DNA from: Candidatus Methylomirabilis tolerans
GTDB taxonomy: Bacteria > Methylomirabilota > Methylomirabilia > Methylomirabilales > Methylomirabilaceae
NCBI GenBank assembly: GCA_019912425.1
Contig: JAIOIU010000034.1
Location: 1 to 57,513, forward strand
Length of the DNA: 57,513 bases
Reading direction: 5' to 3'
Shown here: in pieces, positions 1 through 57,513 of the stretch
How the letters are laid out: the number at the start of each line of letters is the position of its first letter
Position numbering within the stretch: position 1 is the first letter of the stretch
Made by a program: the position numbers and the translations under genes
Notes under the pieces: model-generated
The model's database searches: none
The model's input: the letters and a program-made list of their open reading frames with translations, nothing else
Told to the model about the DNA's origin: nothing

Positions 1-155
1 AGCAGACGGGATGGACGGGTTACAGTGCGAGCGATATGTTCGAGGTCATCGATGATCACCTTTTTGGGCACCACGAAGTTTCTGGCCAGATCGTCTAGCG
101 TCCACTCGCCATCCCGAAGCATCGCCATGATCTCCTGTCGCCGCGTCAGTTCCAT
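1..155 (-). CDS. Predicted HTH transcriptional regulator, N-terminal part (cut by window edge)
   Basis: The frame is open from an ATG at 155 to the window edge, giving 51 codons. The peptide starts MELTRRQEIM and contains a short helix-turn-helix-like stretch (WTLDDLARNF) followed by KKVIIDDLEHIARTV. This resembles the small archaeal/bacterial regulators in which an HTH is followed by a zinc ribbon (COG3357 type), but the zinc-ribbon half would lie outside the window. A GAAGGGCGG stretch precedes the ATG. It lies just downstream of the RND permease in the same direction, separated by a heptad-repeat stretch, so cotranscription is possible. The family call is tentative. Confidence 0.55.
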   Translation of the reverse strand, partial: MELTRRQEIMAMLRDGEWTLDDLARNFVVPKKVIIDDLEHIARTVTRPSRL

Positions 156-174
156 CTTCCGCCCTTCGCGCTCC

Positions 175-250
175 GTAACGTTGAACGCTGCACCTTGAAC
201 GTTGAACCCTGCCTTTCGCCCCTCACCCCCTAGACCCTTTACCCTAGCCC
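175..250. repeat. Degenerate 7-nt repeat array (TTGAACG and CCCTAGA words)
   Basis: Positions 175-213 repeat variants of GTTGAAC at 7-nt spacing, and 228-250 repeat CCCTAGA-like words (CCCTAGA, CCCTTTA, CCCTAGC). The TAG stop of the RND permease (244-246 on the minus strand) lies inside the second array. Confidence 0.7.
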
Positions 251-3200
251 TTCTCTTTAACGTCCCGCCGCCACGCCCAGAACCGAAACTCGTACAGCCA
301 TGAGACGATCCGGAGTCCGCGGAGATCGTCGAAGTACGAGTAGACGACCGGGGTCACCAGCAACGTGATCAGGAGGCAGAGGGTCTGCCCGCCGACGACG
401 GCCGTTGCAAGGGAAGCCCTGGAGGCGGCGCCATCCCCCTTGCCTAACGCAACCGGCAGCATCCCGGCAATGATCGCGAGCGTCGTCATGAGGATCGGCC
501 GTAGCCGCGCACGGTCAGCCTCCAGTTGCGCCTCGTCGCGCGGCTTGCCGCGCGCGCGCAATACATTGGTGTAATCTACCTGGAGGATAGCGTTTTTCTT
601 CACCACCCCCATCAGGAGAAAGAGTCCCATAACGCTATAAATATTCAGCGTCTGGCCCGCAATCAGGAGGCTCACCAGCCCGAAGGGAATCGACAGGAAC
701 ATCGAGACCATGATGGTGATCGGGTGAACGAAACTCTCGAACTGGGCTGCGAGGACGATGTAGATGAACGCGATGGAGAGGACAAAGGCAATGGCAAAGT
801 TGTAAAATGCCTCCGCCATCAACTTACCCCTCCCAAGGTACGCGGTCGAATAGCCGGAAGACATCCCTACCGCTTTGATGGCCTCATCGGCCTGGGCGGT
901 CGCTTCTCCCAGCGGTATCTGGTAGAGATTTGCTTGAACCGTGATCTGTCGCTCCTGGGCATAGCGATCGATCTGCGCCGGCGCCCGTCCTTGATTCAGG
1001 TGTACGACATTGTTCAGCTTCACCAGCCGGTTGGCAGCGGTCGGCACCGTCAAAGCCGAGATGACGGATGCATCTTTCCGGTAGTCGTCCTCGAGCCGCA
1101 GGCGGACGTCGTACTGCTCACCTGCCTCCCGGTAGAAACCGACCTTCTCTCCACCCACCATCGTCCGGAGCGCAAGCGCAACATCCTCCGCCCTGATCTC
1201 CAGGTCCGACGCCTTCTGCCGGTCGATCCAGACCTGCACCTCAGGCCGCCGCTGGGCCTGGCTGGTGTCTACGTCTACGAATCCAGGGACTGCGGTCAGG
1301 CGCTTAATGAGAGCCTGGGCGTAGCCATCGAGCTGCTGCAGGTCCGGGCCGCGAAGCACGAGGTTGAATGGGGTCTGCTTGAAGCCGCCGCCTGAGATCA
1401 GCCCGATCTGTTGCGCACTGATTCTCAGGTCCGGATAGGCCCTGAACATCTGTCGGACCTCTTGCATGATCGCCTCCTGCGACCGTCTTCGTTCGCGCAA
1501 GTGCGCAAGCCCGACATAAATCGAGGCGTCGGTGATATTGGCCCGGTCCTTGCCTCGAACCCCGATGGTGGTAAACAAGTGTTGCACCTCAGGGATGCTC
1601 TTCAGATCGGCCTCCAGCCGTCGAAGGATCCCGTCGCTGCGGTCGAGTGAGGAGCCGGACGGGGTCTCAACGATCACCTCGAATTCGCTCATGTCGTCAT
1701 CAACAACAAAATCCGGTTTCATCTGCCTACCGATCAGCACAGTAGAACACATCAGTAAGACAGCCAACAGCAGGACGGCCGCCCGGTGGTTCAGACACCA
1801 GACAAGGAGCCGGTCGTAGTTACGCTCCAGAAAGGCATAGACGCGCGCCGCCTTGGATCCCTGATCGTGCTGTCGATGTCCGCCATGGCCTTCGCCGAGT
1901 TCCTTCGATGGTTCGACCGAATTCACCACACGCTTCAGCATCCGGGCGGAGAGCATCGGGGTCAGGGTGAACGCCACCAGCAGCGAGACGAGGATAGCGA
2001 AGGTGGCCGTCAGACCAAAGCTGTTCCAGAACCGCCCCACGAGCCCCCCCATGAAGGCGACAGGAAGAAAGATGACTACCAGCGAGATAGTGGTAGCCAT
2101 AACAGCCAGGACAATCTCCTTCGCACCGGTCACCGCCGCCTCCACCGGAGGGCGCCCTTCTTCCTCGATGTGGCGGAAGATATTTTCCAGCACAATGATG
2201 GCATCGTCGATGACGATCCCGGTAGAGAGCGAAAGGCCCAGCATCGTAAGATTGTTCAGGGTAAAGCCCGCCACCCGCATGATAGTAAACGTGGCAATGA
2301 TCGAGACGGGGATCGAGATCGCGGCGATGAAGGCGGGTCGAAGGCGCGGGATGAAGAGGAAGAGGACCAGGGTCACAGCAATCGACCCGACCACGACGAC
2401 GCGCAATAGCTCCGGATCGCCATAGAAGAACGCCAGAGTAAGGCCTCCAAGCAATATCCCCATGACGATCTGCTCTCGCCGCACGAGGCGTCCGATGAAG
2501 AAGGCTACGATCAGGCTGGCCAGCAGCCCGCCCAGCATCAGGTGCTCTTCCACTTCCGCAATCGAGCGCTTGATGAACCGCGACACGTCGCGCACCACCT
2601 GGAACTCCACATCAGGCGGCAGGGTCGCTTGAATCTCCTGCAGCTTCGCCTTGACCAGATCGACCACAGCGACGGTATTGGTCCCGGACTGCTTCTGGAC
2701 CAGGAGGGAAACAGCGCTCTTGCCGTCAAGACGGGAGAGGGTCCGAGGTTCCTCTTCGCCGTCCAGCGCGGAGCCGATGTCTCGAATCCGGACGGGGGCG
2801 CCCTTGTAATCAGCAACGATGAGATCACTGAAGTCAGCAGCCCGCTCGATTCGGCCCAGCGTTCGGAGCCCCTGCTCCCGCGCCTGCCAGGTGATGTTGC
2901 CTCCAGGGACCTCAACGTTCTGGCGCTGGACAGCCGTCTTGATCTGTTGGATCGAGAGGTTATAGGCCTCGAGGCGATGGGGATCCACGACAAGCTGGAT
3001 CTCTCGCTTCCGGTCGCCGACAAGCGTGACCGCCCCGATATCCTTGACCGTTTCGAGTTGCCGCTTGATCTTCTTGTCGGCAAGCTCCGTAATCTCGCGG
3101 GCCGAGCGCTTGCCGGAGACAACAATCGCCAGGATCGGAGCCGAGTCGGGGTCGAACTTCTCGATAGCCGGGGCCTCGGTGCCCTGGGGGAACTCCGAGA

Positions 3201-3546
3201 CGACCGTCGCCACCTTTTCCCGGACATCGTTGGCCGCCTCGTCGATCTTACGCTCCAGGACAAACGTCACGAAGACCTGCGACTGCCCCTCGAGGGTAGT
3301 GGACCGGAGTTCATCAATCCCGTTGATCGTGTTGACGGCTTCCTCAATCCGCTTCGTGATATTGCTCTCGATCTCCTCCGGGCTGGCCCCTGGGAGTCTC
3401 GTCGTGATGGTGACGGTGGGCATATCGACCTTGGGGAAGACATCGAGTCCCAACTCCCTGAACGACACCAGCCCCATGACGACAAGGGAGACGATCAGCA
3501 TCGTGGCAAAGACAGGCCGCCGAACACAGATATCAATCAGTGACAT
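244..3546 (-). CDS. RND-family efflux permease (HAE1/AcrB type) with extra membrane segments
   Basis: This is a 1100-residue inner-membrane, proton-driven multidrug or hydrophobic-compound exporter subunit. The N-terminus (SLIDICVRRPVFATMLIVSL) is the standard first helix. The two porter/docking lobes and the TM4 proton-relay aspartates (STGIVIDDAI, residues about 441-450) are present. Between the helix starting near residue 336 (EEHLMLGGLLAS) and the conserved FIAAISIPVSIIATF near 406 there are about 45-50 extra residues (roughly 348-396) with additional hydrophobic stretches. These are absent from ordinary AcrB-type proteins. The gene follows its adaptor gene, separated by a 7-nt repeat array, so no clear ribosome site is seen before the ATG at 3546. 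No outer-membrane TolC partner gene is nearby. Confidence 0.92.
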   Translation of the reverse strand: MSLIDICVRRPVFATMLIVSLVVMGLVSFRELGLDVFPKVDMPTVTITTRLPGASPEEIESNITKRIEEAVNTINGIDELRSTTLEGQSQVFVTFVLERKIDEAANDVREKVATVVSEFPQGTEAPAIEKFDPDSAPILAIVVSGKRSAREITELADKKIKRQLETVKDIGAVTLVGDRKREIQLVVDPHRLEAYNLSIQQIKTAVQRQNVEVPGGNITWQAREQGLRTLGRIERAADFSDLIVADYKGAPVRIRDIGSALDGEEEPRTLSRLDGKSAVSLLVQKQSGTNTVAVVDLVKAKLQEIQATLPPDVEFQVVRDVSRFIKRSIAEVEEHLMLGGLLASLIVAFFIGRLVRREQIVMGILLGGLTLAFFYGDPELLRVVVVGSIAVTLVLFLFIPRLRPAFIAAISIPVSIIATFTIMRVAGFTLNNLTMLGLSLSTGIVIDDAIIVLENIFRHIEEEGRPPVEAAVTGAKEIVLAVMATTISLVVIFLPVAFMGGLVGRFWNSFGLTATFAILVSLLVAFTLTPMLSARMLKRVVNSVEPSKELGEGHGGHRQHDQGSKAARVYAFLERNYDRLLVWCLNHRAAVLLLAVLLMCSTVLIGRQMKPDFVVDDDMSEFEVIVETPSGSSLDRSDGILRRLEADLKSIPEVQHLFTTIGVRGKDRANITDASIYVGLAHLRERRRSQEAIMQEVRQMFRAYPDLRISAQQIGLISGGGFKQTPFNLVLRGPDLQQLDGYAQALIKRLTAVPGFVDVDTSQAQRRPEVQVWIDRQKASDLEIRAEDVALALRTMVGGEKVGFYREAGEQYDVRLRLEDDYRKDASVISALTVPTAANRLVKLNNVVHLNQGRAPAQIDRYAQERQITVQANLYQIPLGEATAQADEAIKAVGMSSGYSTAYLGRGKLMAEAFYNFAIAFVLSIAFIYIVLAAQFESFVHPITIMVSMFLSIPFGLVSLLIAGQTLNIYSVMGLFLLMGVVKKNAILQVDYTNVLRARGKPRDEAQLEADRARLRPILMTTLAIIAGMLPVALGKGDGAASRASLATAVVGGQTLCLLITLLVTPVVYSYFDDLRGLRIVSWLYEFRFWAWRRDVKEKG

Positions 3547-3553
3547 GGGTTAC

Positions 3554-3613
3554 CGTTCAAGGTTCAACGTGCAAGGTTCAAGGTTTGAGGTGCAAGGTGC
3601 AAGGTTCAACGTG
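3554..3613. repeat. Degenerate 7-nt repeat array (GGTTCAA word) between pump genes
   Basis: About eight successive heptads (GGTTCAA, CGTGCAA, GGTTCAA, GGTTTGA, GGTGCAA, GGTGCAA, GGTTCAA) fill the spacer. On the transcribed minus strand the word reads TTGAACC. The TGA stop of the adaptor gene (3606-3608) is part of it. Confidence 0.8.
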
Positions 3614-4832
3614 CCGTGATGACCTGGACTGTGGCGCCATCGAACAGTTGGCTCAAACGCGAGGTCGCCACCTGCTCCCCTGGTTGAAGTCCCTCGACGA
3701 TCTCCACCAGTCCATCCTGGCGTTCGCCAACCGTGATCTGTCGCTCTTGGGCGATACCGTCTTGGACCACGAACGCCTTGGTGATTCCCACGAAATAATA
3801 GACGGCATCCTCCGGGACAAAGGGAGTGGCGCGGTCAACCCGGATCTGGATCCGCGCCTTGGCGAAGGAGCCTGGCTTCAACAACCCCTCACGGTTAGGC
3901 ACTCGTGCCTCGATCGGAAATGTCCGAGTGTCGGTAAACACAGCCGGGCCAACCCGCTTCGCTGTCCCGCTGAATTCGCGGCCCGGATAGGCCTCGACCT
4001 GGACCTTTACCTCCTGGCCGGGCCGGATCTGTCCCTGGAACCGCTCCGGCACCGACGCTTTCAGCTTCAAGGGATCGTCACGGACGAGGGTCAACAGCTT
4101 GGTATTCTGCATGCTGCCGCCGGCAATGTACTGACCCGCAGAAACGTTTCGTTCTTTGATCGAGCCATCGATAGGAGCCCGAATTACCGTGTACTGGAGG
4201 TTCCGACGGGCCAGATCCAGCGCCGCCTGCTGCTCCCTGAGTTGATCGGCAAGCGCCCTCACCTGACTCATGGCGCCATCAAGCGCCGCCTGCAAGGCTT
4301 GAGACTTGGCCAGAGCGGTATCCAGATCGTTCCGGGAGACAGCACCTTCCTTATACAGGCTCTGCATCCGCTCATACCACAGGGCAGCGTCATCAGAGTT
4401 GGCCTTGGCCTGACGAACCACCGGCTGCTGATCGTCAGGTAGCATATCTCCGCCATCCATCGCGCCGAGCCTCGTTCGCGTTTGACGGAGGATCGCCTCG
4501 GCCTTGCCGACCTGCAACTGCAAGTCCGCCTGGTCGAGTTGAAGCAGCGGCTGTCCTGCCCTCACCCGGTCCCCCAGGTCAACCAGAACCCTCTCCACAG
4601 ACCCTGATACCTGGCCGTAGACCATCACCTCCTCGTCCGCTTCGAGGGTGCCGACGACCTCCACGCGTCGTATCATATCCCTGGCCTCGACGGGGGCCAC
4701 GGTAATCGCGAGGCTCTGCTCCTTCGCCACGGCCGAGGCGCCGTTGGCAGCCTGCTCACGGGAGCAGCCCAGAGCCACCAACGGAAGGAGCAGCGAGAGC
4801 CCAATACCTAGATACAGGAAGTCGCGCCTCAC
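3606..4832 (-). CDS. RND efflux periplasmic adaptor lipoprotein (MFP/HlyD family)
   Basis: This 408-residue membrane-fusion protein links an RND permease to an outer-membrane channel. The N-terminus has a lipoprotein signal with lipobox LVALGC (Cys about 23). It is followed by an EVEVVGTLEADEEVMVYGQVSG-like barrel start, a lipoyl half-motif (GDRVRAGQPLLQLD), a long alpha-hairpin (about 105-200), the second lipoyl half (IRAPIDGSIKERNVSAGQYI) and beta-barrel/MP domains. It overlaps the tetR stop by 4 nt (ATGA), so the three genes form a coupled operon, and the TetR protein is the obvious candidate regulator. Confidence 0.93.
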   Translation of the reverse strand: MRRDFLYLGIGLSLLLPLVALGCSREQAANGASAVAKEQSLAITVAPVEARDMIRRVEVVGTLEADEEVMVYGQVSGSVERVLVDLGDRVRAGQPLLQLDQADLQLQVGKAEAILRQTRTRLGAMDGGDMLPDDQQPVVRQAKANSDDAALWYERMQSLYKEGAVSRNDLDTALAKSQALQAALDGAMSQVRALADQLREQQAALDLARRNLQYTVIRAPIDGSIKERNVSAGQYIAGGSMQNTKLLTLVRDDPLKLKASVPERFQGQIRPGQEVKVQVEAYPGREFSGTAKRVGPAVFTDTRTFPIEARVPNREGLLKPGSFAKARIQIRVDRATPFVPEDAVYYFVGITKAFVVQDGIAQERQITVGERQDGLVEIVEGLQPGEQVATSRLSQLFDGATVQVITAR

Positions 4833-5431
4833 CGTTCGATCCCTTTCAGAAAGACGGAGACGAACAGCTCTACGACCTGCTCTGGGGAAGAACGGCGAGG
4901 ACGTTTCACTCCGAACAGTTCATGGATCAACAGGTAATGCACGATCATCCCGATGAACCCGCGCGCGGCGACCAGCGTATCTATCGACCGGAACCGCCCC
5001 TCTTTGATCCGTCTACGAATGTAGCTGCTCAGAAATTCGTGCAGCCTCTTGACTCGAGATTCGAAGAAGATTTCGGACAATTCGTGTCCTTCGAGGGCGC
5101 TGAATAGCAGAAGTCGCATGAGGCTCGGGTCGGCTTCGGTCTGCTCGATCATCTTCAGTCCTACCGCCCGCAAAACCCCGGCGTCGTCTTTCTTTTGCGC
5201 GGCGGTCGCTGCGCTCGCCAGCAACTCCTCCGTCACGGACTTTGCCTCGATGATCGCAAAATACAGCTCACGCTTCGTCGCGAAATGCCTGTAGATCATC
5301 GCCTCGCTGATGCCGGCGGCCTCTGCGATCTCGCGCGTCCTGGTTCCCCTGAATCCCTTCCGCGAGAACAGCTCCACCGCCACCTCGACAATCTGCCGCC
5401 GCCGCTCTTCGGCGCTCAGGCGTTCTTTCAT
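4829..5431 (-). CDS. TetR/AcrR-family transcriptional regulator
   Basis: The protein has 200 residues. The N-terminal HTH is typical (EERRRQIVEVAVELFSRKGF, then TREIAEAAGISEAMIYRHF at about 33-51). The C-terminal ligand domain is helical and divergent, as expected. It is the first gene of the leftward tetR-adaptor-permease operon. A palindromic operator candidate lies 176 nt upstream (5607-5630). Autorepression relieved by a pump substrate is the usual arrangement for this family; the ligand cannot be told from sequence. Confidence 0.92.
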   Translation of the reverse strand: MKERLSAEERRRQIVEVAVELFSRKGFRGTRTREIAEAAGISEAMIYRHFATKRELYFAIIEAKSVTEELLASAATAAQKKDDAGVLRAVGLKMIEQTEADPSLMRLLLFSALEGHELSEIFFESRVKRLHEFLSSYIRRRIKEGRFRSIDTLVAARGFIGMIVHYLLIHELFGVKRPRRSSPEQVVELFVSVFLKGIER

Positions 5432-5449
5432 CTTGGCTCCTCGAAAAAT

Positions 5450-5477
5450 AGCTGTCAGCGATCAGCCGTCAGCTTCG
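5450..5477. repeat. Degenerate 7-nt repeat array (GATCAGC word), single arm
   Basis: Successive heptads CTGTCAG-CGATCAG-CCGTCAG-CTTCGG lie just upstream of tetR. The word is the same as at 27436-27517 and 54694-54787. Confidence 0.65.
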
Positions 5478-5497
5478 GACAAATCCCCCCTCGGCTC

Positions 5498-5517
5498 CCC
5501 CTTTTTGCAAAAAGGGG
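5498..5517. repeat. Perfect 20-nt palindrome, dispersed hairpin repeat
   Basis: CCCCTTTTTGCAAAAAGGGG is a perfect palindrome set in a C-rich/G-rich context (TCCCCCCTCGGCT before, TTGGGGCG after). It resembles the dispersed hairpin repeat found again at 33926-33946. It is upstream of tetR and so is not placed as a terminator for it. Confidence 0.6.
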
Positions 5518-5606
5518 TTGGGGCGATTGTCATGCTGCATGGGTGGCCCTGGCGCTATGACAATTCCTAACAGATGACGCGCGAATACGGTACCGAAGAA
5601 TTACAA

Positions 5607-5630
5607 TAAGTAAATACTTACATACTTACG
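5607..5630. promoter_or_regulatory. Candidate TetR operator
   Basis: TAAGTAAATACTTA (5607-5620) is an inverted repeat of TAAGTA with a 2-nt centre. It is followed at once by CATACTTACG, a further half-site. Repeated TACTTA half-sites in an AT-rich patch upstream of a tetR gene are typical of operators for this family. Assignment to this TetR is inference. Confidence 0.5.
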
Positions 5631-5787
5631 TGATCCGATAAAAATGTCAACCCCTTTCGCCGCCGACGCACAGCGATGGACAATGAGTTGAGGCAGTGCT
5701 GGGGCGAATCGATGGGTACGCACACCATCGGCAATCGAAGGGTATGCAGCGTGACAGGGCGGGATATTTCCAACGTGCTGCCGTTCT

Positions 5788-6045
5788 CTACTCTATAACC
5801 TTGAAGACCTGATCGTGTAGACGGACGCGTTCGCGCACCTTGACCCCGATCACCTGGCCCGTCTCCGCTCGCTGGAGAGTCTGGTGTTCAAGCTGGATCG
5901 AGTCCACCCGCTGGGTGAACTCAGTCGTGTGGCCCTTAATATGGATGGTGTCGCCCACCACTAAAAAGCCTTCGGTGATCTCGATTCCGGCTACTCCCAC
6001 CTTGGCGAAATACTCGTTGATGTAACCTACCTTCATCTCCGGCAT
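5788..6045 (-). CDS. Small EF-Tu domain-2-like protein (translation elongation factor-like)
   Basis: This 85-residue protein corresponds to a free-standing beta-barrel of the translation-factor domain-2 fold. It has VGYINEYFAKVGVAGIEI, then a DTIHIKG turn as in EF-Tu/IF-2 domain 2, and ends VKVRERVRLHDQVFKV. It has no GTPase domain. A strong AAGGAGG site lies upstream of the ATG at 6045. Such stand-alone proteins occur in several bacteria and archaea with unknown role. It is transcribed divergently from glgP. Confidence 0.8.
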   Translation of the reverse strand: MPEMKVGYINEYFAKVGVAGIEITEGFLVVGDTIHIKGHTTEFTQRVDSIQLEHQTLQRAETGQVIGVKVRERVRLHDQVFKVIE

Positions 6046-6342
6046 GGTAGTCCTCCTTCCCCTTCAACGGCAACTCTACCTCCCCTTCCGGCCGCCTCTT
6101 CTCCAGTAGATCCGTCACAACTTCTTCGAAACATCGCACCATGACTTCATCATATCGTGAGCCCGACAAGGAGTCAAACAACCTCAGGGCTACCGACAGC
6201 GCACTTCGGAAGCTGCACTGTCTATCATTGGATTCGCGCGACAGAAAGGACATCTAGTTGCTGCAAAAAACCGGCAGATATGATATGTATATCGCGGTGA
6301 GGTTACGCGAATAGCGTTGAGAGGCGACACAGATGTTATACG

Positions 6343-8091
6343 ATGCCTTTGGACGGTGAGGAAAGGAACAACAGATCTATGGAGGTTGAGAGACCTACGC
6401 CGCGAACAATCGCCTACTTCTCTATGGAGGTCGCGCTCGAAAGCGCTCTGCCCACCTACAGCGGAGGGCTTGGTGTGTTGGCTGGCGATATGCTGCGCAG
6501 CGCTGCCGACTTGGGACTGTCCATGGTCGGTGTCACGCTCCTGCATCGGAAGGGCTACTTTTCCCAACGGCTCGATGAAGAGGGGCGCCAGTACGAGGAG
6601 CCGGCCACGTGGCCCGTAGACCAACTCCTCCACCTTACGGAGAGTACGTGCCAGGTAGAGATCGAGGGACGGCCGGTTACCATACGCGCATGGCGATATC
6701 TGATCACCGGGACGTCAGGCACTATCGTTCCGGTGTTCCTGTTGGATACGGATCTGCCCTGCAACGATCCCTATGACCGTACACTGACCGACTACCTGTA
6801 TGGCGGTGATCAGCGGTATCGCCTGTGCCAGGAGGTTATTCTCGGGGTAGGCGGCGTGCGCATGCTGCGGGCGATGGGGTACACGCAGGTCTTCAGGTTC
6901 CACATGAATGAAGGCCATGCCGCCCTGTTGGCCTTGGAACTATTGGCCGAGGCGCTCAAGCAAACGCCGCAGCAACAGGAGGATGCCGTCGATCTGGTGA
7001 AGCGCCTCTGTGTCTTTACCACTCACACGCCTATTCCCGCCGGCCACGATCAGTTTCCCCTCGACTTGGCCCAACGCATCCTGGACGCGAACCACTGGAA
7101 GGCGTTGCACACTCTGGTACAACCCCTTGGGTGCTGTACCGGTTCACTCCACATGACATGTGTCGGACTCCATTTAAGCAATTACGTCAACGGGGTGACC
7201 AAACGACATAGCGAGGTGTCACGAACCTTGTTCCCGAACCTCGCCATCGGTTCCATCACCAACGGCGTACATTCCGCTACATGGACCGCTCCGGCATTTC
7301 GCATCTTGTATGATCGATATACCCCGGATTGGCGAGAGGACAGCTTCTGCCTGCGATATGCTCTCGGTATGCCCCTCAACGCCATTCGGCAGGCCCATGA
7401 CGAGGCAAAGCAGTTGCTGATCAAAGAGATCAACAGAAGGACAGACGCGGCCTTCGATCAACATGCCTTCACCATAGGCTTCGCGAGGAGGGCGACCGCC
7501 TACAAGCGCCCGGATCTCCTTTTTTTCGATCCGGAGCGGCTCAGGCGTATTTCGATTCAGCACGGCCCGTTGCAGGTGATCTTTTCCGGGAAGGCGCATC
7601 CCAAGGATGACGAGGGAAAGACGCTGATTCAAAAAATATTCCGTTGGGCGAAGGAACTGGCGCCTGAGGTCAAAATCGCCTACCTACCCAACTATGATCT
7701 GGATCTGGGTCTGTTGCTCACCTCAGGTACTGACCTGTGGCTCAATACGCCACAGCCACCCCATGAAGCATCCGGCACCAGCGGGATGAAGGCGGCCCAC
7801 AACGGGGTGCCGAGCCTCAGCGTACTCGACGGTTGGTGGCTGGAAGTGCCCCTGGAAGGGGTAACAGGCTGGGCAATCGGTTCCCGGGACAACGGGACAT
7901 TCGAAAGGCGTGATGACAAAGACGCAGAAGAGCTGTACGGTAAGCTGGAGGACACGATCCTGCCTCTCTACTACGGCAACCCGGACCATTGGGCGGAGTT
8001 GATGCGATTTACGATCGCGCTCAATGCCTCTTTCTTCAATACCCATAGGATGATCCAGGAGTACGTTACGCACGCCTACCGAGATCGGTAG
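6343..8091 (+). CDS. glgP: Alpha-glucan (glycogen/maltodextrin) phosphorylase, GT35 short type
   Basis: The enzyme cleaves alpha-1,4-glucans with phosphate to glucose-1-phosphate, using pyridoxal phosphate. The protein has 582 residues from the first ATG. A start at 6379 (MEVERPTPRTIAYFSMEV) is also likely because the family core begins IAYFSMEVAL. Recognisable stretches are PTYSGGLGVLAGD, FHMNEGHAALLALE, TTHTPIPAGHDQF, FARRATAYKRPDLLF and, near the C-terminus, EASGTSGMKAAHNGVPSLSV. The last is the PLP/active-site region. The N-terminal DUF3417 region of longer bacterial homologues is missing, so this is the short form. It is separate from the divergent EF-like gene and followed closely by the BioF-like gene. 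Confidence 0.9.
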   Translation: MPLDGEERNNRSMEVERPTPRTIAYFSMEVALESALPTYSGGLGVLAGDMLRSAADLGLSMVGVTLLHRKGYFSQRLDEEGRQYEEPATWPVDQLLHLTESTCQVEIEGRPVTIRAWRYLITGTSGTIVPVFLLDTDLPCNDPYDRTLTDYLYGGDQRYRLCQEVILGVGGVRMLRAMGYTQVFRFHMNEGHAALLALELLAEALKQTPQQQEDAVDLVKRLCVFTTHTPIPAGHDQFPLDLAQRILDANHWKALHTLVQPLGCCTGSLHMTCVGLHLSNYVNGVTKRHSEVSRTLFPNLAIGSITNGVHSATWTAPAFRILYDRYTPDWREDSFCLRYALGMPLNAIRQAHDEAKQLLIKEINRRTDAAFDQHAFTIGFARRATAYKRPDLLFFDPERLRRISIQHGPLQVIFSGKAHPKDDEGKTLIQKIFRWAKELAPEVKIAYLPNYDLDLGLLLTSGTDLWLNTPQPPHEASGTSGMKAAHNGVPSLSVLDGWWLEVPLEGVTGWAIGSRDNGTFERRDDKDAEELYGKLEDTILPLYYGNPDHWAELMRFTIALNASFFNTHRMIQEYVTHAYRDR

Positions 8092-8130
8092 GGCAGGCCA
8101 CCTGTCGCCGATTCCCGTTGCCTATCAGCC

Positions 8131-9390
8131 GTGGCATCCTCTATAATGCCCCAGACAATGCTCTCCACTGAGGATGTGAAGATGCGATCGGCCTGTGACG
8201 TTCTACATCTGCGCAACAATACGGTCCGGTCGCTTCAGCGGGAACTGGACAGCCTGAAGGCTGATGGCCTGCACCGATGGCTCAGACGGGTCGATAGTCC
8301 CCAAGGCTCACGGATTCGCGTAGACGGCAGAGAGGCGATCCACCTCGCCGGGAACGACTACCTTGGCTTGGCCTGCCACCCGCTCCTCACGCAGGCCGCC
8401 TGCCAGGCCGCCCTGCAGTACGGCTGCGCCGCAGCCTCAGCCCGTCTGATCTCGGGTAACTACGATCTCTATCCTCAACTAGAGGAACAGCTTGCCCGCT
8501 TCAAACAGACCGAGGCTGCCCTCCTGTTCAGCACCGGGTATCAGGCCAACCTGGGCGTGATCTCCGCCCTGATGGGCTCACAGGATGTGGTGTTTAGCGA
8601 TGCGCTGAACCATGCCAGTATCGTTGACGGCTGTCGACTGTCGCGTGCCCAGGTCAGAATCTTCCCGCACAACGACCTTATCACCCTGGAGCGCCTGTTG
8701 AAACAAGAGATCTCCACCGGGCGACGGCTTATCGTCGTCGATGGTCTCTACAGCATGGATGGGGACGTGGCGCCCTTGAGGGAAATCGTCGGACTGGCAG
8801 AACGCTACGATTGCATGACGTTGGTCGATGATTCTCACGGCACCGGCGTGCTGGGCGAGACCGGGCGAGGTACCGCCGAGGCGATGGGCGTGCTGGGCCG
8901 GATCGATATCGAGACCGGAAGCCTCGCCAAGGCGCTGGGCGGCTTTGGCGCCTATGTCGTCGGGAGCCGCACCGTCGTCGAGTACCTGATCAATCGGGCC
9001 AGACCTTTCATCTTCACCTGTGCGCTGCCGCCTGCAGTGCCCGCAACTGTGCTCAAAGCGCTCACCATCGTGGATCAAGAGCCTCAGCGGCGGCAGCGAC
9101 TGTGGGACAACACCCGGTACATGAGGGCGGGCCTGCGTGAGGTCGGGTTTGAGGTCAGCCCAAGCGGAACCCAGATCATCCCGCTGATGGTGGGTGAACC
9201 TGAGCGTACCATGCGCTTCTGTCAGGAACTTCTAGACCGCGGTGTCTTTGCCCAGGGGATCCGCTACCCCTCCGTGCCGCGCGGGACCGAACGGATCCGG
9301 CTTACTGTGACAGCCGCGCACAGCAAGGCGGATCTGGATGCTGCACTGGCAGCCCTAGCCGAGGCCGGGCGCACCCTTCAACTCGTGTAG
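8131..9390 (+). CDS. bioF: 8-amino-7-oxononanoate synthase-like PLP enzyme (alpha-oxoamine synthase)
   Basis: This is a fold-type I PLP enzyme of 419 residues if the GTG at 8131 is used. The ATG at 8182, behind GAGGATGTGAAG, is an equally good start and gives about 402 residues. The core has NDYLGLACHP, SARLISGNYDLYPQLEE, LLFSTGYQANLG, the VDDSHGTGVLG aspartate/histidine pair and the PLP lysine in GSLAKALGGFGAYVVG. The ending VPRGTERIRLTVTAAH is closer to BioF than to glycine C-acetyltransferase (Kbl). It would condense pimeloyl-thioester with alanine in biotin synthesis. No other biotin genes are nearby, so another acyl-CoA/amino-acid pair cannot be excluded. Confidence 0.78.
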   Translation: MASSIMPQTMLSTEDVKMRSACDVLHLRNNTVRSLQRELDSLKADGLHRWLRRVDSPQGSRIRVDGREAIHLAGNDYLGLACHPLLTQAACQAALQYGCAAASARLISGNYDLYPQLEEQLARFKQTEAALLFSTGYQANLGVISALMGSQDVVFSDALNHASIVDGCRLSRAQVRIFPHNDLITLERLLKQEISTGRRLIVVDGLYSMDGDVAPLREIVGLAERYDCMTLVDDSHGTGVLGETGRGTAEAMGVLGRIDIETGSLAKALGGFGAYVVGSRTVVEYLINRARPFIFTCALPPAVPATVLKALTIVDQEPQRRQRLWDNTRYMRAGLREVGFEVSPSGTQIIPLMVGEPERTMRFCQELLDRGVFAQGIRYPSVPRGTERIRLTVTAAHSKADLDAALAALAEAGRTLQLV

Positions 9391-9430
9391 ATGGCCTTCC
9401 GAAAGGAAGCAGTAGAAGACGGGAGCAACG

Positions 9431-12145
9431 ATGGCGCAACGCAATGGAAGCGCTGGTGATCTAAAGGGCAGGCAGATCGCCCTCGTACTGCTGTTACTGG
9501 TCGTCCTTGCGGTTGGCGGTCAGACCGTCCCCCTCTACTCCGACTGGCTCTGGTTCCAGGAGGTGAAACTCACCAAGGTTTTCGTCACGATGCTCACGAC
9601 GCAACTGACGCTGGCGGTCGCATTCGGCCTGACCTTTGCGGTCTTGGTTTACGTGAACCTGTACCTGGCCAGTCGATTTACCACCACCGATGTGCTCCTC
9701 GAGGTGGAGGACCGGTTCGGACTCCCCAGCCGCCTGGTGATCGAACCGTACTTCCGTCCACTCTTGATCCCGGGCGTTCTCGGACTCGGCGTCTTCTCGG
9801 CATTTCGGGCGGCCGCCGCATGGGAACGTTACATCCGCTTTGCCAACGCCTTACCCTTCGATATTCAGGACCCGATCTTTCGGCAGGACGTCGGCTTCTA
9901 CGTCTTCAAGCTGCCCTTCCTCTCCTTCCTGTACAGTTGGCTGCTCAGCTCGGTCATCCTGATCCTCCTGCTGACCACCATGACGTACCTCCTCTTCCGG
10001 GGCATACAGCTTACGACCCGCGGGCCGATTATTGCGCGCCTGGCGAGGACACACCTGCTTGTGCTCGGCGCATTGCTGTTCCTGATTAAGGCCGTTGGCT
10101 ACCGACTCGACACCTATCAGCTCCTCTACTCCCCTAGCGGAATGGTCTTCGGCGCCAGCTATAGCGACATCAACGCCAGCCTCCCGGCCCTCAATTTTCT
10201 GACGATCCTGGCCATTTTTGTCGCCCTCCTCTGCCTGGCCCAAATCTTCCAGCGCGGCTGGCGATTGGTGCTGGTCGGTATCGGCATGTTGGTTCTTGCC
10301 AGCCTCATCGGTCTGGGTCTCTATCCGAGTTTTATCCAGCGCTTCCGCGTCGTTCCGAATGAGATCGTGGCCGAAAGCCCCTACATCACCCACAACATTC
10401 ATTTCACCCGTCAGGCCTATGGACTCGACCGGATCGATGAGCGAGAGTTTCCGGCCGAGGAAACCCTGACCCGCGAAGACCTGCGACGCAACGATCTGAC
10501 GATCAAAAATATCCGTCTCTGGGACCATCGTCCGTTGCTCACGACGTACGGCCAGCTCCAGGAGATCCGGACCTACTATAAGTTTATGGACGTGGACAAC
10601 GACCGGTACCAGATCGACGGCGAGTACCGGCAGGTCATGATCTCGGCCAGAGAGATGTCGCAGCAACATCTGCCGGGTCGAAGTTGGATCAATGAACACC
10701 TGATCTTTACCCACGGCTACGGGGTCGTCCTCGGACCCGTCAACCGGGTTACTCCGGAGGGGCTACCGGAGTTCCTGATCAAGGACATCCCGCCGGTCTC
10801 CACCACGCCGATCAAGGTCACGCGTCCGGAGATCTACTACAGTGAGGTCGCCAACGACTACGTCATCGTTAAGACGCAAGCCCAGGAGTTGGATTACCCC
10901 TCAGGCGATAAAAACGTCTATAGCACGTATACCGGCGACGGGGGTGTGCCGCTCACGACGCTCGGACGAAAACTGCTGTTCGCCAGCCGCTTCGGGACGC
11001 TCAAGATCCTCCTCTCACAAGACCTGACGATGGACAGCAGGATCATGTATCACCGACAGATCTCCGAGCGAGTCCAGAAGGCGGCGCCCTTTTTAAGCTT
11101 CGATCGGGACGCGTATATGGTCATCGCCAAGGACGGCCGCCTGTTCTGGATCATCGACGCCTACACCATCTCGGATATGTATCCGTACTCCGAACCGATC
11201 CGCGGCGTGGGCAACTATATTCGCAACTCGGTCAAGGTGGTGGTAGACGCCTACAACGGGAGCCTCAGCTTCTACATCGCCGATCAGACAGATCCTGTGA
11301 TCAAGGCCTACGACCGGGCATTCCCTGGACTGTTTCAACCGCTCGAGGCGATGCCGGACGACCTGAAGAGCCATCTTCGCTATCCTCAAGGGATGTTCAA
11401 CATCCAGGCCAGACTCTATAGCACCTACCACATGCAGGACCCTCAGGTCTTTTACAACAAAGAAGATCTCTGGAGTATTCCCGCCGAGATGGAGCCGTAC
11501 CATTCCATCATGCGGCTTCCGGACGAGACGAAGGAAGAGTTCATCCTCCTCTTGCCGTTCACGCCGAATAAGAAAGACAACATGATTGCCTGGCTCGCGG
11601 CCCGCAGCGACCCGCCGAACTACGGGAAGCTGACCGCCTTCAACTTCCCCAAGGCGAAGATGGTCTACGGTCCGCGACAGATCAACGCCCGTATCGACCA
11701 GGATTCCTTTATCTCGCAGCAGCTTTCGCTCTGGAGCCAGCGCGGCTCCACCGTGATCCGAGGCAGCATGCTGGCCATTCCGATCGAGCGGTCGCTGCTC
11801 TACGTTCAGCCGCTCTACCTGGCGGCTGAGAAGGGGTCGCTGCCGGAGTTGAAGCGGATCATCGTCGCGCATGGGAACTCGATCGCCATGGAAGAAACAC
11901 TCGACGGCGCCCTGGCCAGAGTCTTTGGCGGGGCGGCGAGGGGCCCTGTCACGGCAAGTCTTCCCTCCGGCGCAGCCGCACTCCCGCAGGTGGACAGCTC
12001 ACTCAAGGCGCTGGCCGCTCGCGCCTACGACCATTATACGCGGGCACAGGACCTGCTTCGGCAGGGCAACTTCGCCGGCTACGGCGACGAGGTCAAACGC
12101 CTGGAGTCGGCGCTGAAGGAACTCCGCACCCGCGCCGGCAAATAG
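9431..12145 (+). CDS. UPF0182 family integral membrane protein (COG1615)
   Basis: This 904-residue protein has about seven N-terminal membrane segments (within residues 15-305), followed by a very large soluble region. The soluble part shows family signatures such as DWLWFQEV near the N-terminus, IRLWDHRPLLTTYGQLQEIRTYY, IFTHGYGVVLGPVN and RYPQGMFNIQ. An acidic/charged helical tail ends KELRTRAGK. The biochemical function of the family is unknown. GGGAG upstream fits the ATG at 9431. It is 40 nt after the BioF-like gene in the same direction. Confidence 0.9.
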   Translation: MAQRNGSAGDLKGRQIALVLLLLVVLAVGGQTVPLYSDWLWFQEVKLTKVFVTMLTTQLTLAVAFGLTFAVLVYVNLYLASRFTTTDVLLEVEDRFGLPSRLVIEPYFRPLLIPGVLGLGVFSAFRAAAAWERYIRFANALPFDIQDPIFRQDVGFYVFKLPFLSFLYSWLLSSVILILLLTTMTYLLFRGIQLTTRGPIIARLARTHLLVLGALLFLIKAVGYRLDTYQLLYSPSGMVFGASYSDINASLPALNFLTILAIFVALLCLAQIFQRGWRLVLVGIGMLVLASLIGLGLYPSFIQRFRVVPNEIVAESPYITHNIHFTRQAYGLDRIDEREFPAEETLTREDLRRNDLTIKNIRLWDHRPLLTTYGQLQEIRTYYKFMDVDNDRYQIDGEYRQVMISAREMSQQHLPGRSWINEHLIFTHGYGVVLGPVNRVTPEGLPEFLIKDIPPVSTTPIKVTRPEIYYSEVANDYVIVKTQAQELDYPSGDKNVYSTYTGDGGVPLTTLGRKLLFASRFGTLKILLSQDLTMDSRIMYHRQISERVQKAAPFLSFDRDAYMVIAKDGRLFWIIDAYTISDMYPYSEPIRGVGNYIRNSVKVVVDAYNGSLSFYIADQTDPVIKAYDRAFPGLFQPLEAMPDDLKSHLRYPQGMFNIQARLYSTYHMQDPQVFYNKEDLWSIPAEMEPYHSIMRLPDETKEEFILLLPFTPNKKDNMIAWLAARSDPPNYGKLTAFNFPKAKMVYGPRQINARIDQDSFISQQLSLWSQRGSTVIRGSMLAIPIERSLLYVQPLYLAAEKGSLPELKRIIVAHGNSIAMEETLDGALARVFGGAARGPVTASLPSGAAALPQVDSSLKALAARAYDHYTRAQDLLRQGNFAGYGDEVKRLESALKELRTRAGK

Positions 12146-12161
12146 CCAATATCGGAGTATC

Positions 12162-12192
12162 GTAGGTCGGGTTAGCGCAGCGTAACCCGACA
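12162..12192. repeat. REP-like palindrome (GTCGGGTTAGCGCAGCGTAACCCGAC type)
   Basis: The core is TCGGGTTA...TAACCCGA around GCGCAGCG, a dispersed palindrome widespread in bacteria and often found with RAYT transposases. A second copy in the same orientation is at 15736-15766, so the two bracket hsdR. Confidence 0.75.
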
Positions 12193-12230
12193 AGCAAGTA
12201 GCCTCGCTCCGGCGAGTCTCTTCACATTGC

Positions 12231-12252
12231 CATTCCGGGCTTGACCCGGAAT
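12231..12252. repeat. Second palindromic intergenic repeat
   Basis: ATTCCGGGCTTGACCCGGAAT is an imperfect palindrome belonging to another widely dispersed intergenic hairpin family. It lies just downstream of hsdR's stop, where it could also affect 3' end stability. Confidence 0.6.
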
Positions 12253-12264
12253 CCAGCTCCCCAA

Positions 12265-15594
<3,330 letters not shown>

Positions 15595-15735
15595 GGGTTT
15601 TGCGTCTAAATTAGAAAAGCTATATACATCAATAAGTTAGCAGGATATGGCGTGCCATAGGAGGTCTGCATCGAAATGAGCTTATGCCCAGTAGGGAACG
15701 TATCTGGCATATCGCTTTGACGCGTTCTCAGCATC

Positions 15736-15766
15736 GTAGGTCGGGTTAGCGCAGCGTAACCCAACA
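15736..15766. repeat. REP-like palindrome, second copy
   Basis: It matches the repeat at 12162-12192 with one change near the end (CCCAACA for CCCGACA). It lies immediately downstream of the RAYT remnant, the position in which such palindromes are typically found. Confidence 0.75.
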
Positions 15767-15777
15767 ATCCGCTTCCA

Positions 15778-15996
15778 TCACTCATGCCCCACCCCCTCGA
15801 AATACATCGCACCCTGTCCCCAATCCGCTGGATACACCCTTGCCTCAACATACCGGCGAAAGCTAGAATACGGCCGCTCTATCGCCGATGATATAAGCCC
15901 GCGTTTGAGGGTTGAAATGAACGTACTCGACGTGTCGGATGACATCGGCTTCATCCCGAATCGCATGTTCGTATACAGATCTTTTAGACTTGACAC
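15778..15996 (-). pseudogene. REP-associated tyrosine transposase (RAYT, Y1/IS200-like) C-terminal remnant, frameshifted
   Basis: Two minus-strand frames together rebuild the C-terminal part of a RAYT transposase. The first reads YEHAIRDEADVIRHVEYVHFNP. After a shift the second reads KRGLISSAIERPYSSFRRYV and VYPADWG. HVEYVHFNP, RPYSSFRRYV and the YPADWG ending are conserved in this family (COG1943). The N-terminal HUH histidines and most of the catalytic domain are missing. So this is a decayed copy, left with its palindromic repeat at 15736-15766. Confidence 0.78.
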
Positions 15997-16089
15997 TCAC
16001 CTCTTGTGGTCATATAGTGCACTTACGCCGTGACTGCGCCGTTATTAGCAGGATCGTGAGGGAAACCTCCGACACGGCGTCTTCCTTTT

Positions 16090-16848
16090 TTACCAGCCCG
16101 TTTTCGGAAACTTCACCAGACCGTAACCTTCCAACTTACCACTTGACGAGTGACGAAACGAGGATTCGATCTGGCTGAAGAAGCGATTATCGCCATTCTT
16201 GAACCGCCGAAAAACCGCGCCAGCCACCATATCCGCGAACTGCACACCGACGCTCAAGTGTGAGGGCGCGATGAACAAACCCTCAATCAGATTTTCGTAG
16301 TGAGAGGCCGTGGTCTTGGCGCCCACCAATAGCTGGTGATGCAGCTCTCGCAGCCTCTCATCGTCTTTAGGCGCGCGATGATCGCACACGACGATGCCAT
16401 GCACTCGTTCTCCAACCGTACGCTCCAGGTCTTGAAGATAGTACTGGAATCGCTCGGTCAATTGCTTGTAACTGTACCAGTACAACTCGTCCGCATTCCG
16501 GATGTATGGGAGTTCGTAGGCTGCGGTTACGTTGGTTACCACACAAATGAGCCGTAGCGATTTATAGCTTCGAATCGCCTCGTATAGTTTCGATCGCAGC
16601 GTTTCCTTTTGTTCAGGTGAAAGGTGGCTCAGGCTGTTCCGCTTCGCCCCTGGCTTTGGCGGCGCGAAGTAGCGCCACTTGATTTCTCCGGAGATGCTAA
16701 AATGAGACTTCAATCGGCGCAGGTCCGCCGCGAGTTTACTCCAGAAATCCTCGGGTACAACCAGTCCTCCCAAAACAAAGTAAGCCGTTTCCTCCTGCTT
16801 TTGCGGCGGTGGCGGCGAACCCGATTCGTCAACGAACAGAATTTGCAT
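16090..16848 (-). CDS. DUF3800 domain protein
   Basis: The protein has 252 residues from the ATG at 16848, with GAAGG just upstream. It shows the DUF3800 pattern: N-terminal FVDESG, a middle VCDHRAP acidic segment, and VQFADMVAGAVFRRF near the C-terminus. The D/E positions are compatible with an RNase H-like active site, but no function is proven for the family. It frequently sits beside mobile or defence genes, as here inside a type I R-M island. The start codon region overlaps the end of the hsdR scar at 16852-16968. Confidence 0.8.
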   Translation of the reverse strand: MQILFVDESGSPPPPQKQEETAYFVLGGLVVPEDFWSKLAADLRRLKSHFSISGEIKWRYFAPPKPGAKRNSLSHLSPEQKETLRSKLYEAIRSYKSLRLICVVTNVTAAYELPYIRNADELYWYSYKQLTERFQYYLQDLERTVGERVHGIVVCDHRAPKDDERLRELHHQLLVGAKTTASHYENLIEGLFIAPSHLSVGVQFADMVAGAVFRRFKNGDNRFFSQIESSFRHSSSGKLEGYGLVKFPKTGW

Positions 16849-16851
16849 CAA

Positions 16852-16968
16852 TTACCTTCGCGACAATTCGGCCAACTCCGTACCCTGCTTAATCGCACAC
16901 CCGATGCTTTCGAGCCACGTCAGCGCAGCCTGTTCGACGACGGATTCGGTGGAGCCTTGAAGAATCAT
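16852..16968 (-). pseudogene. hsdR 5' scar (second), 38 codons
   Basis: It reads MILQGSTESVVEQAALTWLE and continues SIGCAIKQGTEL before a stop. This matches the first about 30 residues of HsdR (compare the intact gene's [24 protein letters not shown]), but the sequence is clearly a different allele. Its ATG overlaps the TGA of the ATPase/nuclease gene (ATGA). This suggests that gene once ran directly into a full hsdR. Confidence 0.78.
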
Positions 16969-18914
16969 AGGATAAGCGGAGCTTGGGTTGGCGTTTGCAT
17001 TACTTTGGTCATTAGATCGACGCCTGAAATATCGTCGTATCGCGTCGGGATCTTCTCCTTGAGCTTGAACAAGCGCTGGTGTGCTGAGCGGGTAAGCTGC
17101 CCATAGGTGGTTGCAACAACACGTCCGCGAAGAACACCGTCTTCCTTAATCTCGTTTTCCTTGCTTGTTTTGGGCTGAATCTCGTAACCGACGACATATG
17201 CACGAAATATCGGGGTTCCGTCCATGACGCCACTACCCAAGAAATCCTGAACGTAACCGTTGGCTTGGTTCATTTCGTCGCGCCCGATCGCTGACTTTCC
17301 CTTCTTCAGCTCGATGATGAGCACATCCTGAATCTTCGTAAGGTTCTGATCGTAGCTGTCGAAGACCTCTGTGCCGACCACCGAATAGGTGACATCAGCC
17401 ATGACCACCAAGTCGGGGCGCTGGCGTGCGTTGTTGAATGCGGATGCTCCTGGCTTTTGGCCAAAAACTTTTTCCGCGGCAGTTCGCAGAGTGACATTCG
17501 AAGCGTATTCATGACTGTCAAACTCTGGACCAAACAGCCAGCGGGCTTGGGTAACTAGTGGGTGCAGCGTGTGAAGCTCATCGGTATTGGGATCTTCGCA
17601 GAGTTTCTCGATTGCCACGATGACTGCTAGCCTGTGGTCGATTTCATCAAGCACTGATAGCGCGTCTCTCACCGTCCACTGGCTAAGTAACCGATCCAAC
17701 CCATCAAGATCGGATTCATCAAGCTGCGTGAGTTTTTCCAGTAAGGCGGCGCCGCTCCTGGACTTCTCCAGGTTAATGACTGTCTGAACAGCTACTGCCA
17801 ATGTCTCAGGATTGATGGTCGGATGCTGCTTTACCAAGTCTCGCGTGAAACTGGCGACCTCAATCCGACCAAGCGTGGAAAGCTCTTTGTACTGCTCGCG
17901 ATTGCGGACAAGCGCATCTTCCGAGCTTTCTTCAACGAAGTTGGCGGAAAGTTTTTCAAACATTCCAAGTGCGTAACGGCACACGGCCTCGTTGAGCGCC
18001 TTGACGGCATCGGAGGGCTTGAATCGTGCCCAGTCGTCCTCTACTTCCGGAATCCACTCTGCTCCCGCTCGGACAACGATGGCGTAGCGCTTTGCAAAGC
18101 GGGCTCGCCCGTCGAGGACGGCTGTGTTACCGACAATCCACCCAGGAGTCCCGACGAGGCGGTTATTTACCCAGAACGCAATTCCCTGATAGAGCGTCGA
18201 TCTCGCCGTCTTTGTCGAGTCCACCACAAAGGCTTCGACCCCAAGTGTTTCTGTGACCTGCAACACGGTCCGCTCAATCAGGCCGGAGTGCTCAGGCAAG
18301 GATATTGATTGTCCGTTTACACGCACCACGAACTGCGGATCGTGAAGAAACCGAGCAGAAATGATCTCGCGTATGCGGTCAGCGTCCGGAATATGTCGCT
18401 CCACTACTACCGATAGCCGCGTGCCATGGCCGCTTCGCTCGAAGGCGCTCTCGCTCTCGATCTTGAAAGGTGTGTGCTGGCTATGGGTGCTCACGCCAAA
18501 TTGCGCCCCCTTTCCTTCTCGCCAAGTTTCTACTTCATAGCGATCCGCAAAACAAAGCATGCCATGACGTCCCACTCCATTACGGCCGTAGGCTCGGCGC
18601 TTCCAATCCTTACGTTCCGATGGAAACTCCACACTCTGGCCCTGATGCCTGGCTCGATCGTAGGCCAGCATCATCCAGCGGTTCTTGAATTGCTCTGCGC
18701 TCATCCCGTGCCCATCATCAGCGACGACAAGCGCGTTCTGCTTTTCAGGAGGAATCGTGATGTCAACAGAAGAGGCCCCGGCATCCCAAGCGTTTGCCAC
18801 CAGTTCCGTCAGTGCCACATCGGAATCGTGGGCGATACGCCCAAGCGTTCTCAGCAGATAATCCTCCTCAAAAAGAGAGCCGAAGCTGTCTGCATTTTTC
18901 TGTGCGTGCGTCAT
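16965..18914 (-). CDS. GHKL (Hsp90-like) ATPase with C-terminal PD-(D/E)XK-like nuclease region
   Basis: The protein has 649 residues from the ATG at 18914, behind a strong AGGAGG; an upstream in-frame extension is not needed. N-terminal GHKL motifs are ELVANAWDAG (N-box), DDGHGMS (G1) and GRNGVGRHGML (G2/lid). The middle is helical. Near residues 540-585 it has RPDLVV, then about 30 residues, then LIIELKKGK followed by QANGY. This is the D...ExK layout of restriction-type nucleases. The fusion suggests an ATP-gated DNA nuclease. It is not one of the standard type I subunits, and its stop overlaps an hsdR start remnant. A defence role is inference from context. Confidence 0.75.
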   Translation of the reverse strand: MTHAQKNADSFGSLFEEDYLLRTLGRIAHDSDVALTELVANAWDAGASSVDITIPPEKQNALVVADDGHGMSAEQFKNRWMMLAYDRARHQGQSVEFPSERKDWKRRAYGRNGVGRHGMLCFADRYEVETWREGKGAQFGVSTHSQHTPFKIESESAFERSGHGTRLSVVVERHIPDADRIREIISARFLHDPQFVVRVNGQSISLPEHSGLIERTVLQVTETLGVEAFVVDSTKTARSTLYQGIAFWVNNRLVGTPGWIVGNTAVLDGRARFAKRYAIVVRAGAEWIPEVEDDWARFKPSDAVKALNEAVCRYALGMFEKLSANFVEESSEDALVRNREQYKELSTLGRIEVASFTRDLVKQHPTINPETLAVAVQTVINLEKSRSGAALLEKLTQLDESDLDGLDRLLSQWTVRDALSVLDEIDHRLAVIVAIEKLCEDPNTDELHTLHPLVTQARWLFGPEFDSHEYASNVTLRTAAEKVFGQKPGASAFNNARQRPDLVVMADVTYSVVGTEVFDSYDQNLTKIQDVLIIELKKGKSAIGRDEMNQANGYVQDFLGSGVMDGTPIFRAYVVGYEIQPKTSKENEIKEDGVLRGRVVATTYGQLTRSAHQRLFKLKEKIPTRYDDISGVDLMTKVMQTPTQAPLIL

Positions 18915-18972
18915 TTTTGCCTCCTGCCTACCCGCTGCTATTGCAGACCGTTGAAAGTCGTTTGGCTCGTGT

Positions 18973-19155
18973 TCAATTGGCCACCTCAACGCAATGCCGG
19001 GCGTCTTTGATGCGAAGCTCGCCGGAGATGAGCTTGGGCAGCAGCGTGTCGCGGCAGGCGGCGAGCCTGCAGGATTCAACCTTCACCGACCAGCCTAAGC
19101 TTTCGAGCCAGGCTAGTGCGGCATCTTCAACGAGGGATTTGGTGAAGGACATCAT
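18973..19155 (-). pseudogene. HsdR N-terminus fused in frame to HsdS C-terminus (scar, 60 codons)
   Basis: The first about 24 residues (MMSFTKSLVEDAALAWLESL, then GWSVK) match the HsdR start. The rest (CRDTLLPKLISGELRIKDAR) matches the C-terminus of HsdS, compare LRDALLPKLISGELRVRDAK in the intact hsdS. Everything between is gone. It overlaps the herA stop by 4 nt (ATGA). The simplest reading is a recombination joint between two type I operons that removed hsdR of one and most of hsdS of the other. Confidence 0.82.
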
Positions 19156-21377
19156 TGGGGTCCACCGTCCGCATTCAATCCCTCTGGTGTCGCTTCAGCA
19201 CCACCATCGCTCCCCCCTTCCCACTTCGCGCAGATGCCTTCGACGTCTACGGCCGGCGCGGAATTCTGCACCCAGTACCGATAGAACTGGGGGTCACGGC
19301 TCCTGGGCACTGGCCGCGCTTCGCGAACCTTCACGAGCGCCGGTGCCGGGACGCACTCGCCAAGAACGAGGGCCGTCTGGGGAGCGAGGGCTGGGATCTG
19401 CTCCAGCATCGGCCCGTAGATGCCGGGCACGATCTCCTTGAAGTAGCGCAGATCCTCAGGATTCTGCAGCCGGTGCACGATGAAGCTACTGCATTGCGAC
19501 AGCACCGTCTTCGAAAGCTCGCTCGGCCGCTGGGAGGCAACCACCAGGCTCAGGCCGTATTTCCGCCCCTCGCGCGCGATCCGCTCGAACACGACACGCG
19601 CGATCGACTCCTCCTCGGCGAAGCGTGGCTGCTGGATGTAGTTCTGGGCCTCCTCCAGCACGAGCACGACCGGCAGCGAGCCGCGCGCCCCTTCGCCGCC
19701 GTGCTCACCGAGGCGCTGAAGGAACTCGATGATCAGCCGTCCGATCAGCGCGGTTACATTCTCCAGCACTTCGGCTGCGAGGAGGCTCAGATCGAGGATG
19801 ACGACATCGACGGCGCTCTCCTTGTCGCGCTGGCGGTCGTAGAAGGGCATGCGCAACCTCGGAACGTCGGCGTCGGTCGCCAACATCTTACCGTTCGACG
19901 CGCCGAGGCCCAGCGCATCGCGTAGGAATGCCGAGAGGACATGCGGCGCCTTTGGATAGGTATCGAACATGAACCGAAACCTCGGGTCCTCGAAGTACCT
20001 TCGGATTCGTAGGAACATCGGTCCACAGGCATCTCGCACTCGCCCGGGGTTGCCCGATTCCACCTGTTCACGCATGGCGGTCTCAAGGGCACTTTCCAGG
20101 AACTGACTGCGCTCAAAATGGCGGGGCTGATCCGCGCTGACGTCGGCGGCCCCCAGCGGCCGGTCGGCAGCAATGTGGTTCAGGCGCTCTATGACCGGGT
20201 CAAGTGCGTCTCGAATCTGCTGGAGTCGTGTCCCGCCCAGCCCGCCTTGATTTCCCTGTTGACTGGCCTGTTGCGCGATACCCTGAATCTCCATAAGTGC
20301 GTTCTCCCAGCCCTGAAGGACATCCTGCCCGAAGGCTGTATCCAGCGTCTGGACGTGTTCGGGAAACATCTGTCGATATCGCAGGCCGTCACCGCAACGC
20401 TGTTGAATATTGCCGGGAATGGCCCACTGCTGATTCGGCGCGTCGTTCTCGATCAGTGCGAGGATCTGCCGACATGCAGTTCTCAATACATCAAGCGCTG
20501 AAGCGGGTGTACCGGATGCCGCCGTCCCTGTGCGTGCCAGCCGAAGTGCACGAAGAAGTACGGGCGCCTGCAATCCCTCGCGCGCGCGAAACAGCCGTAC
20601 GAAGTCTTCGGCGTTCATGAACCAGTACGGGATCACGAGACGCTCGGCTGCCTTCCTAGGGTCGGACGGGATGTAGAGGGTCTTCCCCGGTCCGGCGTCC
20701 TCCCAACTCCCGTCCTTCTTCTGCTTCTGGAACGCCGTACGGTACTCGCCGTTGGTATCCAGAATCACGCACGTCGTTCGCTTGACGCTCGGCTGTTCGC
20801 GAATCGACTGCAGCAGGCTCGCGATGGTGCAGGACTTGCCGGAACCGGTGCTGCCGAGGACGGCGGCGTGCTTGCCAAAGAAGGCGTTGGGGTCGATCCG
20901 GATTGGCCGCCCCTGCACGACGGCCGATTCCCCAATCGGGATGCAGTATCCCGGCTCTTCCGGCTTGGGCACCGCACCCGGACCCTGCTCGATCGGGCCG
21001 AAGATCGCGTCCAGATCGGCCCGACCAGCGAGGTGGACCGGGTTGTCGAGTACCGGAAAGAGTGAGACACCCTGCCGGAACGACACACCATCGATCGTGC
21101 CGATGAGCGTCGCCTTCATCAGGCGCCGAGCGGAGGGAAGGGCGACCATTGTCCGGTCGGCCTTCATCTCCGCCTCCTCGACCAACACCACGCGAGTCAC
21201 CATTGCGACTAGCCGTCGTGCGCCCACGGGGATGATCACGTAGGAGTTGATGCGCCCAACTTCCTGAGGGCCTTCGTAGGTACTCCGGCTCATCCCCTTG
21301 AGGTCGCGGTTCAGCTCGATGCTGACCTGCGCCGTGTCGACGGCGACGACGCGCCCGATCTCGGAGTCAGTCGCCAT
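19152..21377 (-). CDS. HerA-like DNA translocase ATPase of a SIR2-HerA pair
   Basis: The protein has 741 residues from the ATG at 21377, which overlaps the end of the SIR2 gene by 11 nt. An N-terminal HAS-barrel-like region (IGRVVAVDTAQVSIEL) precedes the FtsK/HerA motor. Walker A is GSTGSGKS (about 175-182), Walker B is LPVVLVLEEAQNY, and ASQRPSELSKTVLSQCSSF is the sensor region typical of HerA. SIR2 plus HerA is an established anti-phage pair (Nezha-type) in which the two proteins assemble into a large complex that depletes NAD+ and/or cleaves DNA. Here it is transcribed as part of the hsd operon between hsdS and an hsdR remnant. Confidence 0.88.
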   Translation of the reverse strand: MATDSEIGRVVAVDTAQVSIELNRDLKGMSRSTYEGPQEVGRINSYVIIPVGARRLVAMVTRVVLVEEAEMKADRTMVALPSARRLMKATLIGTIDGVSFRQGVSLFPVLDNPVHLAGRADLDAIFGPIEQGPGAVPKPEEPGYCIPIGESAVVQGRPIRIDPNAFFGKHAAVLGSTGSGKSCTIASLLQSIREQPSVKRTTCVILDTNGEYRTAFQKQKKDGSWEDAGPGKTLYIPSDPRKAAERLVIPYWFMNAEDFVRLFRAREGLQAPVLLRALRLARTGTAASGTPASALDVLRTACRQILALIENDAPNQQWAIPGNIQQRCGDGLRYRQMFPEHVQTLDTAFGQDVLQGWENALMEIQGIAQQASQQGNQGGLGGTRLQQIRDALDPVIERLNHIAADRPLGAADVSADQPRHFERSQFLESALETAMREQVESGNPGRVRDACGPMFLRIRRYFEDPRFRFMFDTYPKAPHVLSAFLRDALGLGASNGKMLATDADVPRLRMPFYDRQRDKESAVDVVILDLSLLAAEVLENVTALIGRLIIEFLQRLGEHGGEGARGSLPVVLVLEEAQNYIQQPRFAEEESIARVVFERIAREGRKYGLSLVVASQRPSELSKTVLSQCSSFIVHRLQNPEDLRYFKEIVPGIYGPMLEQIPALAPQTALVLGECVPAPALVKVREARPVPRSRDPQFYRYWVQNSAPAVDVEGICAKWEGGSDGGAEATPEGLNADGGPQ

Positions 21378-22766
21378 CGGCCTCATCTCCTTCGGTCGGG
21401 CTGGTTTTCGCGAGCGCGCGGTGCGTGGCCAGGACCTTCTTGCGGATCTCTTCGTCTCGGAGATCTGGAAGGGCCTGATCCACGAACCCGGCGAGCGTTC
21501 CGAGCGTCGGCCCCTCGGCGATCCAGACACGCCGGTCCCGCTGCTCGCGCAGCTTGGCAACGAACTCGCTCATCGGCGCCGGATCCACGATGACGAGGGT
21601 GAAGCTCGGAACGGCGAGAGCCTGCTGGATGATCGCGTTCACATGCTCGTCACCGAAGCCGTAACCGACCACGAACAGCACCGACTGGGGTCGAGAGAGG
21701 GCACCCGCAAATCTGCGGAACAACTCGGAGTACGGCATACCCAACGTCTCACCATACTTCGCCGGAGTCGGGTAAATCAGGAGCGGCTGCGTCCCAGCCG
21801 GATCGAAAGCCGCCGACTGCACGCCGTAGGGATCGTCGATCGTCGGCTCGTTCGCCGTCCACGTGATGGATCCATGCAGCTTGTAGAGGTGCAGGACCCG
21901 GTCGAACCGGTGGACGCGGCCCTCGGTTGTTTCCGCCGGGAAGTAGAGATCCTGCTCGTAGCTCTCGGGCCGGAAGACGCGGCGTTGGGTGCCGATGAAG
22001 CCTTCTAACAGAACGACGCCCTCGGCGTCCGACGCCTGCTCGACAAGCGTGTCGTAATTGAGCGTGAAGACGTTCACCCGCTTGAGATTGAGCGGGCGCG
22101 TCAGGAGCTTGCGGACGATGGTCTTGTAGGTTGCGAGGCCGGCTCGCCTGTCATCCGTCGGAAGGTCGCAAGCGCGCGCCAAGGCGCGCGTCGCATGCTT
22201 GAGAGCAGCATCGAGGTCATCTGCCTTGGCGTCCAGGAGTGGAGAGCCGTCCATGCGCAGCCGGCCGCCCGTTTCAGGCAAGGCCGAGCGCCAACGCTGC
22301 AGTGTCGCCAGCACTCGCTCAAAGTTGGCCCGGATCGGTTCGACCCCCTCGCCGTTAAGCGCCTCCCGACGAGCGAGGATCGCTTCGTGAGTCACGGGGA
22401 TCCTGTCGCCGCCGCCCGAGTACCGCAGAGCCAGATAAAAGACCGACAGCCACCGCCGAATCCGCAGTCGTGTTGTTCCCGTGATGCCTTCGTTGTGCAA
22501 GTCCCGCTCGACCACCAGAGGAACGGAACCGATCAGTTGTCCGCCGCAATCGACCGAGGCGCCTGCGCCGAGGAGGAAGGACACCGTCTCCGTCTTGAGC
22601 AGAGTCCCGACGCGAACACGGATGTCGTTGAGCGCCTCACGTTGCCGGCGCCCGGCCGCTGATTCTTGCGTGTCAGAACCAGCCGCGACCGACTCGGTCT
22701 CAATCGGCGACAGAAGCTCCTCACCTCCGATAGCGAAGTGATCCTCTGGGGTGAAGTTCGCGTCAT

Positions 22767-22770
<4 letters not shown>
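21367..22770 (-). CDS. SIR2-like NADase/deacylase-fold protein of a SIR2-HerA pair
   Basis: The protein has 467 residues. The Rossmann-type SIR2 core shows FLLGAGASVDCGG (about 64-76, NAD-binding GAG-S), VFTLNYDTLVEQ (the TxNYD motif) and LYKLHGSITW with the catalytic-position histidine. FVVGYGFGDEHVN follows late in the domain. The N-terminal about 45 residues are acidic and probably disordered. Its start overlaps the hsdS stop (ATGA) and its end overlaps herA, so expression is coupled on both sides. The known role of such pairs is abortive NAD+ depletion on phage infection; activity here is inferred. Confidence 0.87.
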
Positions 22771-24522
<1,752 letters not shown>

Positions 24523-24533
<11 letters not shown>

Positions 24534-24756
24534 ACCCAAGCTCCTTCAGGTTGGCGGCGACAGCGGGGTCCAGCTTCACGAACACCACGTATTCCTCCTG
24601 GACATCCAGCGCCAGAATTTTGCCCTCCCGCAATGCTGTAACGTGCTCGGCGCTCAGAACAACTTCTTCCTGTCGCCAACGCTTGCCAAAGGGCTGCTCG
24701 CTCTGTTCTACGTCGCAGACGGGATCGACAATGGCGATGCGCGGATCAGCATTCAT
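24523..24756 (-). CDS. Small protein between the HEPN and hsdS genes (77 aa)
   Basis: The peptide begins MNADPRIAIVDPVCDVEQSE and continues with QPFGKRW, EEVVLSAEHVTALREGKILA and DVQEEYVVFVKL. I do not recognise a named domain. It is compact, without cysteine pairs or membrane segments. Its end overlaps the hsdS start by 11 nt and contains the hsdS ribosome site, so it is translationally coupled to hsdS and probably real. No strong ribosome site precedes it. It could be an accessory or antitoxin-like partner of the island; that is a guess from position. Confidence 0.6.
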
Positions 24757-24798
24757 CGCGATCTTGCTCTAATCACGCGTTTCATGGGTCCCCCTGTA

Positions 24799-25155
24799 CT
24801 AATCGACTCTATCCCCGCGTTGGCCGAGCAGAGCCTCGACCTCTCGCAGAAGCGTCGGCAGGTCGTTCTGGATCACATCCCATGTGACATTGGTATCGAC
24901 CAGGTCGTAACCATGAATCAGGATATTGCGGAAGTCGACGATCCGCCGACGTCGGCTGATCTGCGATGCGGTCGCCGCATCGAGTTTGGTCAGTCGATCG
25001 ATCGCCTCACCGACAATCTCAAGCTGACGCTCGATCCCCGAACGTAGAAGAGCGTTCTCTGAATAATCACGAATGGTTTGGCCTGCGGCGAACTGAAGGA
25101 TCAACCCGATGGCCTGCCTGACGTCTTCCAGAAGCTTCCTGGACTCAAGCCGCAT
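24799..25155 (-). CDS. HEPN-domain toxin (HepT-like, DUF86)
   Basis: The protein has 118 residues from the ATG at 25155, which overlaps the end of the nucleotidyltransferase gene by 11 nt. It is an all-helical HEPN protein starting [20 protein letters not shown]. The ribonuclease motif Rx4H is seen as RNILIHGY. IERQLEIVGEAIDRL is the usual second helix. In MntA-HepT systems the HEPN RNase is the toxin and is silenced when the partner transfers AMP residues to a tyrosine near the RNase motif; here the tyrosine of HGYD is the candidate. Confidence 0.87.
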   Translation of the reverse strand: MRLESRKLLEDVRQAIGLILQFAAGQTIRDYSENALLRSGIERQLEIVGEAIDRLTKLDAATASQISRRRRIVDFRNILIHGYDLVDTNVTWDVIQNDLPTLLREVEALLGQRGDRVD

Positions 25156-25453
25156 AGAGCACCGTCCGGTTGCGGTTGACCGATTCGAGGAAATAGCGAT
25201 TCCTAATGGCACCGGTCATGATCAGGTCAACGTCGCGCTCAAACAGCTCCCGCAATGCCTCCAGCAGGCCGAAGTACGCATCGGCGTACTCACCGGACCG
25301 GAGCGGGAGAAATTCGACGAGGAAGTCCAGATCGCTGGTACGGGGATCGAAACGGTTCGTGAGCGCGGACCCGATGATCTCAAGCCGCCGAACACGGTAC
25401 TTGGCGCACAGGCGGATCAGGTCATCGCGGTGTTCTTCGATCAGGCGGTTCAT
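25145..25453 (-). CDS. mntA: MNT-type nucleotidyltransferase antitoxin (MntA-like)
   Basis: This 102-residue minimal nucleotidyltransferase has the signature [17 protein letters not shown] (GS-x10-DxD), followed by a third acidic position in VDLIM. Its ATG overlaps the hsdM stop by 4 nt and its end overlaps the HEPN gene by 11 nt. It would inactivate the HEPN RNase by AMPylation. Embedding a MNT-HEPN pair between hsdM and hsdS places it under the R-M promoter. Confidence 0.87.
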
Positions 25454-27234
25454 CTTTTCGATTCTCTTTTGAGATGGTATCCCAGTATAGCCAAGCTCTC
25501 ACAGATAGCCTGGTCCAGCCGTGCTGACTCCGTAAACTGTTCCTCAAGCTTCTTCGTAAACCGCTGCATCTTCTCGTCGAACGGCTCGCCGTCATCCTCC
25601 TGCGCCTCGGCGCCGACATAGCGGCCGGGCGTGAGCACATGGCCGTGCTTGCGGATCTCTTCGAGCGTGGCGCTCTTGCAGAAGCCGGGGATGTCTTCGT
25701 ACCCCTCACCCCCAGCCCGGCCCTCACCCCAACCCTCTCCCGGAGGGCGAGGGGGCATGGAGCGCCAGGCGTGGTAGGTATTGGCGATGCGCGCGATGTC
25801 GTCGTCGGTCAGCTCGCGATGGGTACGATCCACCATGCGGCCCAGCTTGCGGGCGTCGATGAAGAGGACGTGGCCGCGACGGTCGCGGAACTTGCCGTTC
25901 TTGCGGTCGCGCGCGAGGAACCAGAGGCACGCGGGGATCTGGGTCGAGTAGAAGAGTTGGCCCGGCAGCGCGACCATGCAGTCCACGAGGTCCGCTTCAA
26001 TGAGGTTCTTACGGATCTCACCCTCGCCGGACTGGTTGGACGACATCGAGCCGTTGGCGAGCACGAAGCCGGCCACGCCCATCGGCGCCAGGTGGTGGAC
26101 GATATGCTGCACCCAGGCGAAGTTAGCGTTGCCCGGAGGTGGCATGCCGTACTTCCAACGTTTATCCTCACGCAATCGATCGCCGCCCCAGTCGGAGACG
26201 TTAAACGGCGGATTGGCGAGGATAAAGTCGGCCTTGAGGTCGGGGTGGCGGTCGTTGTGGAAGGTGTCGCCGTGACCGATCTGGCCATCGATGCCACGGA
26301 TGGCAAGGTTCATCTCCGCAAGGCGCCAAGTAGTATAGTTGGACTCCTGGCCATAGATAGAGATATCCGCCTTCGCCTTACCCCCATTGCCGTTTCCCTT
26401 GGCGTGCGCGCGGATGAACTCTACCGACTGCACGAACATGCCAGAGGAGCCGCAGCAAGGGTCGTACACTCGCCCGCGGTAGGGCTCGAGCATTTCGACC
26501 AGGAGCTTGACTACACAGCGCGGCGTATAGAACTCGCCGCCCTTCTTGCCCTCGGCGCTTGCAAACTGTGAGAGGAAGTACTCATAGACGCGCCCAAGGA
26601 GATCATGGGCGTGTCTACCCTCACCCCCAGCCCTGCCCTCACCCCCGTCCCCTCTCCCGGATGGCGAGGGGGGAAACGCGCCCTCACCCGGCCTTCGGCC
26701 ACCCTCTCCCACTGGGAGAGGGGTTGGGGGTGAGGGCTGACGGAAGTCGATGTTGCTGACGAGGTCGATGAGCTGGCCGAGGCGCGTTTTGTCGAGCGCT
26801 GGGCGGGCGTAGTCCTTCGGTAGCACACCCTTGAGCGCCGGGTTGTCGCGCTCGATACCGGTCATGGCGTCATCCACGAGCTGGCCGATGGTGGGCTGCT
26901 TCGCCTGCGCCTTTAGATGCGCCCAGCGCGCCTCGGGCGGGACCCAGAAGATGCTCAGGGCGCGGTATTCGTCGGGGTCTTCGGGATCGGCGCCGCTCGC
27001 CTTCTCGACCACGAGTTTCGCGTGTTGTTCCTCGAAGGCGTCGGAGATGTACTTGAGGAAGATCAGGCCGAGAACGACGTGTTTGTACTCGGCAGCGTCC
27101 ATGCTGCCACGCAGGGCATCCGCCATCCGCCACAGCTCGGCTTCGTAGCCGATATTTGCGCCTATCTGCGTGCGGCCACGCACAGGCAGGCCTGTGGCGT
27201 TCGTGGAGGTCAAGTTCTTCTTCCCCTTCGGCAC
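25450..27234 (-). CDS. hsdM: Type I DNA adenine methyltransferase subunit HsdM, with in-frame repeat insertions
   Basis: The protein has 594 residues starting at a GTG (27234) placed 5 nt after AGGAGGTGAG. An N-terminal helical domain ([20 protein letters not shown]) precedes the N6-adenine methyltransferase core. The SAM site is [12 protein letters not shown] and the catalytic motif IV is [34 protein letters not shown] and the [20 protein letters not shown] segment are also typical. Two foreign Gly/Pro-rich peptides interrupt it at about residues 165-206 and 493-511, before [18 protein letters not shown] and after YHAWRSM. Both are encoded by GC-rich palindromic repeats and keep the frame. 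It is the first gene of the island operon. Confidence 0.94.
25700..25756. repeat. In-frame GC-rich palindromic repeat in hsdM (3' part)
   Basis: CCCTCACCCC(C/A)A units are followed by CCCTCTCCCGGAGGGCGAGGG. This is the same family as in hsdR and hsdS, here encoding a [15 protein letters not shown]-type peptide. Confidence 0.8.
26616..26738. repeat. In-frame GC-rich palindromic repeat cluster in hsdM (middle)
   Basis: Two hairpins (CCCTCTCCCGGATGGCGAGGGG and CCCTCTCCCACTGGGAGAGGGG) are flanked by GGTGAGGG/CCCTCACC tracts in opposite orientations. About 41 codons are inserted without breaking the frame. Confidence 0.8.
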
Positions 27235-27291
27235 ATCTCACCTCCTCGCGGTTCTGAGCCGCATGGGCTAAATTCGCTACAATTTATCGGA

Positions 27292-27322
27292 TACATATCC
27301 CTCCCATCGAGTTTGTTGTCAA
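27292..27322 (-). promoter_or_regulatory. Candidate promoter of the hsdM-led operon
   Basis: On the minus strand, TTGACA (27317-27322) is followed after 17 nt by GATATG (27294-27299), or after 19 nt by TATGTA. This lies about 60 nt upstream of the hsdM start. It is the only clear -35 match in the region between hsdM and fadN. Confidence 0.5.
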
Positions 27323-27435
27323 TAAGAAAGTACGGATGAAGCTGGAAGTACCGGCATCTTCAAGAAGGGTCTGTTGCGATTGCCTTGATTCGCCTTTACA
27401 ACCTGGAACCACTCAAGTAATCTTTGGTTGGAAAA

Positions 27436-27517
27436 TAGCCATTAGCGATCAGCGGTCAGTTATCAGCTTCGGACCACGAGTGGGACGTATCAGAAGAGCT
27501 GATAGCCGATCACTTGT
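27436..27517. repeat. Inverted heptad-arm element (ATCAGCG word)
   Basis: The left arm (ATTAGCGATCAGCGGTCAGT, then TATCAGC) and the right arm (GCTGATAGCCGATCACTTG) are degenerate 7-nt arrays in opposite orientation around a core of about 25 nt. Confidence 0.7.
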
Positions 27518-27579
27518 TTCATAGCATTTTTACGTGCCGTGGCGAGACTGTACCGCATGGGGTATGGATCGGAGAAACG

Positions 27580-29988
27580 ATGTCATCAGCCATCAAGCGG
27601 GTAGCGGTTCTTGGGGCGGGCGTGATGGGAAGCGGCATCGCCGCCCATCTGGCAAATGCCGGTATCCCAGCCTTTCTCCTCGATATCGTCCCGCCGGAGC
27701 TAAGCGACGAAGATCGGCGCAAAGGACTGAGCAGGGAAAGCTCTGCGTTCCGCAATCGCTTTGCAGCCAAAGGCCTTGACGCCGCCCTCAAGGCCTCACC
27801 GCCCGCCTTCTTCTCGACCAAAGACGCCCGCCTGATTACTATCGGGAATATCGACGATCATCTCGGGCGGCTCTCTGAGGTCGACTGGATCATCGAGGCG
27901 GCCCCCGAACGGCTCGAGATCAAACAGGCGCTCTTCGCCAAGGTTGAAGCCCACCGTAGATCGGGAACCCTCATCAGCAGCAATACCTCGGGGATCCCGA
28001 TCCGGCTGTTGGCCGAGGGACGGTCTGACGACTTCCGTCGGCACTTTCTCGGCACGCACTTCTTTAATCCTCCGCGGTATATGAAACTCCTCGAACTGAT
28101 CCCCGGCCCCGACACACTCCCAGAGGTGATGCAGCGGATGGCGACCTTTGCAGAACGGACGCTGGGTAAGGGGATCGTCTTCGCCAGGGATACTCCCAAC
28201 TTTATCGCGAATCGGATTGCCGCCTTCGGCCTCTTCACTGCCATGCGACTGATGATTGAGGGTGACTATTCAATCGAAGAGGTGGACCGGCTGACCGGAA
28301 GCGCGATCGGTCGCCCCAAGACCGCCACGTTTCGGACAGCCGACCTCGTTGGCCTTGATACTGTGGCGCATATTGCCGCCTATATGGCCGACGCTCTCCC
28401 GGACGCCCCGGAACGGGCGGCCTATACTCTTCCGCCGTTCCTGCTGGAGTTGGTGAAACGCGGCTGGGTGGGCGAGAAGGCCGGGCAGGGATTCTACAAG
28501 CGGGTCAAAGGAACCAATGGAAGCGATATCCTGGTCCTCGATTACAACACGATGGAGTACCGGCAGCAGCGCCCAGTAGCCTTCCCCACACTCGACATGA
28601 CTCAGGGGATTGAGGAGCCCGCGGAGCGACTCCGAACGCTTGCTTATGCCGATGACCGCGCCGGTCGTTACGTGTGGCAGCTCTTACGGGATACCCTGCT
28701 CTACGCTGCCGATCGGATCCCTGAGATCGCTGATGACATCGGCACTGTGGACCAAGCCATGAAGTTGGGCTTCGGCTGGGAGCTGGGGCCGTTCGAGCTC
28801 TGGGACGCACTGGGGGTCAAGAAGGCGAGCGCCCGGATAGCACAAGAGGGCAAGCCGCTTCCCCCGCTGGTAACCGCACTGCTTCAAAGCGGCGTCGAGA
28901 GCTTCTACCGTCGCGAGGCGGGACAGCAGCACGCCTTTGACCTAGGGGCGGCCAAACAGGTTGAGATCTTGGCGCGACCCGGGATCATTCATCTCCGCAC
29001 GTTGCATGAGCGGCAGCAGGTAATCGCCAGCAATCCCGGCGCATCGCTGCTCGACCTGGGGGATGGCGTCGCCTGCCTGCAGTTTCACTCTAAGAACAAC
29101 GCCGTCGGCCCTGATATCCTCCAGATGATCCAGATGAGCGTGCAACATTGCGCCGAGCGATTCGACGCCTTGGTGATCGGCAACCAGGGGAGGCACTTCT
29201 GTGTCGGCGCGAACCTGATGACCCTCCTCTTCGAGGCCCAGGAGGAGAACTGGGACGACATCGAACTGATGATCCGGACCTTTCAAGGCGCCAACATGGC
29301 GCTCAAGCTTTCCGAGAAGCCGGTGGTCGCAGCCCCATTCTCTATGACCCTCGGCGGCGGGTGCGAAATCTGTCTGCACACCGCGAGGATCCGTGCCGCT
29401 GCCGAAACCTACATCGGGCTCGTAGAGGTGGGCGTCGGCCTGATTCCGGCCGCAGGAGGCTGTAAGGAGATGCTACTCCGAACTCTGGACGGTATCCCGG
29501 AAGGGGCGGAGGTAGACCTGCTGCCGTTCTTCCGGCATGCCTTCGAAACGATCGCCTTCGCCAGGGTCTCCACTAGCGCGAAGGATGCGCAACGGCTGGG
29601 CTATCTGAGGCGAACAGACGGTTTCACGATGAACCAGGATCACCTGTTGCACGACGCAAAGCAGGTGGCGCTTGGATTAGTTGCTGAAGGATATATTCCA
29701 CCTCAGCCGAGAGATGACATCAGGGTTCTGGGGACGCGCGCCATCGCCGCAGCCGAAACGCAGTTGTATAATATGAAGTGTGGGGGGTATATCAGCGATC
29801 ATGACGAGCTGATCGCTAGAAAGTTGGCCGGCGTCCTAGCCGGCGGCGATGTGGCCCCCAGAACCTTAGTGACCGAGCAGTATCTTCTGGATCTGGAGCG
29901 GGAGGCGTTTCTCAGTCTGTGCGGTGAACGGAAGACTCAGGAACGGATACAACATATGCTGAAAACCGGCAAGCCGCTCAGAAACTGA
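27580..29988 (+). CDS. fadN: 3-hydroxyacyl-CoA dehydrogenase / enoyl-CoA hydratase fusion (FadN-like)
   Basis: The protein has 802 residues from the ATG at 27580 (GGAG upstream). It catalyses hydration of enoyl-CoA and NAD+ oxidation of 3-hydroxyacyl-CoA in beta-oxidation. The N-terminal NAD domain begins VAVLGAGVMGSGIAAHLANA; SSNTSGIPI and FLGTHFFNPP are catalytic-domain signatures. The C-terminal half (from about residue 490) is a crotonase fold with HFCVGANL and GGGCEICLH oxyanion-hole stretches. The order dehydrogenase-hydratase, thiolase, acyl-CoA dehydrogenase equals the fadNAE operon of other bacteria. Its stop abuts a heptad element. Confidence 0.92.
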   Translation: MSSAIKRVAVLGAGVMGSGIAAHLANAGIPAFLLDIVPPELSDEDRRKGLSRESSAFRNRFAAKGLDAALKASPPAFFSTKDARLITIGNIDDHLGRLSEVDWIIEAAPERLEIKQALFAKVEAHRRSGTLISSNTSGIPIRLLAEGRSDDFRRHFLGTHFFNPPRYMKLLELIPGPDTLPEVMQRMATFAERTLGKGIVFARDTPNFIANRIAAFGLFTAMRLMIEGDYSIEEVDRLTGSAIGRPKTATFRTADLVGLDTVAHIAAYMADALPDAPERAAYTLPPFLLELVKRGWVGEKAGQGFYKRVKGTNGSDILVLDYNTMEYRQQRPVAFPTLDMTQGIEEPAERLRTLAYADDRAGRYVWQLLRDTLLYAADRIPEIADDIGTVDQAMKLGFGWELGPFELWDALGVKKASARIAQEGKPLPPLVTALLQSGVESFYRREAGQQHAFDLGAAKQVEILARPGIIHLRTLHERQQVIASNPGASLLDLGDGVACLQFHSKNNAVGPDILQMIQMSVQHCAERFDALVIGNQGRHFCVGANLMTLLFEAQEENWDDIELMIRTFQGANMALKLSEKPVVAAPFSMTLGGGCEICLHTARIRAAAETYIGLVEVGVGLIPAAGGCKEMLLRTLDGIPEGAEVDLLPFFRHAFETIAFARVSTSAKDAQRLGYLRRTDGFTMNQDHLLHDAKQVALGLVAEGYIPPQPRDDIRVLGTRAIAAAETQLYNMKCGGYISDHDELIARKLAGVLAGGDVAPRTLVTEQYLLDLEREAFLSLCGERKTQERIQHMLKTGKPLRN

Positions 29989-29989
29989 A

Positions 29990-30064
29990 TATAGGGTGTG
30001 GGGGGTCGGGTGTCGGGTGAAGAGCGCCCAGTGTGGGGTAGTTGTTTACACCCTATACCCTGGC
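29990..30064. repeat. Inverted heptad-arm element (GGGTATA word) between fadN and fadA
   Basis: The left arm is G-rich (TATAGGGTGTGGGGGGTCGG, then GTGTCGGGTG) and the right arm is the inverse (CACCCTATACCCTGG). At least 10 nt (TATAGGGTGT) can pair. Confidence 0.75.
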
Positions 30065-30080
30065 TTTTAGGAGTGAGCAG

Positions 30081-31265
30081 ATGAAAGAGGCGGTGATTGT
30101 GGCAGCGGCGAGAACAGCGGTGGGCAAGGCGCCGCGCGGGACGCTCAGCGCCACGCCTCCGACCGAGATGGCGGCGGCTGTGATCGCCGATCTAATGACG
30201 CGCGCGCCGGGATTAGCGCCGGAAGAGGTCGAGGATGTGATCATCGGCTGCGCCTTCCCGGAGGCCGAACAGGGTATGAATATAGCAAGGGTGGCGGCAC
30301 TGCGGGCGGGACTACCGCACGCCGTCCCTGGGCAGACGGTCAACCGCTTCTGCTCCTCGGGACTGCAGACCATCGCCATAGCAGCCGAGCGAATTATGGC
30401 CGGCTTTGCCGACGTCATCATTGCCGGCGGGGCCGAAAGCATGAGCATGGTCCCGATGAGCGGGAATACCTACGCGCCAGACCCCTACCTCGCTGAGCAT
30501 TATCCGGCTGTCTACATCTCGATGGGCAACGGCGCAGAACACCTCGTGCAGGCGTACAAGGTGAGCCGAGAGGATCAGGACGGCTTCGCGCTCCAAAGCC
30601 ATCTCAAGGCGGCAGCCGCCATCCGGGAGGGCCGATTCAAGGATGAGATCGTCCCGCTCACCGTTGTGAAGAGGACATTCGGAGGCCAGGGTGCGTCGAA
30701 CGTCGCCACCGATGAGGTGATCTTCGATACCGACGAGGGGGTTCGGTACGACACTTCCGCCGAGGCGCTCGCCAAGCTTCCGTCGGTATTCCACAAGAGC
30801 GGCACCGTCACCGCCGGTAATTCATCGCAGACCAGCGACGGCGCGGCCGCCGTGCTGGTCATGTCGAGGGAGAAAGCGGAACGGTTGGGGCTTACGCCGC
30901 TTGCATTTTTCCGAGGCTTCGCCGTCGCGGGCGTCCCGCCGGAGCTCTTTGGGATTGGGCCGGTCGAGGCGGTTCCTAAGGCGCTCAAACTGGCGGGCCT
31001 CACCCTTGACCAGATCGACCTGATCGAACTGAACGAGGCGTTTGCCGCGCAGGCCCTTGCCGTCATCCGGGAACTGAACCTGCCTACCGATCGGCTGAAC
31101 GTCAACGGCGGCGCGATCGCTCTGGGTCATCCGCTCGGATGTACCGGCGCGAAGCTAACGGCCACGTTGCTGCACGAGATGGCGCGTCGAGATGCCCGCT
31201 ATGGTATGGTTACAATGTGTATCGGCGGAGGGATGGGCGCAGCCGGCATCTTCGAAAGGGTATAG
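30081..31265 (+). CDS. fadA: Acetyl-CoA acyltransferase (thiolase), FadA-like
   Basis: The protein has 394 residues from the ATG at 30081 behind AGGAG. It cleaves 3-ketoacyl-CoA with CoA to acetyl-CoA and a shortened acyl-CoA. The active-site cysteine is in [11 protein letters not shown] (about Cys 91), the histidine is in [15 protein letters not shown], and the second cysteine is in [11 protein letters not shown] cytoplasmic tetramer is expected for the family. It is the middle gene of the fadNAE-type operon. Its TAG stop lies in a GGGTATAG heptad. Confidence 0.94.
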
Positions 31266-31327
31266 GAGAACTTCTGATCACCTGCTTCCCTCACCCTATA
31301 CCCTAAACCCTACAGCCTATACCCTGG
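31257..31327. repeat. Inverted heptad-arm element (GGGTATA word) between fadA and fadE
   Basis: The left arm AAGGGTATAGG contains the fadA stop. The right arm repeats CCCTATA, CCCTAAA, CCCTACA, GCCTATA, CCCTGG at exact 7-nt spacing up to the fadE ribosome site. Confidence 0.8.
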
Positions 31328-31345
31328 CTCTTTGAGGAGGATCAG

Positions 31346-33136
31346 ATGACGACGGCAAAGCCTGAACTCGTTGCGGGCGGTAGCTTCCTCATTCGGGATA
31401 CACCTCCTCAGGAGGTCTTCACGCCTGAAGAGCTGAGCGAGGAACAGCAGATGATGCGGAAGCTGACCCACGAGTTCATCGAGGCCGAGGTCAAGCCGAG
31501 GATCGAGCAGATCGAACACCAGGATTGGGATCTGACACTTCAGCTCCTCAGGAAGGCCGGTGAGTTGGGACTGCTGTCGGTGGATATCCCGACAAAGTAC
31601 GGCGGCTTGGGGCTGGACCTGATCACCTCTACGGTCATCGCCGAGCAGATGATTGAGGGTGGCTCCTTTGCTCTCTCGGCGTTGGACCACTCAGGAATTG
31701 GATCGCTCCCAATCGCTTGGTTCGGCAATGCCGAGCAGAAGGCCCGGTACCTGCCACTGCTTGCCACCGGGGCCAAGATCGGCTCCTATGCGCTCACGGA
31801 GCCTAGCTCCGGCTCTGATGCGCTCAGCGCCAAAACGAAGGCAGTCCTCTCGCCTGATGGGAAGCTGTATATCCTGAACGGCACGAAACAGTTCATCACG
31901 AACGCCGCCTTTGCCGATCTGTACATTACCTATGCCAAGGTAGACGGCGACAAGTTCACCGCCTTTATCATCGACAAGGACACGCCCGGCGTCACCCTGG
32001 GACCGGAAGAAAAAAAGATGGGGATCAAGGGGACCTCCACAAGGAGCGTGGTCCTGGAGAATGCGATGGTCCCCGTGGAAAACCTCCTCTACGAGATCGG
32101 CAGGGGACATAAGGTTGCCTTCGACCTGTTGAACATCGGTCGACTCAAGCTCGGAGCCGGCTGCATGGGTGTCTGCAAACTGGCTCTGCGCGAGGCGGCC
32201 TGGTACGCGAAACAGCGCACACAATTCGGACAACCGATCGCCTCCTTCGGCCTCATCCAGAAAAAGCTGGCCGAGATGGCGATTCGGACCTATGTCGCCG
32301 AGTCGATGGTCTATCGGACTGCCGGCTTGATCGAGCGGAACGTATCAGGTATCGACCAGGAGGACGAGCGAGCGGGGCTCGAGACCGCCAAGGGCGTCGA
32401 GGAGTACGCCGTTGAGTGCTCCATCAACAAGGTCTATGCCTCCGAGACCCTCGATTACGTCGCTGACGAAACCGTCCAGATCTTCGGCGGCTACGGCTAC
32501 ATCGCGGACTTTCCGGCTGAGCGGATCTATCGGGATGCCAGAATCAACCGACTCTTCGAGGGAACCAACGAGATCAACCGATTGTTGATCCCTACGACGC
32601 TCTTCCGGCGAGCGCTGCAGGGGCGACTGCCGCTCTTCATGGCGACTCAGAAGCTGCTGACTGATCTGATCACCTACAGCCCGAGTCAGGAAGAGCCACC
32701 CAGGGGCCACCTTGGTGAGCAGATCCGCCTGCTCCGGTTAGCGAAGAAGATCGCGTTGATGGTTGCTGGAGCCGCCGCCCAGAAGTATCGCGAGCGACTT
32801 GCAGATGAGCAGGAGATCCTGGGGGTGCTGAGCGATCTGGTGATCGAGCTGTTTGCCATGGAGAGCGCTCTGCTCCGCGCGCTGAAGTCGGCAGAGCGGG
32901 ATGGGGAGGGCCCGGCAGAAGCGAAATCGGATATGGTCAAGGTCTACATAAGTGACGCTTTCGCCAGGATCGACTTGCTGGCCAAGGAGGGCCTGGCCTC
33001 AATGGAGGAGGGTGATGCCCTCTGGACACAGCTCAGCGCCCTGAAGAAGTTGACCCGTTACGCACCGTGCAACAGTACCCGCCTGCGCAGGGCTATCGCC
33101 AGACGCATCATCGACGCGGAGGGCTATCGGGTCTAA
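31346..33136 (+). CDS. fadE: Acyl-CoA dehydrogenase, FadE-like (long form)
   Basis: The protein has 596 residues from an ATG behind GAGGAGG. This flavoenzyme makes the first double bond in beta-oxidation. Signatures include YALTEPSSGSDALSAKTKA (FAD/substrate region), FITNAAFADLYITYAK, KLAEMAIRTYVAESMVYRTA and FGGYGYIADFPAERIYRDAR. The family's catalytic glutamate falls in LFEGTNEINR. The about 180-residue C-terminal extension beyond the core is normal for this FadE subgroup. It is the third gene of the operon. Confidence 0.93.
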   Translation: MTTAKPELVAGGSFLIRDTPPQEVFTPEELSEEQQMMRKLTHEFIEAEVKPRIEQIEHQDWDLTLQLLRKAGELGLLSVDIPTKYGGLGLDLITSTVIAEQMIEGGSFALSALDHSGIGSLPIAWFGNAEQKARYLPLLATGAKIGSYALTEPSSGSDALSAKTKAVLSPDGKLYILNGTKQFITNAAFADLYITYAKVDGDKFTAFIIDKDTPGVTLGPEEKKMGIKGTSTRSVVLENAMVPVENLLYEIGRGHKVAFDLLNIGRLKLGAGCMGVCKLALREAAWYAKQRTQFGQPIASFGLIQKKLAEMAIRTYVAESMVYRTAGLIERNVSGIDQEDERAGLETAKGVEEYAVECSINKVYASETLDYVADETVQIFGGYGYIADFPAERIYRDARINRLFEGTNEINRLLIPTTLFRRALQGRLPLFMATQKLLTDLITYSPSQEEPPRGHLGEQIRLLRLAKKIALMVAGAAAQKYRERLADEQEILGVLSDLVIELFAMESALLRALKSAERDGEGPAEAKSDMVKVYISDAFARIDLLAKEGLASMEEGDALWTQLSALKKLTRYAPCNSTRLRRAIARRIIDAEGYRV

Positions 33137-33209
33137 AGACTGAGGAGCCGAGCGTGAGGTCTTGGGCACATAGGGCACCACGAGGGCTGCCCCTACATTT
33201 CGCACGTCC

Positions 33210-33644
33210 TTAATGATGGTCGCAGGTGCCTGGACCGACCCACTCTTCACCATCCGTCCAGACCTCCTTCTTCCAGATCGGCACGATCTCTTTCAAGCGG
33301 TCGATCGCGTAGGCGCAGGCGGCGAGCGCTTCGTGGCGGTGAGGGGCAGAGACTGCGATGGCGACGCTTGCCTCGCCGACCTGCAGATGGCCGATCCGGT
33401 GCGTCATGGCGACCTCGTCCACCTTCCATTTCTGGTGGATCTCATCGGCGATCTCGCGCATCTTGGGGATCGCCATCTCCCGGTAGGCTTCATACTCCAA
33501 GTAGCGGACCTGTCGGCCTCGCGTCTGCTCTCGCACCACACCGAGGAAGGTCGCGACGGCCCCGGAACTCGACCGTCTTACGGCATTCACAAGCGGCTCG
33601 AGCGAAAGTGGCTGATCGGTGATTTCAAGCATCGGTTCCCCCAC
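33210..33644 (-). CDS. moaE: Molybdopterin synthase catalytic subunit MoaE
   Basis: The protein has 144 residues. It transfers sulfur from MoaD thiocarboxylate to cyclic pyranopterin in molybdenum-cofactor synthesis. It shows GAVATFLGVVR (start of the fold), YLEYEAYREMA, HRIGHLQVGEASVAIAVSAP, HRHEALAACAYAIDRLKE and PIWKKEVW with the family's catalytic lysine. It overlaps the end of moaD by 20 nt. No other Mo-cofactor gene is in the window. Confidence 0.92.
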   Translation of the reverse strand: MGEPMLEITDQPLSLEPLVNAVRRSSSGAVATFLGVVREQTRGRQVRYLEYEAYREMAIPKMREIADEIHQKWKVDEVAMTHRIGHLQVGEASVAIAVSAPHRHEALAACAYAIDRLKEIVPIWKKEVWTDGEEWVGPGTCDHH

Positions 33645-33879
33645 TCACAGGGGGGATTAAGGCAACCTCATCCCCCGCTGCCAACCTCTTATCAATAGGA
33701 GCATACTCTCGGTTGACTGAAAACAGGAGCGACCCGGTCAGCCCCTGCAACCTCGGGAACTGGCATTGAAGTCGGTTTATGAGCTGAATCAGCGTGCTCT
33801 CCTCCGGCAGGTCAACGACCAGTTCGCCGACCCCGATAATCTCACGAACGGCTGCGAAACATCGTACTCGAACATTCAT
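33625..33879 (-). CDS. moaD: Molybdopterin synthase sulfur carrier subunit MoaD, with residues after the terminal GG
   Basis: The protein has 84 residues from the ATG at 33879 (an upstream in-frame extension has no ribosome site). It is a ubiquitin-like beta-grasp protein: MNVRVRCFAAVREIIGV, then LINRLQCQFP, and VALIPPVSGG. Normally MoaD ends exactly at GG, which is thiocarboxylated. Here three further codons give PPVSGGTDA before the stop, which overlaps moaE. Either the tail is trimmed or this carrier is modified differently. Confidence 0.85.
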   Translation of the reverse strand: MNVRVRCFAAVREIIGVGELVVDLPEESTLIQLINRLQCQFPRLQGLTGSLLFSVNREYAPIDKRLAAGDEVALIPPVSGGTDA

Positions 33880-33925
33880 CGTAGTCTCTCCACGATCCGG
33901 TAGCACCGCTCCACTAAGAAGATCT

Positions 33926-33946
33926 CCCCTCTTTTCCAAAGAGGGG
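33926..33946. repeat. Hairpin repeat CCCCTCTTT-AAAGAGGGG
   Basis: A perfect 9-bp stem with a 3-nt loop. It is the same general hairpin type as 5498-5517 and lies upstream of moaD. Confidence 0.6.
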
Positions 33947-34202
33947 TAAGCCGACCTTTATCAAAGGGAGGCCAGGAGGCATCCCGCGATCACCTTGAGT
34001 TATTATCTTGAGAGAGTTAATAATGATATTCACGGTCCATTCTTTAAAGCACCATTATTTCAATAGGTTACAATATATACATCATGTATTATCTAGCTAC
34101 TCTTACATTCTCTTCACTCCTCTAACCAATACCATGATCTCTCCGAAATTGTCAATCTAAGACGATTCTAAGCCAGTATTTACCAAGAAAACAACTTCCC
34201 GC

Positions 34203-34231
34203 TTGACCTTTGAGGCTCCTTCTGTTAAAAG
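34203..34231 (+). promoter_or_regulatory. Candidate promoter for the TPR protein gene
   Basis: TTGACC (34203-34208), a 17-nt spacer and TAAAAG (34226-34231) lie about 55 nt upstream of the GTG start, in AT-rich DNA. An AAGGAGGGGG ribosome site follows at about 34268. Confidence 0.45.
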
Positions 34232-34285
34232 AATAATAAAAAGTTAGTCGCTAGGAACCCGTAGTGTAAGGAGGGGGTAGCGAGG

Positions 34286-36058
34286 GTGGCACTAAAACAG
34301 CCTAGGACCACAGCGAAATCGCCATCTGAGGCGATTGGCATCAAGATCCTGGCTGGATCGAACAAAGAGAAGGCACTCGCCTTAGCGCAACTCATAGAAG
34401 ATCTTCTCGACGAACTCGACTATACCGATTTTCACCCCAAGCTTTCCTCAATCCGTCTTGCCATTGACGTGAAGGCCCGCCACCGATCCAACGCTCACCG
34501 GCTGCATTGCTATGGGTGCACAATCGCTCATGAGATTCGCCCGCTGGAACTGCAGGCGGTCCATAGACGCTATATGCAGGCGCGGCGCCGGGACAAGGAC
34601 CTGACCGGTATCTTCTTCTCCGTTTCCGGCTTTCACCCGACGGCCCGAAACTGGTTTTCGCGTCTGGATGCCTCCGCGAGGGGCGACTATCACCTGTTCG
34701 GGGTTGATAAGATATGTGCCCTGCTTCGACGCGCAAAGCTGGTCGCGTCCCACGATCATATCGTCCATATCATTGAGAGTCGGGTCATGGCAAGGCTTGG
34801 GGCAGGACACCTTGTCTTTATGGCGGGAAGGTTCTACTGGATTTTCCGAATCGAGGCTAAAAGAGGGAGTGCATACGCGGTGCTCGATGCCTACGGATCG
34901 CCAGTCTCCCCTCGTGTGGCTTCTTCCTTCAGGCGGCTGGATGGCTCCCTGAAGGGAACGCGTCCCCTGAACCTGCAAGCCAGAGAAAAGGTCCTCCTGG
35001 CTTTAGCGGAGTGCGGACTGAAGAACATCGAACTCCTGTCGCGGGACACCAAAGAACCTCTGAGCGATCTTCGAGAGGTCATGCAGGAGCTTTTCGATGA
35101 AGGGTTCCTCATCGCAGAGCCGGCCGGTCAGCCACGATGGCGGTGTAACCGCTATTCCCTTAAGCCCGATTTTCATGTCTTCCTCAGCCTTGCCCGTCAG
35201 TTCCTCGATGGCGCTCAACGCTTCAAGTTCCTCCGCTCGAACTTTGCGGTCCAAATGCTGGTTGCCGGCCTGCTTTCCTATTTGGAGAGACGCTTTCATC
35301 TGAAGCTCTCCGAGGAGGAGAGAGGCTGGCTTCCGAGGTTCCTGGCGGTCTCCCCCTCAGCCCTTTCCTATGCTCTGTTTGCACCTACCAATGAGTTTAT
35401 CACTGTCTCTGAGGAGTTGGAACACCGCCCCCTGCCCAATATGGAGAAGGAGCGGCTCCAGAGCCAACACCTCAGTAAGCTTTATTCGAACCTGCTTCTC
35501 CGATACGCAAGCGATGTACAGGATAGTCGGTTCGATGAGATGCTTCGCCATAAAGGGGTACGAGGTCACCTCTATCGGATTACGGCCCAGGCGGCAAGCG
35601 CTGAAGAGCTGTTTTTCTCTATAAAGGGTGAATCGTATCTCGCCCTCGCCGTGCCACCTGCCACGGGGGCCGCTACCCAGAAAGGGGTTGGATCCCCCAG
35701 CTCTCTTAACGGCGATACTCTCCTGAGTAATGGGAAGGCCCTCATGCACATACAAGAGTTTGATTGCGCGGTTGAGTTGTTCGACCGCGCGATCAAAGAA
35801 CTGACGGACCCGAGTAAGCTCATGGAGGCGTGGCATTGCAAGGGATCCTGTTTCGTAAGCCAGAAACGTTACTCCGCCGCAATCACCTGTCTCAATGAGG
35901 CGCTCCACCATGACAGCAATTACAAGGAGGCGTGGCTCCATAAGGCTGTCTGCTTGAGGGGATTAGGGGATAGCAGCGGGGCCGTTCGTTGCGCCAGGCG
36001 TGCCTTGGAGATTGATCCCACCTACGAAGAGGCACGAGACTTCTTGAAGAACACGTAA
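34286..36058 (+). CDS. Unrecognised protein: Mrr-like N-terminal region, winged-helix middle, C-terminal TPRs
   Basis: The protein has 590 residues from a GTG after a long AAGGAGGGGG. Residues about 30-165 resemble a restriction-endonuclease-like fold. IFFSVSGFHPTARNWFSRL and YHLFGVDKICALLRRAKLV match the usual late strand/helix pattern, but the expected E-x-K pair is not evident (YGCTIAHEIRP at that place). The middle has a winged-helix-like segment (LSDLREVMQELFDEGFLIAE). The C-terminal about 110 residues are three TPR-like repeats (AWHCKGSCFVSQKRYSAAIT; AWLHKAVCLRGLGDSSGAVR). I cannot name a function. Possible roles are a sensor or regulator with a dead nuclease domain. Confidence 0.7.
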   Translation: MALKQPRTTAKSPSEAIGIKILAGSNKEKALALAQLIEDLLDELDYTDFHPKLSSIRLAIDVKARHRSNAHRLHCYGCTIAHEIRPLELQAVHRRYMQARRRDKDLTGIFFSVSGFHPTARNWFSRLDASARGDYHLFGVDKICALLRRAKLVASHDHIVHIIESRVMARLGAGHLVFMAGRFYWIFRIEAKRGSAYAVLDAYGSPVSPRVASSFRRLDGSLKGTRPLNLQAREKVLLALAECGLKNIELLSRDTKEPLSDLREVMQELFDEGFLIAEPAGQPRWRCNRYSLKPDFHVFLSLARQFLDGAQRFKFLRSNFAVQMLVAGLLSYLERRFHLKLSEEERGWLPRFLAVSPSALSYALFAPTNEFITVSEELEHRPLPNMEKERLQSQHLSKLYSNLLLRYASDVQDSRFDEMLRHKGVRGHLYRITAQAASAEELFFSIKGESYLALAVPPATGAATQKGVGSPSSLNGDTLLSNGKALMHIQEFDCAVELFDRAIKELTDPSKLMEAWHCKGSCFVSQKRYSAAITCLNEALHHDSNYKEAWLHKAVCLRGLGDSSGAVRCARRALEIDPTYEEARDFLKNT

Positions 36059-36195
36059 GGTAGCCTCGTTCTTGACCTATCAGACAAATATCATCCCGTA
36101 CTTGACTTCACCTAAAAAGGTTGCCAAGCTTACACTGAATGGTATTTTTGACTGCGCAATTTCACAAACGCCGACTTTCTCAGCGAGGAGATCCG

Positions 36196-36672
36196 ATGCA
36201 AGGACATCCGCAGATCATTGAACTGTTGAACAGCGTGCTCCGGAAGGAGCTGACGGGAATCAACCAGTACTTTCTGCACTCCAAAATGTGTGAAGGCTGG
36301 GGTTATCAGGTCCTGGCCAAGGCGATCATCGAGGAATCGATTGAGGAAATGAAACATGCCGATAAGATCGTCGAGCGCATCCTGTTCCTTGACGGGATCC
36401 CACATATCTCAGAGTGTGATCGACTTGCGATCGGCGGCAACGTCCGGCAGCAGTTGGAGAACGATCTCGCGCTGGAGATGGCCGCGCTCAAAGTCCTGAA
36501 TCCTGGTGTGCAGCTATGTATCGAACTTCAAGATCACGGAAGCCGGGAGTTGCTGGAGCGCATCACAGTCGATGAAGAACGTCATGTAGGTTGGATCGAG
36601 ACGCAACTCCACAGAATCAGCGAGCTGGGGTATGAGAACTATCTCGCAGAACAGATGTACGAGAAGAGCTAA
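36196..36672 (+). CDS. bfr: Bacterioferritin
   Basis: The protein has 158 residues from the ATG at 36196 (GAGGAG upstream). This iron-storage cage protein oxidises Fe2+. Ferroxidase ligands are visible in LRKELTGINQYFLHSKM, IEEMKHADKIVERIL (E, H and the heme-ligand methionine), LALEMAAL and DEERHVGWIETQL. Length and motifs are complete. It ends tail-to-tail with the FadL gene, 18 nt apart. Confidence 0.95.
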   Translation: MQGHPQIIELLNSVLRKELTGINQYFLHSKMCEGWGYQVLAKAIIEESIEEMKHADKIVERILFLDGIPHISECDRLAIGGNVRQQLENDLALEMAALKVLNPGVQLCIELQDHGSRELLERITVDEERHVGWIETQLHRISELGYENYLAEQMYEKS

Positions 36673-36690
36673 GGAGGGTTCCTCGTATTT

Positions 36691-38088
36691 TTAAAACTTG
36701 ATGCCCAGCGTGACAGAGCCTGCGTGGTGTACGGTGCTATATCGACCATTCACCACTGCGGGAAGGGTCAACGGAGGCCTGTTGTCGGCGATGTGCCGCG
36801 TATCGTAGATGGCTGCCTGATAGGCCACATCGAGGCTGATGGCCGACGGACTGTACCGGCGACCCTGCTCGCCGCAGCGGATGAGACCTGCGAAACGACC
36901 GCCCGCCTTGCACAGAAAGCCCATGCCGACGGACAGTATATTCTTATCGCTATCGGGAACCGCAGGATCAAACGTCCGGCTGGGAACTGGCGTGGCGGAA
37001 TGTTGCCACCCCGCACGCGCGGTCACGTCCCAATGCGGCAACGCGGCAGGGTCAATCCATTTGTACTCCGTTCCAACCATGAATGTGAGGGTATTCGACC
37101 AGTTCCGCGGAATATGAATGACGGTTCCGGTGCCCAAGTGCACGTCGGTATCGTGGAAAGCACTCCAGTCTGTCTTATCAAGATCCACCTCGATCTTCCA
37201 CTCATGTCCCCTGACCAAGAGCGGCCACACTGCACCGCCGAAGGTAAACGACTGGGGGAGGACCAGCTTCGTTCGAGCCGATGTCATCGCCGTTCCCGCC
37301 TGAAGAAACTCTCCCTCCATGTGCAGCGTCGCGCGACTTCGGTACTGAAACCCGAAGCTGCACCATGGGCGCTTGCTCTCCAGCAGGCAGGGTGTGTAAC
37401 GGAGACTCAGATTGAAGCCAGGGCTGGTGTCATTGCCGTTGACTTCAAGGGGCGTCCCCGTTGGAGGTAACCCCGAAGCTCCGGAAGATTTAAACTGCAT
37501 CACGTACCCCCCCTCCCCAACGAAGCTTGCAAAGGTGTAGATATCGGCCCCAGCCGCGAGCGAGAGCTGCTCGGTCACCTTGTATGCAATCACGGGTCTG
37601 ATATCGAGCAACGGCAGCGATGCGAATGTCAAGGACGTATTTAGCGGACCATCCTCCGGCCATCGGTGTCTAAGACCAAAAGGGGAGAACACGCCGACGC
37701 CTACTGTCATCCGTGTCAAGACGGGAAGGTCCAGAGCTTGGGCGACTGGTCTGAGATTCGCGGTCAGGTAGAAGTGGAGAGGCGGAGGGTTTGCGACAGG
37801 CCCGTCCAGGTTTCCAAAACTCTCTCCGCCAGTCTCACGTTGGGTGAAGTCCGTCCCGCCACCGACCAGAAGGGCCCCCATCATCAGTTGGACCCCGGAA
37901 AGCTGAGTCAGTCCCGCCGGATTATAATAGATAGCAGAAGGGTCATCGCTCTGAGCCACAAATGCATCGGCTTGACCGGCTCCAGACGCGCTTTGAGAAA
38001 AAATCCGAAAGCCGGTTGCCTGCGCGACGGACGGCACGACCAAGGTAAGCCAAAAGGCAGCGATCTGAAGCCGACGCTGTAACAGCAT
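36691..38088 (-). CDS. fadL: FadL/OmpP1-family outer-membrane long-chain hydrophobe transporter
   Basis: The protein has 465 residues with a signal peptide (LQIAAFWLTLVVPSVAQA) and the diagnostic start GFRIFSQSASGAGQADAFVA, then DDPSAIYYNPAGLTQL of the plug region. The ending GSVTLGIKF is a typical final beta strand. It imports fatty acids or other hydrophobic compounds across the outer membrane. It lies at the distal end of the propionyl-CoA cluster, 4 nt after the FG-GAP-like gene, which fits a joint role in lipid use with the fadNAE operon. Confidence 0.92.
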   Translation of the reverse strand: MLLQRRLQIAAFWLTLVVPSVAQATGFRIFSQSASGAGQADAFVAQSDDPSAIYYNPAGLTQLSGVQLMMGALLVGGGTDFTQRETGGESFGNLDGPVANPPPLHFYLTANLRPVAQALDLPVLTRMTVGVGVFSPFGLRHRWPEDGPLNTSLTFASLPLLDIRPVIAYKVTEQLSLAAGADIYTFASFVGEGGYVMQFKSSGASGLPPTGTPLEVNGNDTSPGFNLSLRYTPCLLESKRPWCSFGFQYRSRATLHMEGEFLQAGTAMTSARTKLVLPQSFTFGGAVWPLLVRGHEWKIEVDLDKTDWSAFHDTDVHLGTGTVIHIPRNWSNTLTFMVGTEYKWIDPAALPHWDVTARAGWQHSATPVPSRTFDPAVPDSDKNILSVGMGFLCKAGGRFAGLIRCGEQGRRYSPSAISLDVAYQAAIYDTRHIADNRPPLTLPAVVNGRYSTVHHAGSVTLGIKF

Positions 38089-38092
38089 GTCG

Positions 38093-40027
38093 TTACTGCA
38101 GACGAAGGGCTAGAATCTCGCTTTTCTTGCCCAATCCCAATCTCCCGCGCTTCACTACGAGCGCGAGGAGGCGTCGTCCAAGCCCTTCCCCAAGATCCAC
38201 AACAGCGTAATCGGCCAGCGTTCCGTCAGATATGGGCGCCTGCCATACCTCATGAAATCCAGCCCCGTCCCACTTCAGGACGATCAAGTTGACCGCCTTG
38301 CTTCCGGTCCACCGACCGAACAGCCGGGCTTCAGCCTCTTCTTCTCGCCCCAGAATGAGAAGAGATCCCGTACCGTCTTTGTCCTTTTCAATCAGAACCC
38401 GAAGGCCCGCTCGACTCGGTGAAGTTGCCACCCCTCCACTCGCTTTATACGCGCCCATCGACTCCCCGGTTCGTGAGCGGACTTCGAGTGTCGTCCCCCC
38501 TTTGAACGTTACCAGTCGCACTATTCCATCCCCGCTGAGATCGGCCATCATCACTTCCAGTAGCGAGAGACCCGCCGAACCATCAAGGGTAGATCCCGCA
38601 TGGAAGTTCCGTCCATCCCATGTGTACTGGTGGATCGGTTTTGTAGCGCGACCCCCCGGTATCACCGTTTGGCCAAAGAGCTGCGGTGTTTTCCCATTGG
38701 ATGGCAGAGGTCGGAGCACAAGGTCCGGTATCTCCCAGATCGGTTTGAGCTTGCCGTCTACCCACTGCAAAACACGAGCGTAAAAACGATCCTTGTGCGA
38801 CAAGGTCATGATAACCTCAGCGCCTCCATCACTGGTAACGTCCATTACCTCCAGCGTTACCACGGTTTCTTGATTGCTCAACGGGTACTCCGCAAGAAAT
38901 CTGAGGTGGAGACCATCGATTCGAAAGACGAGAAGTCGATCGGCTCCTGCCAGGAGAAGCTCGCTTTTTCCGTCGCCTTCCAGATCGGCAACCGCCATGG
39001 CCATCATGGAACCGTCAAACACTGGTTCAAGCACAATATGTTCCGAAGGCATAGAAGCGACTGGCGGCCTGTTGGATATCGGGGGAGCCGCGATGGTCGG
39101 CGTGCTGGTTTCCGGAGGCGCTATCACAGCCGGTCGAACAGTCGAAGACGACGGTGGTCTACGAGACGGCTGATCGTGAACCATAATATCAGCCTGTACC
39201 GGTGTACTGGCGAGAACGATCGAATTGCCGGTTAGCGTGGAATAGGCCTGAACATCGAGAGAAACTCCCTCTGCTGTAGATGTCAGGCGACTCAGCAGCA
39301 GGACCTGAATCTTTCCCTTTTCAGCGAGTTGTTTGAGCATCAAAGGATGTGCTAACTCGCCAGCCCTCAGGTTCTTATCAGCCAACAACATCGATCGCAA
39401 CTGTCGCTCCTCAATCAGCTCAAAGCGACCTGTCCGAATCAGGGCGGTAGCCAACTCCTTGGTCATCGATCGCGCACCCATCCCGCCGACCCCTTCAACG
39501 TCGACATTAGGAAATGCCACGATCATCCGCGCCATGGAGACCCTCACCCGATCACCCTTACGAAATCCCGCCTTCTCGATCTTTTTGATCACCGTGGCTT
39601 CGGCATAACGCTCGTGAACGTAAAGGATACGGATCATCCCAAGATCCTTATCCATCTTTCCAAGAGTCTCTCCTGTCAGCGGGTGTTTAAACTCTTGCCC
39701 TTCGCGGAACACATCGAGTTCCATGCCCTGGAAAATACCTGCTGTCGTCCCCCGATCAATCAGGACTAGATCGCCCTCGAAACCGATGATCAGGCCCTCG
39801 ACGCGGGGAAAGGCGGCGGCCAGTCGTTCGGCCACAACCCTGGCGGCTTCAGTAGATTCACCAGGCTGATCCCTGGCGGAAGCGGGGCTTCCGCCACGAA
39901 CAGGCGTTCGCTCCTGAGCTGCCGCCATTATGCCCGGTGAGACGATGAGCAATAAAGAAAAGAAAAGGGTGAAACGGAGCACAAGGCGGGCAATCGAAAC
40001 CGGCGGATTAGATCGTCTGCAACCCAT
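38093..40027 (-). CDS. Exported protein with CsgG/FlgT-like N-terminal region and FG-GAP/VCBS-like repeats
   Basis: The protein has 644 residues from the ATG at 40027 (GGAG 7 nt upstream); an upstream in-frame start inside the epimerase gene is less likely. There is a signal segment (LRFTLFFSLLLIVSPGIMAA). Residues about 65-170 form a FlgT-C-like region (GTTAGIFQGMELDVFREGQE; GFRKGDRVRVS). Next is a CsgG-like part (TKELATALIRTGRFELIEER). The C-terminal half has repeats with calcium-loop-like acidic turns (VADLEGDGKSELLLAGADRL; DVTSDGGAEVIM; MADLSGDGIVRLV), typical of beta-propeller FG-GAP repeats. Function is unknown. It is cotranscribed with fadL and mce. Confidence 0.75.
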   Translation of the reverse strand: MGCRRSNPPVSIARLVLRFTLFFSLLLIVSPGIMAAAQERTPVRGGSPASARDQPGESTEAARVVAERLAAAFPRVEGLIIGFEGDLVLIDRGTTAGIFQGMELDVFREGQEFKHPLTGETLGKMDKDLGMIRILYVHERYAEATVIKKIEKAGFRKGDRVRVSMARMIVAFPNVDVEGVGGMGARSMTKELATALIRTGRFELIEERQLRSMLLADKNLRAGELAHPLMLKQLAEKGKIQVLLLSRLTSTAEGVSLDVQAYSTLTGNSIVLASTPVQADIMVHDQPSRRPPSSSTVRPAVIAPPETSTPTIAAPPISNRPPVASMPSEHIVLEPVFDGSMMAMAVADLEGDGKSELLLAGADRLLVFRIDGLHLRFLAEYPLSNQETVVTLEVMDVTSDGGAEVIMTLSHKDRFYARVLQWVDGKLKPIWEIPDLVLRPLPSNGKTPQLFGQTVIPGGRATKPIHQYTWDGRNFHAGSTLDGSAGLSLLEVMMADLSGDGIVRLVTFKGGTTLEVRSRTGESMGAYKASGGVATSPSRAGLRVLIEKDKDGTGSLLILGREEEAEARLFGRWTGSKAVNLIVLKWDGAGFHEVWQAPISDGTLADYAVVDLGEGLGRRLLALVVKRGRLGLGKKSEILALRLQ

Positions 40028-40043
40028 AGTGACGCTCCAGTGA

Positions 40044-40454
40044 CTACGCGCCACTGGGTTGCTCAACCAGCTCTACGAGAACACCATTGCATCCCTTTGG
40101 ATGCAGGAAGGCCACGCGCGTACCGCTGGACCCGGATTTAGGAACCCTGTCGATGAGGGGGATACCGGCCGCATGGAGGACACTCAGTGTCCCTGGAAGG
40201 TCGTCGACCTCAAGGCAGATGTGGTGAAGGCCCTCGCCTCGCCTCTCGATGAATTTACTCATCGGATTATTCGAGCCGATTCCCTGCACCAACTCGATCC
40301 GACTTCCTTCAAGCTCAAAGAATGCCACCTTCGCGCCCTCATCGGGAAGTGTCTCGATTCGACCCCGATCGATGCCCAGAAGTGTCTCGAATAACCTCGC
40401 CGAAGCCTCGACATCTTTCACGGCAATGGCAATATGCTCGATTCGACGCACCAT
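40044..40454 (-). CDS. mce: Methylmalonyl-CoA epimerase
   Basis: The protein has 136 residues of the glyoxalase/VOC fold. It interconverts (S)- and (R)-methylmalonyl-CoA. Metal-ligand stretches are IEHIAIAVKDVEAS (His), GEGLHHICLEVDD (His) and GVLVELVEQ (Glu). It lies between the mutase gene and the FG-GAP-like gene, as expected in a propionyl-CoA pathway cluster. Confidence 0.93.
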   Translation of the reverse strand: MVRRIEHIAIAVKDVEASARLFETLLGIDRGRIETLPDEGAKVAFFELEGSRIELVQGIGSNNPMSKFIERRGEGLHHICLEVDDLPGTLSVLHAAGIPLIDRVPKSGSSGTRVAFLHPKGCNGVLVELVEQPSGA

Positions 40455-40464
40455 GACTTAACGA

Positions 40465-40482
40465 CGCACCCTATGCCCTGGT
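40465..40482. repeat. Short GGGTATA-type heptad arm between mutase and epimerase genes
   Basis: CACCCTATGCCCTGG occupies most of the 28-nt spacer between the two genes. It is a single arm of the same word as at 29990-30064. Confidence 0.5.
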
Positions 40483-42168
40483 TTATAATGCCACTGATTC
40501 GCGATGCTCTCCGAAGACGCGCCGCAACACGCCGCAGATCTCGCCAATGGTGGCGTAAACCGCAACCGCCTCAATTAAGGGCGGCAGCAGATTCCGGTTC
40601 CCCCTCGCAGCCTCCTCCAACACCTGAAGGACCCGCTCCACCTTACCGGCATCCCGACTGCGACGGAGTCGATCAAGCTTCGCCCGCTGCTCCATCTCAA
40701 ACCCGGGATCGACGGCAAAGACCGGAATATGAACCGGCTCGGCGGTGGTAAACTCATTGACCCCTACCACGATACGCTGTTGTTCCTCCGTAGCCCGCTG
40801 CTCCCGATACGCCGCCTCCTGGATTTCCCGCTGGACAAATCCAACCTCGATCGCTCGAAGCATCCCTCCCATCGCCTCGATCTTCTCAATATAGGCGACA
40901 GCCTCTCGCTCGATCCGATCGGTCAAGGCCTCCAGGTAGTAGGAGCCGCCGAGCGGATCGACGGTATTCGTCACCCCGCTTTCATACGCAATAATCTGCT
41001 GAGTCCTGAGCGCGAGACGGGCTGCATCTTCGGTGGGAAGTCCCAGTGCCTCATCGCGCGAGTCGGTGTGCAGCGACTGAACTCCGCCAAGGACCGCAGC
41101 GAGGGCCTGCAATGCCACACGAACCAGATTGTTCTCAGCTTGTTGCGCCGTAAGGCTCACGCCGGAGGTCTGCGCATGAAAGCGCAGTATCCACGACCTC
41201 GGGTCACGCGCGCCACACTGTCGCATGATTGTTGCCCAAAGGCGACGAGCCGCCCGGAACTTGGCCACCTCCTCCAGGAGATCGTTATGGGCGTTGAAGA
41301 AGAAGGAGAGCTGCGAGGCAATACGATCCACGTCCAGCCCGACGGCGATCGCCGCCTTCACATAGGCGATGCCGTCAGCCAGCGTAAAGGCCACCTCCTG
41401 GACCGCCGTCGAGCCCGCCTCCCGAATATGATACCCGCTAACGCTGATTGCGTTCCAGCGTGGGAGGTGTGCGGCGCAGTAGACGACCGTATCGGTCACC
41501 AGGCGCATGGAAGGTCCGGGCGGGAAGATATAGGTTCCCCGGGCAATATATTCCTTGAGAATATCGTTCTGAATGGTCCCCGAAAGCTGATTCGGCGCGA
41601 CGCCCTGTCGCCTGGCTACGGCCACATACATCGCCAGCAGGATGGGCGCGGTGGCATTGATCGTCATGGAGACGCTTACCCGGTCAAGGGGAATGTCTCG
41701 CAGCAGCGTCTCCATATCGGCCAGGGAGTCGATAGCCACCCCGACCTTGCCCACCTCGCCGGCCGCCATCGGATCATCCGCATCATACCCGAGCTGGGTG
41801 GGAAGATCGAAGGCTACCGACAGCCCCGTCTGGCCTTGCTCGAGCAGAAAGTGAAACCGCCGGTTGGTCTCCTCCGCAACTCCGTAGCCGGCATACTGCC
41901 GCATGGTCCACAGGCGGCTTCGATACATCGTCGGCCGAACCCCTCGGGTATACGGATAGCTACCCGGAAACCCGAGCCCCTCCAGATAGTCATGGTCGGC
42001 CAACTCCACGGGAGTATAGAGGCGCTTCACCTCGATGTCGGAACTTGTCCGGAACTCTTTCTTCCGCTCCGGGGTGCGCATAAGGACAGGCTGAAGGACA
42101 TTCGCCTGCCAGCCATCGAACTCGCGCTTAAGCTGAGTCAATCGCTCTTGCCCATCCATCGTCTGCAT
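40483..42168 (-). CDS. mcmA: Methylmalonyl-CoA mutase large subunit (catalytic TIM barrel, no B12 domain)
   Basis: The protein has 561 residues. It rearranges (R)-methylmalonyl-CoA to succinyl-CoA with a separate cobalamin-binding subunit that is not in this window. Signatures are [78 protein letters not shown] and [25 protein letters not shown] and PPGPSMR carry the tyrosine and arginine that, as I recall, separate methylmalonyl- from isobutyryl-CoA mutases. This is the split form found in archaea and many bacteria. Confidence 0.9.
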
Positions 42169-42172
42169 ACAG

Positions 42173-42266
42173 AAGGTTCAATGTTCAACGTTCACAGTTC
42201 ACGGAAGACAACTGCACAGGCGGGCGCTCCAACGCTCTCTTAACCTTGAACCTTGCACGTTGAACC
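42173..42266. repeat. Inverted heptad-arm element (GTTCAAC word) upstream of the mutase gene
   Basis: The left arm is GGTTCAATGTTCAACGTTCA; the right arm is TTGAACCTTGCACGTTGAACC. They are opposite in orientation and spaced by about 45 nt. Confidence 0.75.
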
Positions 42267-42271
42267 CCTTG

Positions 42272-42778
42272 TCATTCGATGACCACAAGGACCTCTCCTC
42301 CGGTGACTCCCGCCCCTTCCTGCACCTTGATCTCTTTGATTACCCCCGGCCCGGGAGCTTTCAACTCGTTTTCCATCTTCATCGCCTCGATAACGATTAC
42401 CCCCTGGCCCGCGCTCACCTCTTGCGCGGGCGAGACGAGTATCGCCACAACCTTTCCCGGCATCGGGGCCACAATCATCTGGCGGCCTTTTATCTCATGG
42501 CCTGCAACGGAAGCACCTCTTCGAGGACGACGCCCCTCCTCGTGATACTCGATCCGATGCAGTTCGCCCTCGACCCAGACCACAAGAACCCCCTCCGCTT
42601 CCTCGATGACATCGGCCTCGTACGAGCGACCCATCACGAGGAGCGAGAGGAGGCTGCCGTCAACGGAACTAAAGTCGACCTCGTACGTCTTCCCGTTAAT
42701 TTCGACCGGCGCCGGCGATCCCGTACCCTTCACCGTAAGTCTGTGGAGGTTGCCATGCAGATCAGCGGAGTAGATCAT
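42272..42778 (-). CDS. Biotin carboxyl-carrier subunit of acyl-CoA (propionyl-CoA) carboxylase
   Basis: The protein has 168 residues from the ATG at 42778, overlapping the biotin carboxylase stop (ATGA). The C-terminal biotinyl domain has MIVAPMPGKVVAILV and the biotin-lysine motif EAMKMENELKAP. The N-terminal about 90 residues resemble the BT-type linker of propionyl-CoA carboxylase alpha subunits. It is a separate polypeptide here, whereas in many bacteria it is fused to the biotin carboxylase. Confidence 0.9.
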   Translation of the reverse strand: MIYSADLHGNLHRLTVKGTGSPAPVEINGKTYEVDFSSVDGSLLSLLVMGRSYEADVIEEAEGVLVVWVEGELHRIEYHEEGRRPRRGASVAGHEIKGRQMIVAPMPGKVVAILVSPAQEVSAGQGVIVIEAMKMENELKAPGPGVIKEIKVQEGAGVTGGEVLVVIE

Positions 42779-44277
42779 CGTCGTCGCAGCCCGTCCTGAC
42801 GGGCGGCCAGCTTCCATGCGCTGTCATCCTGCCCACCATGTTCGGCGGACGATGGTGCTGCGCGCTTCCTGGTATGGAGATAAAGTGCTCCAGCGATCAG
42901 CGCAATCTCCGCAAAGGTCCCAGTCTCCGGCTTCAGTCCTTTGGCCAGCCAGCTCTCCAGAAATTCTGTGTGGATCTGTCCCGCAACGAACTGCGGAAGG
43001 GTGAGGACCTGCTGGTGAAACGGGATGTTCGTTTTCACCCCGAGCACAACATACTCCGCCAGAGCGCGCCGCATTCGCTCCATCGCCTCGCACCGGTCCC
43101 GCCCCCAGGCGATCATTTTTGAGATCATGGGATCATAATAGATCGGCACATCGCATCCTTCATAGATCGCGCTCTCGATCCGAAGGCCGGGCCCACCGGG
43201 CGTACGTAGCGCTCGGATTCGTCCGGGCGACGGCATGAAGTTGCTGAATGGGTCTTCGGCGTAAACGCGACACTCGATCGCGTGACCGTGCAGCCGGATC
43301 TCCTCCTGCCGTACCGAGAGCGGCTCCCCCGCGGCAATTCGAATCTGTTCTTTCACCAGATCGAGTCCGGTAACCATCTCGGTGACCGGATGCTCTACCT
43401 GGAGCCGCGCATTCATTTCCAGAAAATAGAAGTTCTTGGACGAGTCAACCAGGAATTCCGCCGTTCCGGCATTCGTATAGCCCGCGGTTCTGGCCACATT
43501 TACCGCCGCCTCTCCCATCTTCCGCCTCAGCTCAAGATCCACAAAGGATGACGGCGCCTCCTCGATGACCTTCTGGTGGCGCCGTTGTAGCGAGCATTCA
43601 CGCTCTCCAAGATAGACGACATTACCTCGCGTATCGGCCAGGATCTGCATCTCGATGTGGCGAGCGGCGCCAAGATACCGCTCAACATAGATGGCCGCGT
43701 TGCCGAATGCGGAGGAGGCTTCAGAACGGGTGGCGCGGATGGCGCTGCCGAGCATCGCCTCGGTTAAAACGATTCGCATTCCTTTCCCGCCCCCTCCAGC
43801 GGAGGCTTTGATGACTACGGGCAGGCCGAGATCTCGGACGGCCTGGAGCACCTCTCCATCAGTGAGGTCTCGGGTCGTCCCTGGAACGACTGAGACACCG
43901 GCATTGCTCGCCAGGCTCCGGCCGGAAGTCTTACCGCCCACCGCGCGGATTGCGTGCGAGGAAGGGCCAATAAACACCAGCCCTTCTTCCTCACACCGCA
44001 TGGCGAACTCAGCATTCTCCGACAGAAAGCCGTATCCTGGGTGGATGGCCTTCGCGCCGGCCATCTTTGCGGTCTCGATGATCCGGTCAACCTTCAGATA
44101 ACTCTGAGGAGAAGGCGCTGGACCGATCAGATATGCCTCGTCTGCTAACCTGACGTGCAGCGCAGCTCGGTCGGCCTCCGAATAAACCGCTACCGTGCCG
44201 ATGCCCATCTCGCGGCAGGCGCGGATTACTCGAACAGCAATCTCTCCACGATTCGCAATCAGGATCTTATCAAACAT
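42775..44277 (-). CDS. accC: Biotin carboxylase subunit of acyl-CoA carboxylase
   Basis: The protein has 500 residues from the ATG at 44277 (MFDKILIANRGEIAVRVIRA). This ATP-grasp enzyme carboxylates biotin with bicarbonate. Signatures are HPGYGFLSENAEFA, KASAGGGGKGMRIV (glycine-rich ATP loop), ERECSLQRRHQKVIEEAPS, FLEMNARLQVEHPVTEM and HAIECRVYAEDP. The C-terminal about 45 residues extend past the usual AccC end. Upstream of the ATG the DNA is a heptad element with no clear ribosome site. Confidence 0.93.
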   Translation of the reverse strand: MFDKILIANRGEIAVRVIRACREMGIGTVAVYSEADRAALHVRLADEAYLIGPAPSPQSYLKVDRIIETAKMAGAKAIHPGYGFLSENAEFAMRCEEEGLVFIGPSSHAIRAVGGKTSGRSLASNAGVSVVPGTTRDLTDGEVLQAVRDLGLPVVIKASAGGGGKGMRIVLTEAMLGSAIRATRSEASSAFGNAAIYVERYLGAARHIEMQILADTRGNVVYLGERECSLQRRHQKVIEEAPSSFVDLELRRKMGEAAVNVARTAGYTNAGTAEFLVDSSKNFYFLEMNARLQVEHPVTEMVTGLDLVKEQIRIAAGEPLSVRQEEIRLHGHAIECRVYAEDPFSNFMPSPGRIRALRTPGGPGLRIESAIYEGCDVPIYYDPMISKMIAWGRDRCEAMERMRRALAEYVVLGVKTNIPFHQQVLTLPQFVAGQIHTEFLESWLAKGLKPETGTFAEIALIAGALYLHTRKRAAPSSAEHGGQDDSAWKLAARQDGLRRR

Positions 44278-44286
44278 GATACATAC

Positions 44287-44390
44287 CAGGGTATAGGGTT
44301 TAGGGAGTAGGGTATAGGGGAAGAACAAGGAAAAGATCTGCTGCTCGGTCTCTTGCCTCTACTCTCCACCCTATACCCTGCGCCCTGTGT
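44287..44390. repeat. Inverted heptad-arm element (GGGTATA word) between carboxylase genes
   Basis: The left arm is CAGGGTATAGGGTTTAGGGA followed by GTAGGGTATAGGGG. The right arm is CCACCCTATACCCTGCGCCC. The two can form a stem of about 13 bp (CAGGGTATAGGGT). The 104-nt element fills the space between pccB and accC. Confidence 0.82.
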
Positions 44391-45959
44391 TTAAAGGGGG
44401 ATGTTCCCATGTTTCTTTGGAGGGTTCGTCTCGCGCTTTGTCCGAAGTGACCGAAGCGCCCTGATCAGCTTTGGGCGGGTTTCTTTCGGCTCGATCACTT
44501 CATCAATATAGCCCCGCTCTGCGGCGATATAGGGATTGGCAAACTTATCTCGGAACTCCGCCACCTTTTCCGCGCGGAACGAGGCGACATCAACCTCCTC
44601 AGCGATCTTCCGCTTATGCAGGATGTTCACCGCCCCTTCGGGTCCCATGACCGCGATTTCCGCCGTCGGATAGGCGAAGTTAATATCGGCTCGCATATGC
44701 TTACTACCCATCACACAATAGGCGCCCCCGTAGGCCTTTCGCACGATGATAGTGATTTTCGGTACCGTCGCCTCTCCATAGGCGTATAGCAACTTCGCGC
44801 CGTGCTTAATGATGCCGCCATGTTCCTGAGCCGTACCCGGTAAATAGCCGGGAACGTCCTCCAACGTAATGATAGGAATGTTGAAGGCATCACAAAAGCG
44901 GATGAAGCGGGCCGCCTTCACAGACGAGCCGACGTCGAGGCATCCGGCCAGCGCTATGGGCTGGTTAGCGACAAACCCGACCGACTGTCCCCCCAACCGT
45001 CCGAAGCCGACCACCATATTCTGGGCAAAATGTTCCTGAACCTCGAGGAACTCGCCGTCATCTACCACCATGCGGATCAGTTCCTTCATATCGTACGGTC
45101 TGTTGGGGCTGTCAGGGACGAGGGCATTCAGAGCGTCCTCCTGCCGCTCGGGATCGTCCATGGATTCACAGCGAGGGGGATCTTCCAGGTTATTCTGGGG
45201 AAGGTACGAAAGGAGTTCCCTGATCGATGCCAGGCACTCCTGCTCCGAATCGACGGCAAAGTGGGCAACACCGGACGTCGCATTATGGGTCATGGCGCCA
45301 CCCAACTCCTCGAAGCTTACCTCCTCGTGCAGAACGGTCTTGATCACGTCAGGTCCTGTCACAAACATGTGGCTGGTGTGGCGTACCATAAAAACAAAAT
45401 CCATCAAGGCCGGGGAATAGACCGCACCACCGGCGCACGGCCCCATAATGGCCGCGATCTGTGGGATCACCCCTGAGGCCAACGTATTGCGGAGGAAGAG
45501 ATCGGCATACCCCGCCAGTGAGACGACTCCCTCCTGAATTCTGGCCCCGCCCGAATCGCTCAGGCCGATGATGGGGGCGCCCATTTTCATGGCCAGATCC
45601 ATCGCCTTGCAGATCTTGGCGGCGTGGGCCCCGCTCAGGCTGCCGCCGAAGACGGTAAAATCCTGGGCGAAGATGTAGACCTGCCGCCCGTCGATCGTCC
45701 CGTATCCGATGACGACCCCGTCGCCGGGGATCCGTTGCTGATCCATGTCAAAGTCGTGGCACTGATGGGTGACGAAGGCATCCAGCTCGGTAAAGCTCCC
45801 CGGATCAAGGAGCAGGTCGATTCGTTCGCGTGCCGTCAGCTTCCCTGACTGATGATGTCGTTCGATGCGCTCGTGCCCGCCCCCTTGCGTAGCGGCCTCG
45901 CGTCGGAGGCGCAGCTCTTCCAGTTTGTCCTTATGGGGCTCATTCGCCATCCCATTCAC
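44391..45959 (-). CDS. pccB: Propionyl-CoA (acyl-CoA) carboxylase carboxyltransferase subunit
   Basis: The protein has 522 residues. It transfers CO2 from carboxybiotin to propionyl-CoA, giving (S)-methylmalonyl-CoA. Signatures are [72 protein letters not shown], and, in the second crotonase half, [20 protein letters not shown] and [15 protein letters not shown]. The cluster with biotin carboxylase, carrier, mutase and epimerase supports propionyl-CoA as substrate. It is first in the gene order of this cluster. Confidence 0.94.
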
Positions 45960-45968
45960 TCCTTCAGT

Positions 45969-46877
45969 CTACAAGTCTTCAAAATGTGCGAGGTGTTTGA
46001 ACACCTTGTACCTCGCCTCGATCTCAGGATAGGTCAGCCGTCGTAAGCGATCGAGTGAAAATGCCTCGACGTTAAAAGAGGCCATCACCGACCCCATTAC
46101 GATCGCTTTCCGGATGTTCTGCTCCTCGAAATTCATCGTGTTCGCCAAATACCCGATGAAGCCGCCGGCAAAGCAATCACCCGCGCCTGTTGGGTCGAAT
46201 ACGGAATCGAGAGGAAGCGCCGGCGCGGCAAACCACCCGCCCTTTCGGACCATCAGCGCGCCGTACTCCCCTCGCTTGATGACCAACGAGGTCGGCCCCC
46301 AACTCAGGACCTTTTGGGCGGCCCGAACCAGGTTCGGTTCATCGGCAAGCTGACGCGTCTCGGCGTCGTTAATCAGCAGAATATCCACCGATCTCAAGGT
46401 CTCCCTGAGCGCCTCCGGCTTCCCACCGATCCAGTAGTTCATCGTGTCGGCCGCCACCAGCCTCGGTGAGCTCACCTGCCCAAGGACCTGCCGTTGCAGA
46501 TCGGGATCGATGTTCGCCAGAAAGACCAGATCACTCTCTGTGTACGCCTCGGGAATCTCCGGCTGAAACGTGGCAAAGACATTAAGCTGCGTCTCCAGTG
46601 TCTTCGCCTCGTTCAGATCGAATCCGTACTCTCCAGTCCACCGGAAGGTACGCCCAGGAACCCGTATCAGCCCTTCAAGATCGATCGACCGGCTCCTCAG
46701 AAACGCCAGGTGCTCTTCAGGAAAGTCCTCCCCAACCACGGCCACAACTCGAACGTCGGCAAAGAAGCTGGCCGCCACTGAGAAATACGTCGCCGATCCC
46801 CCCAGCGCCTCTTTCGCATCGCCGAATGGTGTGCGAACAGAGTCAAGTGCAACCGATCCGACAACAAGGATGCTCAT
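45969..46877 (-). CDS. PfkB/ribokinase-family carbohydrate or nucleoside kinase
   Basis: The protein has 302 residues from the ATG at 46877 (MSILVVGSVALDSVRTPFG). The N-terminal GGSATYFSVAASFF and C-terminal DPTGAGDCFAGGFIGYLA (anion hole and catalytic aspartate) are the two PfkB signatures. INDAETRQL is also typical. Its substrate is not evident. The position after the MTA phosphorylase gene hints at adenosine or ribose salvage, but that is inference. Confidence 0.88.
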   Translation of the reverse strand: MSILVVGSVALDSVRTPFGDAKEALGGSATYFSVAASFFADVRVVAVVGEDFPEEHLAFLRSRSIDLEGLIRVPGRTFRWTGEYGFDLNEAKTLETQLNVFATFQPEIPEAYTESDLVFLANIDPDLQRQVLGQVSSPRLVAADTMNYWIGGKPEALRETLRSVDILLINDAETRQLADEPNLVRAAQKVLSWGPTSLVIKRGEYGALMVRKGGWFAAPALPLDSVFDPTGAGDCFAGGFIGYLANTMNFEEQNIRKAIVMGSVMASFNVEAFSLDRLRRLTYPEIEARYKVFKHLAHFEDL

Positions 46878-46886
46878 TTCTGCTCC

Positions 46887-46972
46887 GCAAGGTTCAAGGT
46901 AAACAAAGTTCAAGATTCAAAGTTGAGGGCTTAGCGACGAACAACATTGAACGTTGAACGTTGAACATCATT
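46887..46972. repeat. Inverted heptad-arm element (GTTCAAC word) between mtnP and the kinase gene
   Basis: The left arm is GCAAGGTTCAAGG...AGTTCAAGATTCAAAG; the right arm is ACATTGAACGTTGAACGTTG then AACA. The arms are inverted. Confidence 0.78.
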
Positions 46973-47839
46973 TCACTGAACATACTTCCCAATGATCGGT
47001 CGCAGCAGTTCCGGAATGTCGGCGGTGATTATATCGCGAGCAGTGATAATCGCATCGTGCATCGCGCTCCCGCACGAGCAGCCTTCCCTGCTCGCCGGAA
47101 ACGACGCCACCGTAGCCTTAATGATGGCCTTGGCGGTTTCGGCGTTTTGCTTCAAGATCGCCACTACCGCCTCCACCGACACGTCCTGCTCTGTCTCGTG
47201 CCAGACATCATAATCGGTCACCAGGGCCAGCGTCGCATAACAGATCTCAGCCTCGCGGCAGAGCTTCGCCTCCTGCAGATTGGTCATCCCGATGACATCC
47301 ACTCCCCAGCTTCGATAGATCCGCGACTCGGCCCTGGTCGAGAACTGCGGCCCCTCGATGCACAGGTACGTGCCACCGAGATGCATTCGGGCCCCCACCG
47401 ACTGTCCGGCGGCGAACAGTAACTCTCCCAGGACTGGACACGTCGGATCGGCAAAGCTCACATGCGCGACGAGGCCACGCCCGAAGAAGGTGCTGACCCG
47501 CCCCTTCGTTCGATCAAAGAACTGATCCGGAATGACAATATCCAGAGGTGGGAGATCCTCGCGCATGCTCCCTACCGCCGAGGCGGAGATTACCCGCTCC
47601 GCGCCCAGGAGCTTAAACCCGAAGATGTTCGCCCGGAAATTCAACTCGGATGGCATCAGGCGATGGCCGCGTCCGTGCCGCGCGAGAAACGCCACCCGTC
47701 GCCCTGCTAGCGACCCAATAATGTAGGCATCTGACGGTGCCCCAAAGGGGGTCTCGACACGCCGCTCCTCGACCCGCTCGAGTCCCTCCATTTCATACAA
47801 CCCGCTTCCGCCGATGATACCGATCAGTCCCTGGGTCAT
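46973..47839 (-). CDS. mtnP: S-methyl-5'-thioadenosine phosphorylase
   Basis: The protein has 288 residues from the ATG at 47839 (MTQGLIGIIGGSGLYEMEGL). It cleaves methylthioadenosine with phosphate to adenine and methylthioribose-1-phosphate. Signatures are ETPFGAPSDAYIIG, FLARHGRGHRLMPSELNFRA, GTYLCIEGPQFSTRAESRIY and GMTNLQEAKLCREAEICYA. DYDVWH includes the purine-contact aspartate region. It overlaps the mtaB stop by 4 nt. Confidence 0.93.
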   Translation of the reverse strand: MTQGLIGIIGGSGLYEMEGLERVEERRVETPFGAPSDAYIIGSLAGRRVAFLARHGRGHRLMPSELNFRANIFGFKLLGAERVISASAVGSMREDLPPLDIVIPDQFFDRTKGRVSTFFGRGLVAHVSFADPTCPVLGELLFAAGQSVGARMHLGGTYLCIEGPQFSTRAESRIYRSWGVDVIGMTNLQEAKLCREAEICYATLALVTDYDVWHETEQDVSVEAVVAILKQNAETAKAIIKATVASFPASREGCSCGSAMHDAIITARDIITADIPELLRPIIGKYVQ

Positions 47840-49179
47840 TTTCCCTCCGGCGTAGGTACGAAGCTGTTGACACATCGCGCGTGCAGCCGACCAACGGTCT
47901 CCCGTTCGGTCACCGCCTCGATGCTCAGATCGACCAAGCGGCCAATATCCCCCTCAGCGTTTTCGAGTTGTACCGTAATATAGTTGTCAGTCAGCGCGTC
48001 GAGCCGCCCGGTCCGCGCATCCCGCCTGTCCAGGACGATAGCAGTGAACGACTGTCCGACCTGTGTCTGACGAAACTTCTGCCACTTCGCGTCGCTCAGC
48101 GCACGGAGGGCAGCGCTCCTGGCCGCCCTCACGTCCTTAGGGACCTGGTCCGACATTGACGCCGCGACGGTCCCCTTTCGCTGAGAGTAGCTGAACACAT
48201 GCAGATACGCGATCGGCAGGCGGTCAAGCAGCCGGTAGGTCTGCTCAAATTCTACGTCTCCCTCGCCAGGAAAGCCGACTATGATATCAGTCCCGACGGC
48301 AATCCCAGGAACCGCCTCCGCAAGCCGCTCCACCAGCCGGCAAAAATCGTCGGCCGTATGCGCGCGACGCATACGTTTCAGGACTGTCTCGTCGCCGCTT
48401 TGCAGCGGCAGATGCAGATGGCGACAGAGGTTCCCGAAACGGCCAAAGCAGTCGATCAACTCCTCCCCGACCTCATGCGGATCGAGCGAGCTCAGGCGCA
48501 GCCTTGCGGGCAACGCCGTCTCTAACATCCGAGCCACTAATCCGGCAATCGAACTGCCGACCGGCAAGTCGCGCCCATACGTGCCCAAGTGAGTCCCGGT
48601 CAGGACTACCTCCGGGTACCCAGCGTCTACAAGGGCCCGCAGATCACTTAATGCAGCATCGTTCGGCTGGCTCCGGTTCGGCCCGCGTGTCTCCGGCACA
48701 ATACAAAAGGTGCAGCGATAGCTACACCCATCCTGCACCTTGAGCAGCGCCCGGCTCCGAGCAGCGCCGACCGGCGGCGGAAGCGAGCTAAAGCGGTCGG
48801 CTCGCTGTATGTCGCCAACGGCAATGAGCGGCAGCCTTTTCTCGCGCAGGCCCGAGATCAGCGCAGGCAATTGCGTCTTCTCGCCGTTGCCTGTGACCAA
48901 GTCGACGCCGGGAATTGCCGCAACCTCCCCGGCAGCGACCTGGGCATAGCAGCCCGTGACGACCACACGGGCCGATGGATTGTGGCGAATCGCCCGCCGG
49001 ATCATTTGTCGTGAATCGGCGTCGGCCTCTTTCGTCACGGCACAGGTGTTGATGATGAAAAGGTCGGCCGCTTCGTCTGGACCAACCGCCGCATGCCCAT
49101 CCCGCCGTAGCGACTCCTGGAGCGCATCACTCTCACACTGATTCTGTCGGCACCCCAAGGTCTTAATCGCAACGCGCAT
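47836..49179 (-). CDS. mtaB: tRNA (N6-threonylcarbamoyladenosine(37)-C2)-methylthiotransferase MtaB
   Basis: The protein has 447 residues. This radical-SAM methylthiotransferase modifies t6A37 in tRNA. The N-terminal UPF0004 domain has TLGCRQNQCESDAL, INTCAVTKEADADS and VVTGCYAQ (three cysteines for one cluster). The radical-SAM site is DGCSYRCTFCIVPETRG. The C-terminal TRAM domain lies around FTAIVLDRRD. It overlaps the exonuclease-like gene by 17 nt and mtnP by 4 nt, so the three are translated together. Confidence 0.93.
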   Translation of the reverse strand: MRVAIKTLGCRQNQCESDALQESLRRDGHAAVGPDEAADLFIINTCAVTKEADADSRQMIRRAIRHNPSARVVVTGCYAQVAAGEVAAIPGVDLVTGNGEKTQLPALISGLREKRLPLIAVGDIQRADRFSSLPPPVGAARSRALLKVQDGCSYRCTFCIVPETRGPNRSQPNDAALSDLRALVDAGYPEVVLTGTHLGTYGRDLPVGSSIAGLVARMLETALPARLRLSSLDPHEVGEELIDCFGRFGNLCRHLHLPLQSGDETVLKRMRRAHTADDFCRLVERLAEAVPGIAVGTDIIVGFPGEGDVEFEQTYRLLDRLPIAYLHVFSYSQRKGTVAASMSDQVPKDVRAARSAALRALSDAKWQKFRQTQVGQSFTAIVLDRRDARTGRLDALTDNYITVQLENAEGDIGRLVDLSIEAVTERETVGRLHARCVNSFVPTPEGK

Positions 49180-49651
49180 GCGTACTTTCGAGCTCTACGA
49201 GCCGTGATTCGAGAACCGGAAGGTTCAAAACATCCTCGCTGTTGTAGGTGAGGAGCGTCTGCAGCGCCTCCTCGTCACCGTCATCGTCATATCTGGACCA
49301 CAGCCGCATCGCTTCCATACCATCGACTCCCTTCGAACGCCGGGAGATGCTGAGTTGTTCCTCCACCCGTTTCAGACCGCCGTACAAGCCATACCGCCAG
49401 CATGTATACATCAGATCGTGGGATTGACACACCTCGCGCAGGTCGAGGCCCAGTCGGCGGCGGATTACCGGAAGATCGAAGCGGTTGCCGTTGTACGTGC
49501 AGATCGTCTCCACGCCCTCCAGCGCCTGCCGGACCGCGACATCGCTGATCTTAGTGCCGATCAGCTGAACCAGGCCCCGGTCGGCAGCATACAGGCCCAC
49601 CACCGTAATGGCGCCCTCGAACGAGGTTTCGATATCCAGGTAGGCCTTCAT
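49163..49651 (-). CDS. DEDD 3'-5' exonuclease/RNase H-like domain protein (YprB-like)
   Basis: The protein has 162 residues. Exonuclease motifs are YLDIETSF (DxE), CTYNGNRFDLPVI (second motif) and LTYNSEDVLNLPVLE (YxxxD). They are arranged as in the ribonuclease-H-like/YprB group, also seen at the ends of some helicases. Acidic residues for two metals are intact. It is the first gene of the leftward mtaB-mtnP operon. Confidence 0.82.
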   Translation of the reverse strand: MKAYLDIETSFEGAITVVGLYAADRGLVQLIGTKISDVAVRQALEGVETICTYNGNRFDLPVIRRRLGLDLREVCQSHDLMYTCWRYGLYGGLKRVEEQLSISRRSKGVDGMEAMRLWSRYDDDGDEEALQTLLTYNSEDVLNLPVLESRLVELESTHARCD

Positions 49652-49825
49652 CGAGACTTGAGCTTACCACAGGTCGGGAAAATTTCAATTTAAAAGCACG
49701 CTGTCAGCCGGTTTTGGTGGCGCATACCCTTGAGCCTGTGATACTGTGGCAGCGCTGCATGAGCGGCTCCCCATCTTCACGGGGCAGGCTACGGGTTGAA
49801 CCGTTTCCAGGAGAGAAAAGACCAG

Positions 49826-50905
49826 ATGCGCATCGGTGTCATTGGGCTGCCGGCCTCCGGCAAGAGTACCGTTTACGGGCTGCTGACCCACGGCCAGCCA
49901 AGCCATCAGACGGGCCAGTTGGGGGAGGCTTCGATCTCCGTGGTCAAGGTCCCAGATCCCCGCCTTGACCGCCTGGCTCTCATGTTCAAACCGAAAAAGC
50001 TCACACCGGCCAGTTTTGAGCTCGTAGACTTCGCCCCGCTCGTGAAAGAATCCAGCAAATCTGCAAGCCCTGGCGGACAGCTCCTTCCTCAGATGCGGCA
50101 GACCACTGCCCTTCTCATGGTCGTTCGGGCCTTCAAGGATGAGCGGGTCCCACACATCGAAGGGCGCGTCGATCCGGCCAAGGATGCGGCAACGCTGCAA
50201 ACTGAGCTGATCCTGGGCGATCTGGATGTCGTAGAGAAGCGAATCGCCAGGATCGAAGAGGCGATGCGAAAGGGAAAGAAGGGCGAGAGCCCTCAGGAAC
50301 TGGCCCTCTTGAGACGATGCTACGCATTACTACAGGAGGAACAGCCGCTGCGAGGGATATCACTGACTGCTGAAGATGAGCGGCTGCTTCGCGGCTTTCA
50401 GTTCCTCACGGCCAAGCCGAGCCTCCTGGTGGTCAATACCGGTGAAGAGGCTGGCGGAGAACCCGCCGATCTTGGAGCCCTGCCGGTGATGGGGAGTTCT
50501 CAGCCGGCCCCGATGGCCCTATCGGCCAAGCTGGAATCGGAGTTAGCGGATCTGAACCCCGATGAAGCAAGCGCCTTCTCTGCCGAACTCGGCCTGGGGG
50601 CTTCTGCGGCGCCGCAGTTGCGTCAGGCCTGCTATGACCTCCTGGGACTCACGACATTCTTTACCGTCGGCAGCGACGAGGTGCGGGCATGGATGATTCC
50701 GCAAGGCGCGACGGCGCTACAGGCGGCCGGGGCCATCCATAGTGACCTGGAAAAGGGGTTCATTAGAGCAGAGGTGGTGGCCTATGAGGCGCTCATCCGC
50801 TGCGGATCGCTGGCAGCGGCTCGACACGAAGGGGTGCTGCGGCTTGAAGGGAAAGAGTACCTCGTGGCTGACGGCGACATCATGACGATCCGGTTCAATG
50901 TCTGA
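49826..50905 (+). CDS. YchF/Obg-like ATPase-GTPase paralogue with altered G motifs
   Basis: The protein has 359 residues from the ATG at 49826 (GGAGAG about 12 nt upstream). Overall layout equals YchF: P-loop domain, helical hairpin (about 115-165) and C-terminal TGS-like domain (FFTVGSDEVRAWMIPQGATA). The P-loop is GLPASGKST instead of the usual GLPNVGKST. The G3 region reads DFAPLVKES where YchF has DIAGLVKGA. The G4-like NTGE keeps the NxxE form of the family. The changed glycine in G3 suggests altered or lost hydrolysis. It is probably a second, divergent member rather than the housekeeping ychF. Confidence 0.8.
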   Translation: MRIGVIGLPASGKSTVYGLLTHGQPSHQTGQLGEASISVVKVPDPRLDRLALMFKPKKLTPASFELVDFAPLVKESSKSASPGGQLLPQMRQTTALLMVVRAFKDERVPHIEGRVDPAKDAATLQTELILGDLDVVEKRIARIEEAMRKGKKGESPQELALLRRCYALLQEEQPLRGISLTAEDERLLRGFQFLTAKPSLLVVNTGEEAGGEPADLGALPVMGSSQPAPMALSAKLESELADLNPDEASAFSAELGLGASAAPQLRQACYDLLGLTTFFTVGSDEVRAWMIPQGATALQAAGAIHSDLEKGFIRAEVVAYEALIRCGSLAAARHEGVLRLEGKEYLVADGDIMTIRFNV

Positions 50906-51114
50906 GGAGGGATGGCGTCCCCTGGCAGAAAGCCAACGAACTCCGCTGAAACAGTCCAGAGGGAGTGATTCGCTCGGCGCGATTCGCCAGGCACTACTTA
51001 CCCTCATACAACTCTCAAGTGTTACCTCGCTTCTTTGGGGGAGATAGTTGCCTTTTCACGCAACAATGCTCTCCTTCAGGGCACCTCTGAGCAAAGCGCT
51101 GAACACGAGTAATC

Positions 51115-51315
51115 TCAACGAACACCACGAACCACCACCGTATTGCCCCTCTTCTCGCCGACCACTTTGACTTCCACAACCTGTCCCTCGTGATTCAGAT
51201 CGTAAAATATCCGATACTTCTCGACCCGCAATTCCCACTCACTCGTGACATTCGGCCCTAGCTCCTTTCGATTACGCGCCTCGCCTACGGGGTCGCGGTA
51301 AAGCTGTTCGCAATC
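51115..51315 (-). pseudogene. RelE/ParE-like toxin, C-terminal remnant
   Basis: The frame reads EQLYRDPVGEARNRKELG then SEWELRVEKYRIFYDLN, VVEVKVVGEKRGNTVVVRG and a stop. R-N-R-K-x-L and W-E-L-R-V-x-x-Y-R-I-x-Y are hallmarks of the RelE/ParE toxin fold. The N-terminal about 40 residues are absent and no start codon is present. Confidence 0.72.
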
Positions 51316-51396
51316 TCATCGTCGAACATCAACGAATCCAAACCGCACGAGAAAGGCAGCAACCTCACGTGGTTTCAGAACCGGGACGGCGGCCAT
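51316..51396 (-). pseudogene. HicA-like toxin, N-terminal remnant
   Basis: Twenty-six codons read MAAVPVLKPREVAAFLVRFG then FVDVRR and stop, where HicA would continue with the RGSH catalytic histidine. It abuts the RelE remnant, as if a deletion joined two toxin genes. Confidence 0.6.
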
Positions 51397-51835
51397 GGCG
51401 TAACGCAGCACACCGGCGGGAGATGGGGGTGGGGGAATTGTCGATGCCCATAACCAGGGAAAGTTGGATGACTCTTGGCAGTTTGAACTGCTTAATGTGG
51501 TAGGTAGCGACGACAGTACATCTCGACCCATTCACTGACGGTGACGTCCAGTGCAATCCCCGACAGCGTCGAGGCTTCATCCAGCGAGCGTACCCGCTCG
51601 GCCTTCTTTAGGAGCCGGACAGCCTCAGGTCTCGATCAGGGCAGGGGTCGAACCGTATGACCATCACCTGCCAATTACGCAGCAGCCAGCACGTGTCCTT
51701 AGCGGTCTGATATGCCTTCAGGTTCATCTATCCTGTCTCGAGGGTGGAATATAGGTGGGATAACAAGATTTCGAATGACGCTGGCGCCGGGAGGAATCTA
51801 GCGGGAAAGGTGTTGAAAGGTCAACCGGTTATTAG

Positions 51836-51911
<76 letters not shown>

Positions 51912-51912
51912 G

Positions 51913-52007
51913 AAAAGATAGGGTTTAGGGTACAAGAGGGTAGGGTAGAGAAGAATCTAAAACGTCGACTTCCAGCTCTACACCCTCCACCCGACACCCT
52001 GCACTAC
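51913..52007. repeat. Inverted heptad-arm element (GGGTTTA word) between tRNA genes
   Basis: The left arm is TAGGGTTTAGGGTACAAGAG then GGTAGGG. The right arm is CTCTACACCCTCCACCCGAC then ACCCTGCA. It fills the tRNA-Lys/tRNA-Arg spacer. Confidence 0.75.
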
Positions 52008-52009
52008 GC

Positions 52010-52086
52010 TGGCGCGCCCAGGGAGACTCGAACTCCCGACCTACTGCTTAGAAGGCAGCCGCTCTATCCGGCTGAGCTATGGGCGC
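52010..52086 (-). tRNA. tRNA-Arg (TCT)
   Basis: Acceptor GCGCCCA pairs with TGGGCGC. The anticodon loop is CTTCTAA and CCA is encoded. Confidence 0.95.
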
Positions 52087-52089
52087 CTG

Positions 52090-52157
52090 AAAAACAGTGG
52101 CTAGTGATTAGTGAAGGAAAGGGGGTTGTTGCTAATCACTGACCACTAATCACTGCA
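52090..52157. repeat. Inverted heptad-arm element (TAGTGAT word) between tRNA-Arg genes
   Basis: The left arm is CAGTGGCTAGTGATTAGTGA; the right arm is CTAATCACTGACCACTAATC then ACTG. The arms are opposite and AGTGATTAGTG can pair. Confidence 0.8.
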
Positions 52158-52163
52158 TTATCG

Positions 52164-52240
<77 letters not shown>

Positions 52241-52241
52241 G

Positions 52242-52317
52242 TGGGGTGAACGGAGGGAGTCGAACCCTCAACCCCTGGAGCCACAGTCCAGTGCTCTGCC
52301 ATTGAGCTACGCTCACC
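52242..52317 (-). tRNA. tRNA-His (GTG)
   Basis: It has the extra 5' G opposite C73 (8-bp acceptor) that marks tRNA-His. The anticodon loop is CTGTGGC and CCA is encoded. It lies only 1 nt from the preceding tRNA-Arg. Confidence 0.95.
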
Positions 52318-52388
52318 ATTCGAACCGCGTACAGCGTTTAAGAATTAGCGTTGAGTCGTTTCTATGCTCTTACCCCCTAAGCCATTAT

Positions 52389-52466
52389 TGGTGCGCCTGG
52401 CCCGATTTGAACGGGCGACACACGGCTCCGGAGGCCGTTGCTCTGTCCGGGCTGAGCTACAGGCGC
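52389..52466 (-). tRNA. tRNA-Arg (CCG)
   Basis: The minus strand starts GCGCCTGTAGCTCAGCCCGG. The anticodon loop is CTCCGGA and CCA is encoded. Confidence 0.93.
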
Positions 52467-52481
52467 AACAGAACGGGACAT

Positions 52482-52550
52482 CGGGGTTAGGGTGCAGGGA
52501 TTAAAAAGCCCATCACATACCATCTCTACACCCTTCACCCGACACCCTCT
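52482..52550. repeat. Inverted heptad-arm element (GGGTTAG word) between tRNA genes
   Basis: The left arm is CGGGGTTAGGGTGCAGGGA; the right arm is CTACACCCTTCACCCGACAC then CCTC. Confidence 0.72.
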
Positions 52551-52557
52551 TATATCG

Positions 52558-52634
<77 letters not shown>

Positions 52635-52683
52635 CCTTGTATCTTTCTTCATTCCAGCCACCCGACATCAACCTCCGATTAGT

Positions 52684-53286
52684 TCAAGCTGCGGCAAGCG
52701 AGAGATGCTGCAACAACGGTTTTGCTTGCTCGAGGGCACGCGCGCGATGACTGATTCGATTCTTGACGTCCGGTGGAAGTGAGGCCATCGTCACACCGAG
52801 GTCGGGAACGATAAAAATAGGATCGTAGCCAAATCCATCGTTTCCGCTAAGAGCCTCAGCAATAATCCCGTGACAGCTCCCATGAAAAATGGCCAACTCT
52901 CCCCCTGGACCGGCCATGGCCACCGCACATTGAAAATGAGCCCCCCGCCGAAGGGGCGGCACCCCATCCAACAACTCAAGAATCCGCTGATTACGCTCCA
53001 TATCCGTCGCTGCCAGACCGAGGTAACGGCCGGAGTGCACCCCGGGCTGTCCTCCGAGAGCGTCCACTTCGAGACCGGAATCATCTGCAAGCGCCCAGTA
53101 GCCGCTGAGATCTGCGACCGCCTTCGCCTTGGCGGCGGCGTTCTCCGCGTACGTGACGCCGGATTCGACCGGCGGACTATACCCCTCAAGCGAGGCGAGC
53201 GAGAAAAAAGAAATCCTCAGATCGCTGAGGATAGTCACGACTTCTCGAAATTTTCCAGCGTTAGCCGTAGCCAGAACTAACTGCAT
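52684..53286 (-). CDS. rdgB: XTP/dITP diphosphatase (RdgB/HAM1)
   Basis: The protein has 200 residues from the ATG at 53286 (MQLVLATANAGKFREVVTIL). It hydrolyses non-canonical purine NTPs (ITP, XTP, dITP) to monophosphates, keeping them out of nucleic acids. Signatures are ATANAGKFREV, ESGVTYAENAAAKAKAVA, ALADDSGLEVDALGGQPGVH (catalytic acid), GNDGFGYDPIFIVPD and ISHRARAL. It follows rph in the same direction, a common pair. Confidence 0.94.
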   Translation of the reverse strand: MQLVLATANAGKFREVVTILSDLRISFFSLASLEGYSPPVESGVTYAENAAAKAKAVADLSGYWALADDSGLEVDALGGQPGVHSGRYLGLAATDMERNQRILELLDGVPPLRRGAHFQCAVAMAGPGGELAIFHGSCHGIIAEALSGNDGFGYDPIFIVPDLGVTMASLPPDVKNRISHRARALEQAKPLLQHLSLAAA

Positions 53287-53333
53287 TCTAGAAACCTCGT
53301 TGCCTGATGTCAAGCTGCATCTTCACATCGGCT

Positions 53334-54098
53334 TTACATCTTCAGGCCGTTGATCTTAGCCCCCAGAAGTTGATATTGAAGATCGACGAGCTTGTCGATG
53401 CCTTTCGTCGCCAGGTTGAGCATCTGATCCAACTGAGCCCGGTCGAAGGGAACCTCCTCTGCCGTCCCCTGGATCTCGACGAACCGCTTGGAGCCGGTCA
53501 TCACCACATTCATATCCACCTCAGCCATGGAGTCCTCGGCATAGTTAAGGTCTAGCAAGAGTTCTCCCTCCACACACCCGACGCTCACGCCGGCCACGAA
53601 ATCTTTCAGCAGCGGTCCCTTGAGTTGGCCGTTCTCTTGAAGTCGAGAGAGCGCATCGGCCATAGCCACAAAGGCCCCCGTGATGGCGGTCGTTCGAGTC
53701 CCTCCGTCAGCCTGGATCACGTCACAATCGATCAGCACTGTCCGCTCCCCCAATTGCGTCAAATCGATGACCGTCCGTAGGGATCGGCCGATGAGGCGCT
53801 GGATCTCGAATGTCCGACCGCTGGCCCTTCCGGTCGCCGATTCCCGAGGTGTTCTCGTTTTGGTCGCGCGGGGAAGCATCCCATATTCCGCAGTCACCCA
53901 TCCCTGACCGGTTGCGCGCAGGAACAGCGGAACCTTTTCCTCTATCGTCGCGGTGCAGAGGACCCTGGTCTGCCCGACCTCAATGAGTAGGGACCCTTCC
54001 GCATGCTTGAGGTAACCGCGATCCACCTTCACCGGCCTGATCTCGTCTAACTTCCGACCATCATTTCTCACGGACTCTCCTTTTGCGCGATTGCTCAC
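53334..54098 (-). CDS. rph: Ribonuclease PH
   Basis: The protein has 254 residues. This phosphorolytic 3' exonuclease matures tRNA ends. Signatures are [76 protein letters not shown] and [40 protein letters not shown] follows near the end. It sits upstream of rdgB and near the tRNA cluster. Confidence 0.95.
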
Positions 54099-54106
54099 CA
54101 GCCATC

Positions 54107-54682
54107 CTAGAAGACGTACTGAGGAGGTAGGGCCATTCGTGTATCAATATGTCCTCCCAACGTTGGAATCTCCGCTCCCTCCACAAGGATCTGCACACGC
54201 GTAATTCGAACAAGGTTCGAGGCGAGCGTATTGACAATAGAGAATATGGTGTACAGCTCCCCCCGGGCGCCTCTCTTCAGACCATCCCGTAATCCCCGAT
54301 TGAAATCGACGTACGCGGTCCCGGATGAATCAATAAACAGATTGAGAAGCTGGGTCCCCTGAGGGATCGTCGGCAGAAGATCGCCCCTCTCCGGTCCCTT
54401 CGTAAGCTCAATCAAGATCCGCTTGGCATCCTCCGTCGTCGTGACCCCACCTTCTATCTCTCTGGTTTCCTCGTGGAACGAGTTGCCGTCACGGGTTACA
54501 AAGAAGAGCGCCACACTTTTTCTCTCACTTTCGAACGGCGGTTTCATCGGCTCTGAGGCAACAGGCTGAACGGTGGTGCTATTCATTGTGATCGATTTGT
54601 TCCCCCAAAGCGCAATCGCGCCGACGATCCCCACCAGCAAGGCAATTAACGCGGCCACAATCTTCATCTGACGCATTGTCAT
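54107..54682 (-). CDS. GerMN-domain membrane-anchored protein
   Basis: The protein has 191 residues with an N-terminal membrane anchor ([20 protein letters not shown]). The C-terminal about 120 residues form a GerMN domain: [47 protein letters not shown] and [16 protein letters not shown]. The domain is found in spore-germination GerM and in many non-sporulating bacteria next to cell-wall amidases, as here. It is probably involved in envelope or peptidoglycan processes. Confidence 0.86.
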
Positions 54683-54693
54683 TCTCTTGCAAA

Positions 54694-54787
54694 CAAGCGA
54701 TCAGCCGTCAGCGGTCAGATGTCAGCACCAGGGACTCCCCCTCACGCCTCTTCTGGGAGCTAAATGCTGATTGCCGACGGCTATTTT
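54694..54787. repeat. Inverted heptad-arm element (ATCAGCG word) overlapping the amidase 3' end
   Basis: The left arm is AGCGATCAGCCGTCAGCGGT then CAGATGTCAGC; the right arm is TGCTGATTGCCGACGGCTAT. The right arm and most of the left lie inside the amidase reading frame and supply its last about 25 residues and its TGA stop (54708-54710). Confidence 0.75.
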
Positions 54788-56417
54788 CTGAAGAAGACAT
54801 AGGCATCAACCCCACTCGTTTTTCATACCGCGTCTTAAACCGGGCGATACCGGCCAGCAGGGCTTCTGCGACCTGTTGTCGATACGTCTCTTGCTCCAGT
54901 TTTTGCTCTTCCTGTGCATTCGTGATAAAGGCCACCTCTACGAGGACTGATGGCATCGCGGCCCCGATCAAAACGAAGAATGGCGCCGACTTGACCCCGC
55001 GATTGTCCATCTTAAGGCTCTTCCCAAGTTCGTTCAGGAGCAACTCCGCCAACTCACTGGATTCTCTGACATAAAATGTTTGGGTCAGATCCCACAGAAC
55101 AGTTTTCAAACCTCGTTGCGCGTTCTGACCGACACCCTCGAGATTGAGGACCGTGTTTTCTCTGACGGCAGACGCCCTTGCGCCCCGATCGGATGGTTCA
55201 CGGCTCAAGAAATAGGTCTCAACGCCGACAGCACGACTCTCGGGAGCCGCATTGACGTGCAAACTGATAAAGAAATCGGCTCGATGTTGATTGGCGATCA
55301 TTGTCCGGCTCTCAAGCGGGACAAAGACATCCTCCGTCCGAGTCATGATAACCTTCATCCCGAGGTTCTCTTCGATCAGTTGCTGTAACGTGAGGCCGAT
55401 CTTCAGGACAATATCTTTCTCCTTCACTCCCGACTGGCCGATCGCACCCGGATCCCTTCCTCCATGGCCGGGATCGATCACCACCGTCTTGACGATCTGC
55501 TCCGGGAACGATCCACCCGACGGATCGGTCGGTTCAACACCTCGAACCAACGATTTCGGCTGCTCTGCTCGTCCTGGTGTCGTCTTTGTCACGGATTCAG
55601 CCTGCCGCAACTGACGCGCCTGCTCTCCGCGGGGGAAGAGATCGATGACAATTCGGTTAGGCCCTCCAATCGCGAATATCTTGCTCCACAGACCGCGCCC
55701 ACCCGCGCTATGAATGGTGATCCGGGTGTCATGCCCAACCTGTCGAGCCTCAAATGATGCCACAAGGCCATCAGAGACTTGGCTGGATCGAATTGAGGGG
55801 CTCACGATCCCTTGCTTCACATCTAACACCACTCGTCCGGAGGCGCCATCCTCCCTCAGGATGAAATCGTGCGGTCGACTTCCTTCCAAAACAACACGAG
55901 TATGATCTGTATAGGTGCGAAACCGCAAGAGGCGCAGTGAGTACGCCTGTTGAGCGATCCTGGCTACTCGCGCCTCAGCATCCCAGTGAACACGGTCTTC
56001 GCCATATCGTGCGCTCAGCGCAATCGGCAGGAGCTCAAGTGGAATGACCGCCTTCCCGTCGAACCGTCGAGGCGGCACGGAGAGCATCACCACGGCCTGT
56101 CCGACCCTAATTTTAGGAGAGCCGATTACAAGTGTAAGGGGCGATCGTCCCAACGGAATTCGATAGCTTCCGCGCGCCTGTAGCCGCTCCAAAGGTTTTC
56201 CCACTGCGTCGGCAAGACTAACCAACGACAGATACTCTGTGCCGCTAATCTTTACGGATGGCAGGGTCAAGGATCCCTTTTCGAGATATAACCTCACTTG
56301 CGCGGCCTCTGCGCAGGAAAAGGAGATGGCCCATATCATGACTCCCCACAACGCCATGGCCGATCGTATCGGGGGATGCTGAAAATACCGGAGCACGCTC
56401 ACACCACTCTCTCCCAT
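54708..56417 (-). CDS. amiC: N-acetylmuramoyl-L-alanine amidase with AMIN domain (AmiA/B/C type)
   Basis: The protein has about 569 residues from the ATG at 56417; a start at 56486 is possible, while any start above 56500 would run into the 5S rRNA terminator. The N-terminal hydrophobic segment is MALWGVMIWAISFSCAEA. Residues about 35-150 are a copper-amine-oxidase-N-like/stalk domain (GTEYLSLVSLADAVGKPL), and about 150-260 an AMIN domain. The catalytic Amidase_3 domain follows: VVIDPGHGGRDPGAIG (His), IMTRTEDVFVPLESRTMIAN, FFISLHVNAAP (His) and PSVLVEVAFITNAQEE (Glu). It cleaves septal peptidoglycan in the periplasm. The tail is encoded by a heptad element. Confidence 0.9.
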   Translation of the reverse strand: MGESGVSVLRYFQHPPIRSAMALWGVMIWAISFSCAEAAQVRLYLEKGSLTLPSVKISGTEYLSLVSLADAVGKPLERLQARGSYRIPLGRSPLTLVIGSPKIRVGQAVVMLSVPPRRFDGKAVIPLELLPIALSARYGEDRVHWDAEARVARIAQQAYSLRLLRFRTYTDHTRVVLEGSRPHDFILREDGASGRVVLDVKQGIVSPSIRSSQVSDGLVASFEARQVGHDTRITIHSAGGRGLWSKIFAIGGPNRIVIDLFPRGEQARQLRQAESVTKTTPGRAEQPKSLVRGVEPTDPSGGSFPEQIVKTVVIDPGHGGRDPGAIGQSGVKEKDIVLKIGLTLQQLIEENLGMKVIMTRTEDVFVPLESRTMIANQHRADFFISLHVNAAPESRAVGVETYFLSREPSDRGARASAVRENTVLNLEGVGQNAQRGLKTVLWDLTQTFYVRESSELAELLLNELGKSLKMDNRGVKSAPFFVLIGAAMPSVLVEVAFITNAQEEQKLEQETYRQQVAEALLAGIARFKTRYEKRVGLMPMSSSENSRRQSAFSSQKRREGESLVLTSDR

Positions 56418-56502
56418 ATTCGGCCCTACGATCAACTCTTCTGAAAGATCGCTTCCAGAAGCTGAAGACTGATCGGTGACCGCCATTCTCTGAGCAAACC
56501 CG

Positions 56503-56546
56503 GAAAAACGAAAAGCCCGCACGCGAGCTTCCGTGAGGGCTTTTCT
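56503..56546 (-). terminator. Rho-independent terminator of the rRNA operon
   Basis: The minus strand reads AAAAGCCCTCACG, an 8-nt loop and CGTGCGGGCTTTT, then CGTTTTT. A GC-rich stem with a T tract lies directly after 5S rRNA. Confidence 0.85.
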
Positions 56547-56552
56547 TAAAAA

Positions 56553-56671
56553 CTCCTGGCGGCGACCTACTCTCCCGCGCAGTTGCCCACGCAGTACCAT
56601 CGGCGCTGGAGGACTTCACTTCCGTGTTCGGGATGGGAACGGGTGTTTCCCCTCCGCTATGACCGCCAGGA
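56553..56671 (-). rRNA. rrf: 5S ribosomal RNA
   Basis: The minus strand shows TCCTGGCGGTCATAGCGGAG, AACACCCGTTCCCATCCCGA, ACACGGAAGTGAAG and the closing CGCCGCCAGGAG. The 5' and 3' ends pair (CCTGGCGG/CCGCCAGG). Length is about 119 nt. Confidence 0.95.
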
Positions 56672-56738
56672 ATGTTGCAGAAGCGCTCCGGGTCCCTTTT
56701 CCCTAACCGTCGCCGCGGCGCATCGTAGCGGCACGAAA

Positions 56739-57068
56739 TTACTGCGGCGAAGAATCAACGCGTACACGATCCTTAATCCTTGCAAACTGCTTTCGGCCCA
56801 GCACCTTTCGCGCGATCAATTCATCAAGTTTGCGATAAGGCCGATGCCGAATCACTCGCTCCGCCAGCTCGGTCCCCATCCCTGGGAGCTTTTCGAGCTC
56901 TCGAAGCGATGCCGAATTTAAATCTGTCTTACGCGTTGCCGCCTCACCGCCTATGACCCTTTTTTCCGCCGCTATGGTGAGTTGCACTCTTGGCCACGCT
57001 ATCGTAGCGGCGAGACCAGCGGTCATAACGATGATGCTGACGGTTAGTAACGCAATCTTTTTCAACAA
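56739..57068 (-). CDS. ComEA-like helix-hairpin-helix protein in the 23S-5S spacer
   Basis: The protein has 109 residues from a TTG at 57068 (AGAGGA upstream); a longer in-frame TTG start at 57107 would overlap the 23S end. An N-terminal membrane anchor (LLKKIALLTVSIIVMTAGLA) is followed by a (HhH)2 DNA-binding region: TDLNSASLRELEKLPGMGTE, LAERVIRH, FARIKDRVRV. ComEA-type proteins bind DNA at the membrane during uptake, or act in other DNA binding. A protein gene between 23S and 5S rRNA in the same direction is unusual and would be read by the rRNA transcript. Confidence 0.82.
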   Translation of the reverse strand: MLKKIALLTVSIIVMTAGLAATIAWPRVQLTIAAEKRVIGGEAATRKTDLNSASLRELEKLPGMGTELAERVIRHRPYRKLDELIARKVLGRKQFARIKDRVRVDSSPQ

Positions 57069-57100
57069 CGGGTTTCCTCTACAGAAGAAAAGAATAATTG

Positions 57101-57513
<413 letters not shown>

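What the first reader, a model, noticed from the sequence alone, without database searches (positions are those of the whole stretch)
16965..18914. GHKL ATPase joined to a PD-(D/E)XK-like nuclease region: candidate defence effector
The N-terminus has complete GHKL motifs (ELVANAWDAG, DDGHGMS, GRNGVGRHG). The C-terminus has RPDL...LIIELKKGK...QANGY, a D-ExK-Q arrangement. This pairs an ATP-driven clamp (MORC/MutL/Hsp90-like) with a nuclease in one chain. It ends overlapping an hsdR start remnant, so it was once part of a type I operon. I do not recognise it as a named system.
Basis: partly seen in the sequence, partly recalled or inferred. Interest (0 to 1): 0.7.

Follow-up and report, generated by a model that had tools for sequence, protein, structure and literature searches.

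The report
GHKL-gated nuclease in restriction operon
This gene encodes an ATP-driven clamp joined to a DNA-cutting domain, a defence-enzyme design described in 2008 and shown in 2025 to stop phages in a protein of the same design, here inserted as a movable single-gene cassette inside a type I restriction-modification operon.

Summary
The gene is on the minus strand (18914-16965, 649 codons, intact, dN/dS 0.09). Its N-terminus is a complete GHKL ATPase plus S5-like module. Its C-terminus is predicted to fold like a PD-(D/E)XK nuclease (FokI, Shedu, EndoMS, BspD6I), with D/E466, D501, E535, K537 and Q550 kept in 47 of 47 relatives. The kind is not unnamed: this is the paraMORC3 architecture (Iyer et al. 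2008). Profile comparison with paraMORC3 proteins, which match the BbrUII/HgiDII restriction-enzyme family, gives E 2.6e-33 over the whole chain. The same design was validated as anti-phage in Vibrio cholerae VcSduA. This protein belongs to a divergent subfamily (284 loci found, many phyla) that misses the BbrUII cut-off and the SduA_C model and has no cytosine methylase partner. Most relatives are standalone; 13 of 80 lie near type I restriction genes, by several acquisitions. In the window and two relatives (89% identity) it lies in a type I operon, overlapping an hsdR-start remnant by 4 bp, while its accessory neighbours differ, so it moves as a one-gene cassette. Most likely it restricts phage DNA by ATP-gated cleavage, independently of HsdR. 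What it recognises is unknown.

The parts
16965..18914 (-). GHKL-ATPase / PD-(D/E)XK nuclease gene, 649 aa, paraMORC3-like
   Evidence: dN/dS 0.09 against L053
18303..18872 (-). GHKL ATPase domain, residues 15-204 (E37, N41, D44, D66-G70, G110-R116)
   Evidence: Pfam HATPase_c_3; VIA-align TRAP1/Hsp90 Z 16.9, MORC2 Z 15.8, MutL Z 15.1; motifs invariant 47/47
18015..18302 (-). S5 (transducer)-like domain, residues 205-300
   Evidence: model strands 212-283; MORC and MutL alignments extend to about residue 324
17595..18014 (-). helical middle region, residues 301-440
   Evidence: AlphaFold2 model helices 302-438
17037..17594 (-). PD-(D/E)XK nuclease domain, residues 441-626
   Evidence: separate model pLDDT 82.5, pTM 0.81; FokI Z 8.7, Shedu 8ti9 Z 8.3, EndoMS Z 8.2, BspD6I Z 8.0, SduA 8ps5 Z 7.5
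17265..17519 (-). predicted nuclease active site: D/E466, D501, E535-x-K537, Q550
   Evidence: column counts; register with paraMORC3 proteins in hhalign
16852..16968 (-). hsdR-start remnant; its ATG overlaps the GHKL stop codon
18973..19155 (-). hybrid remnant: hsdR start fused to hsdS 3' end, between HerA and GHKL
   Evidence: 81% and 86% DNA identity to the resident hsdR start and hsdS end
25450..27234 (-). hsdM
   Evidence: N6_Mtase 1.2e-106
25145..25453 (-). MntA-like nucleotidyltransferase
24799..25212 (-). HepT-like ribonuclease (HEPN)
22767..24539 (-). hsdS with an internal DUF559 insertion
21367..22770 (-). SIR2-like defence protein
19152..21560 (-). HerA-like translocase; stop overlaps an hsdR-start ATG
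16090..16851 (-). DUF3800 protein
12265..15594 (-). hsdR, full length

Best explanation
A single-gene anti-phage restriction effector of the paraMORC3 / VcSduA-like kind. ATP binding is expected to dimerise the GHKL+S5 modules into a clamp around DNA (inferred from MutL, MORC and VcSduA). Closing the clamp is expected to position or license the C-terminal PD-(D/E)XK domains to cut invading DNA. It travels as an independent cassette, often standalone and sometimes lodged in type I operons, and probably works without HsdR. Shown here: domain composition, intact catalytic residues, predicted fold, purifying selection, homology to paraMORC3 restriction enzymes, cassette mobility. Inferred: ATPase and nuclease activity, dimerisation, anti-phage function. 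Unknown: the trigger or self/non-self cue.
For: GHKL+S5 fold matching TRAP1, MORC2/3 and MutL. Nuclease domain with FokI, Shedu, EndoMS and BspD6I as best structural matches. Catalytic residues invariant 47/47. Full-length profile match to paraMORC3 proteins, E 2.6e-33, prob 99.9, catalytic residues in register. Those proteins match the BbrUII/HgiDII restriction-enzyme family (P0002 751 bits against cut-off 550). The same architecture is anti-phage in VcSduA, lost on ATPase (E27A) or nuclease (K557A) mutation (PMC12137116). dN/dS 0.09 overall, 0.06 in the nuclease. Type I genes within 3.5 kb in 13 of 80 loci, at least 7 changes of that label forced by supported branches. GHKL is 84-85% identical in DNA across three type I operons whose hsdR/hsdM are only 66-70% identical, with different accessory neighbours.
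Against: No biochemical or phage data for this subfamily in what was read. Foldseek alone gives only weak matches for the nuclease domain (best E 0.064), and a Z near 8 is moderate. No direct sequence match to the SduA_C model. Whole-chain pTM is 0.54, so the domain arrangement is not established. VcSduA itself was not available for direct comparison.
Confidence: 0.75

Rival explanations
1. It is an alternative or accessory effector of the type I system: it borrows HsdM/HsdS methylation or HsdR stalling as its cue and cuts DNA that the type I complex marks.
For: It sits in the hsd operon with start-stop overlaps to hsdR-derived ATGs. In L063, L072, L101 and related loci it is the last gene of an hsdR-hsdM-(YhcG)-hsdS-GHKL operon, overlapping hsdS. 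The association is recurrent.
Against: 67 of 80 relatives show no type I gene within 3.5 kb (some contigs are short). Many different cassettes occupy the same site. Embedded TgvAB works without HsdR activity (PMC11411939).
Confidence: 0.1
2. A MutL-like DNA repair enzyme (ATP-gated nicking endonuclease) rather than a defence protein.
For: The N-terminus resembles MutL; Iyer et al. 2008 raised a distinct, possibly repair, role for standalone paraMORC3 proteins.
Against: MutL models stay far below cut-off (30 against 180 bits). Patchy, cross-phylum distribution and defence or mobile neighbours. No full-length match in the 98 other related genomes searched.
Confidence: 0.06
3. A type II site-specific restriction enzyme whose cognate methylase is unlinked or provided by another system.
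For: Its paraMORC3 relatives are BbrUII/HgiDII-family restriction enzymes next to cytosine methylase genes.
Against: Below the family cut-off (102 against 550 bits). None of 80 relatives has that methylase adjacent; one lies 7 kb away. An unmethylated fixed site would harm the many standalone carriers.
Confidence: 0.09

Closest known systems
paraMORC3 family (Iyer, Abhiman and Aravind 2008, PMC2292703)
   Same: N-terminal GHKL + S5 ATPase module and C-terminal RE-fold nuclease with E-D-ExK; full-length profile match E 2.6e-33; standalone members in proteobacteria and Bacteroidetes were already noted there.
   Different: About 19% identical in the profile alignment with the paraMORC3 set used here; a separate subfamily with its own conserved signature (WLFGPEFDS, GRNGVGRHG); no cytosine methylase partner.
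BbrUII/HgiDII restriction enzymes (NF050001)
   Same: Homologous over the whole chain by profile; same domain order.
   Different: Scores 102 bits against a cut-off of 550; no adjacent C5-cytosine methyltransferase.
VcSduA, GHKL-type Shedu (type I-D), PMC12137116
   Same: Same domain order and predicted active sites; both ATPase and nuclease residues are essential there.
   Different: Direct sequence comparison not made; no SduA_C Pfam match in this subfamily; VcSduA sits in a V. cholerae genomic island next to GrwAB, this gene sits in a type I operon.
Shedu SduA (B. cereus 8ti9, E. coli 8ps5)
   Same: Nuclease fold: Z 8.3 over 140 residues and Z 7.5 at 3.3 A; similar placement after hsdS on several plasmids.
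   Different: The SduA proteins aligned here (A4) have no GHKL ATPase; direct profile comparison of nuclease domains is not significant.
TgvAB embedded in a type I operon (PMC11411939)
   Same: A different defence system lodged inside hsd genes and acting on its own.
   Different: Unrelated GmrSD-like proteins.

Membership tests
paraMORC3 | N-terminal GHKL domain with intact ATP-binding motifs | tested here: met
   HATPase_c_3 1.1e-18; motifs invariant 47/47
paraMORC3 | S5-fold domain after the GHKL domain | tested here: met
   AlphaFold2 model aligned to MORC2/3 and MutL through about residue 324; predicted, not solved
paraMORC3 | C-terminal RE-fold nuclease with E-D-ExK | tested here: met
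   fold match to PD-(D/E)XK enzymes; D/E466, D501, E535xK537 in 47/47
paraMORC3 | homology to paraMORC3 proteins over the whole chain | tested here: met
   hhalign E 2.6e-33, prob 99.9, 560 columns
BbrUII/HgiDII restriction enzymes (NF050001) | score above curated cut-off (550 bits) | tested here: not met
   102.2 bits, residues 35-210 only
BbrUII/HgiDII restriction enzymes (NF050001) | adjacent C5-cytosine methyltransferase | tested here: not met
   none in the window operon; one of 80 relatives has one, 7 kb away
Shedu (SduA_C / DUF4263) | match to the SduA_C Pfam model | tested here: not met
   no match at E<1 in P0001 and not listed among the families matched by the 47 members
Shedu (SduA_C / DUF4263) | profile homology of the nuclease domain to SduA | tested here: inconclusive
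   direct E 0.14; indirect through paraMORC3 (4.8e-10, then 1.1e-5 with prob 82)
Shedu (SduA_C / DUF4263) | Shedu nuclease fold | tested here: inconclusive
   8ti9 Z 8.3, 8ps5 Z 7.5, tied with FokI and EndoMS
VcSduA (Shedu type I-D) | GHKL ATPase followed by PD-(D/E)XK nuclease in one chain | tested here: met
VcSduA (Shedu type I-D) | direct sequence similarity to VcSduA | not tested
   its sequence was not retrieved from the collections searched
VcSduA (Shedu type I-D) | anti-phage activity dependent on ATPase and nuclease residues | not testable with these tools
   needs a plaque assay with mutants
MutL | score above MutL cut-offs | tested here: not met
   TIGR00585 30.4 bits against 180

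The most novel reading that the evidence does not exclude
The subfamily is a methylase-free GHKL-gated nuclease that, when lodged in an hsd operon, uses the host type I methylation state or a stalled HsdR complex as its trigger, making it a second, ATP-clamp effector of type I restriction.
Probability: 0.1. Interest if true: 0.65.

Novelty: new member of a known kind. Interest (0 to 1): 0.33.

Why it matters
It ties a protein class predicted in 2008 to a broad subfamily (284 loci in one species-level genome scan) that current family models do not name. It also gives a clear sequence record of single defence genes being slotted one after another between hsdS and hsdR. Because the GHKL clamp is shared with MORC and MutL, these one-protein systems are good models for how ATP-driven clamps control DNA cutting.

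Tried and rejected
Plus-strand reading of the coordinates: no frame. Direct Pfam match for the C-terminus: none; HSDR_N_2 appears weakly in 8 of 47 members. Direct profile match to Shedu SduA_C: not significant. Foldseek and VIA-align on the whole model fill with Hsp90 and MORC and do not test the nuclease; Foldseek on the domain alone is weak. A viral-contig scan for the neighbouring Shedu protein gave nothing. Idea that GHKL replaces HsdR in the L061-type loci: rejected, the 810-aa upstream gene is an EcoEI-type HsdR. Idea that SIR2-HerA is an obligate partner: rejected, relatives have other neighbours.

Full report
What is there. The gene lies on the minus strand, 18914 to 16965: 649 codons from ATG to TGA, with AGGAGG just before the start. 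The N-terminus matches HATPase_c_3 (E 1.1e-18). The quoted GHKL motifs sit at residues 37-46, 66-72 and 110-118. The C-terminus has no Pfam match. Against the closest intact full-length relative (L053, 88% identical), dN/dS is 0.09 overall and 0.06 in the nuclease part, so the gene is under purifying selection.

Structure. An AlphaFold2 model from 47 homologues has mean pLDDT 80 and pTM 0.54. Its first 324 residues match Hsp90/TRAP1 (best Z 16.9), MORC2 (15.8) and MutL (15.1), that is, a GHKL domain plus an S5-like domain. A helical region (302-438) follows. The C-terminal domain modelled alone (pLDDT 82.5, pTM 0.81) gives FokI (Z 8.7), the B. cereus Shedu nuclease domain (8.3), EndoMS (8.2), BspD6I small subunit (8.0) and E. 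coli SduA (7.5) as its best structural matches; the first twelve rows are all nucleases of this class. Foldseek alone was weak, so the fold assignment rests on the second look plus the motifs. D501, E535, K537, Q550 and Y554 are identical in 47 of 47 sequences, and position 466 is always D or E.

Relatives. One scan of species-level genomes found 284 encoding loci, of which 80 were kept, across Pseudomonadota, Bacteroidota, Acidobacteriota, Bacillota and others. More distant full-length relatives (31-35%) lie on rhizobial, Azospirillum and Tritonibacter plasmids. The gene tree mixes phyla; for example an acidobacterial sequence nests beside a betaproteobacterial one, which fits horizontal transfer. 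Among 98 other genomes related to the window's own, only weak partial matches were found.

What kind it is. The architecture is paraMORC3, defined by Iyer et al. 2008 (PMC2292703) as GHKL + S5 + a C-terminal RE-fold domain with E-D-ExK. A set of such proteins, including one annotated ParaMORC3 in phage PhiR44_1, aligns with our subfamily over 560 columns with E 2.6e-33 and catalytic residues in register. All nine members of that set match the BbrUII/HgiDII restriction-enzyme family, P0002 at 751 bits against a cut-off of 550, and most lie beside a cytosine methylase. Our protein reaches only 102 bits, and of 80 relatives only one has such a methylase, 7 kb away. It is therefore a homologous but separate subfamily. 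VcSduA of V. cholerae has the same domain order, was reported as a GHKL-type Shedu, and loses anti-phage activity on ATPase or nuclease mutation (PMC12137116). Our subfamily does not match the SduA_C model directly; the link to Shedu is indirect, through paraMORC3 (E 4.8e-10, then 1.1e-5) and by fold. I say it works like VcSduA and do not file it as Shedu.

Setting. In transcription order the window holds hsdM, MntA, HepT, hsdS, SIR2, HerA, [hsdR-start/hsdS-end hybrid remnant], GHKL, [hsdR-start remnant], DUF3800, hsdR. The stops of HerA and GHKL each overlap the ATG of an hsdR-start remnant. Sideroxydans L028 (89%) has hsdM, a small gene, hsdS, an 844-aa ATPase, remnant, GHKL, remnant (89.5% identical over 191 bp to its own hsdR start), a 366-aa RhuM-like gene, hsdR. 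L053 (89%) has GHKL, remnant, a 469-aa accessory gene, hsdR. GHKL is 84-85% identical in DNA across these operons, whereas hsdR and hsdM are 66-70%. The simplest reading is that GHKL moves as a single-gene cassette and that cassettes have been added one after another at the hsdS-hsdR junction. Type I genes lie within 3.5 kb in 13 of 80 relatives, in several arrangements, including hsdR-hsdM-(YhcG)-hsdS-GHKL; well-supported branches force at least 7 changes of this label. Other neighbours include PglXI (L083), SIR2-HerA (L049), dynamin/PLD proteins (L037, L045) and SNF2 helicases. Defence genes working independently inside a type I operon have precedent in TgvAB (PMC11411939).

Mechanism. Most likely an ATP-closed clamp that licenses the C-terminal nuclease on foreign DNA. 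Composition, conservation, predicted fold, selection and mobility are shown here; activity, dimerisation and anti-phage function are inferred; the recognition cue is unknown. Because 67 of 80 relatives show no type I genes nearby, independence from HsdR is the better bet, although some of those contigs are short.

Verdict. It is a new member of a known kind, with an interesting record of cassette insertion. Interest 0.33.

Noticed in passing
window 19155-18973 and 16968-16852; L028 7407-7480 and 9444-9650; L053 2220-2270: Short hsdR-start remnants follow embedded accessory genes in three type I operons, usually overlapping the stop codon of the gene before; a footprint of stepwise cassette insertion at the hsdS-hsdR junction.
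   Followed up: partly
window 22767-24539, 12265-15594, 25450-27234: hsdS carries an in-frame DUF559 domain between its two recognition halves, and hsdR and hsdM carry in-frame palindromic repeats (TCnCC..GGnGAG); 10 of 11 pattern hits in the window lie between 12.9 and 26.7 kb.
   Followed up: partly
L061, L063, L072, L075, L101, L084: A group in which GHKL is the last gene of an EcoEI-type operon, directly after hsdS; in L061, L101 and L084 a YhcG-like nuclease gene lies between hsdM and hsdS.
   Followed up: partly
L161, L162, L165 (plasmids): Shedu SduA genes themselves lie directly after hsdS on Methylocystis, Vibrio fluvialis and Neotabrizicola plasmids.
   Followed up: no
L024 9983-13388: On a Rhizobium plasmid a GHKL-nuclease relative and a Shedu SduA gene are adjacent, 10 bp apart.
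   Followed up: no
L083 6917-11902: GHKL-nuclease directly downstream of a PglXI-type methyltransferase gene.
   Followed up: no
L037 7173-11968, L045 7138-11980: Dynamin-like protein with a C-terminal phospholipase-D-like (MIT_C) domain immediately upstream of GHKL, in an acidobacterium and a betaproteobacterium.
   Followed up: no
L028 7498-9447: The Sideroxydans copy is frame-disrupted near residue 60, by assembly error or decay.
   Followed up: no
L027 4968-8016 (PV340563.1): Phage PhiR44_1 carries a BbrUII-family paraMORC3 gene facing a cytosine methylase gene.
   Followed up: no
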